Assembly (NCBI GenBank): GCA_020072965.1
Contig: JAIQFY010000008.1
Coordinates: 124,001-188,000, forward strand
Length of the DNA stretch: 64,000 nt
DNA from: Terriglobia bacterium
Lineage (GTDB): Bacteria > Acidobacteriota > Terriglobia > JAIQFV01
Reading direction: 5' to 3'
The position numbers and the translations under genes are program-made. This document shows, piece after piece, positions 1 to 64,000 of the stretch. Numbering within the stretch: position 1 is the first letter of the stretch; each line of letters begins with the position of its first letter. A model generated the notes under the pieces. It was not told the DNA's origin. It saw only the letters and a program-made list of their open reading frames with translations, and searched no databases.

Positions 1-3000
1 AACCTTCTCTATGCCAACAAAGCCTTCCAGGAACTCGTTGGCTATTCTGGGCAAGAACTGCTCGGGATGAATGTTGCACAACTGACCCATCCGGATTTTG
101 TTGAGACTGAATGCGGTCTCATCGCAGAACTTTTGCAGGATGAGCGCGATCAGTACCGGATGGAAAAGCAATTCATTACCAAAGACAATTGCTGTATCTG
201 GGTGGATGCTGCAGTTTCGGTCATCCGGGATGATCATCGCAAGCCGCTTTATTTTATCGGCGTGGTCAATGAAATCACTGACCGGAAGCGGATGGAAGAG
301 GCGCTGCGGATGAGCGAAGCCCGGTTCCACTCTCTGATTGAAAATGCGCCGGTCGCCATCAGCGTGGCACGATGGGAAAAGATCTTCTATGCAAACGCGG
401 CGTTTCGAAGCATGTTCGGTTTCCAAGATGAGACGGAGCTTCGCGACCAGCCGGTGCTGGAAGTATTCGCGCCTCAATGTCGAAATAGAATGGCAAATCG
501 AATGCGGCGTCATGCCCTGGGAATGCCTGTCCCCAACGAAGAAGAGACGGTCGGCCGGCGAAGGGATGGCTCACAGTTTCCCATGCACCTCGCCGCGACG
601 CGAGTTCAGCTTGCGGAGGGCCCGGCGACCCTGGCCTTTATGAGCGACGTGACCGAACGGAAGCACATTGAGGATTCGCTACGGCAAAGTGAAGAGAAAT
701 TTCGAAACATCATTGAAAACATGCAAGACTACGTTCTTGCTGCCACCTCAGACGGGGCGATTACCCTTGCCAATCCCAGCGCTGTCAAAATGCTGGGATA
801 CGAAAGTGAGCAGGAGTTGCTCGGCAAGGACCTCGGCCAGGTGGCAGGGGCAGTTCCCAGAGAACGGGAGAGACTCGCCCGAGCCCTGGGGACTTCTGGA
901 TTTGTCCGCAACTACCGCCTGCGTTTCAAGCACAAAGACGGCTCTGATATCCTCGTTGAAGAGAATATTCGCCTGGTTCGGGGGGCAGATGGAAAGCCAG
1001 TGGCTATTGAAGCGATCGGACGTGATATGACCGAGCGCATTCGCGCGGAAGAGGAGTTGCGAGTGGCCAAGGAGACTGCTGAGGCCGCCACTCGAGCTCG
1101 AAGCCAATTTCTGGCAAACATGAGCCATGAGATCCGTACCCCCATGAACGGGGTCATTGGCATGACGAATTTGCTCCTCGATACGGAATTGGCCCCGCAA
1201 CAGAGGGAATATGCCGAGACGCTCCGCACCTGCGGTGAATCCATGTTGGCGGTCATCAATGATATTCTGGACTTCTCCAAGATCGATGCCAGAAAACTCA
1301 CTTTTGAAATTCTTGATTTTGATTTGAAGGAAGTGATCGAAGACATCCTCACTCTGGTTGGTAAAGCAGCCAAGACCAAGAAGCTCGAGTTGGCCGGGAT
1401 CGTCAGACCGGATGTTCCCACACAATTGCGGGGAGACCCCGGCCGCTTGCGCCAGATCCTCACGAACCTGGTCAGCAATGCCGTCAAGTTCACGGAGCGG
1501 GGTAGCGTCACTGTTCGTGCGGCTAATCAGGCCGAGACTACGACCCATGTGACCCTCCGTTTTGAGGTGGTAGACACGGGCATCGGAATTGCCCCTGGGA
1601 CCCAGGCGCGATTGTTCAAGGCATTCAGTCAAGCGGACAGCTCGACCACCCGAAAATACGGGGGCACCGGCCTGGGGTTGGCCGTCTCCAAACAATTGGT
1701 GGAAATGATGGGGGGCCAGATTGGTGTGAGGAGTTCGGTGGGGGAGGGCTCAACGTTTTGGTTTATCGTCTGCCTGGAGAAGCAACTTCATCCCCTCGCC
1801 CTGAAGGAGAATGAGAAGGAAGGTCCTGCCAGGTTGCGATTATTAATTGTTGACAACAACCCCACGACTCGCCTGGTTCTGCAGCATCAGGCTCAGGGAC
1901 GGGAGATCGACGCTAAATGCGCCGCCAATGGCGTGGAAGCCCTGCGTCTGTTACGGGAGGCGTCGTCCTCCAAACATCCCTACGACCTGGCCGTCCTGGA
2001 TCAGTCGCTGCAGGAATTGGGAGGCATGGCGTTGGCGAGGGCGATCAGGGCGGATCCCGACATCACCCGGATACGGGTAATCCTCCTGACTTCAACAAAC
2101 ATGACGACGGACCCGGAACAATTGAGCGAAGCCGGTATTGACGCTTGCCTGCCCAAACCGGTCAAACCGGAACAGCTGTTCGATTGCCTCACCCGGCTGA
2201 TGCCCCAGTCGCCGTCAAGGGCTATGCGCATGCCCTTGGCCCCTACCCTAGAACCTCGACCCGTTCGGAAGTTGCGCGTCCTCGTGGCTGAAGACAATCT
2301 GCTCAATCAAAAGGTGACCCTGGGGCAATTGCGCAAACTGGGCTACAGGGGTGATGCTGTTGCCAATGGCCTTGAAGTTCAGGAGGCGATCCAGCGCATT
2401 CCATATGAGGTTATCCTGATGGACTGCCAAATGCCCGAAATGGACGGGTACGAAGCCAGCCGCCAGGTCCGGCTGCGCGAACAAAGGCAGCACAAAAAGC
2501 CGATTTATATCATCGCGATGACGGCCCATGCCATGGTAGGCGACCGGGAGAAATGCCTCGCCGCGGGTATGGACAACTACCTCAGTAAGCCGGTCCGGCT
2601 GGAGGAATTGAGGAATATGTTGGAGCGCTGTCCAACCGCGGACCCCACTGACGATCAGACGGTCGAGGCCGCTAGTCTCGAACCCGCGTCTGATCATCCG
2701 TCCTCTCCGGTGACCCCCCTTGATTCGCCGGTTGACATGAAGCGGCTGCAGGAGGTGTGCGGTGGGGATCCGGCACGAGTGCGGGAGTTGATTGAGCTCT
2801 ATCTCGTTCAAGCCGACGAAGTCATTGCAGGCTTGGACGCAGCCCTCAAGGCGGGTTCTGCACAGGAGCTGAACCGCCTGGCCCATAAACTGGTCGGAGC
2901 CAGTTTGACCTGTGGGATGAAATCCATCGCTGTGTCCTTGAAAGAACTGGAACAGCGAGGGCGTGAGGGCCAGTTGTCAGAAGCCGGCCCTTGGCTCTCG

Positions 3001-3063
3001 GAAGCCCACCAGGAATTGGAGCGCCTCCGTAAAGTGCTCAGCGCTCATCTCTCCGGAACTTAA
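1..3063 (+). CDS. Hybrid sensor histidine kinase (PAS-PAS-PAS-HisKA-HATPase-REC-REC-HPt), 5' partial
   Basis: The frame is open from the first base and its upstream part reads as the middle of a PAS domain, so the start lies outside the window; the Met codon at 67 is internal. Counted from that Met: end of PAS1 (1-75), PAS2 (86-200), PAS3 (210-330), a HisKA H-box with phospho-His H354 (codon 1126-1128), a HATPase_c domain with N-box near 464 and DTGIGI near 504, a first REC with D645 but a weakened acidic pocket (VDNN), a canonical REC with D786 (LMDCQMP), and an HPt with H940 (LAHKLVGA). The architecture fits a BarA/ArcB-type phosphorelay kinase. No membrane segment is visible, but the missing N-terminus could hold one. 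The next gene encodes a REC-HPt-REC protein 23 nt downstream and is the likely partner. The stimulus is unknown. Confidence 0.95.
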
Positions 3064-3086
3064 ATTCAAACTCTTAAGAAGGATCT

Positions 3087-4268
3087 ATGAAAAAGGTTCT
3101 GATCATTGAGGACGATCTGGTCATCGCCGCCATTTACAGCAATAAGATTGAACTTGGCGGATACCAAGTTGATGTTGCTCTAGATGGCGAAGAAGGAATG
3201 AATAAATTAGATTCCTTCAAACCTGATCTGGTCCAACTCGACCTGATCCTGCCGAAGATTCCTGGCCTGGAGATCATTAAGAGTATCCGTTCGAAACCGG
3301 AGTTGAAGTCACTTCCCATCGTGGTCGTCTCCAACGGATACGACGGGGATATGTTTCGAGAGGCCCGCGAGGCCGGCGCCAATCAATGCGTCTCCAAGTT
3401 GAGCTGCTCCCCGAAGGTGATATTGGATATTATCAACCAACTGCTGACGCCCCCGGCGACCGCGGCAGTCCAACACACCCCAAGTGCCACCTCTGCCGCC
3501 GCGGCGGTCCATGCGGTGGCCGCTGCCCAACCGCTGGATATTGACGCGGCCCTTCCATCTGAGATCCGACGGCAGTTCGCGGATCGATCCCCCCAAATCC
3601 AGGGAGATTTGAAGGATCGGTTGCAGGCTGTTCTCAAGTCCGCCGATTCGGCACGCCTCGTGCTTCTTGAGGATCTGTCGCAGCACATTCATTTTTTGGC
3701 TGGCTTCGCCGGAATTACCGGCTTTCACCGGATTTCACATCTGGCAAGCGCCTTCGAGGTCATGCTTCAGGAACTTCGCGAGAAACCCAGAGAGGTCACT
3801 TTTTCGACTCTGGGGACCATTGCGAACACGGTGGATTGCCTTGTGCGGCTGTTGGGTGAAGCCCCGTACGCTCAACTCGAGTTTCCATCCTCGACCCTGA
3901 TTCTGGCCGTGGACGACGAGCCTATTTCCCGACGAACCCTTTGTACGGCTCTTTCCAAGGCCTATCTGAAGGCCGTCAGTGTGGAGGATCCTGAAGTGGC
4001 CTTGAAGCTCCTCGTCGAGAACCGCTTTGACCTGATCTTTCTGGACGTGGATATGCCTGGCATCACCGGATTCGAATTGTGCCAGGAATTGCGCTCCATG
4101 CCGATCAACAAGGAAACCCCGGTGGTTTTCGTGACCGTTTTATCGGACTTCCAAAGCCGCGCCCAGTCCAACCTGAGCGGCGGAAACGATCTGATCGCTA
4201 AACCCTACCTGCTAAGTGAACTGGCGGTCAAAGCGCTAACCTTCCTCGTCCAAATCAAGCCGCGTTAA
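3087..4268 (+). CDS. Response regulator with REC - HPt-like - REC architecture
   Basis: 393 residues with an AAGGA ribosome site before ATG, 23 nt after the kinase gene, so probably cotranscribed. REC1 (1-120) has acidic residues E8, D9 and D10, phosphoacceptor D52 and K104. An Ala/Pro linker (121-150) leads to a helical segment with H202 in the pattern HFLAGFAG, which matches the HPt pattern HxLKGxA except that the usual Lys is Ala. REC2 (270-390) has D275/D276, phosphoacceptor D320 (FLDVDMP) and K372 (AKPY). No DNA-binding or enzymatic output domain is present, so it probably passes phosphate or signals by protein contact. It is likely the downstream partner of the hybrid kinase. The HPt assignment is by motif only. 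Confidence 0.9.
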   Translation: MKKVLIIEDDLVIAAIYSNKIELGGYQVDVALDGEEGMNKLDSFKPDLVQLDLILPKIPGLEIIKSIRSKPELKSLPIVVVSNGYDGDMFREAREAGANQCVSKLSCSPKVILDIINQLLTPPATAAVQHTPSATSAAAAVHAVAAAQPLDIDAALPSEIRRQFADRSPQIQGDLKDRLQAVLKSADSARLVLLEDLSQHIHFLAGFAGITGFHRISHLASAFEVMLQELREKPREVTFSTLGTIANTVDCLVRLLGEAPYAQLEFPSSTLILAVDDEPISRRTLCTALSKAYLKAVSVEDPEVALKLLVENRFDLIFLDVDMPGITGFELCQELRSMPINKETPVVFVTVLSDFQSRAQSNLSGGNDLIAKPYLLSELAVKALTFLVQIKPR

Positions 4269-4669
4269 CTGGTGCGCAGTCCCTCAGCCTCCATTGACAA
4301 CGCCTTCTCATGACCGGGATGGAACGGCCTGCCTTCACCACTTGAATGCAAACCGTTGCTTTCTGCATTTCTCACAACATTTCCGTACCGGCTGCCGCTG
4401 TGATTTTTGCCCTCAAACGAATGAAAGTACCAAGCACCACAGTCGCTGATCGTCATGTGTGAGTTCAGGCTTGTTTCAACATTACTGAGGGAAGGGAATT
4501 CACCTCCCAGGACTCGATTATCTACTGGGAGTGAAACCGGCAGGCTCCCCTGTAGTGCGAGGGTAGTACTGCGTATTTGTTCCGCGTTCCGAACTCCGCA
4601 ATCCGCAATTAGAACGGGAACGGAGTGGGAGGGGGAGGGCTGTTCTGTCCAGGTCCAAACAACGAGTAA
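4269..4669. other. Intergenic region between convergent genes
   Basis: About 400 bases between the regulator gene (plus) and livF (minus). I see no supported gene. It contains a short 7-nt-period array at 4579-4606, listed separately. No clear Rho-independent terminator was recognised for either gene. Confidence 0.6.
4579..4606. repeat. Heptanucleotide-period repeat, 4 units
   Basis: Four consecutive 7-mers, GTTCCGC, GTTCCGA, ACTCCGC and AATCCGC, followed by more degenerate sequence. The period is exact although the units differ. It lies downstream of livF on the minus strand. Two other arrays with a 7-nt period occur at 26392-26426 and 28884-28932. Confidence 0.65.
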
Positions 4670-5374
4670 CTAGAGCCCGAGGTACGCTTCCTTGACATAG
4701 CTGTTGGTCATGAGTTCCCGGCCTGCCCCTTGAAGGACGACACGGCCATTCTCCAGGACATAGGCCCGGTCGCAGAAACTGAGCGTCTGCCGCACGTTCT
4801 GTTCCACGAGGAGGATAGTGACACCCTCTTTGTTGATGCGCTTGATGATATCGAACACGTTTTGGACCAGGATAGGTGCAAGGCCCAGCGATGGTTCGTC
4901 GAACATCAGGATCTTCGGCAACGCCATCAGCCCTCTGCCAATGGCACACATCTGCTGTTCCCCGCCGGAGAGAGTTCCCGCCGGTTGGCTGTGGCGTTCC
5001 CGGAGCCGCGGGAATAACCCGTACACCCAATTGAGCCTTTCCTGGCGTCGGGCCTTTGCGGCAGAGGACAGCGATCCCATGATGAGGTTTTCTTCAACCG
5101 ACATTTCCACGAATAAGCGGCGCGCCTCGGGAACGTGGACCACGCCGCAGCCAATGATGCGGTCGGCGGGAGTCTGGTCCAATCGTAGTCCGTCGAATTC
5201 GATGGCCCCCTTCCTGGGTCTCAGCAGCCCCGAGATCGTCTTCAGCGTGGTGGATTTACCGGCGCCATTGGCCCCCACCAGAACCACGATCTCATTCTCG
5301 CGCACTTCGAAGGACACTTCCCAGAGGACCTGGAGGTCGCCATAGTAGACATCAATGCCTTCGACCTTAAGCAT
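4670..5374 (-). CDS. livF: Branched-chain amino acid type ABC transporter, ATP-binding protein LivF
   Basis: 234 residues, the usual LivF length. Walker A GANGAGKST (near 34-42), Q-loop, signature LSGGEQQ and Walker B ILMFDEPSLGL are intact, followed by the H-loop sequence LLVEQN. It is the last gene of a five-gene minus-strand operon (livK-H-M-G-F), and its ATG overlaps the end of livG by 8 nt, indicating translational coupling. The product is a cytoplasmic ATPase that should pair with LivG to power import of a branched-chain or other hydrophobic or aromatic amino acid, or an amide. The substrate cannot be read from sequence. LivF carries the fully canonical ATPase site, in contrast to LivG next to it. 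Confidence 0.95.
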   Translation of the reverse strand: MLKVEGIDVYYGDLQVLWEVSFEVRENEIVVLVGANGAGKSTTLKTISGLLRPRKGAIEFDGLRLDQTPADRIIGCGVVHVPEARRLFVEMSVEENLIMGSLSSAAKARRQERLNWVYGLFPRLRERHSQPAGTLSGGEQQMCAIGRGLMALPKILMFDEPSLGLAPILVQNVFDIIKRINKEGVTILLVEQNVRQTLSFCDRAYVLENGRVVLQGAGRELMTNSYVKEAYLGL

Positions 5375-6095
5375 AATCCGTTCCCAGGTAGGCTTCGATC
5401 ACGGCCTTGTTTTGAGCGACCTCTTGCGGAGTCCCTTCGCCGATGGTCTGACCAAAATTAATAGCATGAATGCGGTCAGAGATGGACATGATGACATGCA
5501 TGATGTGCTCGATGATAATGATGGTCGTGCCATTGTCCCGGATCTTCTTGATGAGGTCGATGGCCTGGAGTAATTCGGTTGGATTCAACCCCGCTGAGGT
5601 CTCGTCCAAAAGAAGCAAAGCCGGGCGGGTGGCCATTGCCCGCGTGATCTCCAGTCGTTTTCGCCAGGCAATGGGGAGCGATTTGGCCAACAGGTTCTGT
5701 ACAGGAACAATGCCGCAAAAGTCGATGGTCTCCAGCGCCAGGTCCCTTGCCTCGCGCAGGGTGTTGACCCGGGCGAAGGCCGCCGCAATGACGTTGTCGA
5801 GAACAGACATGCGGCCCAGCGGCTTTACTACCTGGAAAGTTCTCCCGATTCCCAATCTGCAAATCTGATAGGTAGGGAGGCGGTGAATTTCCTGCCCTTT
5901 GAAAACCACTCGGCCGGAGTTGAGTCGGTGGAAGCCGCTGATGAGGTTGAACGTGGTTGTCTTCCCTGAGCCATTGGGTCCGATCAGCCCGAAGATCTCA
6001 CCTTCGCGAACCTCGAAACTGACATTGTTCACCGCAGCCAGCCCGCCGAAATATTTGACCAGATTTTCAGTCCTGAAAAAGGACACTGCCGGCAC
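5367..6095 (-). CDS. livG: Branched-chain amino acid type ABC transporter, ATP-binding protein LivG (degenerate signature motif)
   Basis: The long frame opens at 6200 inside livM, but homology begins near SFFRTENLVKYFGG. I therefore choose the GTG at 6095-6093, one base after the livM stop, giving about 243 residues. Walker A GPNGSGKTTT is intact. Where LivG normally has a signature like LAYGQQRRLEI, this protein has LPIAWRKRLEI, and Walker B is followed by DET instead of DEP. The catalytic Glu remains. A related LPLAGRKRLE variant is familiar among LivG-like proteins, but Trp at this position is unusual. The LivF/LivG pair may therefore be asymmetric, with one consensus and one degenerate site. 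The H-loop (IIEHIMHV) and the C-terminal FGQTIGEGTP are typical of LivG. Confidence 0.92.
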   Translation of the reverse strand: MPAVSFFRTENLVKYFGGLAAVNNVSFEVREGEIFGLIGPNGSGKTTTFNLISGFHRLNSGRVVFKGQEIHRLPTYQICRLGIGRTFQVVKPLGRMSVLDNVIAAAFARVNTLREARDLALETIDFCGIVPVQNLLAKSLPIAWRKRLEITRAMATRPALLLLDETSAGLNPTELLQAIDLIKKIRDNGTTIIIIEHIMHVIMSISDRIHAINFGQTIGEGTPQEVAQNKAVIEAYLGTDYA

Positions 6096-6096
6096 C

Positions 6097-7101
6097 TCAA
6101 TTTTCGGGTTTGATTCGAAAGACCTTTCTCTTGATCTTTGGCCAGTCCCCGACGATCCCGTTTGGGAGAAGCAAAATAACAAAAATGACCAGCAGCCCAA
6201 ATCCGAGGGTGTGTGCGGTCTTCACAAACTCAGAAACGGTGGTGAAAGCGCTTGAACCGGTCTTGTCGGCGAAGTACTTGAACAGCCCGAAGAAGCCGGA
6301 CCTGAAGAACTCCTGCACCGCGATCATAATGAAGGCCCCCACAGCCGGGCCATAGATCGTTCCCACCCCACCGACGATTCCCACGAGAACGGCGGCGATA
6401 GATAGGTCCTGAAGCGAAAACACGACTGAAGGATCGATGAACCCCATGTAGTTCATATAGAAGGCGCCCGCCAATCCTGTCCAAAACGTCCCGATGCAGA
6501 GCGAGATCATTTTGTAGCGCGTGGTATTGATTCCCATGCTCTCCGCGGCCTCCTGATCTTCTCGAATGGAAATAAAGTAATACCCGAGCTTCGAATGCAC
6601 GGTCAGGCGCATGCAGAGAATGGTCAGGACCATCATGAACAGGATGATGTAGTAGTACGGCAGCTTGGACGAAAAGGTCGGCATAATCAGGATCCCCACC
6701 ATTCCATTGGTCAGGGGTTCTGCGATCTTGGCCGCATCCTTCAAGACTTCGTTCAACGCCAGGGTGGCCAGGGCAAAGTAGGCGCCTCTAAGCCGGAAGG
6801 TAATCCAGCCGAACGGAAAGGCCACGGCCGTCGCCAGGAGGCCGCCGGTGACCATCCCCCACCAGGGCGAAATCGCGTAATGATAGGTAAGCAAGCCAGC
6901 CGCATAGGCGCCGCTCCCAAAGAAGGCGGCATGACCAAACGAAACCCGTCCCGTATAACCAGCGAGGAGGTTCCAGGCCGACCCAATGATGACCCACATC
7001 ATGAAGAGAATGATCAAGTGTTGGTAGTATTCCTGCCGCAGCAGGAGCGGGAGGACGATCAGCGCCAGAAGGAATATCAGCGGATAAAGGTTCTTTTTCA
7101 T
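6097..7101 (-). CDS. livM: Branched-chain amino acid type ABC transporter permease LivM
   Basis: 334 residues with 8-10 hydrophobic segments. It contains the family signatures WNLLAGYTGRVSFGHAAFFG near the N-terminus and GGVGTIYGPAVGA in the C-terminal half (BPD_transp_2 fold). It is translated after livH (12 nt gap), and its TGA is one base before the proposed livG start, so the genes are coupled. It is an inner-membrane permease that should heterodimerise with LivH. The C-terminus ends with a basic tail (KIKRKVFRIKPEN). No Shine-Dalgarno sequence stands out before ATG 7101, consistent with translational coupling. Confidence 0.95.
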   Translation of the reverse strand: MKKNLYPLIFLLALIVLPLLLRQEYYQHLIILFMMWVIIGSAWNLLAGYTGRVSFGHAAFFGSGAYAAGLLTYHYAISPWWGMVTGGLLATAVAFPFGWITFRLRGAYFALATLALNEVLKDAAKIAEPLTNGMVGILIMPTFSSKLPYYYIILFMMVLTILCMRLTVHSKLGYYFISIREDQEAAESMGINTTRYKMISLCIGTFWTGLAGAFYMNYMGFIDPSVVFSLQDLSIAAVLVGIVGGVGTIYGPAVGAFIMIAVQEFFRSGFFGLFKYFADKTGSSAFTTVSEFVKTAHTLGFGLLVIFVILLLPNGIVGDWPKIKRKVFRIKPEN

Positions 7102-7113
7102 TGGGGTGCTTGT

Positions 7114-7989
7114 TTAGACCTTCGTCAAACGCTTGAAGCCGCTCGGGAGAAATACCAGGACCCCCACAAAGATGATCATCCCGATGATATTTTCATAATC
7201 CATTCCCAGATAAGTGGAACCGACGCTTTCCGCGATCCCCAGGGTGAGCCCCCCGAAGATCGCTCCCACGGTTGATCCCAGTCCTCCGAGAATCGTGATC
7301 ACGAAGGCCTTCGAAGTAAACGGCCCGCCGATGTCCGGAAAAATATAAAAGACTGGGGCCAGCAGTGTGCCGGCGCACGCGGCAAGCGCGGACCCCAACC
7401 CAAATGTGATGACCGTGATTCGTCCTGTGTTGACCCCCATCAAAGTCGCCGCTTCTTTATCCTGCGCGGTTGCCCGGATGGATCGGCCGAGATCCGTCTT
7501 CATCAGAAACAGGAACATCCCGAGAGTAAACATCACCGCAATGCCAAAAGCCACCGTGAGCGCCACACTGAAGGAAATGTGCCCCAGGAAGAAGGTCTTG
7601 TTGGAGTAAGTGGTGCTGACGGACCGGTAATCGGACTTGAAGATGAATCGGATGACTTCGGTCAAGACCATCCCGATCCCCACGGTCATCAGCACCTGAT
7701 TGTGCGGCAGGATCGTGTCAACCTTAAGAAGGGGGTTCAAAAAATATTTCTGAATCAGGACTCCGAGCAAAAAAAGGGCGGGCATGGCAATGGCGAGCGA
7801 AAGGTAAGGGTCGATCCGGAGGGCTGAGAAAAGCACGTAGGTGATGTACATGGACACCATCATCAACTGCCCCTGGGCCAGATTAATGATCCCCATGACC
7901 CCCATGATGAGGGTCATCCCGATCCCAATCAGGGCATACAATCCTCCTTTGAGTATGCCGGCAACCAGCGTTTGCCAAAAGACGTCCAT
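7114..7989 (-). CDS. livH: Branched-chain amino acid type ABC transporter permease LivH
   Basis: 291 residues, typical LivH length, with about eight membrane helices. N-terminal LKGGLYALIGIGMTLIMGVM and GIINLAQGQ are the LivH family signatures, and the C-terminal half has ILGGLGSTVGAIFGG. The gene follows livK with a 108-nt gap, the largest in the operon, which may separate abundant binding protein from the membrane components. It is an integral inner-membrane channel subunit partnered with LivM. Confidence 0.95.
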   Translation of the reverse strand: MDVFWQTLVAGILKGGLYALIGIGMTLIMGVMGIINLAQGQLMMVSMYITYVLFSALRIDPYLSLAIAMPALFLLGVLIQKYFLNPLLKVDTILPHNQVLMTVGIGMVLTEVIRFIFKSDYRSVSTTYSNKTFFLGHISFSVALTVAFGIAVMFTLGMFLFLMKTDLGRSIRATAQDKEAATLMGVNTGRITVITFGLGSALAACAGTLLAPVFYIFPDIGGPFTSKAFVITILGGLGSTVGAIFGGLTLGIAESVGSTYLGMDYENIIGMIIFVGVLVFLPSGFKRLTKV

Positions 7990-8097
7990 CCCTCGCTCCC
8001 TCAGGGCAACGATAAAGAGCAGTGTGCAGGATCCCGGGCGACCCGGCCAGGCCGCTCGGAAGTCATATTTCTCAATCCGGAGTTGATGGCGTGCAGC

Positions 8098-9303
8098 TTA
8101 CTTGCGCTCCCTCCAGGGAGTCGTGGGGAAAATGTAACCCTTCGTCGCCACGTTTCGAGGCCATACGGTCTCGAGTTTTCCCCTTTGCCATTGCACCATA
8201 AAAGTGGGGAGGCGGTTTTGTTGAGTCTTCTTGCCATAGGAGACAAACTTGACCGGTCCGAAGGCGGTCTTCGTGTCGGTCGAAGCCAGGGCGTCCCGGA
8301 TGTCACTGGGACTGAAAGTGCGGGCGCGCTGCAAGGCATCGGCAATCACGTAGAGGCAGGCATAAGCCTCGGTCCCATGGTATTCCGTGTTCGATTTGAA
8401 GCGGGCATTATATTTCTTGTAGTAATCCATGGCCCCGGGGTAAGGAACCGACTCCGACCACAGCGTGGCCGAAAAAACGTTGTCGGCCGCCGCCTGCGCA
8501 TTCTCCCGGAATTCAGGGAGGGTAAAGCCGGCACCCCCGCCTACAAAGAGTTGGGGATTGATGTCGAGCTCTTTGGACTGGCGCATCAACAGGGCGGCGT
8601 CCATTACGTAGGAAACCATGTAGATCAAATCCGGGTTCATCGATTTGACCCGTGTCAGAATGGGCTTAAAGTCCACCGCGTTGGCGTTGTAGGCCTCCTT
8701 GAGGAGGAGCTGGACGCCCAGGTTTTTCAGGTTACCTTCGAACGACTTGGAACTCGACTGCCCGAAGCTGGTGTTCTCATAGAGGATCACTGCGGTTTTG
8801 GGCTTCACGACTTCTTGAAGAAAGGAAGTGACGGCCTCAGGATACTCACTGGCGGGCGGGTTAATTCGAAATACATAACTGTAGCCCTTCTCCGTGATCT
8901 CATCAGCCGAACCGGTCGTTACCAGGAAGGGAATATTCTTCTGCTGGGCCAATGCCGTCACACCGATACTAACGGCGCTTGAATACCCTCCTGTCAGCAC
9001 AGAAACTTTGTCCTGGGAAATCAACTTCTCGACGGCCGAGCGGCCCACGTCCGGCTTTCCGGTGTCATCCTCAAAGATGAGCTCGATCTTCCTCCCTTTG
9101 ACTCCCCCCTTCGCGTTGATTTCATCCAGGGCCATCTGGAAGGAATTCCTCTCAATTTCTCCAAACGCCGCTTCGCTGCCCGTCAACGGGAGAACCACTC
9201 CTACCTTAATCGTCTGGGAAAGGGCCGGGACCGCGGTGGCGCAAACTGAAAGAGCGAATGCAGTTAAAAATACAAACATTTTCCGGGCAGGTTTCATGGT
9301 CAT
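8098..9303 (-). CDS. livK: Branched-chain amino acid type ABC transporter, periplasmic substrate-binding protein
   Basis: 401 residues. A GGAGGAG ribosome site precedes ATG 9303; an in-frame ATG follows two codons later. The N-terminus is a Sec signal peptide (MKPARKMFVFLTAFALSVC) with probable cleavage after VPALSQ. The mature part begins TIKVGVVLPLTGSEAAFGE, the hallmark of the type I periplasmic Leu/Ile/Val-binding fold (Peripla_BP_6), followed by INAKGGVKGRKIELIFEDD. It is the first gene of the operon, so it is likely the most expressed. The ligand is uncertain: members bind branched-chain or aromatic amino acids, amides, urea or benzoates. A GC-rich hairpin at 9380-9410 lies in the probable leader. 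Confidence 0.93.
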   Translation of the reverse strand: MTMKPARKMFVFLTAFALSVCATAVPALSQTIKVGVVLPLTGSEAAFGEIERNSFQMALDEINAKGGVKGRKIELIFEDDTGKPDVGRSAVEKLISQDKVSVLTGGYSSAVSIGVTALAQQKNIPFLVTTGSADEITEKGYSYVFRINPPASEYPEAVTSFLQEVVKPKTAVILYENTSFGQSSSKSFEGNLKNLGVQLLLKEAYNANAVDFKPILTRVKSMNPDLIYMVSYVMDAALLMRQSKELDINPQLFVGGGAGFTLPEFRENAQAAADNVFSATLWSESVPYPGAMDYYKKYNARFKSNTEYHGTEAYACLYVIADALQRARTFSPSDIRDALASTDTKTAFGPVKFVSYGKKTQQNRLPTFMVQWQRGKLETVWPRNVATKGYIFPTTPWRERK

Positions 9304-9379
9304 CTCTCCTCCGACTTGTGGGCACCGCGTGACGGTGTTTTATTTGCAGAAAAGAATCCGGGTCGCTTAGGCTTAGGTA

Positions 9380-9410
9380 GCCCCGGTGAGCGATTCTCTC
9401 GCCGGGGGCC
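9380..9410. repeat. GC-rich hairpin upstream of livK
   Basis: Arms GCCCCGG and CCGGGGGC, plus an inner GAG/CTC pairing, form a stem-loop in the 480-nt region between livK (minus) and the glycosyltransferase gene (plus). It has the same GTAGCCCC...GGGGC layout as the hairpin at 25411-25440, so it may be a dispersed intergenic repeat. It could also act as a leader structure for livK. No U-tract follows on the minus strand. Apart from this hairpin I see no gene in 9304-9784. Confidence 0.6.
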
Positions 9411-9784
9411 TTTGTCAGAGGGCTGGGTAACTCCCCTCGTAAAACAATGGCTCGCCCGAACACGCTGATGCAATTCATGGGATGGCGAACCTGCGGAACA
9501 GAAGGTCTCTGCACGTGAGGGCGTCATGTCGGGTGCGTGACCTAACCAAATTTTCATTCTTAGCGGGCGAATCATAACACTCTCCGGGCGCCGTTCCAAC
9601 TGCAACATGCATCATGTTCCCGGGAGGCCGTACGAATCCCGGAGAAGCAGCGCCCCGTCGATTATTCCCTTGCGTCTGATATCCTTCAGTCTATGATGCC
9701 TTTCGCAATGAATGCATGTGAAACTGTGCTGGTAAAGTTCCGTAAGTATGTTCGGGTCGGAACCCTTCTTCGTTGCCTGCACCT

Positions 9785-11359
9785 ATGAAGGAACTTTCAA
9801 CAAAAAACATGAGAGAAGAAACTGGAGAATCTCTATCCTGGTTCGCGACGGGTCCGGCCATCGTGGCCTATATCGCCGCCTTTAAGCTGGCCTTGCATCT
9901 AGCGACCGCAAATGTCTACGGCCTGTTTATTGATGAACTTTATTTTCTGGCCTGCGGCGAGCACCTGGCCTGGGGCTACGTCGACATGCCGCCGCTGACA
10001 GCGTTCCAGGCATGGCTCACACGCGCACTGTTTGGCGATTCGATGATCTCAATCCGACTCTTTGCCGCCCTCGCCGGCGCCGGCCTCATTCTTGTTACGG
10101 GCGCGATGGTGCGCGAGTTTGGAGGGAGACGGTTTGCGCAGGCGCTGGCGGCGCTCGCGGTGCTCATCGCGCCCGGCTTTCTCGCCTTCGATAGCTATCT
10201 CTCCATGAACTCCATCGAGCCCCTGATCTGGATGGGGTGCGCACTGATCCTCATCCGCATCATCAAGACCGGGAACCCGCGATCCTGGATCTGGTTTGGT
10301 CTGCTGGCCGGGGTGGGATTGGAAAACAAGCAGACGATGGCACTTTTTGGATTTGGCGTGGTCGTAGGACTCGTGCTGACCTCGGAACGGCGGCTGCTGA
10401 TGAATCGCTGGTTTCTGTTGGGGGGCGCCCTTGCGTTTTTGGTTTTCCTTCCCAATTTAATCTGGAATAATCAGCATCATTTTCCCCTTCTGGAACTGCT
10501 CGCCAACATCCGGCGGAACGGAAGAGATATCGTTCCGGGGCCTCTGCGCTACATTTGGATCCAAATCCTATTTTCTCCGCCCACAGCGGCCCCGATCTGG
10601 ATCGTGGGGCTATGGCGACTTCTGATTTCACGCGATGGGAAAGGCTACCGGTCGCTGGGATGGGCGTATCTCGCTATGTTGGCAGTGCTGCTGGTGACTC
10701 ACGGAAAGATCTACTATCTTGCGCCGGCGTATCCCATGTTGCTGGCGCCGGGGGCAGTTACAATCGAAAAGTGGCTTGAGTTTGGCCGTCTGCGGTGGCT
10801 GGGTCCGGTTTACGCGTCATTGCTGATCCTGACGGGCGTATGGATCGCTCCAACGGTGATGCCCATTCTCCCCCCGGACACATATTTCTGGTACACGAAG
10901 ACGTTTCATATTGAACAACCCCGGTTCGAACGTCGCGCCACCAATGCAATGCCCCAGTTCTTTGCCGACCGGTTCGGCTGGCCTGAGATGGTCCAGGCGG
11001 TCGCGAAGGTCTACAACAGCCTTCCCCCTGACGAGCGCGCCAAGACCGCCATTTTTGGAAACGACTTCGGCCAATCCGGCGCGATCGATTTCTATGGGCC
11101 CAAACTGGGCTTGCCCAAGTCGATTGGCAACCACCTCAGCAACTGGTACTGGGGACCGCGTTCCTATACCGGCGAGATTGCCATTGTGCTGGGCGATACA
11201 CGGAAGGGGGCAGAACGACATTTCGAAAGCGTCGAAGCAGTGGGCGAAATCGGTCACCCCTATGCCATGCGGCAGGAGCACTTCACTCTCTATTTGTGCC
11301 GCAAGCCCCGGGGATGGACGCTCGAGCAGATCTGGCCGCAATTGAAGAACTGGAATTGA
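9785..11359 (+). CDS. GT39/ArnT-like integral membrane glycosyltransferase
   Basis: About 524 residues. The frame opens at a TTG at 9773, but ATG 9785 is the first standard start and a further ATG lies at 9809; no strong Shine-Dalgarno decides between them. The N-terminal loop has the GT-C acidic motif DELYFLACGEHLAWGYVD, with PPLTA following, as in PMT_2 (GT39/83) polyprenyl-phosphate-sugar transferases. About ten membrane helices follow, then a soluble C-terminal domain of about 150 residues. It probably transfers a lipid-linked sugar at the periplasmic face. The acceptor is unknown and no polysaccharide cluster surrounds it. It stands alone, divergent from livK. Confidence 0.85.
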   Translation: MKELSTKNMREETGESLSWFATGPAIVAYIAAFKLALHLATANVYGLFIDELYFLACGEHLAWGYVDMPPLTAFQAWLTRALFGDSMISIRLFAALAGAGLILVTGAMVREFGGRRFAQALAALAVLIAPGFLAFDSYLSMNSIEPLIWMGCALILIRIIKTGNPRSWIWFGLLAGVGLENKQTMALFGFGVVVGLVLTSERRLLMNRWFLLGGALAFLVFLPNLIWNNQHHFPLLELLANIRRNGRDIVPGPLRYIWIQILFSPPTAAPIWIVGLWRLLISRDGKGYRSLGWAYLAMLAVLLVTHGKIYYLAPAYPMLLAPGAVTIEKWLEFGRLRWLGPVYASLLILTGVWIAPTVMPILPPDTYFWYTKTFHIEQPRFERRATNAMPQFFADRFGWPEMVQAVAKVYNSLPPDERAKTAIFGNDFGQSGAIDFYGPKLGLPKSIGNHLSNWYWGPRSYTGEIAIVLGDTRKGAERHFESVEAVGEIGHPYAMRQEHFTLYLCRKPRGWTLEQIWPQLKNWN

Positions 11360-11536
11360 TTCTTCATCCTTGAGTCTTCTCCCGCACAGCGATATACTCC
11401 GTTCGCAGTACGTCATGCCCCTGGAATGGGTCTCCGGATTTCAATAAATCACACAAGGCCGGGGTAACCACCAATTTTCCTAACGTGATCCAAGTGCTCA
11501 CAAATCTGTCATTGTTTTCAAGGAGGAATTACATTC

Positions 11537-13723
11537 ATGAAATTTTTACGTTTGATCGCTCTCCTCATCGCCGCCCTCTTGGTGACGTCGGCTTTGTTGT
11601 TCGCGGACGAGGGTATGTGGATGCCGCAGCAAATCCCCGAGCTGGCGGCCAAGCTTCAGGCCATGGGGTTCAAGGGGGATCCGAAAGCTTTTGCTGACCT
11701 GACCGGCCAGCCCATGGGTGCCATCGTATCGTTGGGTGGGTGCACGGCATCGTTTGTCTCGCCCGATGGCTTGATCGCCACCAATCATCACTGTGTTACC
11801 GGCACGCTGCAGTTCAACTCAACCCCCGAACGGAACCTGCTCCGTGACGGCTATCTTGCCAAGACGCGCACCGACGAGTTGTGGAATGGTCCCAGCTCTC
11901 GGGTTCTCGTCACGACCTCGGTGACCGAAGTCACTGCGGCCATCACCGGCGGCATCGATCCGAAACTGACTGACCGTCAGCGTTACGACCTTATCGAGCG
12001 CCGCATCAAAGAGCGGGTCGCCGCCTGCGAAAAGGGGGGTCTGCGCTGCAACGTGGCGTCCTTCTTTTCGGGTCTCAAGTATTTCGAGATCGCCCAAATG
12101 GAGATCAAAGACGTGCGGCTAGTCTACTCGCCTCACGAAGGGATCGGCGTGTTTGGGGGCGAGACCGACAACTGGCGTTGGCCCCGTCATACCGGGGACT
12201 GGTCCTTTCTACGCGCCTATGTGGGCAAAGACGGGAAACCGGCTGAACATTCAAATGAGAACGTCCCTTACCATCCCAAGCATTGGCTGAAGGTTTCACC
12301 CGAGGGAGCCAAATCGGGTGAACTCGTGTTTGTGGTGGGCTATCCCGGTCGGACCCTGAGGCACCAAACCTATTCCGAAGTGAAGGAGACGACCGAATGG
12401 TCTTTTCCGCGGTCGATCCGCCTGGGGCAGGAACAACTGGCGATTCTCGATAAGCTCACGAAAGACAACAAGCCGGTCGCCATCAAAGTGGCCGGCCGTG
12501 TTCAAGGTCTCAACAACAGCCTGACGAATCAGAAGGGCATGCTCGAGGGGCTCTCGAAAGGCGGAGTCCTGTCGCAGAAGGAGGTTCAAGAGAAGGGGCT
12601 GGAGAAATGGATTGCTGCCACTCCGGAACGGCAGAAGAAATACGGCGACATCCTGCCGGCCTTGCGCACCCTTCAAGCCGAAAGCGAGAAGACCCGCGAG
12701 CGCAATGCCGTCCTGGGGAGCGTTATCTCATCCTCTTCTTACCTGGGGGCCGCTCAATCGCTCTATATGCTGTCGACCCAGCGGCCGAAGAACGATCTTG
12801 ACCGCGAGCCGGGCTTTCAGCAGCGTGACTGGGGCCGGTTCAAGGAGGGTCAGGACCGCATGCAACGAACCCTGGACGCCACCGTCGACCGGACCCTCCT
12901 CCGATGGGCGATGGGAATGGCCGCGGCGCTTCCTGCCGGCCAGCGCATTGAGCCGCTTGACAAGGCCGCTGGACTTCAAGCGGGTATGGCCAAGGCCGAC
13001 GTTGACAAGGCCGTCGATGCGTTCCTGGACGCCCTTTATGCCAACACCAAGATGGGCGACAAGGAATTTCGTCTCGGCCTGATGGAAAAGAGTACGGCGG
13101 ATCTTGAAGCCACCAAAGACTCCTTCATCCTGCTGGCGGCGGCGCTCCACCCGGTACAGGACGCGAACCGGGAGATTGCCAAAAACCGCGCCGGCGCGTA
13201 TGCCCGCCTCCGTCCGCGCTACATGGAAGCCCTGCTCGCCAAGTCCGGTGGACTCGTTCCCCCCGACGCCAACAGCACTTTGCGGGTCACCTATGGGACC
13301 GTAAAGGGCGTGGATTCGAAAGACGGACTCTTTTACAAAGACCACACCACGCTGGCCGGGATCGTTGAGAAACAGACAGGGGAAGGGGATTTCAACGCCC
13401 CTCAATTCCAGCTCGACGCCATCAAGAAGGTACGGGACGGGAAGAAAACTCCTTATCTCGACGCTACTCTTAAGGATGTGCCTGTAAACTTCCTCTCGAC
13501 CGTTGACACGACGGGAGGAAACTCGGGGTCTCCGACGCTGAACTCCAAGGGTGAACTGGTGGGCCTGCTCTTTGACGGCACTTACGAGACCGTGGCCTCG
13601 AACTTCCTCTTCGACAAGGCCAAGACCCGATCGATCCACGTCGACAGCCGCTACCTGCTGTGGAACATGACCGACGTCGACGGCGCGGAGAATTTGCTGA
13701 AAGAGATGGGAATCGTTAGGTAG
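11537..13723 (+). CDS. S46 family dipeptidyl-peptidase (DPP7-like)
   Basis: 728 residues, typical of S46. A strong AAGGAGG site precedes ATG 11537. A signal peptide spans about residues 1-23, with mature N-terminus near DEGMWMP, the family's usual start. Likely triad: H85 (TNHHC), D221 (RHTGDW) and S663 (TGGNSGSP). The residue 18 positions after the catalytic Ser, which is Gly in DPP7 and Arg in DPP11, is Gly681 here (FDG). This supports DPP7-type removal of dipeptides with hydrophobic P1 residues rather than Asp/Glu. It acts in the periplasm or at the cell surface in peptide use. No operon partner is seen; a perfect hairpin follows the stop at 13739-13760. Confidence 0.95.
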   Translation: MKFLRLIALLIAALLVTSALLFADEGMWMPQQIPELAAKLQAMGFKGDPKAFADLTGQPMGAIVSLGGCTASFVSPDGLIATNHHCVTGTLQFNSTPERNLLRDGYLAKTRTDELWNGPSSRVLVTTSVTEVTAAITGGIDPKLTDRQRYDLIERRIKERVAACEKGGLRCNVASFFSGLKYFEIAQMEIKDVRLVYSPHEGIGVFGGETDNWRWPRHTGDWSFLRAYVGKDGKPAEHSNENVPYHPKHWLKVSPEGAKSGELVFVVGYPGRTLRHQTYSEVKETTEWSFPRSIRLGQEQLAILDKLTKDNKPVAIKVAGRVQGLNNSLTNQKGMLEGLSKGGVLSQKEVQEKGLEKWIAATPERQKKYGDILPALRTLQAESEKTRERNAVLGSVISSSSYLGAAQSLYMLSTQRPKNDLDREPGFQQRDWGRFKEGQDRMQRTLDATVDRTLLRWAMGMAAALPAGQRIEPLDKAAGLQAGMAKADVDKAVDAFLDALYANTKMGDKEFRLGLMEKSTADLEATKDSFILLAAALHPVQDANREIAKNRAGAYARLRPRYMEALLAKSGGLVPPDANSTLRVTYGTVKGVDSKDGLFYKDHTTLAGIVEKQTGEGDFNAPQFQLDAIKKVRDGKKTPYLDATLKDVPVNFLSTVDTTGGNSGSPTLNSKGELVGLLFDGTYETVASNFLFDKAKTRSIHVDSRYLLWNMTDVDGAENLLKEMGIVR

Positions 13724-13738
13724 CTATCTTGCGCTGTG

Positions 13739-13760
13739 GGGCAGACGTCCTCGTCTGCCC
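13739..13760. terminator. Perfect 9-bp hairpin 16 nt after the S46 peptidase stop
   Basis: Arms GGGCAGACG and CGTCTGCCC with a TCCT loop. The position suits transcription termination of the peptidase gene, but no T-run follows (TTCGTAATAA), so it may be a dispersed repeat hairpin serving as an mRNA 3' end. The remainder of 13724-14186 shows no gene; it is AT-richer from about 13900 on. Confidence 0.55.
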
Positions 13761-14186
13761 TTCGTAATAATGAGGGACTGGCATCTCTTGCAATGTCCTT
13801 TTGATGAAGCCAACAATTGGGGGCCTGTCCCTTCTTGATGTGGCACTCTGGCCGGAGCTTGTGGTTTACTTGTGCGATCATTGGGAGTTACCTGTTTTAT
13901 GCTTCTTTTCTCTAAGGTCTGATCCGATTCAGGCGGCTTCTCAGAAATCTACGAAAACACCGTGTTGAATAAACGTCCTAATGGACAGGAATGATCGCGA
14001 TTAGCATTTTTGAAAAGCGATCCCGTTGCACTATTGCTATTCGATTAAACTTCGCAAGCAAGCGTTGAAACAAAGAATGAATTCGGGTCAGACTTCAATT
14101 TTTGCTAATCAGTCAAGTAATTGTCTGAGAGTTCTCGAACGACTGGTTCTGATCACATTTTCTTCCTCAATATTACGGAGGTACTC

Positions 14187-14618
14187 ATGAAGACAGTCAG
14201 TTGGATTTTGCTTGTGCTCGTCGGCGCTCTGACTCTTGTAGGCGGCATGGGGTCCGCCTGGGTCGCATTGAGTCAGTCCCCGGACGGGCTGGTGGGGCCT
14301 GGAATGACCCTGATTGACGTCCAGGCGCCCGCGGACGTGGTTCGTTCAATCCGCGGGCGGCGTGTGACGGCCGCCGCTTACGCCGCCGGGTATGCCGTGC
14401 TTTTTCTGGCCGTGGTGCTGTTTCCTTATCGGCGCGGCGAGGTGTGGAGCTGGTGGGCAATCCTCGTGGCGTCGCTGGTCCTCCTGGGAGTGATTGTTCT
14501 GCGGGTGCCCATGCTCGGCACGCGGTCCGCAGTCGGCGTGGCTTTGATCCAATTTGGGATTGTGATCATCGCCCTGCTGCTCGATGTCGGTCGACTGCGC
14601 CGTATGACTCCGGCATAG
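14187..14618 (+). CDS. Small integral membrane protein of unknown function
   Basis: 143 residues. A longer frame begins at 14121, but GGAGGT at 14177-14182 places the start at ATG 14187, where a hydrophobic N-terminus begins (MKTVSWILLVLVGALTLVGG). Four membrane segments are visible: residues 3-25, about 62-82, 90-108 and 115-133. An extracytoplasmic loop lies between the first two and a short basic tail (GRLRRMTPA) follows the last. I do not recognise the family. It is monocistronic, followed by the hairpin array at 14683-14855. Confidence 0.75.
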   Translation: MKTVSWILLVLVGALTLVGGMGSAWVALSQSPDGLVGPGMTLIDVQAPADVVRSIRGRRVTAAAYAAGYAVLFLAVVLFPYRRGEVWSWWAILVASLVLLGVIVLRVPMLGTRSAVGVALIQFGIVIIALLLDVGRLRRMTPA

Positions 14619-14682
14619 GTGTTTGGCTTCGAGCTTCGGAGCAGTTTGATCGGGGATTCGTAGTTCGAGATCTCTGAAGGGA

Positions 14683-14855
14683 CGGGGGCTCTGCCCCGCA
14701 CTATTGCGGAAAGCCTATGGCTTTCCGGAGTTAGGCAACTCAGTCTTTCGTTTGTTTCGGCGAGGCTCAGCCTCGCCGATAAAAAACGGAGAAGAAACGA
14801 CCGGAGTTGCCTTGGAAAGGCCGAGCCTTTCCACAATAATGAGCGGCAGAGCCGC
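14683..14855. repeat. Array of five short hairpins, most with 3-nt loops
   Basis: Five successive perfect stem-loops: 14683-14698 (GGGGC/GCCCC core, loop TCT), 14707-14727 (CGGAAAGCC/GGCTTTCCG, loop TAT), 14758-14778 (CGGCGAGGC/GCCTCGCCG, loop TCA), 14814-14832 (GGAAAGGC/GCCTTTCC, loop CGA) and 14843-14855 (GCGGC/GCCGC, loop AGA). In addition GGCAACTC at 14734-14741 can pair with GAGTTGCC at 14804-14811, enclosing the third hairpin. No gene is supported in 14619-15130. This may be an extragenic palindrome cluster or a structured RNA. Confidence 0.75.
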
Positions 14856-15130
14856 CGCGAGTGAGCATCTTGCGCTTTCTCAGACGGTAACGGTGAACGT
14901 TCAATTGATTTTGCATCCCGAAGGGCCGAAACCCAAACAAGACTTTGCCGTGCATCCGAGAGGCCAGAGCAACAGCGCCGATGCAAAGCTTCTCAACAAA
15001 TCAAGTTCTTTTTAGATTGATGGCTTTTAGCCTCCTGCTTTCCTGGTTTCCTAATCATAAGTTGTTCAGCTATTGTCGCCCGAAATTTAGATGGTACGTT
15101 CCTAACCGATGATGTGAGAGGAGAGACAAG

Positions 15131-15538
15131 ATGATTTCCTGCCGTGTGGCGTTGTGTGCTGAATCAGTGGTCAAGGATGCCGATACCAATTCCGTCTCGG
15201 TATTCAACATTTTTGAAGAGATGGTCCCCAGTGGTTTTCCATTCGCCTTACCCAAGATGAATTGTGTTTTTTTCACAGAATTTCAAGGTGAACAGGGACA
15301 GATCGTCCCCGCTTTGCTGCGTATTACATGGGGAGAGACCGAACTTTTCAAACGCCCCATCCAGATTGACTTCAGAGAGAATTTCACAAGTCGACTGATT
15401 TTCCACTTTCACGGGATGCCGATCCAGGGTCCCGGCACGGTCCGGGTGGCGCTCATTCACGAAGATCAGGATATCGGTGGATGGAGCTTTGAAATAAGGG
15501 AGCCACAGCAGCCTGAAACCAAGACGCAGGAACCTTAA
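15131..15538 (+). CDS. DUF6941-like small protein
   Basis: 135 residues with a purine-rich ribosome site (GAGAGGAGAGAC) before ATG 15131. No signal peptide or membrane segment. The beta-rich sequence begins CRVALCAESVVKDADTNSVSVFNIFEEM, which resembles the DUF6941 family, small single-domain proteins of unknown function that start with a similar 'inventory of gene, expression, task' strand pattern. The C-terminus after residue 122 is a short polar tail. It is followed 64 nt later by the Ser/Thr kinase gene, so the two may share a transcript. Function unknown; the family assignment is from memory of the pattern. Confidence 0.7.
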   Translation: MISCRVALCAESVVKDADTNSVSVFNIFEEMVPSGFPFALPKMNCVFFTEFQGEQGQIVPALLRITWGETELFKRPIQIDFRENFTSRLIFHFHGMPIQGPGTVRVALIHEDQDIGGWSFEIREPQQPETKTQEP

Positions 15539-15602
15539 GTATTTTAGAATATACTGATAATGTTTTCTCGATGAAGATTGACCCGTTCGAGCTCAGGTAG
15601 CC

Positions 15603-17999
15603 GTGCAGCGCGAGGGGAGCGAGCGGTCTGCGTTTCTGGATGAGGCGTGTGCTGGCGACGAATCGCTGCGAAGGGAAGTCGACACCATGCTGGCCTCCGA
15701 CGAGCAGGCCCGAAGCTCCCTCGAACGTCCGGCGGCTGGTGGGATTTCAGATTTTTCGAGAGGCGAGAAGGCTCACTCTGTGATCGGACACATGATCGGA
15801 CCTTACAGGATCACTGCGGCCCTCGGAGCTGGCGGGATGGGTGAGGTCTATCTGGCCCAGGACACGCGACTGAATCGCCCGGTGGCAATCAAGTTCCTCC
15901 CGCCGGAATCGGTGGCCGATGATATCGCCAAGAAACGTCTGATGCGGGAAGCGCAGGCCGCCGCCAAACTCGACCATCCCAATATTTGTACGGTCCACGA
16001 TGTGGGCGAAGAAGGGGGCAGCACTTTTATTGTCATGCAATATGTGGAGGGGGAAACGCTCGCGGATCGACTGAGACGTCAGCCCTTGGAACTAGAAGAG
16101 TCGATAGATTTCGCGCTGCAGGTGGCTGATGCCTTGGTAGAAGCCCATTTGCACGGGATCATCCATCGCGATATCAAGCCTCAAAACATCATGATCACTC
16201 CGAAAAATCAGATCAAAGTCCTGGACTTCGGCTTGGCAAAGGAAGTCGTGGGCAACACGCCGACTAAGGACGGATCCGCCACCGCAAGTTTTGCCACTGA
16301 GCCCGGGTTGTTGATGGGGACCGCGCCGTACATGTCCCCTGAGCAGGTGCAGGGAAAGCCGGTCGACGCCCGGAGTGACATCTTCTCTTTTGGAGGGGTG
16401 CTGTACGAGATGTTAGCCGGACGCCGGGCCTTCGGCGGAGAGTCAGGCATTGCGATTGTCACCGCAATCCTGCGCGACGAACCGACTCCCCTTGACGGGG
16501 TGCCGCCTGAACTGGCGGGTGTCGTGAGCCGTTGCCTTCAGAAGGATCCGGCCATGCGCTACACTCAAGTTTCTGATGTTAAATCCGCGCTGGAGCGGCT
16601 GCGCAACGCCACGGCGACCTCGCGCGAGCCAGCCCCATCCATTGCCGTACTCCCTTTTGCCAACCTCAGTGCGGACAAGGAAAACGAGTACTTTAGCGAC
16701 GGGCTGGCGGAGGAGATCCTAAACGCGCTCAGCCGCGTCCCCGGCCTGAAGGTCACCGCCCGAACCTCGGCCTTCGCCTTTCGCGGCAAGGAACAAGACA
16801 TCCGCAAGATTGGCGAGGCGCTGGACGTGCGCACGGTTCTGGAAGGCAGCGTGCGCCGCTCCGGCAATCGCATTCGCGTGACGGCGCAGTTGATTAATGT
16901 CGCTGATGGATACCATCTGTGGTCGGACCGCTACGACCGCGAAATGACGGATGTCTTCGCAGTGCAGGATGAGATTGCGCAAGCCATCGTCGGCATGCTC
17001 AAGGTGCGGCTTGCTGCTAAAGGGGCGCCGTTGGTGCGGCAGGCTGCGAGCATCGAGGCCTATCATGCCAATTTGAAAGGCTGGTACCATTTTTTCAAAA
17101 TGAGTCCGCCTGAGATGGCTCGCAGTAAGGCCTATTTTGAAGAGGCTATTGCGCTTGATCCCGAATATGCACCGGCCTATTTGGGACTGGCAAGATGCTT
17201 CCTCATTAGCCCCGTCATGGGAGGAAGACAGGCCCGTGAGGTGATGCCTCTGGCGAAGGCCGCGGCGCTCAAGGCGGTCGAACTTGACGACAGGGAGCCG
17301 GAAGGGCATGTGCTTTTGGGACAAGTGGCAGGCCAGTTTGAATACGACTGGAATGAAGCGCGGCGACGGTATCAACTCGCCCTGGCCCGCGAGCCGATGT
17401 CGTCGAGGGCCCGTTTCAACTGTGCCCAGTTTATCCTTATGCCGCTTCATCGCTTCGATGAAGCGATCGCCCTGCTCGAACCGGCGCTCCAAGCCGACCC
17501 GCTTTCACCCTTCCCGCGCATGGCGCTGGCGGGGGTACTCAACGCCCAAGGATCCGATGACCTCGCCATAGGGGAGTTACATCGCCTGCTTGAATTCGAT
17601 GATTACTGGTTTGCGCACTTTGAACTCGGTCTGATCTACACGAATAAAGGGATGGTGCCGGAGGCGGCCGCAGCATGGGAAAAGGGGCTTCAACTCGTGC
17701 CGTACCCTGGCATGATCGGTGGCCTGGCGGGGCATTATGCAAGGTCCGGAAACCGGCCTCGCGCCGAGGACCTGCTCGCACGTCTGGATTCCCCGGAACT
17801 AGCTCAAGGCCGCGCCATTGGCTACGGATTCTTTCATTTGGTCTGCTCGGAATTCGACCTCGCCGCCGATCAATTCGAAAAAGCAATTGAAGCGCGCGAC
17901 CCCAGCGCCATCTTTCTCAGCCACTTGCCCGTTGTGCATAACCTTCCACGCTGGCGGGCGCTATTAAAGAAAATGAACCTGGCGGACGTCGGATCGTAG
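15603..17999 (+). CDS. Soluble Ser/Thr protein kinase with TolB/FlgO-like domain and TPR repeats
   Basis: 798 residues from a GTG start. The kinase domain (about 67-330) has the glycine loop G75-G80, K97, HRDIKPQN with D190 and DFG with D208, so it should be active. A domain starting PSIAVLPFANLS (about 347-480) matches the FlgO/TolB-N-like module common in acidobacterial kinases. TPR-like repeats fill 490-790. No transmembrane helix is seen, unlike many PknB-type kinases. The N-terminus begins inside a motif (ERSAFLDEACAGDESLRREV) that in relatives follows about 20 further residues. The in-frame upstream sequence has only eight codons without ATG before a stop, so the start is uncertain or the N-terminus is truncated. 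Confidence 0.9.
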   Translation: MQREGSERSAFLDEACAGDESLRREVDTMLASDEQARSSLERPAAGGISDFSRGEKAHSVIGHMIGPYRITAALGAGGMGEVYLAQDTRLNRPVAIKFLPPESVADDIAKKRLMREAQAAAKLDHPNICTVHDVGEEGGSTFIVMQYVEGETLADRLRRQPLELEESIDFALQVADALVEAHLHGIIHRDIKPQNIMITPKNQIKVLDFGLAKEVVGNTPTKDGSATASFATEPGLLMGTAPYMSPEQVQGKPVDARSDIFSFGGVLYEMLAGRRAFGGESGIAIVTAILRDEPTPLDGVPPELAGVVSRCLQKDPAMRYTQVSDVKSALERLRNATATSREPAPSIAVLPFANLSADKENEYFSDGLAEEILNALSRVPGLKVTARTSAFAFRGKEQDIRKIGEALDVRTVLEGSVRRSGNRIRVTAQLINVADGYHLWSDRYDREMTDVFAVQDEIAQAIVGMLKVRLAAKGAPLVRQAASIEAYHANLKGWYHFFKMSPPEMARSKAYFEEAIALDPEYAPAYLGLARCFLISPVMGGRQAREVMPLAKAAALKAVELDDREPEGHVLLGQVAGQFEYDWNEARRRYQLALAREPMSSRARFNCAQFILMPLHRFDEAIALLEPALQADPLSPFPRMALAGVLNAQGSDDLAIGELHRLLEFDDYWFAHFELGLIYTNKGMVPEAAAAWEKGLQLVPYPGMIGGLAGHYARSGNRPRAEDLLARLDSPELAQGRAIGYGFFHLVCSEFDLAADQFEKAIEARDPSAIFLSHLPVVHNLPRWRALLKKMNLADVGS

Positions 18000-18256
18000 A
18001 AGGCAATGGAAAGAGGACATGAATTCCTGCCCCCACTCTTATTTGCCAAGACCTTTTCCAGTAGCACCTGCCGGTCTTAGGAATCTACGCTCTCAGGGCA
18101 ACCGCGGGAAGTCAGTAAGATCATTCTTTAAGCTTCTGAACAGGGTGATATGTCCGTTTTTCTGGTGATTTTGTAGTATCGGGGTATGGTCCAGTCGGCG
18201 AGACACCCGCCGTGATGCGGTGATCAAAGCTCGAAACATGACCGCGCAAGGCAACC

Positions 18257-18688
18257 ATGGATATTGATTCTGAAGGAAAGCGATTAACAGAGCTGTACTC
18301 CAGCATGACGGACGAAGAATTGGAAGAGCTTGCCGGTGATCAAACATCGCTCACTGCTGAGGCTCGCCAGGCGTTAAATGGCGAGATATCCCACAGGGGA
18401 CTGAGTTTCATCCCAAGGGAGTCGCCGCCGCCAACGGAGGACCCCGAGCCCAGTGAACTGGTCACTATTCGGAAATTCAGGGACTTGATGGATGCGGACT
18501 TGGCTAAGGGCCTTCTTGAGTCCGTGGGGATCGAGAGCTTTTTGATCGACGAAAATATGGTCAGGATGGACTGGCTGATTTCGACCGGGATTGGGGGAAT
18601 CAAGCTCCAGGTGAAGCGCGAAGATGCGGAAGCGGCCATGACAGTTCTGGACCAACCGATCCCAGGGGGTCCGGAGGTAGAAGGCTAG
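18257..18688 (+). CDS. DUF2007-like putative signal-transducing protein
   Basis: 143 residues; ATG 18257 has only a weak ribosome site. Residues 1-60 are an acidic helical region. Residues 68-135 read VTIRKFRDLMDADLAKGLLESVGIESFLIDEN and then IGGIKLQVKREDAEAAMTVL, the compact ferredoxin-like pattern of the DUF2007 family (putative prokaryotic signal transducing protein). Cytoplasmic; no signal peptide. Role unknown. The gene stands alone after the Ser/Thr kinase with a 257-nt gap in which nothing was recognised. Confidence 0.75.
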   Translation: MDIDSEGKRLTELYSSMTDEELEELAGDQTSLTAEARQALNGEISHRGLSFIPRESPPPTEDPEPSELVTIRKFRDLMDADLAKGLLESVGIESFLIDENMVRMDWLISTGIGGIKLQVKREDAEAAMTVLDQPIPGGPEVEG

Positions 18689-19034
18689 TTTCGCCGAAGC
18701 GCACGGGGACTTGAGGCCACAGATCGGCGATTCGGCTTGTTGATGTTGTTGGTCTCGGTAGGCCATTCCTCCATATTGAATAGTCCTAGCCCTCTGCTGT
18801 TCAGACAACGGCAGTGAACTCCAGGCAAAGGATGAAAGACCCTGATCCCGGAGGGATTCCAAATTCCCGTGAATGTTGAGCCTCTCGCGTTGATGACCGT
18901 AACGGCGCGGTGATGTCCAGCGTCAGCGAACACGTGAATGTATGTTCCAATGGACTTGCCACGCCCGCCTTGAAGCATCCAATTCCCCCTGTACTCCGCG
19001 ACTCTTTATTCTCAATCGGCAGGATCGAATAGGC
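18689..19034. other. Intergenic region, no supported gene
   Basis: About 346 nt between two converging genes. A minus-strand frame of 97 codons spans it, but its start context is poor and it resembles no family I know. The short palindrome ATCCC-GG-AGGGAT occurs near 18846-18857. It may be decayed repeat DNA. Confidence 0.4.
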
Positions 19035-19502
19035 TCAGACTTTGACAATCCTCATTGGATGGCGCGGGGATTTCCGAATCAACACTTCAAGTGGCACATC
19101 CACGCGACCTTGACAATGTATTCCCCTCCCGCACTCATCCATGGTTTCGCATCGGCAGCAGTCAACCATCCTCCGCAGCAATTCCTGCATGGACTTGATC
19201 TGGTCCATTAGCCCGTCGAGCTCTGCAAGTTTTCGCTGTGAGAGCTTCTGCCAGCGTGTAAATGCCGGAGTGGTCTTGCGGAAGCCAAAAAACAATTGTC
19301 GGATTTCACCCAGGGTGAATCCGGACTGCTGCGCCCGCTGGATGACGGCAAGGCGATGAACGGCAATGGTGTCATAGCGCCGCTGCCCACTGATCCGCGG
19401 GGGTGGGGGAAGTATTCGCATCTGTTCGTAATAGCGGATCGCGGACGGCCGAAGCCCAGCTTGTCGCGCGACCTCGGAAATGGTCAGTTGTGTCATACAC
19501 AC
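19035..19502 (-). CDS. MerR family regulator, SoxR-like with altered cysteine pattern
   Basis: 155 residues. The N-terminal winged helix-turn-helix (TISEVARQAGLRPSAIRYYEQ) and RRYDTIAVHRLAVIQ match MerR regulators; a coiled dimerisation helix spans 80-112. The C-terminus has C115, C116, C118, C124 and C130. The spacing C116-x-C118-x5-C124 equals the last three [2Fe-2S] cysteines of SoxR (122, 124, 130), but the first SoxR Cys position is Val here and C115 is adjacent instead. It may bind a metal ion, metalloid or Fe-S cluster. It is divergent from the secreted protein at 19645, whose promoter has a 19-bp spacer and an 18-bp perfect dyad. The start could be ATG 19502 or 19496. Confidence 0.88.
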   Translation of the reverse strand: MCMTQLTISEVARQAGLRPSAIRYYEQMRILPPPPRISGQRRYDTIAVHRLAVIQRAQQSGFTLGEIRQLFFGFRKTTPAFTRWQKLSQRKLAELDGLMDQIKSMQELLRRMVDCCRCETMDECGRGIHCQGRVDVPLEVLIRKSPRHPMRIVKV

Positions 19503-19564
19503 ATTTTAAAACAATCCTGCGGTCGCAGCCCGCATTTGTGGACAACTTTTTACAGAAATCCTCC

Positions 19565-19595
19565 TTGCCTTCAAGTCGACTTGAAGTTGTAAGGT
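19565..19595 (+). promoter_or_regulatory. MerR-type promoter and operator for the 19645 gene
   Basis: -35 TTGCCT (19565-19570) and -10 TAAGGT (19590-19595) are separated by 19 bp, the lengthened spacer diagnostic of MerR-activated promoters. The spacer region carries an 18-bp perfect palindrome CTTCAAGTCGACTTGAAG (19569-19586), very like the SoxR box in spacing and core (TCAAGT..ACTTGA). It is positioned for the divergent MerR gene product to untwist and activate the promoter. Confidence 0.85.
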
Positions 19596-19644
19596 GCGTA
19601 CGCAAGCACATTGGACAACAAAAACTAGCGAGCGAGGAGGACGC

Positions 19645-20085
19645 ATGAAAACATCAGTTTCAGTCGCGTTAATGATGATGGTCCTGGGTGCCACGGCATT
19701 CTCGGACAAGGCCTTGCAGGGACAAACAGGTGCCCGGAGATCCAATCCCTCGGCACAGACAAAGGAAGAGACTCCCTTCTTCTGCGACCGGACGGCATTG
19801 ACGCCCGAGCAGAGAAAACGGCAAGGAGAACTCAGCAAGATATTGCGATCGACGGTATTGGGCGTTCAGGAATTGTCTGACGGGTATGAATTTGAATTTT
19901 CACCTGAGGCCTCCAACTACCAGGCGCTGACGGAATTTACCCTGCTGGAGCGGGCCTGCTGTCCGTTCTTTGATATCAGCATCCGGCTGGAGCGGGAAGG
20001 CGGCAAGCTGTGGTGGCGCCTGACGGGTCGGGAAGGAGTAAAATCGTTCATCCGGCCAGAGTTTTCTCCCTGGTTCAAACGATAA
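19645..20085 (+). CDS. Secreted small protein with ERACCPF cysteine motif (putative metal-stress protein)
   Basis: 146 residues. An earlier start at 19594 is possible, but GAGGAGG immediately before ATG 19645 and a signal peptide (MKTSVSVALMMMVLGATAFS) support this one. The mature protein has a Cys at FFCDRTALTPEQRKR, then YEFEFSP, then ERACCPFFDISIRLE and LWWRLTGREGVKSFI. Small cytoplasmic proteins with the pattern C...L...ERxCCxF...LxLTGPxG are familiar beside MerR or metal-resistance genes; this one is an exported form. The three cysteines could bind mercury, another metal or a metalloid (inference). It is controlled by the MerR-type promoter at 19565-19595. Confidence 0.75.
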   Translation: MKTSVSVALMMMVLGATAFSDKALQGQTGARRSNPSAQTKEETPFFCDRTALTPEQRKRQGELSKILRSTVLGVQELSDGYEFEFSPEASNYQALTEFTLLERACCPFFDISIRLEREGGKLWWRLTGREGVKSFIRPEFSPWFKR

Positions 20086-20378
20086 GCGGGGAAGGGTATC
20101 CCTCGAGGTTCTAAAAACTTTGGAGACAAAACAGGGGCCAGATCTCTTCTGCTCCACCATGGGTTGGAGCAATTAATGCAACTGTTCATACCGGACGAAG
20201 CTTCTGGAATGGAAGATGAAAGCGGGCTGTGGGCGAAATCCTCAGGCCGGGAAGGCGCCCGAAGGAGCCTTCCTCCAAGTCTGTTAGGAGCAGCCGAATT
20301 TGTTGACAAGTCACGGCTCAAAATGGAATGTGAATGCTCAAGGTGATAAAACATCCTGGCTTTGGGATGGCCTTTGCC

Positions 20379-20558
20379 TGCGCCAACGGCGCTGGGGAAT
20401 GGAGCCCAGCGTTAGCCGCCTTGCGGCTAACGCTGGGTCGGCATCGCCCCTCGGCCACAACCCCATCAGGGTTGTGAAACCATGGGTGGCTAGGGTTCCC
20501 AACGTAGGCCTGAAGAACGGGCCAACGTTGGGCTGTGAGACTCAGCGCCGTTGGCGCA
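20379..20558. mobile_element. MITE-like element with 16-bp terminal inverted repeats and three inner hairpins
   Basis: Termini TGCGCCAACGGCGCTG (20379-20394) and CAGCGCCGTTGGCGCA (20543-20558) are perfect inverted repeats. Inside are a 15-bp perfect stem with 3-nt loop (CCCAGCGTTAGCCGC at 20405-20419 with its complement at 20423-20437), ACAACCC/GGGTTGT (20457-20475, loop CATCA), and CCCAACGT/ACGTTGGG (20498-20505 with 20525-20532). It encodes no protein I can support. It could be a non-autonomous element or a structured RNA. The rest of 20086-20703 shows nothing recognisable. Confidence 0.7.
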
Positions 20559-20703
20559 GCTGTTTCCGAATGCCTCAAGGGAGCTCTGGATTTGAGCAAC
20601 ACCACGAAGGTATCTGGCCCTCACTGATTTCCACCGATTTGAGTCGACAATTGACTCGGGTTCAAAAAGCGATATCATCGTCTCCTCAAACGGATTCCTA
20701 ACG

Positions 20704-20865
20704 ATGAAAGGCCTTCTCTCTTTTTTGTGTGTCACTGTCGGCGGCGCCATCGGCTGGTGGCTGGGGGCGTTCGTGGGATTCATGACGGCCGTTTTTCTGA
20801 GCATCCTTGGTTCGGGCATTGGTCTCTACTTTGCCTTGCGCGTCCACCGGGAATACTTCGAGTAA
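20704..20865 (+). CDS. 53-residue hydrophobic membrane protein
   Basis: ATG 20704 to TAA 20863-20865. The product is MKGLLSFLCVTVGGAIGWWL followed by GAFVGFMTAVFLSILGSGIG and a charged tail LYFALRVHREYFE. It has two closely spaced glycine-rich hydrophobic segments and a basic/acidic C-terminus. Small proteins of this form (glycine-rich IG-W-G, GxMTA, SxxGxxxGxY patterns) recur in many bacteria without known function; I recall the pattern but cannot name the family. The coding-like composition and sensible topology support it. The ribosome site is weak. It is unlinked to a neighbouring operon. Confidence 0.65.
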   Translation: MKGLLSFLCVTVGGAIGWWLGAFVGFMTAVFLSILGSGIGLYFALRVHREYFE

Positions 20866-21154
20866 ACGGGGCAACGCTCGCGGTCAAATCTTTTCAATGC
20901 CAATTTGTTCTGAAGGCAGTGAATCCTGTTGCCCGAGAACCCGTTCTGAATGAAGAATGAAAAGTAAGTCCCGCTCTTGTTTCTTATCATCCCGTCGAGT
21001 GAACAAGATGACTGTGGGGCGCATATGTCGCGCTCTTTGCGATGGGGACCCGAATCGATTGCATCAAAGGAGTGGGAGGGCCTTTCACAGAAGGTGGCAG
21101 GCAGTGCACTTTCGCATACCAGCGCCTGAGTGGGAGACTTCTGTCGTCCGCCGG

Positions 21155-22711
21155 TTACGAAGGAACCCCGGCAAACTCCGGGACTTGTGGCTCCAGAGAT
21201 CCCACCGCTGCTTCGACCTCTTCAAGAATCTCGCACGATTTGACCAGGGTCTTCATCGCGTTGTGGTCCGTGTACAACGGGCGGTCGACATCGAGGTGTT
21301 CGACGTACTTGCGCACCACCCGGTGCGCTGTTTCGACTCCGGTTCCGTGACTGAAGTCGCGGAAATCCAGGGCTTGGGCGGCGGCCATGAATTCGATCCC
21401 AAGCACCCCGTAGGCGTTATCGATAATCTGGTTGTTCTTCAGGGCGGTGTTCATTCCCATGGAAACGAAATCTTCCTGGTCAGCAGCGGCCGGGATGGAG
21501 CCGATGGAGGCGGGGGCCGATAGCATACGTTGCTCCACGATGAGCGTATCGGCCGTGTATTGACTGAGCATCATACCGGAAAACATGCCCGCACCCTTGG
21601 TGAGGAACGCCGGCAGACCCACACTCAGCGCCGGGTTCGTCATCCTGTTGAGACGCCGCTCCGAAAGCACGCACACCATGGTAACGGCCACGCCAACCAT
21701 GTCCATGGGGAGTGAAACCGGGGAGCCCTGGAAGTTGGCGCCTGTGAGGGTGAGGTTTTCCTCGGGGAGGAAGATGGGGTTGTCGGCCACGGCGTTGAGT
21801 TCGATCTCGACCTGCTCCCTCGCAAACGCCAAGGCATCGTGCGCCGCTCCAATCACCTGGGGTGTGGACCGCATCGAGTAGGCATCCTGCACCTTGGTCT
21901 TGATCTTTCCCGACAACAAGTCGCTGCCCCGGATGCACTTCAGGATGGCGTTCGCGCTTCTCATGGCGCCGGGGAAGCCGCGAAGGTGGTGAAGTCTCAA
22001 GTCATAGGGTTTCAGATTTGCATAGAGGGCCTCGAGTGTCATGGCGCAGGCAATCTCGGCTTGCTTCAGCCAGCGGTTGATGTCGTAGAGCTGTAGTGCG
22101 CTCATGGCAGTCATCAAATTGGATCCGTTGATTGCCGCCAGACCGTCTCGAGCCTGCAAGCCCGGAACGGGGATTCCCGCACGTCTCATGGCCTCATTAC
22201 CTGGCAGCCGGTGCCCCTCATAGAATGCCTCCCCTTCTCCCATCAGGAGCAGTGCGATCTGTGACATCGGAGCGAGATCGCCGCTGGCGCCCACCGAACC
22301 CTTTTGGCATACCACCGGCGTCACCCCTTTGTTCAACATGTCGACGTAAGTCAGAGTGATCTCGGGGCGACAGCCCGAGTGGCCGCGCGCGTGGACGTTG
22401 ATCCGACTCGCCATGGCTCCGCGGACGAATTCAAGGGAGGCAGGATCTCCGATCCCCGCGGCATGGTTGTAAATGAGGTACCTTTGAAATTGCTTCACCT
22501 GGTCGTCATTCAGGACCACTTCGGAGAACTCCCCGATGCCCGTGTTGACCCCGTACATGATTTCGTGGGCTTCGATCTTTCGCTCGAGCATCGCGCGGCA
22601 CACCTTGATACGTTCCAGGGCTTGAGGGTGGAGCTCGACCTTCTCGCCGTGTCGCGCAATTCGTACGAGTTGCTCAATCGTTAATGAGGATCCATCGAGG
22701 ACGAAAGCCAT
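21155..22711 (-). CDS. Histidine/aromatic amino acid ammonia-lyase (HAL family)
   Basis: 518 residues; AAAGGA six bases before ATG 22711 sets the start, although the frame opens at 22777. Residue numbering matches Pseudomonas HutH: Y53, H83, the self-cyclising Ala142-Ser143-Gly144 of the MIO group and N195. A QED motif (ADQEDFVSM) is like the Glu414 region of HAL rather than the Gln of plant PAL. Residue 82, Ser in classical HAL (SHAAG), is Asn here (NHAAG), and the text around it diverges from standard HutH. The reaction is non-oxidative removal of ammonia, from L-His giving urocanate if it is HAL. No hutU, hutI or hutG lies nearby, so the substrate is not settled. Confidence 0.88.
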   Translation of the reverse strand: MAFVLDGSSLTIEQLVRIARHGEKVELHPQALERIKVCRAMLERKIEAHEIMYGVNTGIGEFSEVVLNDDQVKQFQRYLIYNHAAGIGDPASLEFVRGAMASRINVHARGHSGCRPEITLTYVDMLNKGVTPVVCQKGSVGASGDLAPMSQIALLLMGEGEAFYEGHRLPGNEAMRRAGIPVPGLQARDGLAAINGSNLMTAMSALQLYDINRWLKQAEIACAMTLEALYANLKPYDLRLHHLRGFPGAMRSANAILKCIRGSDLLSGKIKTKVQDAYSMRSTPQVIGAAHDALAFAREQVEIELNAVADNPIFLPEENLTLTGANFQGSPVSLPMDMVGVAVTMVCVLSERRLNRMTNPALSVGLPAFLTKGAGMFSGMMLSQYTADTLIVEQRMLSAPASIGSIPAAADQEDFVSMGMNTALKNNQIIDNAYGVLGIEFMAAAQALDFRDFSHGTGVETAHRVVRKYVEHLDVDRPLYTDHNAMKTLVKSCEILEEVEAAVGSLEPQVPEFAGVPS

Positions 22712-23106
22712 ACTCAGTCCTTTCACGAAATCGAGAATAGGGATCATCTTCCAAGCGCGGGGACAGCTTCTTCCCATGAAGTTGGCATAAGTACACAGGT
22801 ATGGATCGAAAGCCTCCCGCGATCAGCCATCCCTGAAATGGCTGAAATCTGGATTCATGATACGCAGTCGCGACGGTTGTCTCAAGAGAAAAGGATGAGA
22901 GGGACAGTCCCCCGAAAACGGGGACAGTCCCTCGCGCTCGTCACTCCTTGCAGCTTCTCTTTGCTCTTTCCATTCAAAACATCACTTTGCTTAAGCACCG
23001 AAAGACTGTAAACTCGTAATTGTCCTCATCGCAGGAGGCGCGATGTGGACTCCATCCGACCGGGCCCTGAAATTTATCAGGCGCATCCATTCAGAGGTGA
23101 AGATCC
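22712..23106. other. Intergenic region between divergent genes, with a paired GGGACAGTCCC unit
   Basis: About 395 nt between the ammonia-lyase gene (minus) and the DUF362 gene (plus). It should hold promoters for both, but I could not assign boxes confidently. Two copies of GGGACAGTCCC lie in tandem near 22910-22935, separated by a short A-rich loop and arranged so that the outer arms can pair. Nothing else was recognised. Confidence 0.5.
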
Positions 23107-24087
23107 ATGAAACGTCGCGATTTTCTGAGGCATTCTGCCGCGGGGGCCGCAGCCTTATCGATGCTGGGGCGAGAACTGCTATCGCCGGCAGAGGTCAAAA
23201 AGGCGAAGGTGGCTTTGGTCAAATCCCAAGATCGAATTCAAGGCGTTCAGGCCGCCTTGAAATTGCTTGAAGTTCCCTCACCGAGAGGGAAGAAGGTCCT
23301 GATCAAGCCGAATTTCAACACGGCGGATCCGACGCCGGGTTCCACGCATAACGACACACTGCGTCAGCTCGTCGTGGAGATGAAATCGCGCGGTGCTTCC
23401 CAAGTGTCCATTGGGGAGCGGAGTGGCCCGCCGAAGACAAGATCGGTCATGGAAGAAAAGGGCATCCCCGGACTGGCGCAGGAGCTGGGATTTGATGTCA
23501 TTGATTTCGAGGATCTGCCGGCGGACGGCTGGGTGCATGTCAACCCGCCGGGCAGCCACTGGCAGAATGGGTTCGACGTCGCGCGTCCTGTCACCGAGGC
23601 TGAATACCTTCTCTGGACCTGTTGTCTCAAGACGCACGCCTATGGCGGCATCTTCAGCATGTCAATCAAACTGGCTGTGGGGGTAACGCACAAGAGCCTG
23701 ATGCGCGAGCTCCATGGCGCCCGCCAGACCCATATGCGGCGCATGATCGCCGAGATTCATCAGGCTTTCAGGCCTCAGCTTATCGTCATGGACGGATTGG
23801 AGGCGTTTGTCGACGGCGGCCCCTCCAGCGGCAAGCGGGCAACTCCCGGAGTGATTGTCGCTGGAACAGACCGCATCGCGGTTGATGCTGTGGGTGTGGC
23901 AATTCTCAAACAGCTCGGTTCGAATGACGCGATCATGTCGCGAAAAATTTTCGAGCAGGAGCAGATTCAACGCGCCGTCGAGCTCGGCCTGGGAATCGGT
24001 GGGCCCGATCAGATCGAAATCGTAACTGCGGACGCGGGGAGTCGTAGTTACAGTGATGAGCTCAAAGTAATTCTTGCACAGGGTTGA
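23107..24087 (+). CDS. Tat-exported DUF362 domain protein
   Basis: 326 residues with AGAGGTGA before ATG 23107. The N-terminus MKRRDFLRHSAAGAAALSML is a twin-arginine signal, pointing to folded export. The body shows the DUF362 pattern: KVLIKPNFN near 60-68, then a central region with CCLKTHAYGG and a C-terminal DAVGVAILK. DUF362 proteins are of uncertain function; some members are fused to ferredoxin domains, but no CxxCxxC cluster is present here. The gene is alone, divergent from the ammonia-lyase and convergent with the AraC regulator. A cofactor is suspected from Tat export but is not evident. Confidence 0.85.
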   Translation: MKRRDFLRHSAAGAAALSMLGRELLSPAEVKKAKVALVKSQDRIQGVQAALKLLEVPSPRGKKVLIKPNFNTADPTPGSTHNDTLRQLVVEMKSRGASQVSIGERSGPPKTRSVMEEKGIPGLAQELGFDVIDFEDLPADGWVHVNPPGSHWQNGFDVARPVTEAEYLLWTCCLKTHAYGGIFSMSIKLAVGVTHKSLMRELHGARQTHMRRMIAEIHQAFRPQLIVMDGLEAFVDGGPSSGKRATPGVIVAGTDRIAVDAVGVAILKQLGSNDAIMSRKIFEQEQIQRAVELGLGIGGPDQIEIVTADAGSRSYSDELKVILAQG

Positions 24088-24141
24088 GATTGAAAGGTCA
24101 AACCTTCCCGTGCTCGTCTCGTCCGCGTCCAAATCCGTCTT

Positions 24142-24927
24142 TCAAAGTGGATTTTTGAAATAGCGGTGAGGGCTGGCTCCAAGCATCCTCTTGAACATTG
24201 AGATGAAGGCACTGGGGGTGCTGTAACCGGCCTCCAGGGCAGCATTCGTAATGTTTTCCCCCGCGGCAAGCAATCGCATGGCATGCATGAGGCGAAGTTG
24301 CTGCCTCCATTTCCCAAAGCTCATGCTGGTTTCCAACTGGAATAACCTTTCCACCGTCCTCTTGCTGGCCCCGGCCGTCTTGCAGATCTCTTCCAGCGGG
24401 CGCTGATCGCCCGGATCATTCAAGAGAATTTGTGCGACCCTGACGGCCCTGGAGTCTCGAGGACTGGGGAGCTGAAGGGGGATGGCTCGGACTGTTTCCA
24501 GTTGGTCTACAAGAAAATCGAGCAGATGAGACTGAATACGGACTTTGCTGCTTAACCTGGGGAATTTGCAGGCGTGGAGAATCAACTCCCGCAATAGGAG
24601 TGATACATTCACTACACAGCAGCTCCTCGGAAGAGCATGCATGAGAGCTGACTTCAAATACAGGGTCCGCATGGAGACGGCGCCGGACATGGTGATTCCA
24701 TGCGGAACTCGCGCTGGAATCCACACGGCGCGTTGCGTAGGCACCACCCAGGTCCCCTCATCTGTTCGGACCGTCATGACCCCCTGGGACGCGTACACCA
24801 GCTGATCTCGGTCATGATAATGCCGGGGAACAACATAACCGTCCGGAAAGTCGTAGGTCAGCGTGGTGACCCGGGCGGTGGGATGACCCCGCGGGTCAAA
24901 AAATGGGGACTGACGTATCTTCAACAT
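24142..24927 (-). CDS. AraC family transcriptional regulator with cupin sensor
   Basis: 261 residues. The N-terminal AraC-type cupin (about 15-95) has PRHYHDRDQLVYASQGVMTV and WIPARVPHGI. The C-terminal double helix-turn-helix (160-258) has RPLEEICKTAGASKRTVERLF and ITNAALEAGYSTPSAFISMFKRMLG followed by SPHRYF. This arrangement is that of NimR/YdeO-like regulators that often control a neighbouring transporter. Here the divergent neighbour (84 nt away) is a VOC protein, which may be its target. The effector is unknown. An alternative upstream start was not seen. Confidence 0.9.
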   Translation of the reverse strand: MLKIRQSPFFDPRGHPTARVTTLTYDFPDGYVVPRHYHDRDQLVYASQGVMTVRTDEGTWVVPTQRAVWIPARVPHGITMSGAVSMRTLYLKSALMHALPRSCCVVNVSLLLRELILHACKFPRLSSKVRIQSHLLDFLVDQLETVRAIPLQLPSPRDSRAVRVAQILLNDPGDQRPLEEICKTAGASKRTVERLFQLETSMSFGKWRQQLRLMHAMRLLAAGENITNAALEAGYSTPSAFISMFKRMLGASPHRYFKNPL

Positions 24928-25011
24928 TTCTTGTCATAATATCGAAAGAATGTAAACCGGTCTACCAGTAATATATTCAGGGTTTCCCAATAAAGAAATG
25001 AGGAGGGCTCC

Positions 25012-25389
25012 ATGCTAGGTTCATCAAAGCTTGTGGCGTTTGTTCCCACTCAGGACTACAAGAAAGCCAGATCGTTCTATGAAGGGGTGTTAGGGCTTGG
25101 TTTTGTGAGCGAGGATCGATTTGCACTGGTGGTGGATGCCGGCGGCATCACGGTGCGGATCACGAAGGTTCCAGACTTTAGACTTCACAAGTATACCATC
25201 CTGGGATGGGAAGTTTCCCAGATCGAGAAAATGGTGTCGGGGCTCGAGGAGCAGGGAGTCCAGTTCGAGCGGTACGGATTGCCTGGACAAGACGAACGCG
25301 GGATCTGGACAACGCCGAATGGCGACAAGGTGGCCTGGTTCAAAGACCCCGACGGCAATATTCTGTCTCTGTCACAACACGCTTCTTAG
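25012..25389 (+). CDS. VOC (glyoxalase/dioxygenase) superfamily protein
   Basis: 125 residues with GAGGAGGG before ATG 25012. Paired beta-alpha-beta-beta-beta modules: FVPTQDYKKARSFYEGVLGL in the N-terminal half and IEKMVSGLEEQGVQFERYG ... WFKDPDGNILSLSQ in the C-terminal half. The C-terminal DPDGN is the classic VOC signature. Metal ligands are not clear: the C-terminal half lacks the usual Glu of glyoxalase I, so a catalytic role cannot be assumed. It is divergent from the AraC regulator and followed by a strong terminator at 25414-25448. Confidence 0.85.
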   Translation: MLGSSKLVAFVPTQDYKKARSFYEGVLGLGFVSEDRFALVVDAGGITVRITKVPDFRLHKYTILGWEVSQIEKMVSGLEEQGVQFERYGLPGQDERGIWTTPNGDKVAWFKDPDGNILSLSQHAS

Positions 25390-25413
25390 CGAATGGGGTT
25401 GGTCGCTTTGGTA

Positions 25414-25448
25414 GCCCCGCCGCGCTCTTGCGGCGGGGGCTCTTTTTT
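25414..25448 (+). terminator. Rho-independent terminator of the VOC gene
   Basis: Stem arms GCCCCGCCGC (25414-25423) and GCGGCGGGGGC (25430-25440) with loop GCTCTT, followed by TCTTTTTTG. It lies 25 nt after the stop codon. Its core is repeated in inverted orientation at 25555-25577, so it may derive from a dispersed hairpin repeat. Confidence 0.8.
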
Positions 25449-25554
25449 GAATTCCCGATGACTTATGCATCAAGGAAGATTCCACTTCACATGTTTATTG
25501 GTGCATCTCTATGGCTCCTGACACGAACCAACAGGATGACACCTTCAGACACCC

Positions 25555-25582
25555 GCCCCCGCCGCAAGAGCGCGGCGAGGCG
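25555..25582. repeat. Inverted second copy of the 25418-25440 hairpin
   Basis: Bases 25555-25577 are the exact reverse complement (23 nt) of 25418-25440, 115 bp away. Each copy is itself a near-palindrome, so the pair could form a cruciform or one long stem. The remainder of 25390-25851 shows no supported gene. Confidence 0.75.
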
Positions 25583-25851
25583 ACCAGGGCTGCAAACCCT
25601 CGACATTCGCGCAGTCATGACACGAACCTTTTGAACCTCCTCCCCTCTTTTCTCCTCTTGACTTCCGGTGTTCCCTCATAGATGATTCGCTCACGTAGTC
25701 GGGGGCGTCCGAACGGCTGCTGAACCCAAGGGGTTCGCAGACTCGCCGGTGATTGGAAATGACTCTAATATCCGGGGTTCCCTATCCGACAGGTTTGACG
25801 CCGATGCACGCGTATTTCGGTCAAACTCTCCTTTAGAAAACGAGCATACCC

Positions 25852-26316
25852 ATGAAAGAAATTATCAACTTCAAACTGAATGGTGAATCCACGAAACTCG
25901 ATACGGAAGGCGACCGGATGCTGCTCTGGGTTCTGCGCACGGACCTGGGACTCACGGGAACGAAATTCGGTTGTGGTGAAAACCTGTGCGGAGCTTGCAC
26001 GGTGGTGGTGGGGAAGGAGGCGGTACGGTCGTGCCAACTTCCCGTGCGGGAGATTCGCGGCAAAGAGGTCACAACCATTGAGGGCCTGGCTGGAAACGGG
26101 ACTCTCCATCCTTTACAGGAAGCATTTGCCGAGCACGGGGCGCTGCAATGTGGTTTCTGCACCCCTGGCATGATCATGAACGCCTATGCCCTGTTGCGGA
26201 AGAATGCCAGACCAACCCGGGATCAGATCATCCAGGGGATGGACCAAAACTTATGCCGGTGCGCGGCTCATAAGCGGATTGTCGAAGCCATCGAAAGCGT
26301 GGCGAAGAAGGTGTAG
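25852..26316 (+). CDS. Molybdenum hydroxylase (2Fe-2S) small subunit, IorA/CoxS-like
   Basis: 154 residues, typical for a two-cluster small subunit. The N-terminal plant-type ferredoxin domain has the cysteines in GCGENLCGACTVVVG and then SCQLP. The helical second domain has CGFCTPGMIM and CRCAAHKRI. It carries electrons from the Mo-cofactor in the large subunit 146 nt downstream. No FAD-binding (CoxM-type) subunit is present, so this is the two-subunit isoquinoline 1-oxidoreductase or nicotinate dehydrogenase type, which typically passes electrons to a cytochrome or quinone. A cytochrome gene is not adjacent. The start has no strong ribosome site. Confidence 0.95.
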   Translation: MKEIINFKLNGESTKLDTEGDRMLLWVLRTDLGLTGTKFGCGENLCGACTVVVGKEAVRSCQLPVREIRGKEVTTIEGLAGNGTLHPLQEAFAEHGALQCGFCTPGMIMNAYALLRKNARPTRDQIIQGMDQNLCRCAAHKRIVEAIESVAKKV

Positions 26317-26391
26317 ATTCCAGAATTTTAAAGTTGTGGGAATTAGTCTGACGTCGGCTGAGTATGTAACAGGAGCCATCTTTCGCAGCAG

Positions 26392-26426
26392 GAGAAGTCA
26401 GAAGTCAGAGATCGGAAGTCGGAAGA
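26392..26426. repeat. Heptanucleotide-period repeat, 5 units
   Basis: Consecutive 7-mers GAGAAGT, CAGAAGT, CAGAGAT, CGGAAGT and CGGAAGA between the small and large subunit genes of the molybdenum hydroxylase. It shares the exact 7-nt period, but not the unit sequence, with the arrays at 4579-4606 and 28884-28932. Confidence 0.75.
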
Positions 26427-26462
26427 AGAACGCAATCGCTGTTCAATGATCCGAGGCTAATC

Positions 26463-28616
26463 ATGCGAAAAGATTCATCTGGACTCATGGAAATGTCCCA
26501 ACCCACCCCCCAACGATTGCTCAAGCGGCGCGACTTCATGAAGCTGTTTGGCGGGGGCATCATCGTTCTTTTCACCGTTGACGTGTCGGATCTCTTCGGG
26601 CAGGCGTCCCGGGGAAGAGCCTATCCGACCGATATCAACGCCTACTTGAGAATCGCCGAGGATGGCGAGGTGACGGTCTATTCGGGAAAGATCGAGATGG
26701 GACAGGGCGTCATCACCTCGCTGGCGCAGATGGCGGCGGACGAACTCGGCGTCTCGCTGGAATCCATCCACATGGTTCTGGGGGATACGGAGCTGTGCCC
26801 TTGGGACATGGGGACTTTTGGCTCCATGTCGACCCGCTTTTTTGGCCCGGCATTGAGGTCGGCCGCGGCCGAAGCGAAGGGGGTTCTGCTGGAGCTGGCC
26901 TCAGAGCAACTGAAGACGGCCAAGGATAAGCTGAGTGTGCAGAATGGAGTCGTCTATCTCACCTCCGACAAGGACACCCGGGTCACCTTTGGCCAGTTGG
27001 CGAAAGGGCAAAAGATTACTCGCAAGCTGGACGGGAAAGCCGTGACGAAGTCCGTCTCCGAGTTTACGGTGATGGGGAAGCCCGTGATCCGCATGGATGG
27101 AGTAGCCAAGGTGACGGGCAAGGCGCTCTATGCCGGGGACATACGCCTACATGACATGGTGTATGCAAGAATCCTGCGTCCGCCCGCGCATGGAGCGAGC
27201 TTAAAAAGCGCCGATACCTCGGCTGCTGCGAAGATGCCTGGGGTGACCGTGATCAAAGAAGACAACCTGATTGCCGTGCTTCATCCCGATCCGGAAGGAG
27301 CGGAAAAAGCTCTTGCCAGTATCAAGGCTGAATTCGATGTTCCAAAGCCCACGGTGGATGATAAGACGATCTTCGACCACCTTCTCAAGTCGGCTCCTCA
27401 GGCCCAAGAAAGAGATCGGAAGGGAGATCTGGCCGCCGGGGAGAAGAGTGCGGTTTCGGTCTTTGAGAACCAGTATGTGAACGGCTATGGCGCGCATGCT
27501 CCCATTGAGACCCATACTGCTCTCGCAAGATTCGAAGGAGGAAAGGCGACGGTTTGGACATCGACTCAAACGCCGTTTCCGAACCAGCAACAAATCGCTC
27601 AGGCCCTTGGCATTCCCCCTGAAAACGTCCGGGTCATCACGCCCTTTGTAGGCGGAGGGTTCGGTGGCAAGAGCAGCGCCGGTCTCCAAGCGGTCGAAGC
27701 TGCGAAGCTCGCGAAGATTTCCGGAAAGCCGGTTCAAGTGGCGTGGAGTCGGGCTGAAGAATTTTTCTACGATACCTTTCGGCCGGCAGCGGTGGTCAAG
27801 GTCAAGTCCGGCACCGACAGCGCGGGCAAGATCTGCTTGTGGGATTACCAGGTGTATTTTGCGGGATCGAGAAGCGCCGAGCAATTCTATGAAGTTCCGC
27901 ACAATCTCATTCGGGCTTATGGTCAATGGGGAGGGGGCCAGGTGAAGGCGCACCTTTTCGCCACCGGGCCTTGGCGTGCGCCCGGAGCAAACATTAATGT
28001 CTTTGCGAGGGAATCGCAAATCGACATCATGGCGGCGAAGGCCAAGAGTGATCCGCTCGAATTCCGCTTGAACAATACCTCAGACAAAAGGATGCGCAGC
28101 GTGCTCGAGGCGGCCGCCCATCGATTCGGTTGGAAAAAGGCAGCGCTGCCCAGCGGTCGCGGTTATGGGATCGCCTGCGGAATCGATGCCGGAACCTATG
28201 TGGCGACGATCGCAGAGATTCAAGTCGATAAAGCCAGCGGCAAGGTGAAGGTCAAGCGGATCGTGTGTGCCCAGGACATGGGGATTGTCATCAATCCGGA
28301 TGGAGCCCGGATGCAGATGGAAGGGTGCATGATGATGGGGCTGGGATACGCGTTGTCGGAAGAGATCCGGTTTAAGGGGGGCGAGTTATTGACAAAGAAT
28401 TTTGATACCTATGAATTGCCTCGCTTTTCAGGGTTGCCGGAGATTGAGGCCATTCTTGTGAAGAACGACGAACTCACTCCCCAGGGCGGGGGAGAGCCGG
28501 CGATTGTGCCGATTGGTGCGGTCATTGCCAACGCCATTTACGACGCCGCCGGCGTCCGACTGTTCCAAATGCCCATGACACCTGAAAGGGTCAAAGAGGC
28601 GCTCAAGGGGATGTAG
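26463..28616 (+). CDS. Molybdenum hydroxylase large subunit, IorB-like, Tat-exported
   Basis: 717 residues. The N-terminus has a twin-arginine signal (LKRRDFMKLFGGGIIVLF) and cleavage near GQAS, placing the enzyme in the periplasm; starts at 26463, 26487 or 26493 are possible. Mo-cofactor motifs: GKIEMGQGVITSLAQ, the FVGGGFGGKSS loop, WRAPG and the catalytic Glu in GGGEPAIVPIG near the C-terminus. The family (aldehyde oxidase/xanthine dehydrogenase) hydroxylates N-heterocycles, purines or aldehydes with water-derived oxygen. The IorAB-like type fits heterocycle or aldehyde oxidation; the substrate is not readable. It pairs with the upstream 2Fe-2S subunit. No moco-insertion chaperone (XdhC-like) is in the window. 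Confidence 0.95.
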   Translation: MRKDSSGLMEMSQPTPQRLLKRRDFMKLFGGGIIVLFTVDVSDLFGQASRGRAYPTDINAYLRIAEDGEVTVYSGKIEMGQGVITSLAQMAADELGVSLESIHMVLGDTELCPWDMGTFGSMSTRFFGPALRSAAAEAKGVLLELASEQLKTAKDKLSVQNGVVYLTSDKDTRVTFGQLAKGQKITRKLDGKAVTKSVSEFTVMGKPVIRMDGVAKVTGKALYAGDIRLHDMVYARILRPPAHGASLKSADTSAAAKMPGVTVIKEDNLIAVLHPDPEGAEKALASIKAEFDVPKPTVDDKTIFDHLLKSAPQAQERDRKGDLAAGEKSAVSVFENQYVNGYGAHAPIETHTALARFEGGKATVWTSTQTPFPNQQQIAQALGIPPENVRVITPFVGGGFGGKSSAGLQAVEAAKLAKISGKPVQVAWSRAEEFFYDTFRPAAVVKVKSGTDSAGKICLWDYQVYFAGSRSAEQFYEVPHNLIRAYGQWGGGQVKAHLFATGPWRAPGANINVFARESQIDIMAAKAKSDPLEFRLNNTSDKRMRSVLEAAAHRFGWKKAALPSGRGYGIACGIDAGTYVATIAEIQVDKASGKVKVKRIVCAQDMGIVINPDGARMQMEGCMMMGLGYALSEEIRFKGGELLTKNFDTYELPRFSGLPEIEAILVKNDELTPQGGGEPAIVPIGAVIANAIYDAAGVRLFQMPMTPERVKEALKGM

Positions 28617-28883
28617 TCCGACTCGAGTTCCCAGTACTGGAACGCATAAACTTCTCTTTATTCTCTCTTCAAGTCACCTTCGCTTTATCGCTGAGAACGA
28701 TCTGTGTGCGCCTCAGCACTCATCCCATATGGGCGGATGATTGTTGCCCAAGCGAAATTTCCGCAAAAAACAACTGCCGCCCAATAGCCTCCAAGCCTAC
28801 TGACGTCACCCCCGAGCCGTTCATGACGCACCAGGCTCATAATTTCAGTACTATCAACGTTACGTTCAGCCCTGTGGTTTAAC
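28617..28883. other. Intergenic region between converging genes
   Basis: About 270 nt between the hydroxylase large subunit (plus) and the ADOP permease (minus). No gene is supported and no clear terminator with a T-run was seen. The region ends in the heptad array at 28884-28932. Confidence 0.5.
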
Positions 28884-28932
28884 TGACCGCTGATTGCTGA
28901 GAGCTGACAGCTAAATGCTGACCGCTGCTTTC
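28884..28932. repeat. Heptanucleotide-period repeat, 7 units
   Basis: Seven uninterrupted 7-mers: TGACCGC, TGATTGC, TGAGAGC, TGACAGC, TAAATGC, TGACCGC and TGCTTTC. Consensus TGANNGC. The array begins one base beyond the stop codon of the permease gene and would form the start of its 3' untranslated region on the minus strand. It is the longest of three 7-nt-period arrays in the window. Confidence 0.8.
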
Positions 28933-28933
28933 T

Positions 28934-31363
28934 CTACTCATACCTCAAAGCCACCAGCGGATCGATCTGTGTTGCGCGCCGGGCAGGAATGAGACATGCC
29001 ACGATCGCGACAACAGAAAGGGCCAACGAAATGCCGAGGAAAGTCAGCGGATCTGCGGGACTGATTCCAAAGAGCATGCTGCGCGCCAGGCGCGTGACGC
29101 CAAAGGCGCCCAGGAGACCCAAGGCGATCCCGATTCCTGTGATGAAGAGTCCATGCTTAACGACGAGGGAAAGGACATCTTTTCTCTGTGCGCCAAGGGC
29201 CATGCGGATGCCGATTTCATGGCTCCTTTGCATGACCGAATAGGCCATGACGCTATAGAGACCGACGGTTGCCAGGACTAACGCCAGGATGCCGAACAGC
29301 CCCAGGATTGAAGCGGCCATGCGGGGCGCGAAGACCGGCGTACCCATATAATCCGACATTCGATTGATGTCGAAAAGCGGCAGGCGGGCATCCAGTCCCC
29401 GCACGGTCGCACGCACGGCAGACTGGTAGGCGGCTGGATCCCCTGCGACGCGGACTAGCAGGGTGGCGTCTGGATGATAGAACTGGAGCAGAGGGAAAAA
29501 CATATACGGAACGGGGTCTTCGCCGAGGCTTTCGTATTTGCCCGTCTTCACCACCCCGATCACTTCGCACGTTGCGGAACCGACTTGCATCTTCTGTCCT
29601 ACTGGATCTCTTCCGCTCCAATAGCGATCGGCCATGGCCTGGTTAATGATCACGTAACGCTGGGCGGAGGCCTCGTCCTGGAGGGTGAAATCCCTCCCCT
29701 TAAGGATGGGGGTTCGCATGGTATGAAAATATTCCGGCCCCACCCAATTCATAGAGATCACCACTTCTTCCTTAGGCTTCGGGACATAGCCGTCGATGGT
29801 CACGCTGGTTGAACTTGTTCCTGTAAATCCAAGCGGCAACCGACGAATAAGACTTGCCGACTGGACCCCGGGAATCGTCTGAAGGCGCTCCAGGACTTGT
29901 TTCTGGAAGATTTTCCCCTGCTGGGTTGAATACCCGTTCGCGAGGAGGTCATAAGAGGCGACCAGTACGTTGTTCGGATCGAATCCTGGATCGATCTTTT
30001 GGGCTTTTCTAAGGCTTTGCAGAAACAGCGCCGCCGCAATCAACAGGACGAGGCAAAGCGCCACTTGAGCGGTGACCAGCGAGGTTCGCATTCGCGATCT
30101 TCCATGCATTCGGACGGTCTCGTCTTTGAGCGCTGTAACGAGGTGAGGATTCGAAGAATGCAGCGCCGGCACCAAACCAAATACCAGGCCGGTCAAGACA
30201 GAAACGAAAAATGTAAAGAGGAGGACGCGGCCATCGGTTTCGATGGTAACCTGAATCGGCAGGTTGGCAGGGGGAGTAAATGTGCGCATGAGGCCCGCTC
30301 CCCAGTGCGCTAACCCCAAACCCGCTGCTCCACCCAGAAGGGCCAGGAGTGTGCTTTCGGTGAGCAACTGGCGCACCAGGCGGATGCGACTGGCCCCCAC
30401 CGACAAGCGGATTGCGATTTCCTTTCGGCGTCCCAGGCTACGCGCCAGTATCAAGTTGGCCACATTCGCGCATGCGATGAGCAGGACGACGCCAACCACC
30501 ACCATTAGCACTGTCAGCACGGGCCTGAAAATTTGGGGAGCCCCGAAATGAGAATTCCAGATGGGGAGAAGAACCGACGTCCGGCCCGTGTTGGTGTCGG
30601 GATATTGCGCGGAGAGCTCATGGATAACCGAGGCGATGGAGGATTGGGCCTGGGCCATGCTGACTCCCGCTTTAGGCCGTACGAAGACCAGCAGCCAGTG
30701 GTCCCCCCGCAGGTCGAGCATGCTTGTCCCGGTGGAAATCTGGCGTTGCATCATGACCGGGATCCAAAGATCCATGGAGAGGCTCACGAATGAACCATAA
30801 AAATTCCTGGGGGCGACTCCAATGATGGTAAAGGGCTGACTATTCAAGGTCACGGTCTTGCCCAGTATGTCCGGATCTGAATTGAACCGCCGTACCCAGA
30901 GGCCGTAGCTCAGCACCACCACCGGGTAAGCCCCGGGCACTCGCCCCTCTTCAGGGCGAAAGGTGCGTCCCAGCGCAGGCTTGACCCCCATCACATCGAA
31001 GTAGTTTCCGGACACCACCTCCCCCCACACGCGATCCGTCCGGTCTCCCGCGCTCAAACCCACAGGAGTCATGGTATAGGCCGCAAGATCGGCCATTCCA
31101 GCGGTGTTTTTTTGGTAATCAGAGAAGTCAGGGAAAGAAGTGCTGGTAAAAGCGCCTGAGATGCTTTTCTCCTCCAGGACAAAGAGGTGATTGGTATCGG
31201 TGACCCCCGGCAAAGGTTGAAGCAGAAATGATTTGACCCAGCTGAAGATCGTCGTGTTGGCTCCAATGCCAAGAGCCAGGGAGATGATGGCCACGAGCGT
31301 GACGGCTGGACTTTTCAGTAGCATTCTGCCTGCATACCGCAGGTCCTGAATTAAAGTGTCCAT
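28934..31363 (-). CDS. ADOP-type ABC transporter permease (MacB-like, duplicated FtsX)
   Basis: 809 residues; GAGGAG before ATG 31363 sets the start, eight codons inside the longer frame. The N-terminus MDTLIQDLRYAGRMLLKSPA and LALGIGANTTIFSWV are diagnostic of acidobacterial duplicated orphan permeases. Layout: TM1 (about 22-42), a periplasmic MacB_PCD domain, three FtsX helices (about 275-420), a second MacB_PCD domain, then three more helices near the C-terminus ending RATQIDPLVALRYE. No ATPase gene is adjacent, as usual for this family, hence orphan. Likely role: macrolide-exporter-like or lipoprotein-related envelope transport or stress response (inference). Divergent promoter DNA upstream was not resolved. 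Confidence 0.92.
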   Translation of the reverse strand: MDTLIQDLRYAGRMLLKSPAVTLVAIISLALGIGANTTIFSWVKSFLLQPLPGVTDTNHLFVLEEKSISGAFTSTSFPDFSDYQKNTAGMADLAAYTMTPVGLSAGDRTDRVWGEVVSGNYFDVMGVKPALGRTFRPEEGRVPGAYPVVVLSYGLWVRRFNSDPDILGKTVTLNSQPFTIIGVAPRNFYGSFVSLSMDLWIPVMMQRQISTGTSMLDLRGDHWLLVFVRPKAGVSMAQAQSSIASVIHELSAQYPDTNTGRTSVLLPIWNSHFGAPQIFRPVLTVLMVVVGVVLLIACANVANLILARSLGRRKEIAIRLSVGASRIRLVRQLLTESTLLALLGGAAGLGLAHWGAGLMRTFTPPANLPIQVTIETDGRVLLFTFFVSVLTGLVFGLVPALHSSNPHLVTALKDETVRMHGRSRMRTSLVTAQVALCLVLLIAAALFLQSLRKAQKIDPGFDPNNVLVASYDLLANGYSTQQGKIFQKQVLERLQTIPGVQSASLIRRLPLGFTGTSSTSVTIDGYVPKPKEEVVISMNWVGPEYFHTMRTPILKGRDFTLQDEASAQRYVIINQAMADRYWSGRDPVGQKMQVGSATCEVIGVVKTGKYESLGEDPVPYMFFPLLQFYHPDATLLVRVAGDPAAYQSAVRATVRGLDARLPLFDINRMSDYMGTPVFAPRMAASILGLFGILALVLATVGLYSVMAYSVMQRSHEIGIRMALGAQRKDVLSLVVKHGLFITGIGIALGLLGAFGVTRLARSMLFGISPADPLTFLGISLALSVVAIVACLIPARRATQIDPLVALRYE

Positions 31364-31664
31364 ACTGTTTCTCCTCTTTGGATCCAACGGCTGCGAGTTG
31401 CACTCTAGGAAGGGGCCCGGCGAGCTCTCCTTTGATTAAACGTGCAGAGGTGCGAATAAGTTCCTTGAAAATCCTGAAACTTCAAGAAGTCTCCGGAAGA
31501 CCTCAACGGAGGCGCTCCAAGTGAAAGCGTGAATGCTGCTCGTCAGACCCATCTATCTGTAACCCCGAGCACACGTCAGACCCTGTAAATTGACAGAGCG
31601 ACTCAGGAAATCAGCGGTAGCTCGAAACGCGCTGGAAATCTTTATGAGGGGAGCGCATTAACCG
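31364..31664. other. Upstream region of the ADOP permease, no gene seen
   Basis: About 300 nt between the permease start and the end of the SPFH gene, both on the minus strand. It should contain the permease promoter. I could not assign -10/-35 boxes with confidence and found no reading frame with coding character. Confidence 0.4.
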
Positions 31665-32525
31665 CTACTGTGGCCCCAGAATCAGCGGAAGGCCTGTCTT
31701 GGAATTGCCGATAATGACGACTTTGGCGTTGGTGCCCATGGCAAGCTTCTCAGTCGCCTCGATGCCTTTCCATTCCAGCAACTGCGCGCTGATCCCCTGG
31801 GCCACAATGCGCTGGAAGTCGGCGATGCCTTGCCCCTCGATCCGTTTGCGCTCGGCTTCCTGTTTCTCCTTCTGGAGAACAAAGCTCATGCGCAAGGCGT
31901 CCTGCTCGGCCTGCTGCTTCGCTTCGATGGAGCTGCGCAACATGGCCGGCAACTGGATGTCCCGCAGCAGCACGCGCTCCACCACAATCCCGCGAGGGGC
32001 CAAGGTCTGGGCGAGTTCGTCCTGAATTCTTTGGGCCACTTCCTCGCGCGCCCCGGTGTAAAGGGCGTTGGCGCTATGCGCGGAGGTCACCCCGCGGATG
32101 GCGGCCCGCAAGTTGGGCTCGAGCACCACATTGACATAGTTCTCGCCGATCCCCTGGTAGACTTCGGCTGCCTTGGTACGGTCGAGCTTGAAGATCAATG
32201 AGGTGTCCAGTGACATCATGAGTCCCTCGTTTGAAGGGACACTGGCCGATTCCTTAATCGTCTGGGTTTGGATGGACAATTTGTGAACTGACTTGAGGGG
32301 ATTGATCATGTGCAGACCTTCGGAAAGGGCTTCGCCGGTGACCCGACCGAAAAGCGTCAGAACGCCTACATGTCCCGTGGGGACCGAAGTCGTCGACGTC
32401 CACACTATTAGAAACGCCACCACCGCAAGGGCGATCTTTCCAATCCCCAGGGAAAAGATGTGCTTCACGGGTGCAATCCGCAGGGTTGAGCCCGAGTCTC
32501 CGGTGCCCTTCTGAAATAAAGCCAT
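31665..32525 (-). CDS. Prohibitin/SPFH (band 7) family membrane protein
   Basis: 286 residues with GGAGG before ATG 32525. A single N-terminal membrane helix (about 28-46, IALAVVAFLIVWTSTT) is followed by an SPFH domain (VPTGHVGVLTLFGRV ... GLHMINPLKSVHKLSIQTQT) and a long Glu/Lys/Ala coiled coil (about 195-240, KQQAEQDALRMSFVLQKEKQ). The C-terminal region has VVIIGNSKTGLPLILGP, as in prohibitins. Such proteins oligomerise into membrane rings and act in protease control or membrane domain organisation. No FtsH/HflKC-type partner or NfeD gene adjoins it. The divergent neighbour is an unknown cysteine-rich protein. Confidence 0.92.
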   Translation of the reverse strand: MALFQKGTGDSGSTLRIAPVKHIFSLGIGKIALAVVAFLIVWTSTTSVPTGHVGVLTLFGRVTGEALSEGLHMINPLKSVHKLSIQTQTIKESASVPSNEGLMMSLDTSLIFKLDRTKAAEVYQGIGENYVNVVLEPNLRAAIRGVTSAHSANALYTGAREEVAQRIQDELAQTLAPRGIVVERVLLRDIQLPAMLRSSIEAKQQAEQDALRMSFVLQKEKQEAERKRIEGQGIADFQRIVAQGISAQLLEWKGIEATEKLAMGTNAKVVIIGNSKTGLPLILGPQ

Positions 32526-32672
32526 TGTAGCCTCCTTTTTCCTTCTTGCTGGCTTGCCAGCGTTGAGGCATTCTACTGTGGACGGCCCTATTCATCAACA
32601 CGCCATTGTGTCACACGATGTGTTTCGGGCGGGCACTGTCGCCACACCCTGCAACTCCGAGGTCAAAGACAG

Positions 32673-33683
32673 ATGGAAAAAATTGTCACCGCTTCTGCGC
32701 AAATCTCGAAATTGGTGGAGATACTTAGAATCTCCGACCTGCCATCGGAAGAAGATCGTCCAACTCATCCCACGCGCGATTCTCAAGGCGCTCTGCTTCT
32801 TGCCAATAGCTATTTCGCACTCGTTTCGATCTGTCATCAGACCAGCCCCCTGGGTGAGAGACGCCTGGAAGGCATTGTCGATAACGTGAAGCTGGCGGGG
32901 TGGGATTATCTGGAAGGGAAGTTCCGTTGGAAGATCCGCGAAGAGCCACAGTGGGCATCGCCTGAGTTCTGGAGAGCCCTGAGGCCGTTGGATCTATCGG
33001 GATTGTACGAGGACCCGGTATTTGGGAAAACACTGAACCGGGTGAATGAGCGTGCCCTCCTTTTGAACGACTTGGGTCAGAGACTCATGGAGCGAGGTCA
33101 CAGCAACGTCGGAGAATCATTCGATGAGTGTCGAGGCATCATCGGGGGGGATTCGGGATTTCTCGCTTTTTTAAAGACATTCGAGGCCTACAAGGACCCT
33201 GTCATGAAAAAGGCCCATCTTTTTCTGGCAATCATGGTGAGGGAACTGGGCTGGGCGATACAGGACCCTGAAAATCTGCGCTCCCCGGTGGATTACCATG
33301 AGATGAGAGGACATCTCCGGATGGGGACCCTCTTGATTCAAGACCAGCGGCTTGCTTCAAAAGTTCAAAGGGGACTTACCCTCACCGAAGAGGAAGACTG
33401 CGAGATCAGGTCGAAGATCCAGGCAGTTAACACCTTCATCAGTAATCAGACGGGATTGCGCGTGAGTGTGGTTCATTCATTATTCTGGAATTTGTTTAGA
33501 AGTTGTTGTCACCGCCTATCCAACGAAGCGCATTGTTCGGGGTGCGGGGATAGCTGCAATTTGCTTGATCGGTACAAGAAGCTGGCAATATACAAGGGCC
33601 GGTGTTTGTTTTCCGAGTTCTGCAAATCAGCGGAAAAGCCGGATAAAATTATGGAACCCCCCTATGCCGGGCATTATTACTAG
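32673..33683 (+). CDS. Unrecognised helical protein with PVDYH motif and C-terminal cysteines (possible HhH glycosylase-like fold)
   Basis: 336 residues, no signal peptide or membrane helix. I cannot name the family. It is helix-rich throughout, with few short strands. Motifs: ANSYFALVSICHQTSP (44-59), AGWDYLEGKF (75-84), DPVMKKAHLFLAIM (175-188), RSPVDYHEMRGHLRMG (203-218), and C278, C279, C288, C291, C295, C311 and C317. PVD-x-H before R is reminiscent of the PVDTH catalytic Asp region of HhH-GPD DNA glycosylases, and K179/K180 in the preceding helix could mimic their Lys. C279-x8-C288-x2-C291-x3-C295 recalls but does not match their C-x6-C-x2-C-x5-C Fe-S loop. Divergent from the SPFH gene. 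Function unknown. Confidence 0.75.
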   Translation: MEKIVTASAQISKLVEILRISDLPSEEDRPTHPTRDSQGALLLANSYFALVSICHQTSPLGERRLEGIVDNVKLAGWDYLEGKFRWKIREEPQWASPEFWRALRPLDLSGLYEDPVFGKTLNRVNERALLLNDLGQRLMERGHSNVGESFDECRGIIGGDSGFLAFLKTFEAYKDPVMKKAHLFLAIMVRELGWAIQDPENLRSPVDYHEMRGHLRMGTLLIQDQRLASKVQRGLTLTEEEDCEIRSKIQAVNTFISNQTGLRVSVVHSLFWNLFRSCCHRLSNEAHCSGCGDSCNLLDRYKKLAIYKGRCLFSEFCKSAEKPDKIMEPPYAGHYY

Positions 33684-33692
33684 GATCATAAA

Positions 33693-33942
33693 ATGTTAGG
33701 GGTCAGATCTTTCCAATTTCCAATTGAGATTTGGCGTGCTGGAAGCTCTCAGCTAAGTGCTTGTCTTTCCCCATTCTTTTTTAGTACCAAGGGATGGCCC
33801 CGGAGACGGGCACATAAGAATGTTAGGGGTCAGATCTTTCCAATTTCCAATTGAGATTTGGCGTGCTGGAAGCTCTCGGCTAAGTGCTTGTCTTTCCCCA
33901 TTCTTTCTTAGTACCAAGGGATGGCCCCGGAGACGGGCACAT
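33693..33942. repeat. Tandem direct repeat, 127-bp period, two copies
   Basis: Copies at 33693-33815 and 33820-33942 are nearly identical, with substitutions such as CTCAGC/CTCGGC and TTTTTTA/TTTCTTA. Each begins ATGTTAGGGGTCAGATCTTT and ends in GAGACGGGCACAT. The left end is the inverted counterpart of the sequence at 33963-33994, making a REPIN-like arrangement across 33693-34030. No reading frame here is convincing. Confidence 0.9.
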
Positions 33943-33962
33943 TGATCAAGTGTATCGCGTCG

Positions 33963-34030
33963 CTGAAATGGAGATTGGAAAGACCTGGCCCCAATCATAT
34001 TTTTGAAAGACCTGGCCCCAATCATATTTT
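33963..34030. repeat. Inverted end with short tandem duplication (27-bp period)
   Basis: GAAAGACCTGGCCCCAATCA-TATTTT occurs at 33978-34003 and again at 34005-34030. The 30 bp before and including the first copy are an inverted, imperfect match to the left end of the 127-bp repeats (GGGGTCAGATCTTTCCAATT). Together these suggest two tandem left ends and two tandem right ends of a non-autonomous repeat. Confidence 0.8.
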
Positions 34031-34070
34031 ATGTCTGTGCAGGAGAGGTGAAGAGATTACAAGCGCGGTC

Positions 34071-35570
34071 TCACCGGACGAGCGCTGAGCTCTGGTCGGT
34101 GCTTGATGTGGATTTATTGAGGCGGTACAGTTTCAGATCCTCCTTCTGAAAAATCACACTGCCAATCCTCTGCAAATCGGGCCACAAGCCTGAAACATGG
34201 TAAGCCCACACATACTCGTAATTTTCATGAACTTTGTTCCAATCGGGCGGGATGGAGTAATCCAGATCCCAGGAAAGATCGGGGCGGTAGACTCCGCTCT
34301 TCAGTCTTAGAGCCGCCATACCCGGCACACTCAACAGGTTCGGCAATAGCCATCCTCGGCGTATGGCCCCGTACGCCCAGAAATGATAATAGGTGCGACG
34401 AACCGGTCCATCATGGGCGCCATCAATGATCGGCAAAACGCGAGCATTCTTTGGGATCATGTCGAAGGACTGTGCCAGGCCGGTGAGTCGGGGGCCTTCC
34501 AGCAGAAAATGCTCGGTAATGTTTTCTATCCGGACAAAGAAAAGCGCCAACGCCACGAGCGCGAGCCATCGGGCACGCTTACCCACGTGGCAGAAGGAGA
34601 GAAACACAATGAACAGAAAGGGCAGGACGCGTGGGTAAATATCCCAAGCCTCGCCAAAACCCACTGGAAGGATCCAAAACAAAATGAACAAAACACCGCC
34701 TGCGACGGCCCATTCGCGATTCCATCTGAACTCCGCATTCCGCCACCACGCCAGCAGAGCACAACCTAGTAAAGCGACCAGCGTGAGCCAGCCAACCCAT
34801 GGAGAGTAGCCCCGCAAAAACCCTGTCAGCCAATCCATCTTGTCGCCGAAGCCGTCAAATAAGATTTCATGGGTGGGAGCTACTCCAAGAGGAAGCCTCA
34901 GGTAAAAGAGAATGCCCGGAAGGAACAAGAGCCAGGAGAACACGAAGTGCCGGATTGCGGTTCGCTTCCACAGCAGGTGGGCCGTGATCACGATGCCTAA
35001 CATGGCGAAGGCAAAAAGATGCGTTGCATACACCCCGGTGACGGCAGCCAATAGAACCAGCCAGCGGAAAGGGCTTGCTCGTTCCAAGAACCGGATCCAC
35101 AGCCCCAGCGCCAGGAAACACAGCGCGACACCCAAATAAAAGTTCAGATATCCATATAAGAAAAAGACATTGTAGGAGAGGAGCAAAGCCCATAAGGAGA
35201 GAGGCTCATTCCCCGGGTTTGACTGACGCAAGAAGAACCAGACGCAGAGAGGCATGGCGAGCAAACAGATGCACAAGAAAATCCGCCCCGCCCATTCCAA
35301 GGGAATTACGTGCTGCATCGCAATGAGGAATCCGTTCATGGCGAGATAGGGGTAAAAATGCCATTCCTGCCCGTAAAACTCGGAGAAGTGGAAATTCGGG
35401 TCATCAAGGTGGGTGAGTACAAAAGCCTGGGCAAGATGATTGGGATAGTCCAGGAGCGGAGGAAACTCCACCAGCCAGATGGGTAGGAGTAATAAGCCGG
35501 CGAGCAGCGCCAGGAACAGGACACGCCTGTAGCGTTGAGAACTACTTTGCATTGTCACAGCGGGGTTCAT
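34071..35570 (-). CDS. Multi-pass membrane protein, GT-C glycosyltransferase-like
   Basis: About 499 residues. The frame opens at a TTG at 35600; ATG 35570 (MNPAVTMQSSSQRY) is the better start though its ribosome site is weak. About ten membrane helices between residues 15 and 390 and a C-terminal soluble stretch. The first extracytoplasmic loop has FPPLLDYPNHLAQAFVLTHL, with acidic residues where GT-C enzymes carry their catalytic Asp/Glu, and a later YFYPYLAMNG-like segment. This resembles uncharacterised acidobacterial glycosyltransferase-like proteins, but a specific family cannot be claimed. It is divergent from the secreted hydrolase at 35879, with 308 nt between and no gene in that gap. 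Confidence 0.75.
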   Translation of the reverse strand: MNPAVTMQSSSQRYRRVLFLALLAGLLLLPIWLVEFPPLLDYPNHLAQAFVLTHLDDPNFHFSEFYGQEWHFYPYLAMNGFLIAMQHVIPLEWAGRIFLCICLLAMPLCVWFFLRQSNPGNEPLSLWALLLSYNVFFLYGYLNFYLGVALCFLALGLWIRFLERASPFRWLVLLAAVTGVYATHLFAFAMLGIVITAHLLWKRTAIRHFVFSWLLFLPGILFYLRLPLGVAPTHEILFDGFGDKMDWLTGFLRGYSPWVGWLTLVALLGCALLAWWRNAEFRWNREWAVAGGVLFILFWILPVGFGEAWDIYPRVLPFLFIVFLSFCHVGKRARWLALVALALFFVRIENITEHFLLEGPRLTGLAQSFDMIPKNARVLPIIDGAHDGPVRRTYYHFWAYGAIRRGWLLPNLLSVPGMAALRLKSGVYRPDLSWDLDYSIPPDWNKVHENYEYVWAYHVSGLWPDLQRIGSVIFQKEDLKLYRLNKSTSSTDQSSALVR

Positions 35571-35878
35571 TTGCCGAGTATTCTTCAGGCGAGCGCACAA
35601 ATCCTAAAGACTTATGGGGATGATTGCAACATTAAAGTGAAAGAAAATCTCCCGTGAGAAGATATCTGAGACATTTCCTGGTTGCTCTGCATCCGTGTTA
35701 GAATCAGGCTTCCGCTGCAAGATGAATTTCGGACTGATGGCTGCGAGCCGCAGGCTGTCGGAGGAAGCAATTCTGAATGGCTCTAACTCAATTAGAGTTT
35801 GAGCGAGATGTCTGCCTGGAATACGGGAGATGACAGTTTCGAGGGAAGAGATCAACACACTCTACTGGGGAGGTTCAG

Positions 35879-36790
35879 ATGGGTATTTCAGCGGGTAAGC
35901 TGCTCGGTTGCATGATGGCAGGTTTTTTGATGTTCTCGGGGTCCGGTATGATAGGGGGTCAGGAGCACGTTCACGAAGGATCTCCGGACAAGATGGTGGC
36001 CTCGCAAGGCCCTCAAGCGGTGGCAAGAGATGAGAAACTCCCAGCTGGCGAAGAGCAAGCCAAGACGGCCCTGGAGAAATCTCCCCGCCATGGGGAGTAC
36101 GTCGATGTGAAGTTACCGGGAAGCGATCAGAAGATTCGGACGTGGGTGGTCTATCCGGAACGGAAAGATAAGGCGCCCGTGGTCCTTGTGATTCACGAAA
36201 TTTTTGGGCTCTCGGACTGGATCCGGGCGGTAGCCGATCAGTTGGCAGCAGAAGGGTACATTGCGGCAGCCCCTGATCTTTTATCGGGAAAAGGTCCCGA
36301 AGGCGGGGGAACGGATTCAGTGGCGGGTCGCGACGACGTGGTGAAGTTGATTCGATCCTTGACGCCCGAGGAGACGCTCGCTCGATTGAATGCGGTGCGG
36401 GCCTATGCCATCCATCTGCCTGCGGCCAATGGAAAAAGTGCGTCTGTGGGGTTCTGTTGGGGCGGGTCGGCCAGCTTCGCCTATGCTGCTGCACAACCCG
36501 ATTTGAATGCTGCGGCGGTTTACTACGGCACGCCGCCTGATGCGGGTGGACTCGCCAAAATCAGAGCAGCGGTGGCCGGATTCTATGGCGGAGATGATGC
36601 GCGTGTTACGGCCACGGTGGAACCTACGACCACCGAAATGAAGAAGCTCGGCAAGGCCTACGAACCGCACGTCTATGAAGGCGCCGGCCATGGATTCCTA
36701 CGGGCGCAAAGCGGCAAAGACGGGGCGAATCTGAAAGCCACTCAGCAGGCTTGGCCCGGCATGCTGGCGTTTTTCAAAAAAAACCTATAG
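35879..36790 (+). CDS. Secreted dienelactone-hydrolase family protein
   Basis: 303 residues with GGGGAGG before ATG 35879. An N-terminal hydrophobic signal (about 6-26) suggests export. The alpha/beta-hydrolase domain (about 75-303) has VVLVIHEIFGLSDWIRAVAD and APDLLSG, and the triad of the DLH family: Cys193 in GFCWGG, Asp239/240 in GGDDARV and His271 in GAGHGF. Cys as nucleophile separates it from ordinary serine esterases. Substrates in the family include dienelactones and other carboxylic esters or thioesters; the real one is unknown. It is monocistronic and followed by the REP cluster at 36820-37056. Confidence 0.9.
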   Translation: MGISAGKLLGCMMAGFLMFSGSGMIGGQEHVHEGSPDKMVASQGPQAVARDEKLPAGEEQAKTALEKSPRHGEYVDVKLPGSDQKIRTWVVYPERKDKAPVVLVIHEIFGLSDWIRAVADQLAAEGYIAAAPDLLSGKGPEGGGTDSVAGRDDVVKLIRSLTPEETLARLNAVRAYAIHLPAANGKSASVGFCWGGSASFAYAAAQPDLNAAAVYYGTPPDAGGLAKIRAAVAGFYGGDDARVTATVEPTTTEMKKLGKAYEPHVYEGAGHGFLRAQSGKDGANLKATQQAWPGMLAFFKKNL

Positions 36791-36819
36791 GGAGTTGCTG
36801 AAAAAGTCAAATTTGACCC

Positions 36820-37056
36820 GAAATACCACCGATGGAAGTCGGTGGATCATTCGGATCCCACCTATGCAAAAACCGACCCCCGGCGATAATACCACCTACG
36901 GAAGTAGGTGGATATTTCAAGTACAGCCTATTTCCCTCGGAAAAAGGGCTGGATCGGAACAATCCTCCAGCTTCCGCTGGTGGTATTTTAATAGTCGCGC
37001 CACGCTGACAGTAGGTTGTAATTGAATCTACCACCGACTCCCATCGGTGGTATTCT
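36820..37056. repeat. REP-like cluster: four AATACCACC...GGTGG hairpins, two per orientation
   Basis: A (36826-36845): CCACCGA/TCGGTGG, loop TGGAAG. B (36892-36911): CCACCTAC/GTAGGTGG, loop GGAA. C (36964-36983), inverted: CCAGC/GCTGG core, loop TTCC, then TGGTATT. D (37031-37050), inverted: CCACCGA/TCGGTGG, loop CTCCCA, then TATT. A and B are preceded by AATA and followed by AT-rich DNA; C and D are the mirror. The cluster fills the space between the converging hydrolase genes at 36790 and 37177; no gene lies in this gap. Confidence 0.85.
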
Positions 37057-37176
37057 TTTATCAGATCAGTTTTTCACCAGTCTCTTAGGCGTGAGGAGAG
37101 CGCCGCACCGCCAGGCGGAACAAAGAAATTTCAATCGAAGACGTACCGATTGGCAAGTCCGATTCGAGCGACGGTT

Positions 37177-39018
37177 CTATTTTGATAGTTCCCGGATCTT
37201 CGCCTCGGCGTTGTGGCGCAGTTGGTCCTTCGACTCAGCGCTTGTCTTGCTGTCCGTTGGAAGCACTTCCAGGACCTTGCGGTACGTCTCAAGCGAACGG
37301 GTGCGGTCGCCACTGGCAAGATATGCCTCGGCAAGGCTGTCGTAAGTGTTCGAGGAAGTGGGATAGAACTCCGCGTTGAGTTTGAGAACCGCGATTGCGT
37401 TTACGTACTCCTTGCGGGCAAGAAAGTTGTATCCAAGGCGATTCAGTCTTGCTTCTGAAACACCCGGGTCATTCGGTTTAGATCTCCGAAGTTCACGATA
37501 TGCGTGGAGCGCCTCTTCGAGGTGTCCCGCCAAGAGATCATCGCTTGGGAGCTTGATCCCCGGCGCCATTCGCTTGGCAGTGACCCGTTCCTCACCTGCT
37601 ATCAACAGCACGCCCGTCACCTTACCCTCGGACCTTTCGATTTGATATCGAGTATCACGGTCTTTGCGAATCAGGACGTTGGAAGAGATTGGAAAGAGCT
37701 CATAGGCATCCCCCACGGGAGGCTTTCCGTGCAGTCGATCGCCCTGCGCCTCGATCGTGAAGGCTTCATCCCCATTCAGTTGATATCGCCCCGCGAATCC
37801 CGCAAGCGCCTCGGTCGGGAGTTTGACGGCTTCAAGCGGTTCAGGGAGATAGCCCTGCCAGCCGTACTGACGTGCGATGCCCCGCATGATCTCGTTGGCG
37901 AGCGCGATGCCATTGTCGGAGTTTACCATTATGGCCGCACCGTAACTGCCGTCCAGCGATGCAAGGAGGAGCGCCTGAAAGCCTTCATCCGCTCCCCCGT
38001 GGCCGAAGTAAGACTTGTCGCCGTGCTTCTCGATAAAAAACCCGAGGCCGTCGTTTTCGATAAACGGGGTCACCATCCGCTGTGCAGTCTCCTTGGAAAG
38101 CAGGCTTGCCTTGTCGGCCCGAAGCGATTTCTGTATGGCGATCGCAAATCGCGCCAGGTCTCCCGCCGTTGTCCAGAGACCTGCCGCAGCCATCTCGGGA
38201 TACGTGTGGCGCTTGCCTGGAACTGCGGTTCCGTCCTGCCGATACCCTGCCGCCGCCAGGGCGAGTTTTTCGGGCGGGAGCGGCTGTTGGTAGGTGCTCG
38301 CCATCATCCCGGCGGGCTTCAACACCAACTCCGCCATCAGCGATGGAAAGGGCCGGCCGAAGGTATCAATCATCGCAAGTTGTGCGACCGTGTAGCCTCC
38401 CCCGGAGTAGCGCCACTTGGTTCCAGGCTCTATATCGACCCGCACGGGAGCAGTGTTCGCCGGTGGAGACCCATCGAGAACCTGAGGAATCGTTGGAACC
38501 GGTAGGCCGATCTCATAGCCTGGGAATCCGTGGACAGTCAACCCCGCGCTATGCGAGAGAATCCGCTCGAGAGTGACCTTCTGCTTTGCGGTAAGTCCGT
38601 TTTCGGGAACCTTCCAGCTTTTCAAGTATTGGTTGACGTCCCGGTCAATGAACCAAGCACCATCTTGTGCCTTTCTCAAGATCCCGGCCGCCGCAAGCGA
38701 CTTGCTGATCGAACCTGCCTGGAAGAGCGTCTCCGTCGTCGCCGTTTTGTGCTCCTCCCGATCGGCAAATCCGTAGGCCGCCCTCCATAGCACCTGGAAA
38801 TTGGAGATTACTGCGACCGAGACGGCCTCGACCTTGTAATGCTTCATGCGCTCTTCGAGAGACCAGCCCTTCTCATCCTTGAGCAGGACAGGGGGCAAGA
38901 GGCGCAATGAGACAATAGGGTAGATAGGGGGTGCTGCGGTCTTTGTCTCCAGCAAAAGCATGAACAGGACGACTCCAAATGCACGGACCCTCATGGAAGC
39001 TGCTGGCATATTGAACAT
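37177..39018 (-). CDS. Secreted serine hydrolase (beta-lactamase class C-like) with C-terminal TPRs
   Basis: 613 residues; AAGGAG lies close to ATG 39018, and ATG 39009 has better spacing. A signal peptide spans about residues 10-29. The beta-lactamase/PBP4-like domain has S103-I-S-K106 (SxxK), YSGGGY as the Tyr motif and a distal GHGGAD near 335 in place of KTG. A lipocalin-like or DUF3471-type beta domain follows (about 410-490, AGRYQLNGDEAFTIEAQGDR), then TPR-like helices (about 500-613). Such proteins are usually periplasmic esterases or D-amino-peptidases rather than true beta-lactamases. A second serine hydrolase lies 63 nt upstream on the same strand, and the two could form an operon. 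Confidence 0.9.
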   Translation of the reverse strand: MFNMPAASMRVRAFGVVLFMLLLETKTAAPPIYPIVSLRLLPPVLLKDEKGWSLEERMKHYKVEAVSVAVISNFQVLWRAAYGFADREEHKTATTETLFQAGSISKSLAAAGILRKAQDGAWFIDRDVNQYLKSWKVPENGLTAKQKVTLERILSHSAGLTVHGFPGYEIGLPVPTIPQVLDGSPPANTAPVRVDIEPGTKWRYSGGGYTVAQLAMIDTFGRPFPSLMAELVLKPAGMMASTYQQPLPPEKLALAAAGYRQDGTAVPGKRHTYPEMAAAGLWTTAGDLARFAIAIQKSLRADKASLLSKETAQRMVTPFIENDGLGFFIEKHGDKSYFGHGGADEGFQALLLASLDGSYGAAIMVNSDNGIALANEIMRGIARQYGWQGYLPEPLEAVKLPTEALAGFAGRYQLNGDEAFTIEAQGDRLHGKPPVGDAYELFPISSNVLIRKDRDTRYQIERSEGKVTGVLLIAGEERVTAKRMAPGIKLPSDDLLAGHLEEALHAYRELRRSKPNDPGVSEARLNRLGYNFLARKEYVNAIAVLKLNAEFYPTSSNTYDSLAEAYLASGDRTRSLETYRKVLEVLPTDSKTSAESKDQLRHNAEAKIRELSK

Positions 39019-39081
39019 TCTCCTTCTTCCGTTTGCGTAAACCTCTCAGCTTCTCAGCACTTCGGGAGTGGATAGTCTGTT

Positions 39082-41157
39082 TTATTCATTGGCATAGAGG
39101 GCAATCCCCCAGAAGTAAACGTCGGGAGGAGTGCTGTTCCAGCGATTGTATGAATGAGAATCATCGGACTTGTAGCGCAGCTTATATTTTCCGACGGGCA
39201 ACTCAATGGCTTTGTCCACCTTCCGGTTCTTTGGAGCACCCCCCGCATCCACCGTTTCCGGGCGGTTCATTTTCCAAATGGTCTCTCCCGTATCGGCCTT
39301 CTCTATCCATCCTGAATCGGCCAGGTCTCCATCACCAGCCTCTCCTTGAGCAAAAATCCGAACCTTGAGTTGTTGCTTCAACTCAAAGGACACCGATCGA
39401 TCTTCATTGTCTCCAACTTGGACGATCTGCACGAGGGCGGCCTTTTTTGAAAGGTCATCCGGCAGGCCCCTGGAATACAGCGCTCCATAGGTTTCAAACA
39501 ACCGTGCGGCATCAGCGGTTTTGCCAACGCTTGAATACACCGAGGCTTGATTGATCAACTCTCTCGAATAAACATCGGCGTACGGCTTTTCAGTCAATGC
39601 TTTGATCCGGCCTTTTAGTTGCGCAGAAGGACTCTTCCAATCGATTTCAGGCAGGGCCTCGCCAAACAGCTCAGGAAATATGAAGGTCTTGAGGAAGGCC
39701 AGGCCGATGGGGGAATGCAGGACATTCCCGGCGCCGAGATCGGTGGGCCGGCTCAGATTGTTCGTGTTCGCCATGGCAATAAAAGTGATGTTTCGGTCGG
39801 GCACCTTCAAAATGAGCGAAGAGTTACATGTCCAGTAACCATAATGCCAGATTAGCTTCACCCCCTTGTAATTCTGCGTAAACCAGCCCAGTCCATAAGG
39901 CAGGGTCTCACCCTGGGTGGAGGTGGTCGGAGTAAAGGCCAGTTGCTGGGTCTCTCGAGTGAGAAATTTGTTTTGATCGATGGCGATATCATACTTTGCC
40001 ATATCCAAGACTGAGGAGATTAAACCGGCCGCAGTGCTAAAAGTTGGGGGATAGGCTGACTTTCTGATATTGAAGGAACTGTCCAACTCATAAGGTTGAG
40101 CGAGGGACTTTAAAACTAGACTATAGCGTTGATCCTGTTCTTCTGTAATGAGGGGAACAGTGAGCGTTGACTGGTGTGTGTGAACCAGTTTCCAGGTACC
40201 TTCCCGCTTGTTCCATATCATCGACATCCGCCACGGACCGTTATGCTGACGGCTTTGGTCAGGGAACTCGACCGTCACTGAGCTGAAAAAGGTCGTCACG
40301 GCCGTGTTTTCATAGACCCCTGCCTGCAGGCTGGAGATCTGGATATTGAGTTTGATTCCTTTTGCCTTCAGGTTTCGAAGTTCTTCCGGATCTGCATAGA
40401 TGGTCAGAAATCCTCCATCGCCCCGAAATCCGTTCTGCTGCCGCGAAAGGTGTCGCTCGACCTGTTCGATACTCCCGGTGTTAAAACCCTGAAAGAGATC
40501 CATCACAGCAGCCTTCACTTCGTCTTCAAGGGCTCGGGCGACGCCGGGTGGCGATTTCGTTTCTACGACTGGAGGGACGTTCGGAGCGGTCTCGGTCATT
40601 CCCAACGGATTGAGGATTTGGGTGATCAATAGTTCCGCAAAAGACCTTCCCGTGGCCTTCTGAATGACCTTATCCAGATCTGAGAATCGGTTTCCATTGT
40701 ACCGATAGTGCTCCCCGGGATTTCCTTCAGAGGTATGGGAAAGCAAGTGCTTCACGCGAATCACCCCATTGCTGTCGAGATTGATCCCATACCTCGAGAC
40801 GGGGTCCTCCAGGCTGACCTTTCCTTCTTGATCGAGCTGCATCAAAAGGGTTGAGGCAAAAGTTTTCGTCAACGAAGCGAGGTGGTAGGACGTGTCCGCG
40901 GTCGCCGGGATTTTGTTTTCCAGATCGGCATAACCAAATCCTTTCGACCACAGAACCTTCTGGTCTTTGACAAGGGCAGCTGAGAGAGCGGGAATTCTGA
41001 GGTCCTGTCGAAGATTTTCAATCTGGCTATCCAGTTGAGCAATCTTTTGAGCCTCGGTTGAGCCTGATAGGGTGGATGACCCCCCCTGCTTCACGCTCTG
41101 TGGGGATAGAAGGGTGGATGTCACCAGAAAAAGTGTCGCCATGAGAAAGCGCATCAT
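39082..41157 (-). CDS. Secreted serine hydrolase with NTF2/SnoaL-like domain inserted in the beta-lactamase fold
   Basis: 691 residues from ATG 41157, supported by AAAGGAG upstream and a signal peptide (MMRFLMATLFLVTSTLLS); the frame opens at 41202. The beta-lactamase domain has S95-L-T-K98 and the Tyr motif YNGN at 153-156. After GMTETAPN it is interrupted by about 130 residues (about 206-335) beginning VKAAVMDLFQGFNTGSIEQV and ending TWKLVHTHQSTLTVPL, the profile of a SnoaL/DUF4440-type NTF2-like domain. It then resumes (TFSTAAGLISSVLDMAKYDI). The C-terminal beta-sandwich has KVRIFAQGEAGDG and ends DDSHSYNRWNSTPPD. Likely a periplasmic ester or peptide hydrolase; the insert may shape the active site. 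Confidence 0.88.
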   Translation of the reverse strand: MMRFLMATLFLVTSTLLSPQSVKQGGSSTLSGSTEAQKIAQLDSQIENLRQDLRIPALSAALVKDQKVLWSKGFGYADLENKIPATADTSYHLASLTKTFASTLLMQLDQEGKVSLEDPVSRYGINLDSNGVIRVKHLLSHTSEGNPGEHYRYNGNRFSDLDKVIQKATGRSFAELLITQILNPLGMTETAPNVPPVVETKSPPGVARALEDEVKAAVMDLFQGFNTGSIEQVERHLSRQQNGFRGDGGFLTIYADPEELRNLKAKGIKLNIQISSLQAGVYENTAVTTFFSSVTVEFPDQSRQHNGPWRMSMIWNKREGTWKLVHTHQSTLTVPLITEEQDQRYSLVLKSLAQPYELDSSFNIRKSAYPPTFSTAAGLISSVLDMAKYDIAIDQNKFLTRETQQLAFTPTTSTQGETLPYGLGWFTQNYKGVKLIWHYGYWTCNSSLILKVPDRNITFIAMANTNNLSRPTDLGAGNVLHSPIGLAFLKTFIFPELFGEALPEIDWKSPSAQLKGRIKALTEKPYADVYSRELINQASVYSSVGKTADAARLFETYGALYSRGLPDDLSKKAALVQIVQVGDNEDRSVSFELKQQLKVRIFAQGEAGDGDLADSGWIEKADTGETIWKMNRPETVDAGGAPKNRKVDKAIELPVGKYKLRYKSDDSHSYNRWNSTPPDVYFWGIALYANE

Positions 41158-41492
41158 GAAATCCCGGCTCCTTTCAAAGGAGGTGATAGCGTGTAACCGC
41201 ATCGGTTGGAACGAGCCTCGTTCCAGTTAGAATTAAATTTTCCGCGGAGACGCAGAGCCGAACTATAGCACGATTCAAGGAGATCCACTCTGCAAGGTGG
41301 GTTTCAGAGCGCCTCTGGTTTGTGGCGCATTTTGTCGGAAAATGTGATTAGAATAGAAAGAGATCCTTCTTTGAAGCTGTCAGGGAGGATTGCCGGTTTA
41401 GATCTCGAATGAAAGAAGGTCCGTTTGCTGATCGGCATTATTCTTGCCACTATTGTCTCACCCGCAAATCCCAGTGAACCCGGAGGCACGCT
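41158..41492. other. Divergent promoter region, no gene seen
   Basis: About 335 nt between the serine hydrolase (minus) and dipeptidase E (plus). It should contain both promoters; no box was assigned. No hairpin repeat or reading frame of note. Confidence 0.4.
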
Positions 41493-42206
41493 ATGACGCA
41501 GGCCGCATACCGACTGCTCTTAATCAGTAACTCCGCTCTTTATGGCGGTGGATATCTGGATCATGCTGAGGCGGAGATACGCGATTTACTCGGGGGGAGA
41601 AAAGGCGTGTTGTTTGTCCCTTATGCTTTGGGCGATTGGAAGATTTATGCAGCAAAGGCCCGGGAACGATTTGAGGCGATGGGATACACCCTCAATTCGA
41701 TTCATGAATCTGCGAATCCGCAGGCCGCCATTGAATCTGCGGAGGCGCTGTTCATTGGCGGAGGCAACACCTTCCGGCTTTTAGATAGGCTGTATGGGTT
41801 CGACGTGTTGGAATGTGTCCGGCAGAGGGTCGGCGCGGGGATGCCTTACCTCGGCGCGAGCGCGGGGTCGAATGTGGCCTGCCCGACCATTCGAACCACC
41901 AATGATATGCCCATCGTCGAGCCTCCCTCGCTCAAGGCCCTGGGCTTGGTGGGTTTTCAGATCAATCCTCACTTTTTGGATCCGGATCCAAACTCCCGAC
42001 ACATGGGTGAAACCCGGGAAGAGAGAATCATCCAGTTTCTTGAGGAAAATGAAATGCCTGTTGTCGGACTTCGAGAGGGAGCCATGTTGCGGGTAGAGCA
42101 AGGGAGGATTCAGTTGAAGGGCTCCTCGGGCGCGCGCATTTTCAGGCGGGGACATGACCCGGTGGAAGTGAAGCCGGTCGCTGATCTCAGCGATTATGTG
42201 TCATGA
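41493..42206 (+). CDS. pepE: Dipeptidase E (S51 family, alpha-aspartyl dipeptidase)
   Basis: 237 residues, the usual PepE length, with GGAGG before ATG 41493. Motifs: LFIGGGNTFRLLD (oxyanion region), the nucleophile elbow YLGASAGSNVACPT with catalytic Ser, TTNDMPIVEPPS and INPHFLD with the catalytic His. The enzyme cleaves Asp-Xaa dipeptides in the cytoplasm. Context: two secreted serine hydrolases are divergent from it and an S46 dipeptidyl-peptidase is elsewhere in the window, consistent with use of peptides as nutrients. It is monocistronic; the next gene converges 90 nt downstream. Confidence 0.95.
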   Translation: MTQAAYRLLLISNSALYGGGYLDHAEAEIRDLLGGRKGVLFVPYALGDWKIYAAKARERFEAMGYTLNSIHESANPQAAIESAEALFIGGGNTFRLLDRLYGFDVLECVRQRVGAGMPYLGASAGSNVACPTIRTTNDMPIVEPPSLKALGLVGFQINPHFLDPDPNSRHMGETREERIIQFLEENEMPVVGLREGAMLRVEQGRIQLKGSSGARIFRRGHDPVEVKPVADLSDYVS

Positions 42207-42296
42207 GCGGAATTGGAGGGATTCCCGGAGAAGCTCCTGTTTGGGCGATGAGGGTCGTGGCGGGTCTTGATCTCAAATCTGGTTGATCGGAATAAT

Positions 42297-44924
42297 TCAG
42301 TTCGGAACCACCTGCATCACCACCAGGGTCATATCATCATGTTGCTGGGCGCCGGCAGCAAAGGCTTCGGCACTGGCCAGGGTTCGAGCGACGATTTCGT
42401 TGGCCGTGTTCTCCTTGCAGCCTTGCACGGTGTGGACTAGGGCGTCCTCGCCCCATTCTTCTTCCTCCGGATTCATACTTTCCGTAATGCCGTCGGTAAA
42501 GGCTACAAGCAGGTCACCCGGTTCAAGGGTTAGACCGGCTTGTTGAAATGAAAATTGTCTCATTAACCCGACGACGGGGCCACCCGCGTCAAGCCGTTCA
42601 ATGCGGGTTCTGTCCCCGCGTTGTCGGAACAAGAGGGGGGGATTATGTCCCGCGTTGACATAGCTAAGGTGCCGGGTGGCGGGATCATATTCAGCCAGGA
42701 AAAAAGTGGCATAACGACTGGAAGACGAGGCTTGAAAAATCAATTGGTTGATTCGAGCGACGATGCCCGACAAATCATCGGGTGTCGTTGCCGCCTGGCT
42801 CCGCAAGCACGCCTGGAGATTTGCCATCATCAGCGCCGCTGAGATTCCTTTCCCCGAGACATCCCCCACAGCAATCATCAGCCTGCCCTCGGGAAGCTCG
42901 ATAAAGTCGTAGTAGTCACCCCCCACCCCCAGCGCCGGGCGGCAGATGCCAGCATAATCCAGTCCCTCAATGACTGGGAGTTCCTGTGGCAACAGGTGCT
43001 CTTGAACCTCGCGTGCAATTTCCAGTTCCCGATTCAATCTTTCGCGATGCGCGACCTCGTCGGCAATGGCCGCCGTCAGACGCGCGTTCTCAAGCGCCAA
43101 GGCAGTTTGGGAAGCCACCGAATTGAGCAATCGCAGATCGTTTCCGGAATAGGCCTCTTCTGATCTTTTCTGGCTCAGACTGATGAAACCCAGCAGCCGG
43201 TCTTTGACGAGGAGCGGCAACAGCAGCTCCGCCTGGAGTTGTTCGAGCCTCTGGCGTTCCTCTTCGGTCACCCCGGGGGAAGTCTGAACCCAGCTTGCTG
43301 GATCAGTCAGGTAAATGCGGGCCGGTTCTTTGCTCTCCCGCATCCGCTGGACTGTTCCACCCTGAGGAAAGGTGACGTCCAGTGCGCCGTCATACCCGAG
43401 CGCGTACGCAGGCCGGTAAGGTCCAAACGCCTCGAGCAACACGGCGATGCGAGGCACGTGCAAGGATTCAGCGATCCGGCCTGCCACGGTCTCCAACAAG
43501 GGACGTATCTCAACCATCGTCCGCACTTTCTCACTCAGGTCTGCCAGGAGAAGCTCGGCATTGTAAGCTTCACGGAAAAAACGGCGGTCGATCCAAGCCG
43601 CAACCCGTTGCATGACCCAACGGAGACGCAGGATGATAAGCATGCCAATGGTAATCAGGGCAATAGTTTGGGGCAAGCGGGTGCGGTGAGAGGCGACCAC
43701 GTACGAAAGAGCCACGACCAGACCAGCGGCAAACGTCCCCTGGAGAATCGCCACACCACCGCGTGCCAAGGCATATTGAACCCCTTGGCGGATCACAACC
43801 CGCACGTCCATTGCTTTGTGAATCACAATGAGATAGGCCAGGGTCAGAGGGAAGAGAAATGCCATCAGCAGGCACGGCAGTTCGATCCACGGAGGAAAGT
43901 CATCGAGGGCCCTGCCGGTCCGGCTGCCGACGATCAGCAGTGTGATTGTCGGCATGAGCGCCAGGAAGATTCCTGCATACAACAGACGTAGCCGCCGTTT
44001 GGCATCTGCTGTGCGTTCCAGAAAATACCTGACTATGATCGCTGTGAAGAAGAGCACGACTGCCAATAGGGGCAGCGCTGCAAACAATCTGCTGAATTTC
44101 TGGTAGTAAGGCAAGAGGTGTTCCGCGAACGAATCATCCCGAAGCAGCCCTTCCACCAGAACCACTTGCATTACGGAGGATATACCCAGAGGAACGATGA
44201 CGATCCATTTTAACCAGGGAGCGCGGCGCTCGAAGGCGAGGCGTGAGGGAAAGTAAAGGCCCATCAGGAAAAGCCAAATAAACCAACTTGCGGCAAGCCA
44301 GAGATGAAAGGCTAGCGCCAAATTGCCAGTCAGAGTTCCTTCCTCATTCTCGAATCCAAGCGAAAATAATTGGCTGAAGCCCAGCAGCAAGGCCAGCAGA
44401 AGCCATGCCAGCGGATCTCGCGGGCGGACCGCACTCACCCAGAACCCTAACACGACACAGCAGAGTGGCAGCAGCAAATGGAGGACAACAACAAAGAACC
44501 AATGATCCGAGGCGGCTTCCTTTCTTTGGACAAGAGGAATGCGCAATGTCTCCTCAAACGGCGGACCATTCTTGTGACGGACCGTCAAGGTAAAAAAATC
44601 TCCCGGCCGGGCGAACTCGACAACGTGGATTAATTCTGACAAACCCCGATAAGGCCTTCCGTTGAGGGCGAGAATCGTGTCGCCCGGCCGGAGCCCCGCT
44701 TCTTCGGTCTCCTTGCTCACGGACTGGACGACGGGACTGCCCAGGTTGACGACGCCCGGAGAGGTAACGGCCCAGGCGCGTTCTTCGGTGTAGTCCAAGA
44801 CATAAATCGCATGCCTGAATTGATATCCAGCTGTGAGAAGAAACAACAGTACAAGAATCAGGTAATGAAGTTTCGGGCGGGTTGCAGAGATTGAGATCTG
44901 AGGCAATGGAGATCTCCATTTCAA
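42297..44924 (-). CDS. Membrane PP2C (SpoIIE-type) phosphatase with PDZ and GAF domains
   Basis: About 875 residues from a TTG at 44924; no ATG occurs in frame near the N-terminus and no ribosome site is clear, so the start is uncertain. Order: TM1 (about 20-38), a PDZ domain (about 55-130, ETEEAGLRPGDTILALNGRP), six or seven further membrane helices (140-430), a GAF domain (about 455-605) and a SpoIIE-type PP2C domain (about 630-870) with REVQEHLLPQ, GVGGDYYDF, GDVSGKGISAALMMANLQ, FTDGITESMN and HDDMTLVV. It dephosphorylates Ser/Thr-phosphorylated partners, typically anti-sigma-antagonists, but no such partner gene is nearby. It may counter the Ser/Thr kinase at 15603. Confidence 0.92.
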   Translation of the reverse strand: MKWRSPLPQISISATRPKLHYLILVLLFLLTAGYQFRHAIYVLDYTEERAWAVTSPGVVNLGSPVVQSVSKETEEAGLRPGDTILALNGRPYRGLSELIHVVEFARPGDFFTLTVRHKNGPPFEETLRIPLVQRKEAASDHWFFVVVLHLLLPLCCVVLGFWVSAVRPRDPLAWLLLALLLGFSQLFSLGFENEEGTLTGNLALAFHLWLAASWFIWLFLMGLYFPSRLAFERRAPWLKWIVIVPLGISSVMQVVLVEGLLRDDSFAEHLLPYYQKFSRLFAALPLLAVVLFFTAIIVRYFLERTADAKRRLRLLYAGIFLALMPTITLLIVGSRTGRALDDFPPWIELPCLLMAFLFPLTLAYLIVIHKAMDVRVVIRQGVQYALARGGVAILQGTFAAGLVVALSYVVASHRTRLPQTIALITIGMLIILRLRWVMQRVAAWIDRRFFREAYNAELLLADLSEKVRTMVEIRPLLETVAGRIAESLHVPRIAVLLEAFGPYRPAYALGYDGALDVTFPQGGTVQRMRESKEPARIYLTDPASWVQTSPGVTEEERQRLEQLQAELLLPLLVKDRLLGFISLSQKRSEEAYSGNDLRLLNSVASQTALALENARLTAAIADEVAHRERLNRELEIAREVQEHLLPQELPVIEGLDYAGICRPALGVGGDYYDFIELPEGRLMIAVGDVSGKGISAALMMANLQACLRSQAATTPDDLSGIVARINQLIFQASSSSRYATFFLAEYDPATRHLSYVNAGHNPPLLFRQRGDRTRIERLDAGGPVVGLMRQFSFQQAGLTLEPGDLLVAFTDGITESMNPEEEEWGEDALVHTVQGCKENTANEIVARTLASAEAFAAGAQQHDDMTLVVMQVVPN

Positions 44925-45656
44925 GGGCTATGGGCCCGCGTTCCACCGACAGGAGAATACCTAACCGCGCGCATCCGATCAACTGCGGATTGGAGATGGA
45001 CCCAAGCGAAACATCATGGCTGAGAAAGACACAGAGCGCGAATTTGCATAGTGAGATTCAAGTGCATAGACCGGCCTGTTCCCAGGCCACTGGAAGGGCA
45101 ATTGTCGACAAGAACGAATAGAGAAGACGGGATTTTTTCCCCGTTTTCTATCTGAGCTCGACTGGAGAAAGCCGGCCTGTGTGTCCTGCCCAAACAATTT
45201 GTCTTGTTTTTACTTTGAGTTAAGAACTTTGTGGGATTTGGATATCTCCTTGCAGAATGACAGACAAAAGCAAACTGCAGGAGTACTTATAAACTGCCCG
45301 CTGCGGCAGGAGAATGAACCCGAGGGTGCCGGGAGGGCAGCCCTTACGTGCAACTGTCATGTGCAGCCGTGGCATGAAAAAACGTGAGGTTTTGAAGGTG
45401 AGAATGGGAATTGCCTTGGTTAATAGGCCGGGCTGATCAACTCCGACTCAGGATAAAGAAGGGTGGCTCAACCAGCGTACTACTTTAGGGAGAGTCGGGG
45501 GGATCCGGGGAGACAGAAGCTCAGGAGTCTTACCATATATTTATTCCGGGAGGTCTGGTTGTTGACAACGGGGAGCAACGGGAACATTTCTGAAGGGCCT
45601 CCTCATACGAAGATCCCTTACAAAAGAGGAACTCAAAATAGAGAGGAGCACAAATC
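44925..45656. other. Long intergenic region, no supported gene
   Basis: About 730 nt between the divergent phosphatase and small secreted protein genes. Short frames of 65-79 codons overlap on the plus strand, but none has a good ribosome site, hydrophobic pattern or family resemblance. TTGACA at 45562-45567 lacks a convincing -10 at 17 nt. No repeat cluster was recognised. A regulatory RNA cannot be excluded. Confidence 0.5.
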
Positions 45657-45986
45657 ATGACAAGAAGAATGGGAACATTAAGTTCATTGTTGGCGCTTTT
45701 ATTTGGAGTGGCATTAGTCTGCACTTCCATCGCTTGGTCTACGACCGGCCCATTACCGGTTTCGCAAGTGCAGCAGATGAATGCCGGCAACGACAGCCAG
45801 CAGACTTGGACGGGAACCATTAAGAAGGACGACTCAGGAAAGTTGATCCTGGTCACGGGAGACGGAAAAATGTTCCGCCTGACTCCAGAGAATGAAGCCT
45901 CCAGTCTGGTAGATAAGTCCGTCAAAGTCACCGGTACTCTAAAAGGGGATGTCATCACAGTGAGTTCAATCGAACCCATGGATTAA
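45657..45986 (+). CDS. Small secreted DUF5818-like protein
   Basis: 109 residues with GAGAGGAGCA before ATG 45657. A signal peptide covers about residues 1-27 (LSSLLALLFGVALVCTSIAW). The mature domain has WTGTIKKDDSGKLILVTGDG and KMFRLTPENEASSLVDKSVK, ending VTGTLKGDVITVSSIEPMD. This OB-fold-like G-T...VTGTxxGDxIxVxSI pattern is that of the DUF5818 family, abundant in Acidobacteriota. Relatives usually carry cysteines in the first strand that are absent here. Periplasmic; function unknown. Confidence 0.8.
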   Translation: MTRRMGTLSSLLALLFGVALVCTSIAWSTTGPLPVSQVQQMNAGNDSQQTWTGTIKKDDSGKLILVTGDGKMFRLTPENEASSLVDKSVKVTGTLKGDVITVSSIEPMD

Positions 45987-46445
45987 GGCGAATGTTTTTT
46001 TGTTTGGGCACCGATGGAGGCTTCGTGATTTGATGACAAGAGCGAGGTGCCCTTGGGCATCGGGTCAAAAGCAATAAGTGGTTCAAAGAGCGGAGTGTTT
46101 ACCAGCTTAAGTGCTTGAATTGATAAGCTTGTTGTTCTGTCCGCGAGCCATTCTTAATTGATTTATCTCGCGAGGCAGAGTCAGGGCGGCAGGTGGCGCT
46201 ACCCCCACCTGCCGCCTGCAATATGTGGCGGTGAACCCCAAAGAATTTTAAGAGAGTCTGGGACGTGCCGCGATCCCCTCCGTAATTCAAATCCATTCCA
46301 TCCTCAAGAATAGAGCTGCTCAAACTTGTCAGGTACGCTCAGGACCCGCGACGGTCGCCGGGAGACGGACAAACGAGAAATCTAAGAAAGCATGATTCAT
46401 TCATATTGCGGTTCGGTTATGACTATGGAGAGCTGTGCCGGCCGT
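45987..46445. other. Intergenic region with one strong hairpin
   Basis: About 460 nt between converging genes. Contains a 12-bp perfect stem at 46185-46216, listed separately. No gene is supported elsewhere in it. Confidence 0.5.
46185..46216. repeat. 12-bp perfect GC-rich hairpin
   Basis: Arms GGCGGCAGGTGG (46185-46196) and CCACCTGCCGCC (46205-46216), loop CGCTACCC. No T-run on either side (CTGCAATATG follows). It sits between converging genes, so it may stop transcription in both directions or be a dispersed extragenic palindrome. Confidence 0.8.
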
Positions 46446-47552
46446 TCAGTGCGCATCGAGGGGAGTGCTGTTTCGGAGCGGAGTCCGCTCCGGGGCTGCG
46501 CGGAGGTACTGAGCCGGCCACGGCTGGACTTGCCCAAGCTCGCGCGCGGCTGACAGGGGCCAGTAGGGATGGCGTAACATTTCCCTGGCAAGCAGCACGA
46601 TATCGGCCTGCCCGCTTCGAAGAATGTGATCCGCCTGGGCCGGTGCGACGATCATACCCACCGCTCCCGTCAACATTCCCGTTTCGTGACGGATGCGATC
46701 GGCAAACGGGACTTGATAGCCGGGTCCGAACGGAATTTGAGCGAAGGGAGAACTGCCACCCGAAGAGCAATCCACCAGGTCGACTCCCAGATCCTTGAGC
46801 CGCCGGACCAACTCAACCGATTGTTCGATATCCCACCCGCCTTCAATCCAGTCCGTGGCTGATATCCTGACCAACAGAGGGAAGCGCTCCGGCCAGGCAT
46901 TTCGCACTGCCGTAACGGCCTCGAGTATGAACCGGGTACGGTTTTCAAACGTCCCGCCATAACGGTCCTTTCGCCTGTTGCTCAGTGGAGAAAGGAACTC
47001 GTGAATCAGGTAGCCATGGGCGGCATGAACTTCTACAACCCGGAAACCCGCTTCCAAGGCGCGACCGGTCGCCGCTCGGAAGGCGTCCACTATTTCCCGA
47101 ATGCCTTCCTCGGAGAGTTCCTCCGGCGTGGCGTATCCCTCCGCGAAGGCGACTCCGCTCGGCGCAACCACCCGCCAACCGCCTTCTGATTTCGGGATAG
47201 CGATGTGCCCCTCCCAAGGCCGAAGCGTACTCCCCTTCCGGCCCGCATGAGCCAGTTGGATTCCGGCATTACTGCCTTGCTCATGAATGAACCTGACGAT
47301 TCGAGCCAAGGGCGCAATGTGTCCCCCAGCCCAGATTCCGAGATCTTGCGGACTGATGCGACCTTCCGGTGTGATGGCGGCGGCCTCGGTCATCACCAAT
47401 CCCGCTCCGCCCACCGCCCGGCTTCCGAGATGGACGAAATGCCAATCCGTCGCGTATCCATCTGAACTGGAATACTGGCACATCGAGGACACCGCAATAC
47501 GATTCGGAAGCGTTACCCCGCGCAATCGAAGTTGCTCAAAGAGATGTGGCAT
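46446..47552 (-). CDS. Old Yellow Enzyme family NAD(P)H:flavin oxidoreductase (YqjM-like)
   Basis: 368 residues. TIM-barrel FMN enzyme of the thermophilic-like (YqjM) class: C25 in SSMCQYSSSDG corresponds to the redox-tuning Cys26 of YqjM; QLAHAGRKGS, the substrate-binding HAAHGYLIHEFLSPLSNRR, and GGWDIEQSVELVRRLKDLGVD and CSSGG segments follow; the FMN phosphate site is in GAVGMIVAPAQAD and ILRSGQADIVLLAREMLRHP. It reduces activated alkenes such as enones with NAD(P)H. Cytoplasmic. No RBS of note before ATG 47552. It is not in a clear operon, though the rhodanese-like gene is on the same strand 248 nt upstream. Confidence 0.95.
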   Translation of the reverse strand: MPHLFEQLRLRGVTLPNRIAVSSMCQYSSSDGYATDWHFVHLGSRAVGGAGLVMTEAAAITPEGRISPQDLGIWAGGHIAPLARIVRFIHEQGSNAGIQLAHAGRKGSTLRPWEGHIAIPKSEGGWRVVAPSGVAFAEGYATPEELSEEGIREIVDAFRAATGRALEAGFRVVEVHAAHGYLIHEFLSPLSNRRKDRYGGTFENRTRFILEAVTAVRNAWPERFPLLVRISATDWIEGGWDIEQSVELVRRLKDLGVDLVDCSSGGSSPFAQIPFGPGYQVPFADRIRHETGMLTGAVGMIVAPAQADHILRSGQADIVLLAREMLRHPYWPLSAARELGQVQPWPAQYLRAAPERTPLRNSTPLDAH

Positions 47553-47800
47553 ATGGAGTCGTCCCTTGAGAAGAAGGATATCGGAGAGGTCCGAGGCTGT
47601 ACGGTCGCATGCTATTGACGTGGTGGTTCAACAATCGAGAATGTCATTCATGGCTTCTCTTCAGATCTGACGCGCTGAGCCCTGAATTTCAGGAAAAACG
47701 GGCATTCGACTCTCCCGGATTGGATCCTCCAGGCCATCTTCGAAGATGGAGCTTAGAGATTTTTTAAATCGCCCATCTGACCCTGCCCGGCCCGGTTCAG

Positions 47801-48343
47801 TCACTTCTCAACCGGAAATCCATTCCTGATCCAATCTTCCCCGAAGTTGTTCGGGAGAAACAAGACCCGCAAGTGAGTGAATCTCATCCTTTGCAAGGCC
47901 TTAAATGCCGGACGTATGTTGGGGCAATCTTTCCAGGGGCAACACCCGCAATAGAGGACGACCACCTTGCTTCGCGGCAGATCTTGAACCTGCCTCTTTA
48001 ATTCCTCCATGCCCTTCGGCGTTGACGCCTGGCCAATATGCCTGGACCCGGGAATGTGGCCATTCTTGAACAGCGTGGGTACCCCCACATGAAAAACAAG
48101 AGGCTTCTCCGATCCGGACAACTGTTTCCGTAGGTCATCGGAGGTAATGATTCCACTCTTTAACCATGGCTCACCGGGAGGGTTGGGAGTCCCCCAAAAA
48201 CTAAATTCCGCCTTTTCCGGCATGAGATTCCCCATAAGGAATTCCGCCCGCCTCGCCTCGGTCAACGGGATGGATACAATTACGGCGGTCACAACCAGAA
48301 TGCAAGCGATGCCCAACACTCCATAACGGCCTGTCTGACTCAT
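47801..48343 (-). CDS. Membrane-anchored or exported rhodanese-like protein with CGCCPWKDC motif
   Basis: 180 residues from ATG 48343, placed by AAGGAGAA upstream; a longer frame begins at 48400. An N-terminal hydrophobic segment (about 8-28, GVLGIACILVVTAVIVSI) acts as signal or anchor. The rhodanese fold follows: IITSDDLRKQLSGSEKPLVFHVG, HIPGSRHIG, then the active-site loop VVLYCGCCPWKDCPNIRPAF. Four cysteines in this loop differ from the simple CxxxxR loop of thiosulfate sulfurtransferases. The C-terminus reads NFGEDWIRNGFPVEK. A periplasmic sulfur or thiol redox role is plausible. Function unproven. Confidence 0.88.
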   Translation of the reverse strand: MSQTGRYGVLGIACILVVTAVIVSIPLTEARRAEFLMGNLMPEKAEFSFWGTPNPPGEPWLKSGIITSDDLRKQLSGSEKPLVFHVGVPTLFKNGHIPGSRHIGQASTPKGMEELKRQVQDLPRSKVVVLYCGCCPWKDCPNIRPAFKALQRMRFTHLRVLFLPNNFGEDWIRNGFPVEK

Positions 48344-48843
48344 AGGATGTTCTCCTTTTTGACTCCCGCCCAAGGGAGGTTGGCCAAGCCCATCGCACAC
48401 ACCCCGAGGTACACAGTTATGGAAAGCATAGCACTATACGTGGACTGGCGCATATGTGGCGCGTTTGAAACGGATCCTATCCCCGGACCGCGGCTGACTG
48501 GCGCTTTGCCGACTGACCCTGCCCCGCAGAGTCATCAAATTGTACCCCACCTGAGTGCCGCCCTTTCAACGGGGCGGGAGTGGGGCAGGGAGGAGGAAGG
48601 GATTAAACGCTCCACTTCGGAAGGCGAAACGCTCGCTGTCACGGCCAAGCTTACTGTCCATCTTCTTTAGTGGTTTTTTCATCCTGCAGGCATGCGGTAA
48701 ATTACAGTCATTCCTGTTGACAATCAACAGGTAGCTGCCTACCTTATCTCACGAAGCGATAAGCCTTGATAGCCGGGGCATTGTCCTCGCTCATACCGCG
48801 AATCCGTGCAAGTCTGAGCATCTCCAGCAAAAAGGAGCGCGCA
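48344..48843. other. Intergenic region between divergent genes
   Basis: 500 nt between the rhodanese-like gene (minus) and the 91-residue protein gene (plus). A 107-codon plus-strand frame at 48347-48670 has neither a ribosome site nor a family pattern and was not accepted. No hairpin or repeat of note. Confidence 0.45.
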
Positions 48844-49119
48844 ATGATCGTCTTACTGTGCCGAAACCGAGTCGTTGATTATTCGAAATGGAAAGCCGTT
48901 TTGGACTCTCATGCAGATGCGCACCGCGAGTCAGGGCTGCATCTGAAGGAGCTATGGCAAGACATAGAGAGGCCCGAAAATGTGTTCTTTGTCTTCGAAG
49001 TCGACAGCCTTGAGAAAGCAAGGGCGTTTATAAACACTCCGGGAGCAGCAGAGGCCGGGAGGGCGTCGGGGGTTCTGGACGGAGAGTATCATTTCCTTGA
49101 AAGTAGGCCTCATTACTGA
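48844..49119 (+). CDS. Small protein, ferredoxin-like/antibiotic monooxygenase-like fold suspected
   Basis: 91 residues; AAAGGAG before ATG 48844 rejects the earlier in-frame start at 48766. Pattern: VVDYSKWKAVLDSHADAHRE, then VFFVFEVDSLEKARAFINTP and GVLDGEYHFLES, an alternating beta-alpha-beta arrangement typical of dimeric alpha+beta barrel (ABM/Dabb-like) proteins. Such proteins are often small cytoplasmic enzymes or cofactors. No catalytic residue can be assigned. It is monocistronic, followed by a decayed acetyltransferase. Confidence 0.7.
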   Translation: MIVLLCRNRVVDYSKWKAVLDSHADAHRESGLHLKELWQDIERPENVFFVFEVDSLEKARAFINTPGAAEAGRASGVLDGEYHFLESRPHY

Positions 49120-49186
49120 ACCTCTTACCAGTTGGTGCGCTTGATCCACCCTCGGTGGACTACAAGGCAATGAGGAAGCCCGGAAG

Positions 49187-49522
49187 ATGATCTCAATCCG
49201 CGTGTTCGACTAGAAGGATCTGAGAGCTGTAAACAAGTTCTATTCAGAGATGGAGTACTCGGGAGGCCTGAACCCTTCGGACCGACTTGTCATTGCCGAG
49301 GAGAAAAATAAGATCGTTGGTGTCCTGCGCGTTCGAGGCGACTTCAGACGACAGGGCATCGGGAAGCTCATGCTCGTGGTCGCTGAAACAGTGATCGGAC
49401 ATCGCACTTGCTACGGCTTGGCCTATCCGCATCTGCTGGCGTCTTACGGTCGCATTGGTTTCGGTCCCGTGGATCTCTCCCAGGCTCCTGCATCCTCGTG
49501 GGAGCCAATGTCGACAATCTGA
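49187..49522 (+). pseudogene. Decayed GNAT N-acetyltransferase
   Basis: From ATG 49187 the frame reads MISIRVFD, then TAG at 49211-49213, then KDLRAVNKFYSEMEYSGGLN, then PSDRLVIAEEKNKIVGVLRV and RGDFRRQGIGKLMLVVAETV, ending near YPHLLASYGRIGFGPV. The GNAT coenzyme A site (RRQGIGKLML) is intact, but the core strand region between IVGVLRV and RGDFRRQ is about 15-18 residues shorter than in relatives, and the C-terminus runs into stop at 49522 without the usual ending. A nonsense codon, a probable deletion and a truncated end together indicate a pseudogene. Confidence 0.75.
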
Positions 49523-50073
49523 TGGAACCGATGTTGTTCTACCTTGACTTGGTCCGCCGACCTGATGAGCTGCCGCAGTCACAATGCCAGCCTCTGGAGC
49601 ATGGGGCCGGAGTTGAAGAGATCACGCAAGTTCGCCTCGTGAGCCCCCTCGGAGACACGCTGTCACCGGAGTTGCTTGCGGTTGTCAATTCAGGTTTGGT
49701 GAGCATTGGAACAGAACAAGAATATCTCATGGAGATCTGCTTCAATAATGGAGAAAAGGGCGAAGGGGCTGACCTGCGGCCGGCCTCGCCGCTCCGCTTC
49801 CATTGGTAGCACTGGCTCAGTGCGAGTGTCCTGGCCTGAACGGGTGCTAGAGCAGGTGACTAAGCGGGGGGAAGAGTATCTGCTTGGTCTGGTTAAAATG
49901 TGGAAGACAATAGAGGCCATGCAAGACACAGGGCGCTTCGCCGGGACGATAAGAGGGGAGTAAATTTTATTCCGCGAATCTGTAAAATACTAGCCATCGC
50001 AACCGGTTTCCTGTCACAATATTCCGTATCCTTAAAGAGGACCAATTAGAGAGCTAATTTTTGGAGGAGGGCT
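49523..50073. other. Region after the pseudogene, no clear gene
   Basis: About 550 nt. Frames at 49408-49809 and 49706-49963 exist but have no family resemblance and poor starts; one may represent decayed sequence of the former acetyltransferase locus. Nothing else was recognised. Confidence 0.4.
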
Positions 50074-50565
50074 GTGCTCAGTATGGAAACTGAAGGAAAA
50101 CTCGAGCTTTTAAGGCACACGGTCGCGACCCTGGCTTATCGGGGAGAAAAAACTCTGCGCGATGCACCGGCGACCTTTTCATCGATGCGGGTGGGCGACA
50201 AAGCACGAACCCCCGCCGAGATACTCGCACACATCGGGGATCTCCTGGATTGGGCGCTGTCCCTGGCAAAAGGTGAGCGACAGTGGCACGACTCGCCTCC
50301 AAAGCCCTGGGAAGCTGAAGTGTCACGTTTCTTCGGCGCGCTGAAGCAGTTTGACGATTACCTCGCCTCGGGTGCTGCGCTCCAATGCCCCGCTGAAAAG
50401 CTTTTTCAGGCGCCGGTCGCTGACGCCCTGACGCACATCGGCCAGATCGCCTTGCTGCGACGACTTGCTGGGGCCCCCATACGCGGAGAAAACTATTTCA
50501 AAGCGGAAATCGTTGCAGGCCGAGTTGGAGGAGACCAATCCAGCAAGCGCCTGGAGTTTGACTAG
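50074..50565 (+). CDS. DinB-like family protein
   Basis: 163 residues. GGAGGAGG at 50063-50070 suits the GTG at 50074; ATG 50083 is the alternative. Four-helix bundle pattern of DinB/DUF664 proteins: ELLRHTVATLAYRGEKTL, the helix TPAEILAHIGDLLDWALSLA with a metal-binding His, and DALTHIGQIALLRRLAG with another His. The family includes metal-dependent thiol transferases and many uncharacterised members. Cytoplasmic. It shares direction with a VOC protein and an ABC exporter downstream, but the spacing is nearly 300 nt. Confidence 0.85.
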   Translation: MLSMETEGKLELLRHTVATLAYRGEKTLRDAPATFSSMRVGDKARTPAEILAHIGDLLDWALSLAKGERQWHDSPPKPWEAEVSRFFGALKQFDDYLASGAALQCPAEKLFQAPVADALTHIGQIALLRRLAGAPIRGENYFKAEIVAGRVGGDQSSKRLEFD

Positions 50566-50609
50566 TACGAACGTCATTGAAAATGTTGTACAATCGCGCT
50601 TGATTCGAC

Positions 50610-50637
50610 GTAGGGGCGCATCGCTATGCGCCCCTAC
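50610..50637. repeat. 11-bp perfect palindromic hairpin GTAGGGGCGCA
   Basis: Arms GTAGGGGCGCA (50610-50620) and TGCGCCCCTAC (50627-50637), loop TCGCTA, 44 nt after the DinB gene. No T-run follows. The GTAGGGGC end is reminiscent of the GTAGCCCC hairpins at 9380 and 25411. The remaining 50638-50859 shows no gene. Confidence 0.8.
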
Positions 50638-50859
50638 CGCAAAGGTTTCGCAATTACCCCATGTAACTCTAATTCCAACGTTTGTATTAGTCCTACCACC
50701 TTGTACAGGTTCCAACGTATTGCATGATTCGTTGTAGGGCTACCTGTCTGGTCACTGTACAGGGCATATTCCAGTCGGCGAGTTTGCCGACTTACTTCTC
50801 GCCCTTCAGACCGTCTGCGGCGGGTTCAAAGTTTGTCTTTCATTAGTTGAGGCAAAAGA

Positions 50860-51234
50860 ATGCAGCGCGTATTCCCAACACTGCGCATTACGGCTTACGA
50901 GAAGAGCAAGTTGTTTTACATCGATGGGCTTGGATTCCATATCGATTGGGAACACCGCTTCGAGCCGCATTTGCCGGTTTTCATGCAGATCACCCGGGAC
51001 GGAATGTCGCTGTTCCTCTCGCAACATAGTGGAGATTGCCATGTGGGCGGGGCGGTCTACTTTTTTATCGATGACGTTGATCAATGGCATCGCAGCTTCC
51101 TTCAGCATGGTGTTCACCCCGAGAAGCCGCTACAGAACACTTCCTACGGGCTGCGCGAAATGTGCGTTGTCGACCCGGACGGAAACAGGCTCCGCTTCGG
51201 GACGAATTTAAAAAATGGGGCTCCGGAAATCTAA
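50860..51234 (+). CDS. VOC (glyoxalase/bleomycin-resistance-like) protein
   Basis: 124 residues. Two VOC modules: FPTLRITAYEKSKLFYIDGLGFHIDWEHRF in the N-terminal half and VYFFIDDVDQWHRSFLQHGV ... CVVDPDGNRLRFGTN in the C-terminal half. DPDGNRLRF is the family hallmark. Relatives (glyoxalase superfamily, bleomycin-resistance-like) bind small drugs or have metal-dependent activity, but metal ligands are not identifiable here. It lies 30 nt before an ABC exporter gene pair, so cotranscription is possible. A GAGG element before ATG 50860 serves as weak ribosome site. Confidence 0.85.
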   Translation: MQRVFPTLRITAYEKSKLFYIDGLGFHIDWEHRFEPHLPVFMQITRDGMSLFLSQHSGDCHVGGAVYFFIDDVDQWHRSFLQHGVHPEKPLQNTSYGLREMCVVDPDGNRLRFGTNLKNGAPEI

Positions 51235-51264
51235 TCAAGGCGGGCAAGTCGGCGTCCCCCTGAA

Positions 51265-52194
51265 TTGTATCCTGTGAATTCAAACGACAGAACCGAGCCA
51301 GCCATCTCCGCCCGCGGGTTAACAAAACGCTACGGGAAGCTGACTGCGGTAAACAACCTTCATCTTGAAGTCAAGCAAGGCGAAATCCTTGGATTTCTCG
51401 GCCTGAACGGGGCGGGGAAGACCACGACCATTCGCTTATTGCTGGATCTGCTGCGCCCGACCAGCGGCCAGGCTTTCATCCTGGGACATGACTGCCAGGC
51501 GGACGGACTCAGGGCTCGATCACTCGTCGGTTACCTCCCTGGAGAGATGGGAATCTATTCTCATCTGACAGGGCGTGAAGTGTTGGATTTCCTTGCCGGG
51601 CTTAATCAACAGACCGTCGATCGTGAATACCAGCGCGAACTTCAGGACCGGCTGGAGTTGCCTGAAGTCGACCTGCGGCGGAAGTTGCGGGAGTACAGCA
51701 CCGGCATGAAGCGCAAGCTTGGGCTCATCCAGGCGTTTCAAGCCGATCCACCCCTCCTGATCCTTGATGAACCGACCGAGGGCCTCGATCCGCTGATGCA
51801 GGATTCGTTCTACGACCTCGTCGTGGGCGTGCAGCAGCGCGGCCGAACGATCTTCATGTCTTCGCATGTACTCTCAGAAGTGGAGCATGTCTGTAATCGG
51901 GTCGCGTTGTTGCGCAAAGGCGAACTGGTCCTGCTTTCGTCGGTGGAGGAAATCCGGAGGTTGGCCCCGCGCCGAGTGCGGGTGTTCTTTTCTGAGGAGG
52001 TCAAGCTCGAGCAGGATCTTCCACCGGGTCATGAAACTGTCGAAATCAATCCTCACATGTGGAGCTTGCGGGTGGAGGGCCCGCTCGGCCCTCTCTTCAA
52101 ACGGCTCTCGGGATTTCCAGTGAGCGACATTGAATTTGAAGAGCGGCGTCTGGAAGACGTGCTGATCCCTTACTATCGGGAAGGGGCGTCATGA
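51265..52194 (+). CDS. ABC-2 type exporter ATP-binding protein
   Basis: About 309 residues from a TTG at 51265; GTG 51274 is an alternative and the ribosome site is weak. Walker A GLNGAGKTTT, signature YSTGMKRKLGL and Walker B LLILDEPTEGLDPL, then MSSHVLSEVEHVCNRVALL as H-loop region. The C-terminal 60 residues form a DUF4162-like extension (RRLEDVLIPYYREGAS). The signature STGMK is typical of DrrA/CcmA-like exporter ATPases. The permease gene overlaps its stop by 4 nt (ATGA), so the two are one unit. The substrate is unknown: a drug, lipid or peptide is possible. Confidence 0.93.
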   Translation: MYPVNSNDRTEPAISARGLTKRYGKLTAVNNLHLEVKQGEILGFLGLNGAGKTTTIRLLLDLLRPTSGQAFILGHDCQADGLRARSLVGYLPGEMGIYSHLTGREVLDFLAGLNQQTVDREYQRELQDRLELPEVDLRRKLREYSTGMKRKLGLIQAFQADPPLLILDEPTEGLDPLMQDSFYDLVVGVQQRGRTIFMSSHVLSEVEHVCNRVALLRKGELVLLSSVEEIRRLAPRRVRVFFSEEVKLEQDLPPGHETVEINPHMWSLRVEGPLGPLFKRLSGFPVSDIEFEERRLEDVLIPYYREGAS

Positions 52195-53009
52195 GAGGCC
52201 CCTTGATACTGCTGGTTTATTCCTTCCGGCGGGTGCGGACTCTTGTCCTCGTGATGGGGGCCTTACTTGCTGTCTTTCAGGTTTTTCTGATTATCGTGGC
52301 GAGATCGCTGCAGAACTCCAATGCGTTCGCCCAGATCGGCTCACTGATTCCTCCATTCGTGCGCGAAGTCATGGGGCCCTCCGTCGTGAGCTTTCTATCA
52401 TTCGATGGGCTCGTCTGTGTGGGGTATTTTCACCTGGCCGTGATGGGTTCGCTGGTCGCGCTCTCAATGACCCTTTCCACGACGCTGACCTCGGAAATTG
52501 AAACCGGCTTCATGGATTTGATCCTGGCCCGCCCCCTGGCGCGCCACTGGATCATAACGCGGTCGATCGTGGTGACGACGGCCTGTGCGATGGGCCTGCT
52601 TGTTATGATGATGATTGGCACGTGGGCGGGCCTTAAAACGCTTGCCCCGAGAGACGTTGCGTGGCCGGCGCCAGGTTTGATTCTTTCACTTGCCTCCAAC
52701 CTGGGCCTGCTCATGTTGTGCTGGAGCGGAGTCGCCATGGCGATCGGCTCCGTCTCCCGGCGCCGCAGCGTAGCGGGGTCGCTTGCAGGATTGCTGGCAC
52801 TGGCGCTCTTCCTCCTGGATTATGTGGCCCGCGCCTGGCCGCCGGCTGAATCGGTCGCTTGGTTATCCCCCTTTCGGTACTACAGCCCCTTTGAACTGTT
52901 GACGGGCAGCTCGCTTCCGATCAGAAACCTCATTATCCTGTTGAGCACTGCCATTGCAGGATTTGTGATGTCCTACATCTTCTTCTCCCGCAGAGACATC
53001 TCGCAATGA
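52191..53009 (+). CDS. ABC-2 type exporter permease
   Basis: 272 residues starting at the ATGA overlap with the ATPase gene. Six hydrophobic segments (about 18-40, 85-105, 120-145, 160-180, 185-205 and 245-265) in an ABC-2 membrane layout, with LTSEIETGFMDLILARPLARHWIITRS marking the conserved cytoplasmic loop after TM2 that contacts the ATPase. It pairs with the upstream ATPase as a homodimeric exporter. The following gene converges 192 nt downstream. Confidence 0.92.
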   Translation: MRGPLILLVYSFRRVRTLVLVMGALLAVFQVFLIIVARSLQNSNAFAQIGSLIPPFVREVMGPSVVSFLSFDGLVCVGYFHLAVMGSLVALSMTLSTTLTSEIETGFMDLILARPLARHWIITRSIVVTTACAMGLLVMMMIGTWAGLKTLAPRDVAWPAPGLILSLASNLGLLMLCWSGVAMAIGSVSRRRSVAGSLAGLLALALFLLDYVARAWPPAESVAWLSPFRYYSPFELLTGSSLPIRNLIILLSTAIAGFVMSYIFFSRRDISQ

Positions 53010-53201
53010 TGGCAGCTGTGCGCGGCAAACCACGTTTGACTGGGACTTGCCCCGCGTGGAATGGCTGCCGTCACAAAGGCGATATGAATGACGCGGAAGG
53101 GGTCCATCCTGGTTGGTCACGGGCATGCCCAGAACGTATGCCTGCGGCACCCCGGAAGGAGGATTGAGGAACGAAGCGCAGTTCGGGTGGAAACCCTTGG
53201 T

Positions 53202-55850
53202 TTATCTTGTTATCAGCCGATTCTTCGGGGTTAAGGCGTGATCGCCTGTGAAAGAAAGCATCGATTGTGCGGTGGTGGCTCCATTCAAGAAAATGAATTC
53301 CGTCTGGAAATCTCCCCCCGCGGTCACTTGCGGAAAAAGCAGGGTGGTGGGGGCCACCGTCGTTAGGTCGGCTACAGGAAATGTTGTGATGGAGCTGTCA
53401 AAAGCGCGCAAGGTTAGGGCGACGAAGGGGGATGACGAAGCGACGTCGAGAACTCCTTTGAACCCGTCGGTCAGACCGGAAATCAATTGTCCCGCGAACG
53501 CCGAAAGATGGCCGTTCCCTTTGAGAGTCATCTGCACAGGTCCTCCCCCAGCCACGGTGACGCCGTCTCTTTGATAAGGGGTGAGAGTCACGCTCAATAC
53601 AGAGCCTGTCGGGTTCGCCAAGGCCAGTCCCGTGTCGTACCTGAACCGTTTATCAACGTAAATGCGGGCATGAGTCGTAGGAGAAGAAGAAGGAATTCCG
53701 GATTCAGTGGCCAAGGCCCCGAACCTGGTGTAATAACCAAAAATCCCAGCACCGACGGGAGTTTGCGAATTGAGATCCGCGGTCAGTTGAAGGGAGCCGG
53801 CATTGACCTTGTCCGGCGAGCCGTCCGTTTGGAACACGAAAACCCCGTTTGCTGGAATGCTGTAAGTGGAAGTGGAACTGAGACCTCCGTTTATCTGTCT
53901 CACATTCATCAAGGCGCCGTTATCGTCGAAGAACCTCATTGTCCCGCCTTCCGGTGTGCCAGTGGTATTGAGAAGCACAATCGTCGTCTTCCAGCCTCCT
54001 CCGTCCACAACCTGAGAGAAGAACAGATTTCTCGACGCGTTCGGCCTAGTCAGATCGGCGATCGGGGTACTGGTAATCAGGGATTTGCCACCGCTGGTGG
54101 AAGAGGTCATTCGCAAGGCCAAGACGGAGATTACGTGATCGCTCTGAATGTCCAGCGACCCAAAGCCGATGGTCGTTGCAAAATTCGCGGGAAGATCGAA
54201 GTCGGGGGCAAGGTCTTTCAGTTGATCGATGAACTTGGCGATATGGGCTGCGGAGGGCAGGGTAGCGTGGCCGGTGGTAATGATCGAGCCATCGGCGCCG
54301 CGCAACGTCAGCGTGAGACCCGCGGCCGAGGAGGACGGATTCACCAACGCGATTCCTGTATCTATGTTAAAGGTCCCTGGCGGATTGCCGCCCGACGGGA
54401 CATTCGAACGAAAGTCTACAAAAATTCGCGACTCGGTGCTCGGTGGGGAGACCGGCACTCCAACGCCGTTAAAGATGGCGTCATTCTGCACTCCCGTGAT
54501 GACCGCAGTTCCGAAAACGTCAGCACCGCCAAACAGCGAGGTGCCGGTAATGGCAGCGGTGGCATACCCCACCCGCAATCCGCCGAGACCTCCATTGGTG
54601 ACAACGCTGTTTGCGCCACCTCCTGGAATGGCGAATCCGATTTGAGTGTTGTCCGCCGGATTCGGAGAGCAGATATTGGTTAGCAAAGAGAGATCATCGG
54701 AGAGGTTGTTGACGACAACCGCGTCGAGTCGACCGTCATGATTGATATCCCCGACGGCAGCGGCACGGGAGCCGGACCCAACGCCGTAGTTCACGCTGGA
54801 GGTGAAGGTTCCATCGCCATTGCCGAACAGAACGGACAAAACATTGCTGAAATTCTGTGAGATCACTAAATCGATCTTCCCATCTTGATTGAAGTCTGCC
54901 GCATTCAATGAAACCGGCAAACCAGACACCTCGACGTCCTTCGGGGCCAGAAAGGTGCCATCGCCTTTACCCACCAAAATGGAGACACTGGAAGAAAGGT
55001 AATTCGCCACAGCCAGATCCGGCAATCCGTCGCTGTTGAAGTCTGCTGCCAGGACAGATGACGGGACCTTCCCCGCGCTGTAGGCAACCGGGGATTGAAA
55101 AGTTCCATCGCCGTTTCCTAACAGGACGGAGAGGTTTCCGTCGTTGCCTCCGGAGGGAGTGGGGGCGGATTCCAGAGCCACTGCCAGGCCCAGATTCCCA
55201 TCGCCGTTGAAGTCGGCAGCGGTGATGAAAAACGGCTGCAGTCCGATCGGGATACTACGGGGGGAGCCCAGGGTGCCATCCCCGCGACCCAGCAGGATTG
55301 ACACTTGATCGGCGCCATAGTTCATATTCGTGACCGCCACGTCGAGCTTCCCGTCTCGATTGAAATCTCCCAATGTCAAGGCGAAGGGAGCTATCCCAGC
55401 GGGAAAATTCGCAGCGGGCCCGAACGTGCCATTGCCACGTCCCAGCAGAATCGAAATTGTCCCCGCGAATGTGTTGTTGAAATTGGCGACCGCGGCGTCC
55501 GGTACTCCGTCGCCATTGAAGTCGCCAATGGCAACGGAATTGGGCGTAATTCCCACGGCGTAGACGGCGGCCGGTTGAAACGTACCGTCGCCATTCCCCA
55601 GGTAAACTGAAATGGAATCTGCCGTGAAGTTGGATACGACCAGATCCAGCTTTCCGTCGGAATTGAAGTCACCAATCGCCACTGAACTTGGGCTTGTTCC
55701 GGCATCCATCGTCGGTCCTGAAAAAATTGGAGCGGCGCAAACAGCGGCTGCAAGAGCTCCGCTTCCGCAACCGATCAAGATCAACGCGACGGGAAGATGA
55801 ATGATGAAGAAAACAGCCCATGGGCCAATGGAAGGAATTCGATGATTCAT
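53202..55850 (-). CDS. Exported FG-GAP/VCBS repeat protein with C-terminal repeated domains
   Basis: 882 residues. The N-terminal hydrophobic segment (about 12-38) has a lipobox-like LIGC28, but cleavage at AAVCAAP is also plausible, so it may be a lipoprotein or secreted. Seven FG-GAP repeats with calcium-binding DFNxDGxxD signatures (DFNSDGKLDL, DFNGDGVPDA, DFNRDGKLDV, DFNGDGNLGL, DFNSDGLPDL, DFNQDGKIDL, DINHDGRLDA) occupy about 45-395, a probable beta-propeller. The C-terminal half holds about three related beta domains with TGIALVNP/TGLALANP cores, a feature I know from acidobacterial surface proteins. Likely role: surface adhesion or ligand binding. It is monocistronic. Confidence 0.9.
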   Translation of the reverse strand: MNHRIPSIGPWAVFFIIHLPVALILIGCGSGALAAAVCAAPIFSGPTMDAGTSPSSVAIGDFNSDGKLDLVVSNFTADSISVYLGNGDGTFQPAAVYAVGITPNSVAIGDFNGDGVPDAAVANFNNTFAGTISILLGRGNGTFGPAANFPAGIAPFALTLGDFNRDGKLDVAVTNMNYGADQVSILLGRGDGTLGSPRSIPIGLQPFFITAADFNGDGNLGLAVALESAPTPSGGNDGNLSVLLGNGDGTFQSPVAYSAGKVPSSVLAADFNSDGLPDLAVANYLSSSVSILVGKGDGTFLAPKDVEVSGLPVSLNAADFNQDGKIDLVISQNFSNVLSVLFGNGDGTFTSSVNYGVGSGSRAAAVGDINHDGRLDAVVVNNLSDDLSLLTNICSPNPADNTQIGFAIPGGGANSVVTNGGLGGLRVGYATAAITGTSLFGGADVFGTAVITGVQNDAIFNGVGVPVSPPSTESRIFVDFRSNVPSGGNPPGTFNIDTGIALVNPSSSAAGLTLTLRGADGSIITTGHATLPSAAHIAKFIDQLKDLAPDFDLPANFATTIGFGSLDIQSDHVISVLALRMTSSTSGGKSLITSTPIADLTRPNASRNLFFSQVVDGGGWKTTIVLLNTTGTPEGGTMRFFDDNGALMNVRQINGGLSSTSTYSIPANGVFVFQTDGSPDKVNAGSLQLTADLNSQTPVGAGIFGYYTRFGALATESGIPSSSPTTHARIYVDKRFRYDTGLALANPTGSVLSVTLTPYQRDGVTVAGGGPVQMTLKGNGHLSAFAGQLISGLTDGFKGVLDVASSSPFVALTLRAFDSSITTFPVADLTTVAPTTLLFPQVTAGGDFQTEFIFLNGATTAQSMLSFTGDHALTPKNRLITR

Positions 55851-56418
55851 GTTTTTCTCTTTCTGAAAGGGGGTCGCGCGCCTCGCACTCGCAAGTTACG
55901 AAGGTTCTATGAACCTGGCGCCATACATTCGTAAATCCTAACGGCTCTACCAACTCGGCGCCGGTCCCTATTTCCCTTATCTCTAAGAGTTGGGGAGGGG
56001 GCTTTGGTTGGAAATCACTGCCGGACAAGCGATTTCATGTCCTTTCGCTTTGCCCAGTTCACTAACCTTTCTAGACGGGAACTCCCATTTCACCTCCCCA
56101 CTAACTCTCAAAATACACCCATCGAGGGGTTCCAGTGCACTTTTTTTTGGTCGGTCCGGCGGCTCGGGACAGAATCCAATCTGCTACCGACGTACCCTGA
56201 TCCCATGCATCCGTTGTGTCAGACGACTCTCTGTCAAGAGTAGCCGATAATACTGGGCGCGCTTCACCAACCCAGTTTGTAAGAAAGTGCTTCAGAACGG
56301 AAATCCGGGATGAGTTCCAATGAAGTGCGCACGAAGAGGGCAAATCCGATTCGAAACATGCCACTCTGTGCAATAATCACAGCTTAGCTTGGTTTCAGAG
56401 CGACTTTGTAGAAGACAA
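55851..56418. other. Intergenic region, no supported gene
   Basis: About 570 nt between the divergent FG-GAP and acetyltransferase genes. Overlapping short frames on both strands lack starts and family character. No repeat was recognised. Confidence 0.45.
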
Positions 56419-56991
56419 ATGCATTCCATACATCTGCTCGAATTGAATGGAAAGAGGGTCAGGATTCGCCCTCCACGGCTGGAGGACCGAAGAGAATTCA
56501 CTTCTCTTGTCCGATCCAGTCGCCACTTTCTTAAGCGGTGGGCTTCGCCACCGGTTGATGCGCACCGATTCGCGGAATACCTGGCACGGAATCGCAGGGA
56601 CGATTTTGTGGCCTTTCTGATCTGTGCCCGAAGGGATGAGGGGATCCTGGGGGCGGCAGACCTCAGCCAGATCTTTCACCGAAACTTTCAGAGCGCCTAT
56701 TTGGGCTATTGGATCGGCGCGCCGTTTGCCAGGGAAGGCTACATGCGAGAAGGCCTTGAGCTCGTGCTTTACACTGCCTTCAGGACACACCATCTCCACC
56801 GTGTCGAAGCGAACGTTCAGCCGGAGAACACGTCGTCTCAAGCCTTGTTGGTGCGGCTGGGCTTTCGTCTCGAGGGCTATTCGCCGCGTTATCTGAAAAT
56901 AGGAGGACGCTGGCGGGATCACGAGCGCTGGGCGTTGCTTCGCGAGGAGTGGGTGGATGGCCAGCGAAGATCGAAAGACGCCGGTCATTGA
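56419..56991 (+). CDS. GNAT family N-acetyltransferase, RimJ-like
   Basis: About 190 residues from ATG 56419; the frame opens ten codons earlier at a TTG. RimJ/RimL pattern: LNGKRVRIRPPRLEDRREFT, then AYLGYWIGAPFAREGYMREG ... VLYTAFRTHHLHRVEANVQP and NTSSQALLVRLGFRLEGYSPRYL, with a C-terminal WRDHERWALL. RimJ acetylates the N-terminus of ribosomal protein S5; homologues modify other protein N-termini or small amines. Acetyl-CoA contact in FAREGYM replaces the more usual QxxG/A. It converges on the RND operon with a hairpin at 57046-57064 between. Confidence 0.92.
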   Translation: MHSIHLLELNGKRVRIRPPRLEDRREFTSLVRSSRHFLKRWASPPVDAHRFAEYLARNRRDDFVAFLICARRDEGILGAADLSQIFHRNFQSAYLGYWIGAPFAREGYMREGLELVLYTAFRTHHLHRVEANVQPENTSSQALLVRLGFRLEGYSPRYLKIGGRWRDHERWALLREEWVDGQRRSKDAGH

Positions 56992-57045
56992 AGGCATGGA
57001 AATAGAAAGTGATTAGGCCCCCAGGGCTGAGAGACTGTAGAAAAC

Positions 57046-57064
57046 CGCAGGCGGGACGCCTGCG
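57046..57064. terminator. Hairpin between converging genes (CGCAGGCG-GGA-CGCCTGCG)
   Basis: Perfect 8-bp stem with 3-nt loop, centrally placed in the 117-nt gap between the GNAT gene and the RND permease gene. No T-run on either side. It may terminate both transcripts or be an instance of a dispersed palindromic repeat. Confidence 0.65.
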
Positions 57065-57108
57065 CTCCAAGGGTGTTTGCTCTGGAATTTCTGGGGAAGC
57101 GCGGGAGT

Positions 57109-60100
57109 CTATTCGGAAACCAGCCCTGGGGTGGCGCGGCGCAATCGCAGGCGTTGTACCCTTGTCTGAAGCCGGTCCATGTAGAGGTAAACCACCGGGG
57201 TAGTGAAGAGCGTCAACATCTGGCTCAGTAGGAGGCCTCCGACGATGGTGATACCCAGTGGACGGCGAAGTTCAGCACCGGTACCGCCTCCCACGGCCAG
57301 CGGCAACGCGCCCAGCAGGGCCGCCATGGTCGTCATCATGATGGGGCGGAAGCGGAGAAGACAAGCCTGATAGATCGCCTCTGTCGGGGATTTTCCCCCC
57401 ATGCGTTCCTCCTGAATGGCAAAGTCAATCATGAGGATGGCATTTTTCTTCACGATGCCGATCAACAGGATAATCCCGATGAGCGCCATCACATTGAGGT
57501 CGGTATGAAAGAGAAAGATCGCCAGCAGCGCCCCCACACCCGCCGAGGGCAGCGTTGAAAGAATCGTAATGGGGTGGATATAGCTTTCGTATAAGACCCC
57601 CAGCACAATATAAACGGCCGCGAGCGCCGTAAGAATTAAAATGGGCTGCGAGGAGAGCGAGTCCTGGAAGGCCTGCGCAGTGCCCTGGAAATTGGCGTGT
57701 ACATTGGCCGGCAATCGGATCTCCCGCTCCGCTTCCTTCACGTCGCGCACGGCGTCACCCAGTGAGGCGCCCGGGGCCAGGTTAAACGACAACGTGATAG
57801 CAGGGAAGATCCCCTGATGGTTCACGGAGAGGGAGCTATAAGAAGTCTCATAGTGGGCGAACGCGCTGAGAGGGACCAGGCTCCCTGTCTTTGAAGCCAC
57901 GTAGATGAACTTCAGTGCCTCTGGATTCCTCTGGAATTCCGGAGCCACCTCCAGCACCACATGGTACTGATTCAGGCCCTTATAAATATTGGACACCTGC
58001 CGCTGGCCAAAGGCGTCACCCAAAGCAGCGTCAATTGCATTCATGGAGACACCGAGCCGGGAGGCCGTATCCCGGTCCACGACAAGCTTGGTCTCAAGCC
58101 CGTGATTCTGCGAGTCACTGTTCGAATCCCTTAGTTCAGGGATTTTCTTCAGGCGTTCTAACATGATGGGCGCCCAGTAATTCAAGTCCTGCAGAGTATC
58201 GGCCTGCAGGGTGTACTGGAATTGCGAATTGCCCCCCCGACCTCCTACATTCACGTCCTGGACCGCCTGAAGATAAAGCGTAGCACCCGGGATGTGCCCC
58301 AACTTGGCGCGCAGTCGGGCGATGACCTGGTCGGCGCTCAGCTTGCGCTCCGCGATGGGTTTAAGCTGAATAAACATGCGCGCTGTATTCCCGCTGCTGG
58401 TCGAGGCAGTGACCGTGTCAACCGCCGCATCATTCAGAACGATTTTGGCGAAGGCCATCATTTTGTCGGTGATGGCCGAAAAAGAGATGTCCTGGTCGGC
58501 CACGATACTTCCCGTCAATCGTCCGGTGTCCTGCTGCGGGAAAAAACCCTTGGGCACAATGATGAAGAGGTAGATGCTGATACAAGCGGTCAGGACAGTC
58601 AAGGCTAACACCACCGGTTGATTCCGCAAAACCCACCTTAAGCCAATATGGTAGGTGTCATAGAGCCAGTTGAAGCCTCTTTCGGCGATGTGGTAAGCCA
58701 GGCCATGTTCGCGCTTTTCGTGGCGCAGAAAGCGCGCACATAACATCGGAGTGGTCGTCAGGGACACCAGCAACGAAACGGTAATGGCCACACTCAGCGT
58801 CACTGCAAACTCTCTGAACAGCCGCCCCACAATGCCACCCATCAAAAGGATGGGGATGAACACCGCGATAAGCGAAGTGCTCATCGAGATCACGGTAAAC
58901 CCTATTTCGCGGGCGCCCTGCAACGTCGCTTGCATCGGCTGCATGCCCGCCTCGAGATGCCTGGCGATGTTCTCAATAACCACGATGGCGTCGTCCACCA
59001 CAAACCCCGTGGAAATCGTCAGGGCCATCAAAGACAAGTTATCGACGCTGTACCCCAGCAGGTACATGACCCCGAACGTGCCCACCAGCGAGAGTGGAAC
59101 GGCGATGCTGGGAATCGCCGTGGCCCAGGGATTGCGCAAGAAGGCAAACACCACCAAGACCACCAGCACAATGGAGAGCATCAAGGTGAGTTCGATATCC
59201 TTGATGGAAGCCCGGATGGTGGTGGTGCGATCAAGAATCACCCCGAGGTGGATGGATGGTGAGATCGAGTTTTGCAGAAGCGGCAGGAGCCCGAGGATGC
59301 GATCTACCGTTTCAATCATGTTGGCGCCGGGCTGGCGGAAGATGGGCATGATCACGCTCGGTTTACCATTGGACACACCGGCATTGCGGGTGTTCTCCAC
59401 GGAGTCCGTTACCGAGGCAATCTGATCCAAACGGACGGGCGCGCCGTTTTTCCAGGACACGATGAGCGGCCGGTACTCCCTCGCCTTGAACAACTGATCG
59501 GTGGTGTTGATTTGCCAGGACTCGTCCTGATTCGAAAGGTGGCCCTTGGGGCGGTTTGCATTGGCCGTGAAGAGGACGGAGCGGACCTGGTCCAGGCTGA
59601 TTCCGTAAGCGTTCAGCTGGTTGGGATTCACATCCACCCGTACCGCCGGCCGCGCCCCCCCCCACACAAAAACCTGGCCCACCCCCTCCACCTGGGAAAG
59701 CTTCTGGGACAGAATGGAGTCGGCGGCATCGTACACCTCGCCGCGGGAGATGTTTTCGGAGGAGAGTCCCAGCAAAAGGATCGGGGCGTCGGCAGGGTTG
59801 ACCTTGCGGTACCACGGCTGCCCGGGGAGATCGGCCGGAAGCTGGCCGCGGGCTGCATTGATAGCGGCCTGGACATCACGGGCGGCCGCGTTAATATCGC
59901 GGTTCAGATCAAATTGGAGCGTCACGTTGGTGGAACCCAGTGAGCTTGAGGAGGTCATCTGGGTCACAGCGGCGATGCGGCCGAACTGCCGCTCGAGTGG
60001 CGTGGCCACGGCCGACGCCATTGTTTCCGGGCTGGCTCCGGGCAGGCCGGCGTTCACCGAAATCGTGGGAAAATCCACCTGCGGCAGCGGGGCGACCGGC

Positions 60101-60207
60101 AGAAAGCGAAACGCCACGGCTCCCGCCATCAAGATCGCCAGCGTGAGAAGCGACGTCGCGACGGGGCGGCGAATGAAGGGCGCCGAGATGTTCGACGAGA
60201 TATTCAA
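57109..60207 (-). CDS. RND multidrug efflux permease (MdtC-like)
   Basis: 1032 residues, typical HAE1-type length. Twelve membrane helices in the 1+5+1+5 layout. The N-terminus [20 protein letters not shown] and PLPQVDFPTISV are MdtBC signatures. TM4 has [14 protein letters not shown] with the proton-relay Asp pair, and TM10/11 carry [20 protein letters not shown]. It is the third gene of a minus-strand operon (adaptor, RND, RND), three bases after the preceding RND gene. The pair should form a heteromeric pump like MdtB2C. Both members keep the Asp pair. Substrates may include bile salts, novobiocin-like drugs or detergents (family knowledge). Confidence 0.93.
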   Translation of the reverse strand: MNISSNISAPFIRRPVATSLLTLAILMAGAVAFRFLPVAPLPQVDFPTISVNAGLPGASPETMASAVATPLERQFGRIAAVTQMTSSSSLGSTNVTLQFDLNRDINAAARDVQAAINAARGQLPADLPGQPWYRKVNPADAPILLLGLSSENISRGEVYDAADSILSQKLSQVEGVGQVFVWGGARPAVRVDVNPNQLNAYGISLDQVRSVLFTANANRPKGHLSNQDESWQINTTDQLFKAREYRPLIVSWKNGAPVRLDQIASVTDSVENTRNAGVSNGKPSVIMPIFRQPGANMIETVDRILGLLPLLQNSISPSIHLGVILDRTTTIRASIKDIELTLMLSIVLVVLVVFAFLRNPWATAIPSIAVPLSLVGTFGVMYLLGYSVDNLSLMALTISTGFVVDDAIVVIENIARHLEAGMQPMQATLQGAREIGFTVISMSTSLIAVFIPILLMGGIVGRLFREFAVTLSVAITVSLLVSLTTTPMLCARFLRHEKREHGLAYHIAERGFNWLYDTYHIGLRWVLRNQPVVLALTVLTACISIYLFIIVPKGFFPQQDTGRLTGSIVADQDISFSAITDKMMAFAKIVLNDAAVDTVTASTSSGNTARMFIQLKPIAERKLSADQVIARLRAKLGHIPGATLYLQAVQDVNVGGRGGNSQFQYTLQADTLQDLNYWAPIMLERLKKIPELRDSNSDSQNHGLETKLVVDRDTASRLGVSMNAIDAALGDAFGQRQVSNIYKGLNQYHVVLEVAPEFQRNPEALKFIYVASKTGSLVPLSAFAHYETSYSSLSVNHQGIFPAITLSFNLAPGASLGDAVRDVKEAEREIRLPANVHANFQGTAQAFQDSLSSQPILILTALAAVYIVLGVLYESYIHPITILSTLPSAGVGALLAIFLFHTDLNVMALIGIILLIGIVKKNAILMIDFAIQEERMGGKSPTEAIYQACLLRFRPIMMTTMAALLGALPLAVGGGTGAELRRPLGITIVGGLLLSQMLTLFTTPVVYLYMDRLQTRVQRLRLRRATPGLVSE

Positions 60208-60210
60208 CGC

Positions 60211-63200
60211 CTATTCTCCCGCCGGCTCCACCAGGGGATTGCCGATTTGCAAGTGGATCCTCCGGGCCAACCAGTCAAAAGCCAGGTAGATCACCGGGGT
60301 TGTATAAAGAGTCAGCAATTGGCTGAGCAGCAACCCGCCCACAATGGTGATGCCAAGGGGCCGGCGCAGCTCGGAACCAACACCTGAACCGAGGGCCAGC
60401 GGCAAACCGCCGAGCAGCGCCGCCATGGTCGTCATCATGATGGGGCGGAAACGCAAGAGGCACGCTTCATAAATGGCATCCAGCGGCGGTTTGCCTTCCT
60501 TGCGCTCCGCTTCGAGGGCGAAGTCAATCATCATGATGGCGTTTTTCTTCACGATGCCGATCAGCAGAATCATGCCAATCAGGGCGATGACGCTGAACTC
60601 CGTCTTGCACAACAGGAGTGCGAGAATGGCGCCGACGCCGGCCGATGGGAGCGTTGAAAGAATCGTGATGGGATGAATGTAGCTCTCGTAAAGTATGCCC
60701 AACACGATGTAGACAACAATGATGGCGGCCAGGATCAGGAGGGGCTCATTGGCGAGGGAAGCCCGGAAGGCGGCGGCCGTACCCTGAAAATTCGTCTGAA
60801 TGCTCGGCGGCATGCCCAGCTCCTGCTTGGCGTCGTCAATGGTGCTGACCGCTTGCCCAAGCGAAGTGCCGGGCGCCAGGTTAAACGACAACGTCACTAC
60901 CGGGAACTGCCCCTGATGGTTGATGGCCAGGGCAGTCGTGGAGGGCACAAATCGCGTGAAGGAGCTCAGCGGGATTTGTTGGCCCGTCGTCGAATGCACA
61001 TAGATATCCTTGAGCGAGTTCGGGTCTTTCTGAAACTCGGGTGCCACTTCCAGCACCACGTGGTACTGGTTGAGCTGGGTAAATATGGTGGAGACCTGCC
61101 GTTGACCAAAGGCATCGTAGAGCGTGTCGTCGACTGTCTGCGGGAGGATGCCCAGCCGGGAGGCCGTGTCGCGGTCAATCTCCAGGGTAGCGAGCAAGCC
61201 CAGATTTTGCTGGTCACTGGCGACATCGCGCAGTTCGGGAATTTTCTGCATTCTGTCGATCACGCGCGGCGTCCAATAGGCGAGCTCCTTGGGGTCGACA
61301 TCCTCCAGGCTGTATTGGAACTGTGTGCGGCTCACCCGGTCCTCCACGGTGAGATCCTGCACCGGCTGCATAAACAGCGTGATCCCGCCGACCTTCTGAA
61401 GGGCCGGCTGCAGGCGACGGATGACCTCCGAGGCGGAGAGGTGACGATTCTCAAGCGGCTTCAGGTTGATCTGAATCCGGCCACTGTTGATGGTCGTGTT
61501 CGCGCCGTCAATCCCAATGAACGAGGAGAGGCTTTCGACCGCGGGATCCCGCAGGATGACGCGCGCCAACGCCTCTTGCCGCTGGGACATCGCCGTGAAA
61601 GAGACATTCTGTGGCGCATCGGAGACGCCAAGGATGACTCCGGTGTCTTGCACCGGAAAAAAGCCCTTGGGAACAAACACGTACAGGAGGATGGTCAAAA
61701 CCAGCGTGGCCGCCGTAACGACCAAAGTCGTTCCGCGATATCGGAGGACAAATTGCAGCGTGCGCCCGTAAAAAGCAATGGTCGACTCAAACCACTCTTC
61801 CGACTTCCGGTAAAACCAGCTCTGCTTGTTTTTCTCCTCGTTCTTCAGCAGCTTCGCGCACATCATGGGAGTGAGCGTCAAGGACACGACCGCGGACACC
61901 AGGATCGTCACGGCCAGCGTCACGGCAAATTCACGGAACAGCCGGCCCACAATATCGCCCATGAAGAGCAGGGGGATCAATACTGCAATCAATGAAACCG
62001 TCAGTGAAACAATGGTGAACCCGATCTGTTCCGCGCCTTTGAGGGCAGCCTGAAGCGGCGACTCTCCCGCTTCGATGAAGCGGCTGATGTTTTCAATCAT
62101 GACGATGGCGTCATCGACCACGAAGCCGGTGGAGATGGTCAGCGCCATCAGGGTGAGGTTGTTCAGGCTGTAACCGAGCAGGTACATCACCCCGAACGTC
62201 CCGACAATGGACAGGGGCACAGCGATGCTCGGGATGACGGTGGCGGAAACACTGCGCAGAAACAGGAAAATGACCATCACGACCAGCGCCACAGTCAGCA
62301 TGAGTGAGAACTGCACATCCGCCACCGAGGCACGGATCGTCGTCGTCCGATCGGTCAGGGCGGTGACCTTCACGGAGGCGGGCAGGGAAGCCTGCAAAAC
62401 GGGGAGGAGCTTCTTCACGCGGTCGACCACGCCGATGATGTTTGCGCCCGGCTGACGCTGGATGTTGAGAATAACGGCGGGGTTGTCATTGGCCCAGGCG
62501 GCCTGGTTGAGGTTCTCAACCCCATCGACGACCGAAGCCACATCGCTCAGCCGGACGGGAGCGCCGTTGTGAAAGGCGACAATCAGGGGCCGGTAATCAT
62601 TGCCCGACGTGAGTTGATCGTTGGCATCGATCGTGTAAGCCTGCTGAGGGCCATCAAAATTCCCTTTCGCCTGGTCCACATTGGCCTGGCCCAGCGAGAC
62701 GCGAAGGTCTTCCAAGCTCAATCCGTAAGAGGCGAGCGCCGTTGGATTCGCCTTAATCCGTACGGCCGGACGTTGGCCCCCGCTGATACTGACGAGCCCG
62801 ACACCGGGAAGCTGCGATATCTTCTGTGCCAGCGTCGTGTCTGCCAGATCTTCCACCTTCGAGAGCGGCAGTGAATCGGAGGTGAGCGCCAGCGTCAGAA
62901 TGGGTGCGTCGGCGGGATTGATCTTGGAATAGATTGGTGGATTGGGCAGGTCGCGGGGCAAGAGTTGGGAGGCCGCATTGATCGCGGCTTGGACTTCCTG
63001 TTCGGCTACGTCGATATTGAGGTCGAGCACGAATTGCAACGTGATGATTGAGCTCCCGAACGAGCTCGTAGAGGTCATCTGGTTCAAGCCGGGGATCTGC
63101 CCAAACTGTCGCTCCAGAGGAGAGGTGACCGACGACGCCATCACATCCGGACTGGCCCCGGGATAGAATGTCAGCACTTGAATGGTGGGGTAGTCGACCT

Positions 63201-63315
63201 GCGGCAGTGCCGAGACCGGCAGTTGCCTGTAAGCCACAAACCCCGCCAGCAGAATCCCTACCATCAACAGGCTGGTGGCCACGGGCCGTAAGATGAATGG
63301 CCTGGATGGACTCAT
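60211..63315 (-). CDS. RND multidrug efflux permease (MdtB-like)
   Basis: 1034 residues. Its first codons overlap the end of the adaptor gene (ATGA at 63312-63315), showing coupling. Signatures as in Mdt[21 protein letters not shown], then [15 protein letters not shown]4 [14 protein letters not shown] with the Asp pair, [20 protein letters not shown] and the [20 protein letters not shown] segment near the C-terminus. It shares long identical stretches with the next RND gene (VVDDAIV, LAPGxSLGxAV, [24 protein letters not shown]), so the two are likely an old duplication. Works with the adaptor at 63312 and an outer-membrane channel not in the window. Confidence 0.93.
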
Positions 63316-64000
63316 TGCGGCTGTCCTCCGCCACCTCTTGCCCCGCCACGTCCGCCCTGACCGCTCCCGGGCCCGCCCGCACCGGCCGGTCCACCGGTCG
63401 AGGTCCGGGCATCAATCTTGCTGCCGTCTTGCAGTTTGTCTTGCCCATCCACGACGACCGATTCTCCGGGCCGGAGGCCTTCGCTGATGCCCACGGAGCT
63501 GCCTGACGTCAAGGCGATCGTCACCGAACGGATCTTCACGGAGTCCCCACCCGTGACCACATAGACGTAAGCCCCCTGCGGCCCCCTCTGAATGGCCGCG
63601 GCAGGAACAACAGTGAGGCTGCGGCGGGTGTCTACCAACAGGTGGACGTTAACAAATTGGTTCGGGAAAAGGACGCCGTCGTTGTTATCAAAAATGGTCT
63701 TCAACTTGAACGTACCGGTATTAGGATCAATTTGATTGTCGATGGTGAGGAGCGTTCCAGTGGCGATTTTTGTCGTGTTGTCGCGGTCAAATGCATCCGC
63801 CGGAAGTTTCGCCCCCTCGCGCAGTTTTTTATAGACCACGGGAAGCTGATCCTGGGGGAGCGTGAAAATGACAGAAATGGGCTGGAGTTGCGTGATGACG
63901 ACCAGGCCGTTGGGATCATTGGCGTGAATGATATTGCCCTGGTCGACAAGGCGCAGACCCATCCGCCCGCTGAGGGGCGCCGTGATCCGACAGTATGTCA
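63312..64000 (-). CDS. RND efflux periplasmic adaptor (MdtA-like), 5' partial
   Basis: The frame is open to the window edge. The part visible starts [20 protein letters not shown], the lipoyl/beta-barrel junction of membrane-fusion proteins, so the N-terminal signal and hairpin lie beyond 64000. Inside are the beta-barrel ([19 protein letters not shown]) and membrane-proximal domains ([39 protein letters not shown]), and the end is a Gly-rich tail ([18 protein letters not shown]), common in MdtA relatives. The stop overlaps the first RND gene start. The adaptor joins the inner-membrane pump to an outer-membrane channel. Confidence 0.93.

Follow-up and report, generated by a model that had tools for sequence, protein, structure and literature searches.

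A five-hairpin array in a Terriglobia genome as a probable REPIN-like dimer related to an Acidobacteriota RAYT clade

As described in PMC8266576 and PMC6006769, the RAYT (or TnpAREP) protein binds REP hairpins in single-stranded DNA and makes its cut next to them, with the foot tetranucleotide as its guide. The account of Quentin et al. 2018 (PMC6006769) also includes atypical structures without GT[AG]G lying beside TnpAY1 genes, assigned there to subclass 2.6 and class 3, the latter including an Acidobacterium in which copies number about 600. TIRtrons and their TIRYTs were described by Di Nocera et al. 2013 (PMC3733652) as RAYT-like genes lying between inverted repeats of non-REP type; these repeats are given as partly "double palindromic" and as occurring in dimers elsewhere in the genome, and an Acidobacteria-specific protein group is named in that text. 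Among the matches listed there was no other paper on TIRYT, or on RAYT in Acidobacteria.

The locus studied here belongs to a window (the whole stretch of DNA analyzed, 64,000 nucleotides of a Terriglobia bacterium contig) and comprises five short hairpins with the loops TCT, TAT, TCA, CGA and AGA, each of which was found exactly where a preliminary description had placed it; the 8-bp long-range helix that it had proposed likewise matches the sequence exactly. The features are as follows.

14121-14618, plus strand: upstream hydrophobic ORF of 165 aa with no Pfam match, stopping 64 nt 5' of the element (context only).
14683-14857, no strand assigned: whole five-hairpin element, probably a non-autonomous RAYT-associated dimer; its own two ends are an 80% inverted repeat.
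14685-14697, no strand assigned: H1, GGGGC-TCT-GCCCC; most other copies have GCGGC/GCCGC.
14707-14727, no strand assigned: H2, CGGAAAGCC-TAT-GGCTTTCCG; the hairpin type flanking the RAYT clade.
14734-14741, no strand assigned: left arm of the 8-bp long-range helix.
14757-14779, no strand assigned: H3, central, TCGGCGAGGC-TCA-GCCTCGCCGA; shared by only part of the dimer's relatives.
14804-14811, no strand assigned: right arm of the 8-bp long-range helix.
14814-14832, no strand assigned: H4, GGAAAGGC-CGA-GCCTTTCC; inverted counterpart of H2.
14843-14855, no strand assigned: H5, GCGGC-AGA-GCCGC; inverted counterpart of H1.
15131-15538, plus strand: downstream ORF of 135 aa, DUF6941 (context only).

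An S46 peptidase is encoded upstream of the array at 11537-13723, and a serine/threonine kinase with TPR repeats further downstream at 15603-17999.

The array is a palindrome of palindromes: a two-hairpin unit (H1-H2), the central H3 and the inverted unit H4-H5. The inverted repeat is formed by the outer arms 14683-14726 and 14814-14857, a point absent from the preliminary description. A fold of 221 nt reached -114.7 kcal/mol where shuffles averaged -75.6 (z -8.09), and the opposite strand gave -110.5 kcal/mol (z -8.08); in neither case was any of 200 shuffles as low. These values lie far below the shuffles on either strand because the outer arms form an inverted repeat, H1-H2 mirroring H4-H5, and the similar folding of the two strands follows from the palindromic build of the array at two levels; the MFE structure is a single large cruciform with H2, H3 and H4 as its side arms.

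When a 201-base query was compared with the genome from which the window comes (5.9 Mb; hereafter the own genome), 29 similarity matches were obtained at 18 places, and the core motif (linker plus H5, at most two mismatches) gave 32 matches, compared with none in a reversed control. The preliminary description had named the joint absence of covariation and of other copies as evidence against its proposal; both are present here. An HMM of the end unit recovered the two units of the window in inverted orientation and, elsewhere, mostly inverted pairs. At the DNA level the element was matched in three of the 41 genomes searched: its own, G001 (a sister species within the genus) and G003 (from a different family in the class). 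At L012, L007 (1471-1660), L011 and L006, an extra hairpin, TCCGCC..GGCGGA or TCCCGC..GCGGGA, replaces the inter-hairpin linker CAATAATGA.

In G003 one unit sits directly behind a gene, the order of the locus being H1, H2, H3, a 188-aa RAYT, H3', H4, H5. When 299 genomes of the class were searched with this protein, the own genome yielded a single homologue (51% identity, C20:63076-63612); its ORF, taken from the ATG, spans C20:63061-63618 and is bracketed by two full copies of the element, at C20:62590-62907 and C20:63677-63866. Against the NCBIfam model REP_Tyr_transpos (NF047646, cut-off 80) the own-genome RAYT scored 80.5 bits and that of G003 72.9 bits, under the cut-off. Residues H60 and H62 (the HxH, or HUH, motif) are invariant in six of six relatives, as is the downstream Y137, which we take to be the catalytic tyrosine from the motif VNYIHxNPV. 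A structure model of the clade member L106 (mean pLDDT 92.4) displayed the Y1 HUH transposase fold, its best PDB match (E 1.7e-7) being 4er8, in which a RAYT is in complex with a REP hairpin; searching the PDB by sequence gave weak matches only, the best with E 0.2.

A search for the cognate transposase with PF01797 had pointed elsewhere, to 36 other Y1 matches, and the unit was absent from all 30 loci inspected among these; the cognate gene was missed by that search because of its low Pfam score (20.4 bits for Y1_Tnp, under the cut-off of 23) and was found only through its G003 homologue. These 36 Y1_Tnp matches (L030-L059 among them) are many for one genome, and one of the loci, L032 on C99, holds some ten copies of a repeat of roughly 40 nt, which also adjoins the C55 copy of the element. 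On C20, the copy of the element that precedes the RAYT gene contains a 139-bp insert (L007, 421-559) lying exactly within the H2 triloop and ending in the terminal repeats GAGACTGTGTCAAAAC..GTTTTGACACAGTCTC; when the insert is removed along with a single copy of a TCC repeat, H2 is again a perfect hairpin, and the insert thus resembles a second miniature element that landed in the loop. In another genome, G119, tandem arrays of the two-hairpin unit, with about 75-95 nt per repeat, flank the RAYT gene (L098).

To evaluate the unit across the phylum, contigs were scanned with an alignment of six proteins; 80 loci were kept and 42 (L105-L146) analyzed, all of them assigned to Acidobacteriota by record title and sharing 44-59% identity; the full-length relatives that come next belong to other phyla, at near 31%, and a few short Acidobacteriota fragments were left out. 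Inverted repeats around the gene emerged from a free hairpin search and from comparing one flank with the other: near flanks reached a flank-to-flank inverted-repeat score of at least 20 at 36 of the 42 RAYT loci, compared with one of 38 for distal flanks. Moreover, H2-type hairpins were found upstream of the gene at 31 loci, downstream at 34 and on both sides at 30, against 0/37 and 1/39 in the distal controls. Among the 299 class genomes, the two-hairpin pattern was present in 19 (the reversed control in one) and the RAYT clade, at E<=1e-30, in seven; six genomes held both. The unit thus occurs in 6/7 genomes with the clade and in 13/292 of the others (Fisher P 1.9e-7, uncorrected for relatedness). 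Counting against the reading preferred below, 13 of the 19 unit-positive genomes, the sister species G001 included, have no RAYT of the clade at that threshold, for which gene loss, incomplete assembly or another enzyme moving the unit are alternative explanations.

The 65 H2 hairpins at these loci comprise 21 distinct stems; four of the 65 hairpins are imperfect, and 57 have triloops. Stem positions 4-8 differ among loci while pairing is maintained by compensatory changes; positions 2, 3 and 9, and nearly position 1, are set by the search pattern, so constancy there is no finding, and since this pattern allowed at most one mismatch the pairing rate is partly selected, which makes the distal controls the fair measure. 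An H1-type hairpin (stem of at least 5) precedes 51 of the 65, where 5.3 would be expected from shuffles. The four nucleotides 5' of the H2 hairpins are TGTG in 20 cases, TTTG in 13, AGTG in six and TGAG in six, with others in the remainder; the window copy has ATTG, and the canonical REP foot, GTAG or GTGG, is absent 5' of all 65.

An alignment of 14 copies of the element (13 of the own genome and one of G001) was built without rows C27 and G001_C56 of alignment A1, and H3 was excluded from the count; A1 itself omitted four own-genome places, interrupted or partial (C20a, C20:5501, C12 and C4). Pairing is kept in 97.6% of the 378 stem cells of the 14-copy alignment, compared with 35-48% when the alignment is slid, and seven stem cells are altered on both sides, a number reached by none of 500 shuffles. 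Two of five measures fail to beat shuffles on this alignment: pairs altered on both sides show no excess (46/500 shuffles as high), nor do further pair types (347/500). Stems keep pairing through change both among copies and across RAYT loci. The inverted two-unit dimer occurs in other genomes as well, and a central hairpin (stem of at least 7) was present in seven of 20 dimers examined, one of which was mis-trimmed, against 0.28 expected. We had considered the central hairpin as a defining feature and dropped it on this count; what stays constant is thus the two-unit dimer, the fifth hairpin being optional.

The ends of the element match the flanks of RAYT genes, in its own genome and in related soil bacteria, and the array is thus better read as mobile DNA than as a functional RNA of the locus. 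We put at roughly 87% the probability that it is a non-autonomous, REPIN-like element whose inverted ends, H1-H2 and H4-H5, belong to an Acidobacteriota clade of RAYT (HUH/Tyr transposase). The "REP cluster" of the preliminary description stands in so far as two REP-like two-hairpin units are paired here in inverted orientation and the genome encodes a cognate RAYT, and fails in that there is no canonical GTAG/GTGG. By analogy with described RAYTs, mobilization would involve binding of the protein to H2 and H4 as single-stranded DNA hairpins, probably when replication leaves the locus single-stranded; the RAYT would use H1-H2 and H4-H5 as the ends on which it acts, cut beside the unit and carry the dimer to new sites. 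The dimer itself may have derived, through gene loss, from an autonomous H1-H2-H3-RAYT-H3'-H4-H5 arrangement such as that of G003. The element has no demonstrated role at the window locus.

In the own genome, many copies differ in their central hairpin and are embedded in a longer element with outer inverted repeats of its own, of the type CTACTGAGGATGA..AATATAGTGAC, for which 31 matches were found in the genome against none in the control. These copies bear on a second explanation, that the array is a miniature element of another (DDE) transposon and H1-H5 mere internal filler. The near-identical copies C69 and C38 are alike out to the outer ends and begin to diverge there, not at H1/H5; such copies may thus have travelled as passengers of another element. 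However, the outer repeat is absent from the window copy, from C7 and from both C20 copies, the two-hairpin unit (E<=0.001) lies in only one of six outer-repeat pairs examined (L271), so that the two families are separable, and it is the unit itself that is tied to RAYT genes. We thus consider this explanation very improbable, and we read the longer copies as RAYT-type dimers carried within another miniature element. The CTACTGAGGATGA..AATATAGTGAC ends also define a separate miniature family (for instance L244, L260, L268, L269 and L273, the last at 1501), 128-217 bp long in five pairs examined, some members of which enclose other hairpins.

The history of the locus was followed in G001, which holds the orthologous position with flanking DNA 84-91% identical. 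Only H1 and a mismatched H2 are kept there; about 185 nt, corresponding to window positions 14731-14915 or so, are gone, and the remnant then joins conserved DNA before the next gene. The decayed H1-H2 indicates that the element predates the split of the two species and was eroded in one; this speaks against its being needed at this place, and against a local RNA function. A protein search in G002 found no homologue of the window locus. Comparison of the C69 and C42 loci with G001 revealed neither a target-site duplication nor a clean empty site: at the former the element is missing, with 40 bp replacing 488 bp and no clean boundary, and at the latter other DNA is found instead of the element.

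A structured RNA (a small RNA or a 3'-UTR element) transcribed downstream of the membrane protein gene, as the preliminary description had alternatively suggested, would agree with the very stable fold (z -8.1), with the position of the array 64 nt 3' of a same-strand ORF and with the pairing of stems maintained across copies. However, the repeat occurs at dispersed sites and has a palindromic build on both strands, which fold equally well; only 3/378 stem cells (14 copies) are G-U; and the sister species retains no more than the decayed left end while its flanks are conserved. Rfam held no family for the array at gathering score, and nothing credible at E<=10, where matches were at chance level; no tRNA or tmRNA was found within the window. 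We give the RNA reading hardly any weight. Scarcely credible, too, is a transcription terminator or mRNA 3'-end stabilizer for the upstream gene, a secondary effect possible for any such repeat: REPs are reported to influence termination and mRNA stability in PMC6006769, and terminator-like matches occur at 14842-14858 on the minus strand, but the two such sites compare with a shuffle mean of 1.5, none lies on the plus strand to serve that gene, and the plus strand has no T-tract after the hairpins.

Read as mobile DNA, a striking structure is explained and a false lead for a functional RNA removed. A broader proposal, to which we assign even odds, is that a phylum-wide Acidobacteriota RAYT lineage reads a composite two-hairpin end in place of a GTAG-footed single hairpin, transposase and repeat co-evolving stem by stem. 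The composite end would consist of a GCGGC hairpin, a linker, usually 8-9 nt long, whose last two bases are mostly TG or AG, and then a CGG-footed triloop hairpin whose stem would drift through compensatory change. If this is true, the co-evolving pairs would be a natural series on how a RAYT recognizes its hairpin; the set is well sampled (42 loci, 21 H2 stem types), allows the RAYT clade to be compared with its hairpins and bears on substrate choice by such transposases without a GTAG guide.

Compared with known systems, the array resembles a REPIN in having two hairpin-bearing ends, inverted, and in being short, dispersed and non-coding, and its copies flank a cognate RAYT gene in the manner of a REPtron, on both sides in its own C20 and at 30 of the 42 related loci. 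It differs in that each end has two hairpins where a REPIN has one, in lacking a GTAG/GTGG foot and in its low copy number (about 20). Likened by the descriptions in PMC6006769, it shares with class 3 and subclass 2.6 a REP-like structure without GT[AG]G beside a transposase, whereas the foot given there for class 3 is CnGA and subclass 2.6 is mainly from Bacteroidetes. With TIRtrons, as the text of PMC3733652 describes them, it shares a RAYT-type gene between non-REP inverted repeats and copies in the form of dimers; a five-hairpin dimer with a shared central hairpin and conservation of the unit across a phylum are both absent from the description given there (section 16). Set apart by these descriptions, the element appears as an addition to the known TIRtron/TIRYT kind, with a foot and a two-hairpin unit that we did not see in the accounts cited.

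Follow-up and report, generated by a model that had tools for sequence, protein, structure and literature searches.

What kind of protein is encoded at positions 32673-33683 of the window, i.e., the whole 64,000-nucleotide stretch of a Terriglobia genome analyzed here? A preliminary description had been unable to name a family for it and had drawn attention to motifs that recall the HhH-GPD DNA glycosylases and the queuosine salvage protein Qng1: the lysine pair K179-K180, the segment RSPVDYHEMRG with D207, and the series C279-x8-C288-x2-C291-x3-C295. All of these are present in the protein. Translation of the window gives an ORF on the forward strand that runs from an ATG at 32673 to a stop at 33683 and encodes 336 aa, and the opposite strand of this interval is interrupted by stop codons. 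The features considered here are the following:

32673..33683 (stop included), + strand: gene for a Qng1-like protein with a four-cysteine loop, 336 aa (ORF, family alignment, AlphaFold model, Qng1 fold match)
32811..32918, + strand: N-terminal region, residues 47-82, with ICHQT and AGWDYL (alignments; conserved in the relative P0009)
33195..33212, + strand: DPVMKK, residues 175-180 (family alignment; K179 on Qng1 K199 in the profile alignment with 7u07/7u5a)
33285..33320, + strand: PVDYHEMRGHLR, residues 205-216 (family alignment; D207 on Qng1 D231 in the profile alignment with 7u07/7ulc)
33474..33488, + strand: HSLFW, residues 268-272 (alignment; positions of Qng1 D298 and W302, with His268 replacing the Asp)
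33504..33623, + strand: cysteine loop, residues 278-317 (putative tetrad C279, C288, C311 and C317; C291 and C295 within a lineage-specific insertion)

The neighboring genes are uninformative: on one side lie a Band 7 protein and a MacB-type permease, and on the other a hydrophobic protein (34071-35600, - strand, 509 aa; conserved in the same-genus genome and with no Pfam match at 1e-4). Directly 3' of the gene, a 124-bp unit is duplicated in tandem (33692-33942, copies 98% identical), and a related inverted copy of the end of this unit lies at 33963-34005; together they are perhaps a small mobile-element remnant.

That no family could be named was borne out by searches of Pfam, NCBIfam and PADLOC with the window protein, none of which returned a significant match. 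Its sole Pfam match, to DUF2400 (PF09674), is not significant (E 0.27) and covers ~50 residues of the Lys-to-PVD segment, and neither a Pfam match nor any significant sequence match to the archaeal 8-oxoguanine DNA glycosylase AGOG (PF09171) was found. Since the protein on its own does not match the Qng1 model of Pfam either (Q_salvage, PF10343), the Qng1 link depends on its relatives. A weak PADLOC match (0.043) and a PDB match to an L,D-transpeptidase (0.32) were discarded as chance, as was a match in genome G070 (L003) that falls in a repeat-type, tetratricopeptide-like protein. The sequence alone found nothing in a scan of genome contigs, phages, plasmids and viral contigs gave nothing when searched with it or with the 35-row family alignment, and an AlphaFold prediction from the single sequence (pLDDT 37.5) was not usable.

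Profile searches recovered ~45 relatives in bacteria and archaea, and a four-row alignment used as query against genome contigs found 43 loci in both domains. The window protein belongs to a widespread family that is so far without a name, for which an alignment of 35 rows (A2) was built. Within a set of 151 genomes close to that of the window, a clear match occurs only in the same-genus genome G001, a sister species in which the orthologue (~76% identical and located between the same neighboring genes) is cut down to codons 121-248 (L002:1507-1890) and is apparently a remnant. A search of the phylum revealed two remote relatives, 26-27% identical, one of which follows a PfkB kinase in a fusion protein whose C-terminal part scores above the Pfam Q_salvage threshold. 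A further relative, P0009, comes from a different family within this class; it was found with the 35-row alignment, is 40% identical over 299 residues and is the closest full-length relative. In the tree the PfkB fusions form one clade (support 100/99), and the window protein sits on a long branch whose placement the tree does not settle.

The closest known kin of the family is Qng1 and not a DNA glycosylase. When the family profile was compared with PDB sequences, Qng1 ranked first (E 2e-16, positions 11-296) and AGOG had an E of 0.024, and profile-profile alignment by hhalign to three Qng1 proteins from this phylum gave a probability of 97.9% and an E of 4e-13. Q_salvage is matched by 24 of the 35 family members (best 4e-13); relative to its curated cut-off of 25 bits, the PfkB fusion P0004 passes with 31.2 and P0009 stays below with 18.8. 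The AGOG model of Pfam is matched weakly by five members (best 5.9e-5) and DUF2400 by four (best 0.009). An AlphaFold2 model of the window protein computed from the 35-row alignment reached a pLDDT of 86.1 and a pTM of 0.88, with lower confidence (~60-78) in the cysteine loop and at the very end of the chain on the C-terminal side. In structural comparisons (Foldseek, VIA-align) this model again ranks Qng1 first (Z 26.8, 279 aligned residues, rmsd 2.9), followed by AGOG as second-best (Z 15.5), endonuclease III (1p59; Z 14.6, 205 residues) and MutY (Z ~13). The proposed distant kinship with HhH-GPD proteins and Qng1 thus holds, and the outcome named as speaking against it, a fold unrelated to HhH, did not occur. 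Qng1 (DUF2419; structures 7u07, 7u91 and 7uk3, human 7ugk) shares with the window protein the full-length fold including the N-terminal half, the Lys and Asp at K199/D231 and an aromatic C-terminal residue, but the two are only ~15% identical and Qng1 has no cysteine loop, another N-terminal pocket sequence and D298 in place of His268. That DUF2419 is structurally linked to a DNA glycosylase from Pyrobaculum has already been published (PMC4425180).

Among the family members, D175, K179, K180, D207 and R216 are invariant in 35/35 aligned rows, and H209, R212, G218, C288, C311, C317 and Y336 are nearly so; the concern that D207 and the cysteines might not be conserved has therefore not materialized. 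The roles of the Lys and the Asp in HhH-GPD enzymes and in Qng1 are known. In the profile alignment, K179 and D207 coincide with K199 and D231, respectively, of the Qng1 of Sphaerobacter thermophilus, two residues that are mutated in the deposited structures 7u5a and 7ulc. The invariance of these residues in the family shows that the motifs noted earlier did not arise by chance. AGOG (structure 1xqo), which acts on DNA, resembles the window protein in its HhH-GPD core and in a Lys and PVD-type Asp at similar long spacing, and its K140 and D172 are needed for catalysis (PMC9638937). Some other positions differ from Qng1. Two further residues of Qng1 named as belonging to its active site, D298 and W302 (PMC11592518), correspond to H268 and W272, the Trp thus being kept and the Asp replaced by His, and the C-terminal Arg common to Qng1 and the PfkB fusions is absent from the window protein. 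The N-terminal region with ICHQT and AGWDYL (residues 47-82) lies at the place of a Qng1 segment rich in D..NF.F(W) and is assumed to contribute to the base pocket.

The His268 substitution, the truncated orthologue of the sister species and a third-position G+C of 59%, compared with 65-75% in three neighboring genes, raise the question of whether the gene is decaying and no longer encodes an active enzyme in this genus. We consider this very unlikely: the frame is full-length, K179, D207, R216 and the tetrad cysteines are intact, and P0009, from another family, carries the same His. Moreover, the 128 codons retained in the sister-species remnant have a dN/dS of ~0.17 relative to the window gene, a value that indicates purifying selection across most of the divergence between the two species.

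A Qng1-like fold with both catalytic positions retained might also be read as a second queuosine hydrolase that, like Qng1, releases queuine from queuosine or its 5'-phosphate. The window's own genome, however, contains a canonical Qng1 (P0005, G000 contig C68; Q_salvage E 4e-60), and therefore the window protein is a second, different member for which queuosine is probably not the substrate. Differences from Qng1 are seen in the N-terminal pocket region, at the position of D298 and in the C-terminal Arg, and because the ICHQT/GWDYL region is unlike its Qng1 counterpart, the base is probably not queuine. In addition, the family occurs in archaea, and archaea are not known to make queuosine. 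We consider a second queuosine hydrolase very unlikely.

One departure from Qng1 is the cysteine loop. Qng1 resembles DNA glycosylases but lacks their Fe-S loop, and in an alignment with 12 Qng1 proteins of the same phylum the cysteine loop is absent from all 12. The spacing C-x6-C-x2-C-x5-C is that of endonuclease III and MutY, and it is found exactly in the Vulcanisaeta members of the family; most PfkB fusions have C-x7-C-x2-C-x5-C, and the standalone and DUF362-fused bacterial members carry an insertion between cysteines 2 and 3. Because L040-type members have just four cysteines in the loop, the tetrad can be identified, and in the window protein it would correspond to C279, C288, C311 and C317 (C-x8-C-x22-C-x5-C, with an enlarged spacer between cysteines 2 and 3), the first being C278 or C279, an adjacent pair that the automatic alignment does not distinguish. 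These four are most likely the ligands, judging by the alignment. The Fe-S-loop-like series described earlier was therefore partly right: C279 and C288 belong to the conserved tetrad, C291 and C295, which only P0009 shares with the window protein, are part of the insertion, and C311 and C317 had been missed. The family profile also matches the Fe-S loops of MutY and endonuclease III among PDB sequences (E ~1e-3 to 0.05), and the Pfam model EndIII_4Fe-2S is matched by three members. By analogy with endonuclease III, the loop would most likely hold a structural 4Fe-4S cluster. The Archaeoglobus relatives L037 and L041 retain the Lys and the Asp of PVD/PID but have no loop cysteines, which looks like a secondary loss of the cluster; a cluster thus cannot be essential to the whole family.

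An endonuclease III/MutY-type loop, AGOG as the second fold match and the five AGOG-matching members bring up the alternative that the protein is a glycosylase removing bases from DNA or RNA strands, in the manner of the repair enzymes AGOG, endonuclease III and MutY, perhaps as part of a system for modification or of a restriction-like one. DNA-methylase-type methyltransferase genes do adjoin four members of one clade, downstream and on the opposite strand (L040, L043, L044 and L047; by Pfam for L043 and L044, by sequence for the others). Fold and profile are nevertheless far nearer to Qng1, and the window protein differs from endonuclease III and MutY, which it resembles in the core fold, by its Qng1-type N-terminal half and by the lack of a Gly-x-Gly hairpin ahead of the Lys, the sequence there being EAYKDPVMKK without any glycine. 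The kinase fusions and the nucleoside-salvage neighbors of the relatives likewise argue against a polymeric substrate, and we regard this alternative as unlikely.

The surroundings of the relatives give the family a context of nucleoside metabolism. Genes for 5'-nucleotidase (L056, L064), a purine-type permease (Xan_ur_permease; L063, L064) and PNP_UDP_1 phosphorylase (L060, L063) adjoin some of the PfkB fusions, and in Vulcanisaeta the family gene is followed by DUF711 and PNP_UDP_1 genes. At L043 and L047 the family gene comes after GTP cyclohydrolase II, with a dCTP-deaminase-like gene nearby (by Pfam for L043, by sequence for L047), and at L040, L044 and L107 a TauD-type dioxygenase precedes it (by Pfam for L044 and L107, by sequence for L040). 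These five loci form one clade with a recurring cassette, whose upstream part is either the dioxygenase or the cyclohydrolase and deaminase-like pair and which includes the methyltransferase in 4/5; its makeup resembles an unnamed module for base modification or of restriction type. A co-oriented yeast-type cytosine deaminase (E ~1e-41) precedes P0009 at a distance of 26 bp, a single case; a general linkage was rejected, as the deaminase is common in the class (104/299 genomes) and has other neighbors in a same-genus genome. Two relatives are fused behind a DUF362 domain (L042:93-2099, by similarity; L045:3510-5822, Pfam 3e-27), and the gene upstream of L045 encodes a metallophosphatase that also has STAND/TPR parts and gives a PADLOC match to PDC-S60 (3e-32). 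A defense function was considered and rejected: PADLOC matched none of the family members tested, only neighboring methyltransferases and this gene upstream of L045.

In all, the window protein is probably an N-glycosidase with a 4Fe-4S-type cysteine loop that belongs to the Qng1 branch within the HhH-GPD superfamily and acts on a free nucleoside or nucleotide, probably other than queuosine. A free substrate is favored over DNA because of the Qng1-type N-terminal half, the missing Gly-x-Gly hairpin, and the fusions and neighbors of the relatives. By analogy with Qng1 and AGOG, D207 and K179 would act at C1' of the ribosyl group and cleave the bond between base and sugar; the substrate would be a free nucleoside or, with greater likelihood, its 5'-monophosphate, and the products would be the free base and ribose or ribose 5-phosphate. 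Counting against this reading are the His in place of the Qng1 Asp, the absent C-terminal Arg, the DNA-methylase-type neighbors in one clade, the Archaeoglobus members without cysteines, the modest confidence of the modeled loop and the deaminase neighbor seen only once. For the family as a whole, we give about even chances to the broader proposal of an undescribed Fe-S N-glycosidase family of bacteria and archaea in which a Qng1 body is combined with a DNA-glycosylase Fe-S loop, which acts on free nucleosides or nucleotides except queuosine and which in many lineages is coupled to PfkB in one polypeptide. Among the papers searched, no title or abstract describes PfkB-fused or Fe-S Qng1 relatives, a weak sign of novelty.

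Fusion to PfkB suggests a pathway of two steps, phosphorylation and then cleavage. With a Qng1 body and what is probably an Fe-S loop in one family, both parts are found joined in living organisms, which is relevant to the divergence of salvage hydrolases from DNA-repair glycosylases. If the proposed reading is true, this family would represent a living link from DNA-repair glycosylases to nucleotide-salvage hydrolases, and it would point to unassigned base-releasing steps by which marine bacteria and thermophilic archaea metabolize nucleosides.
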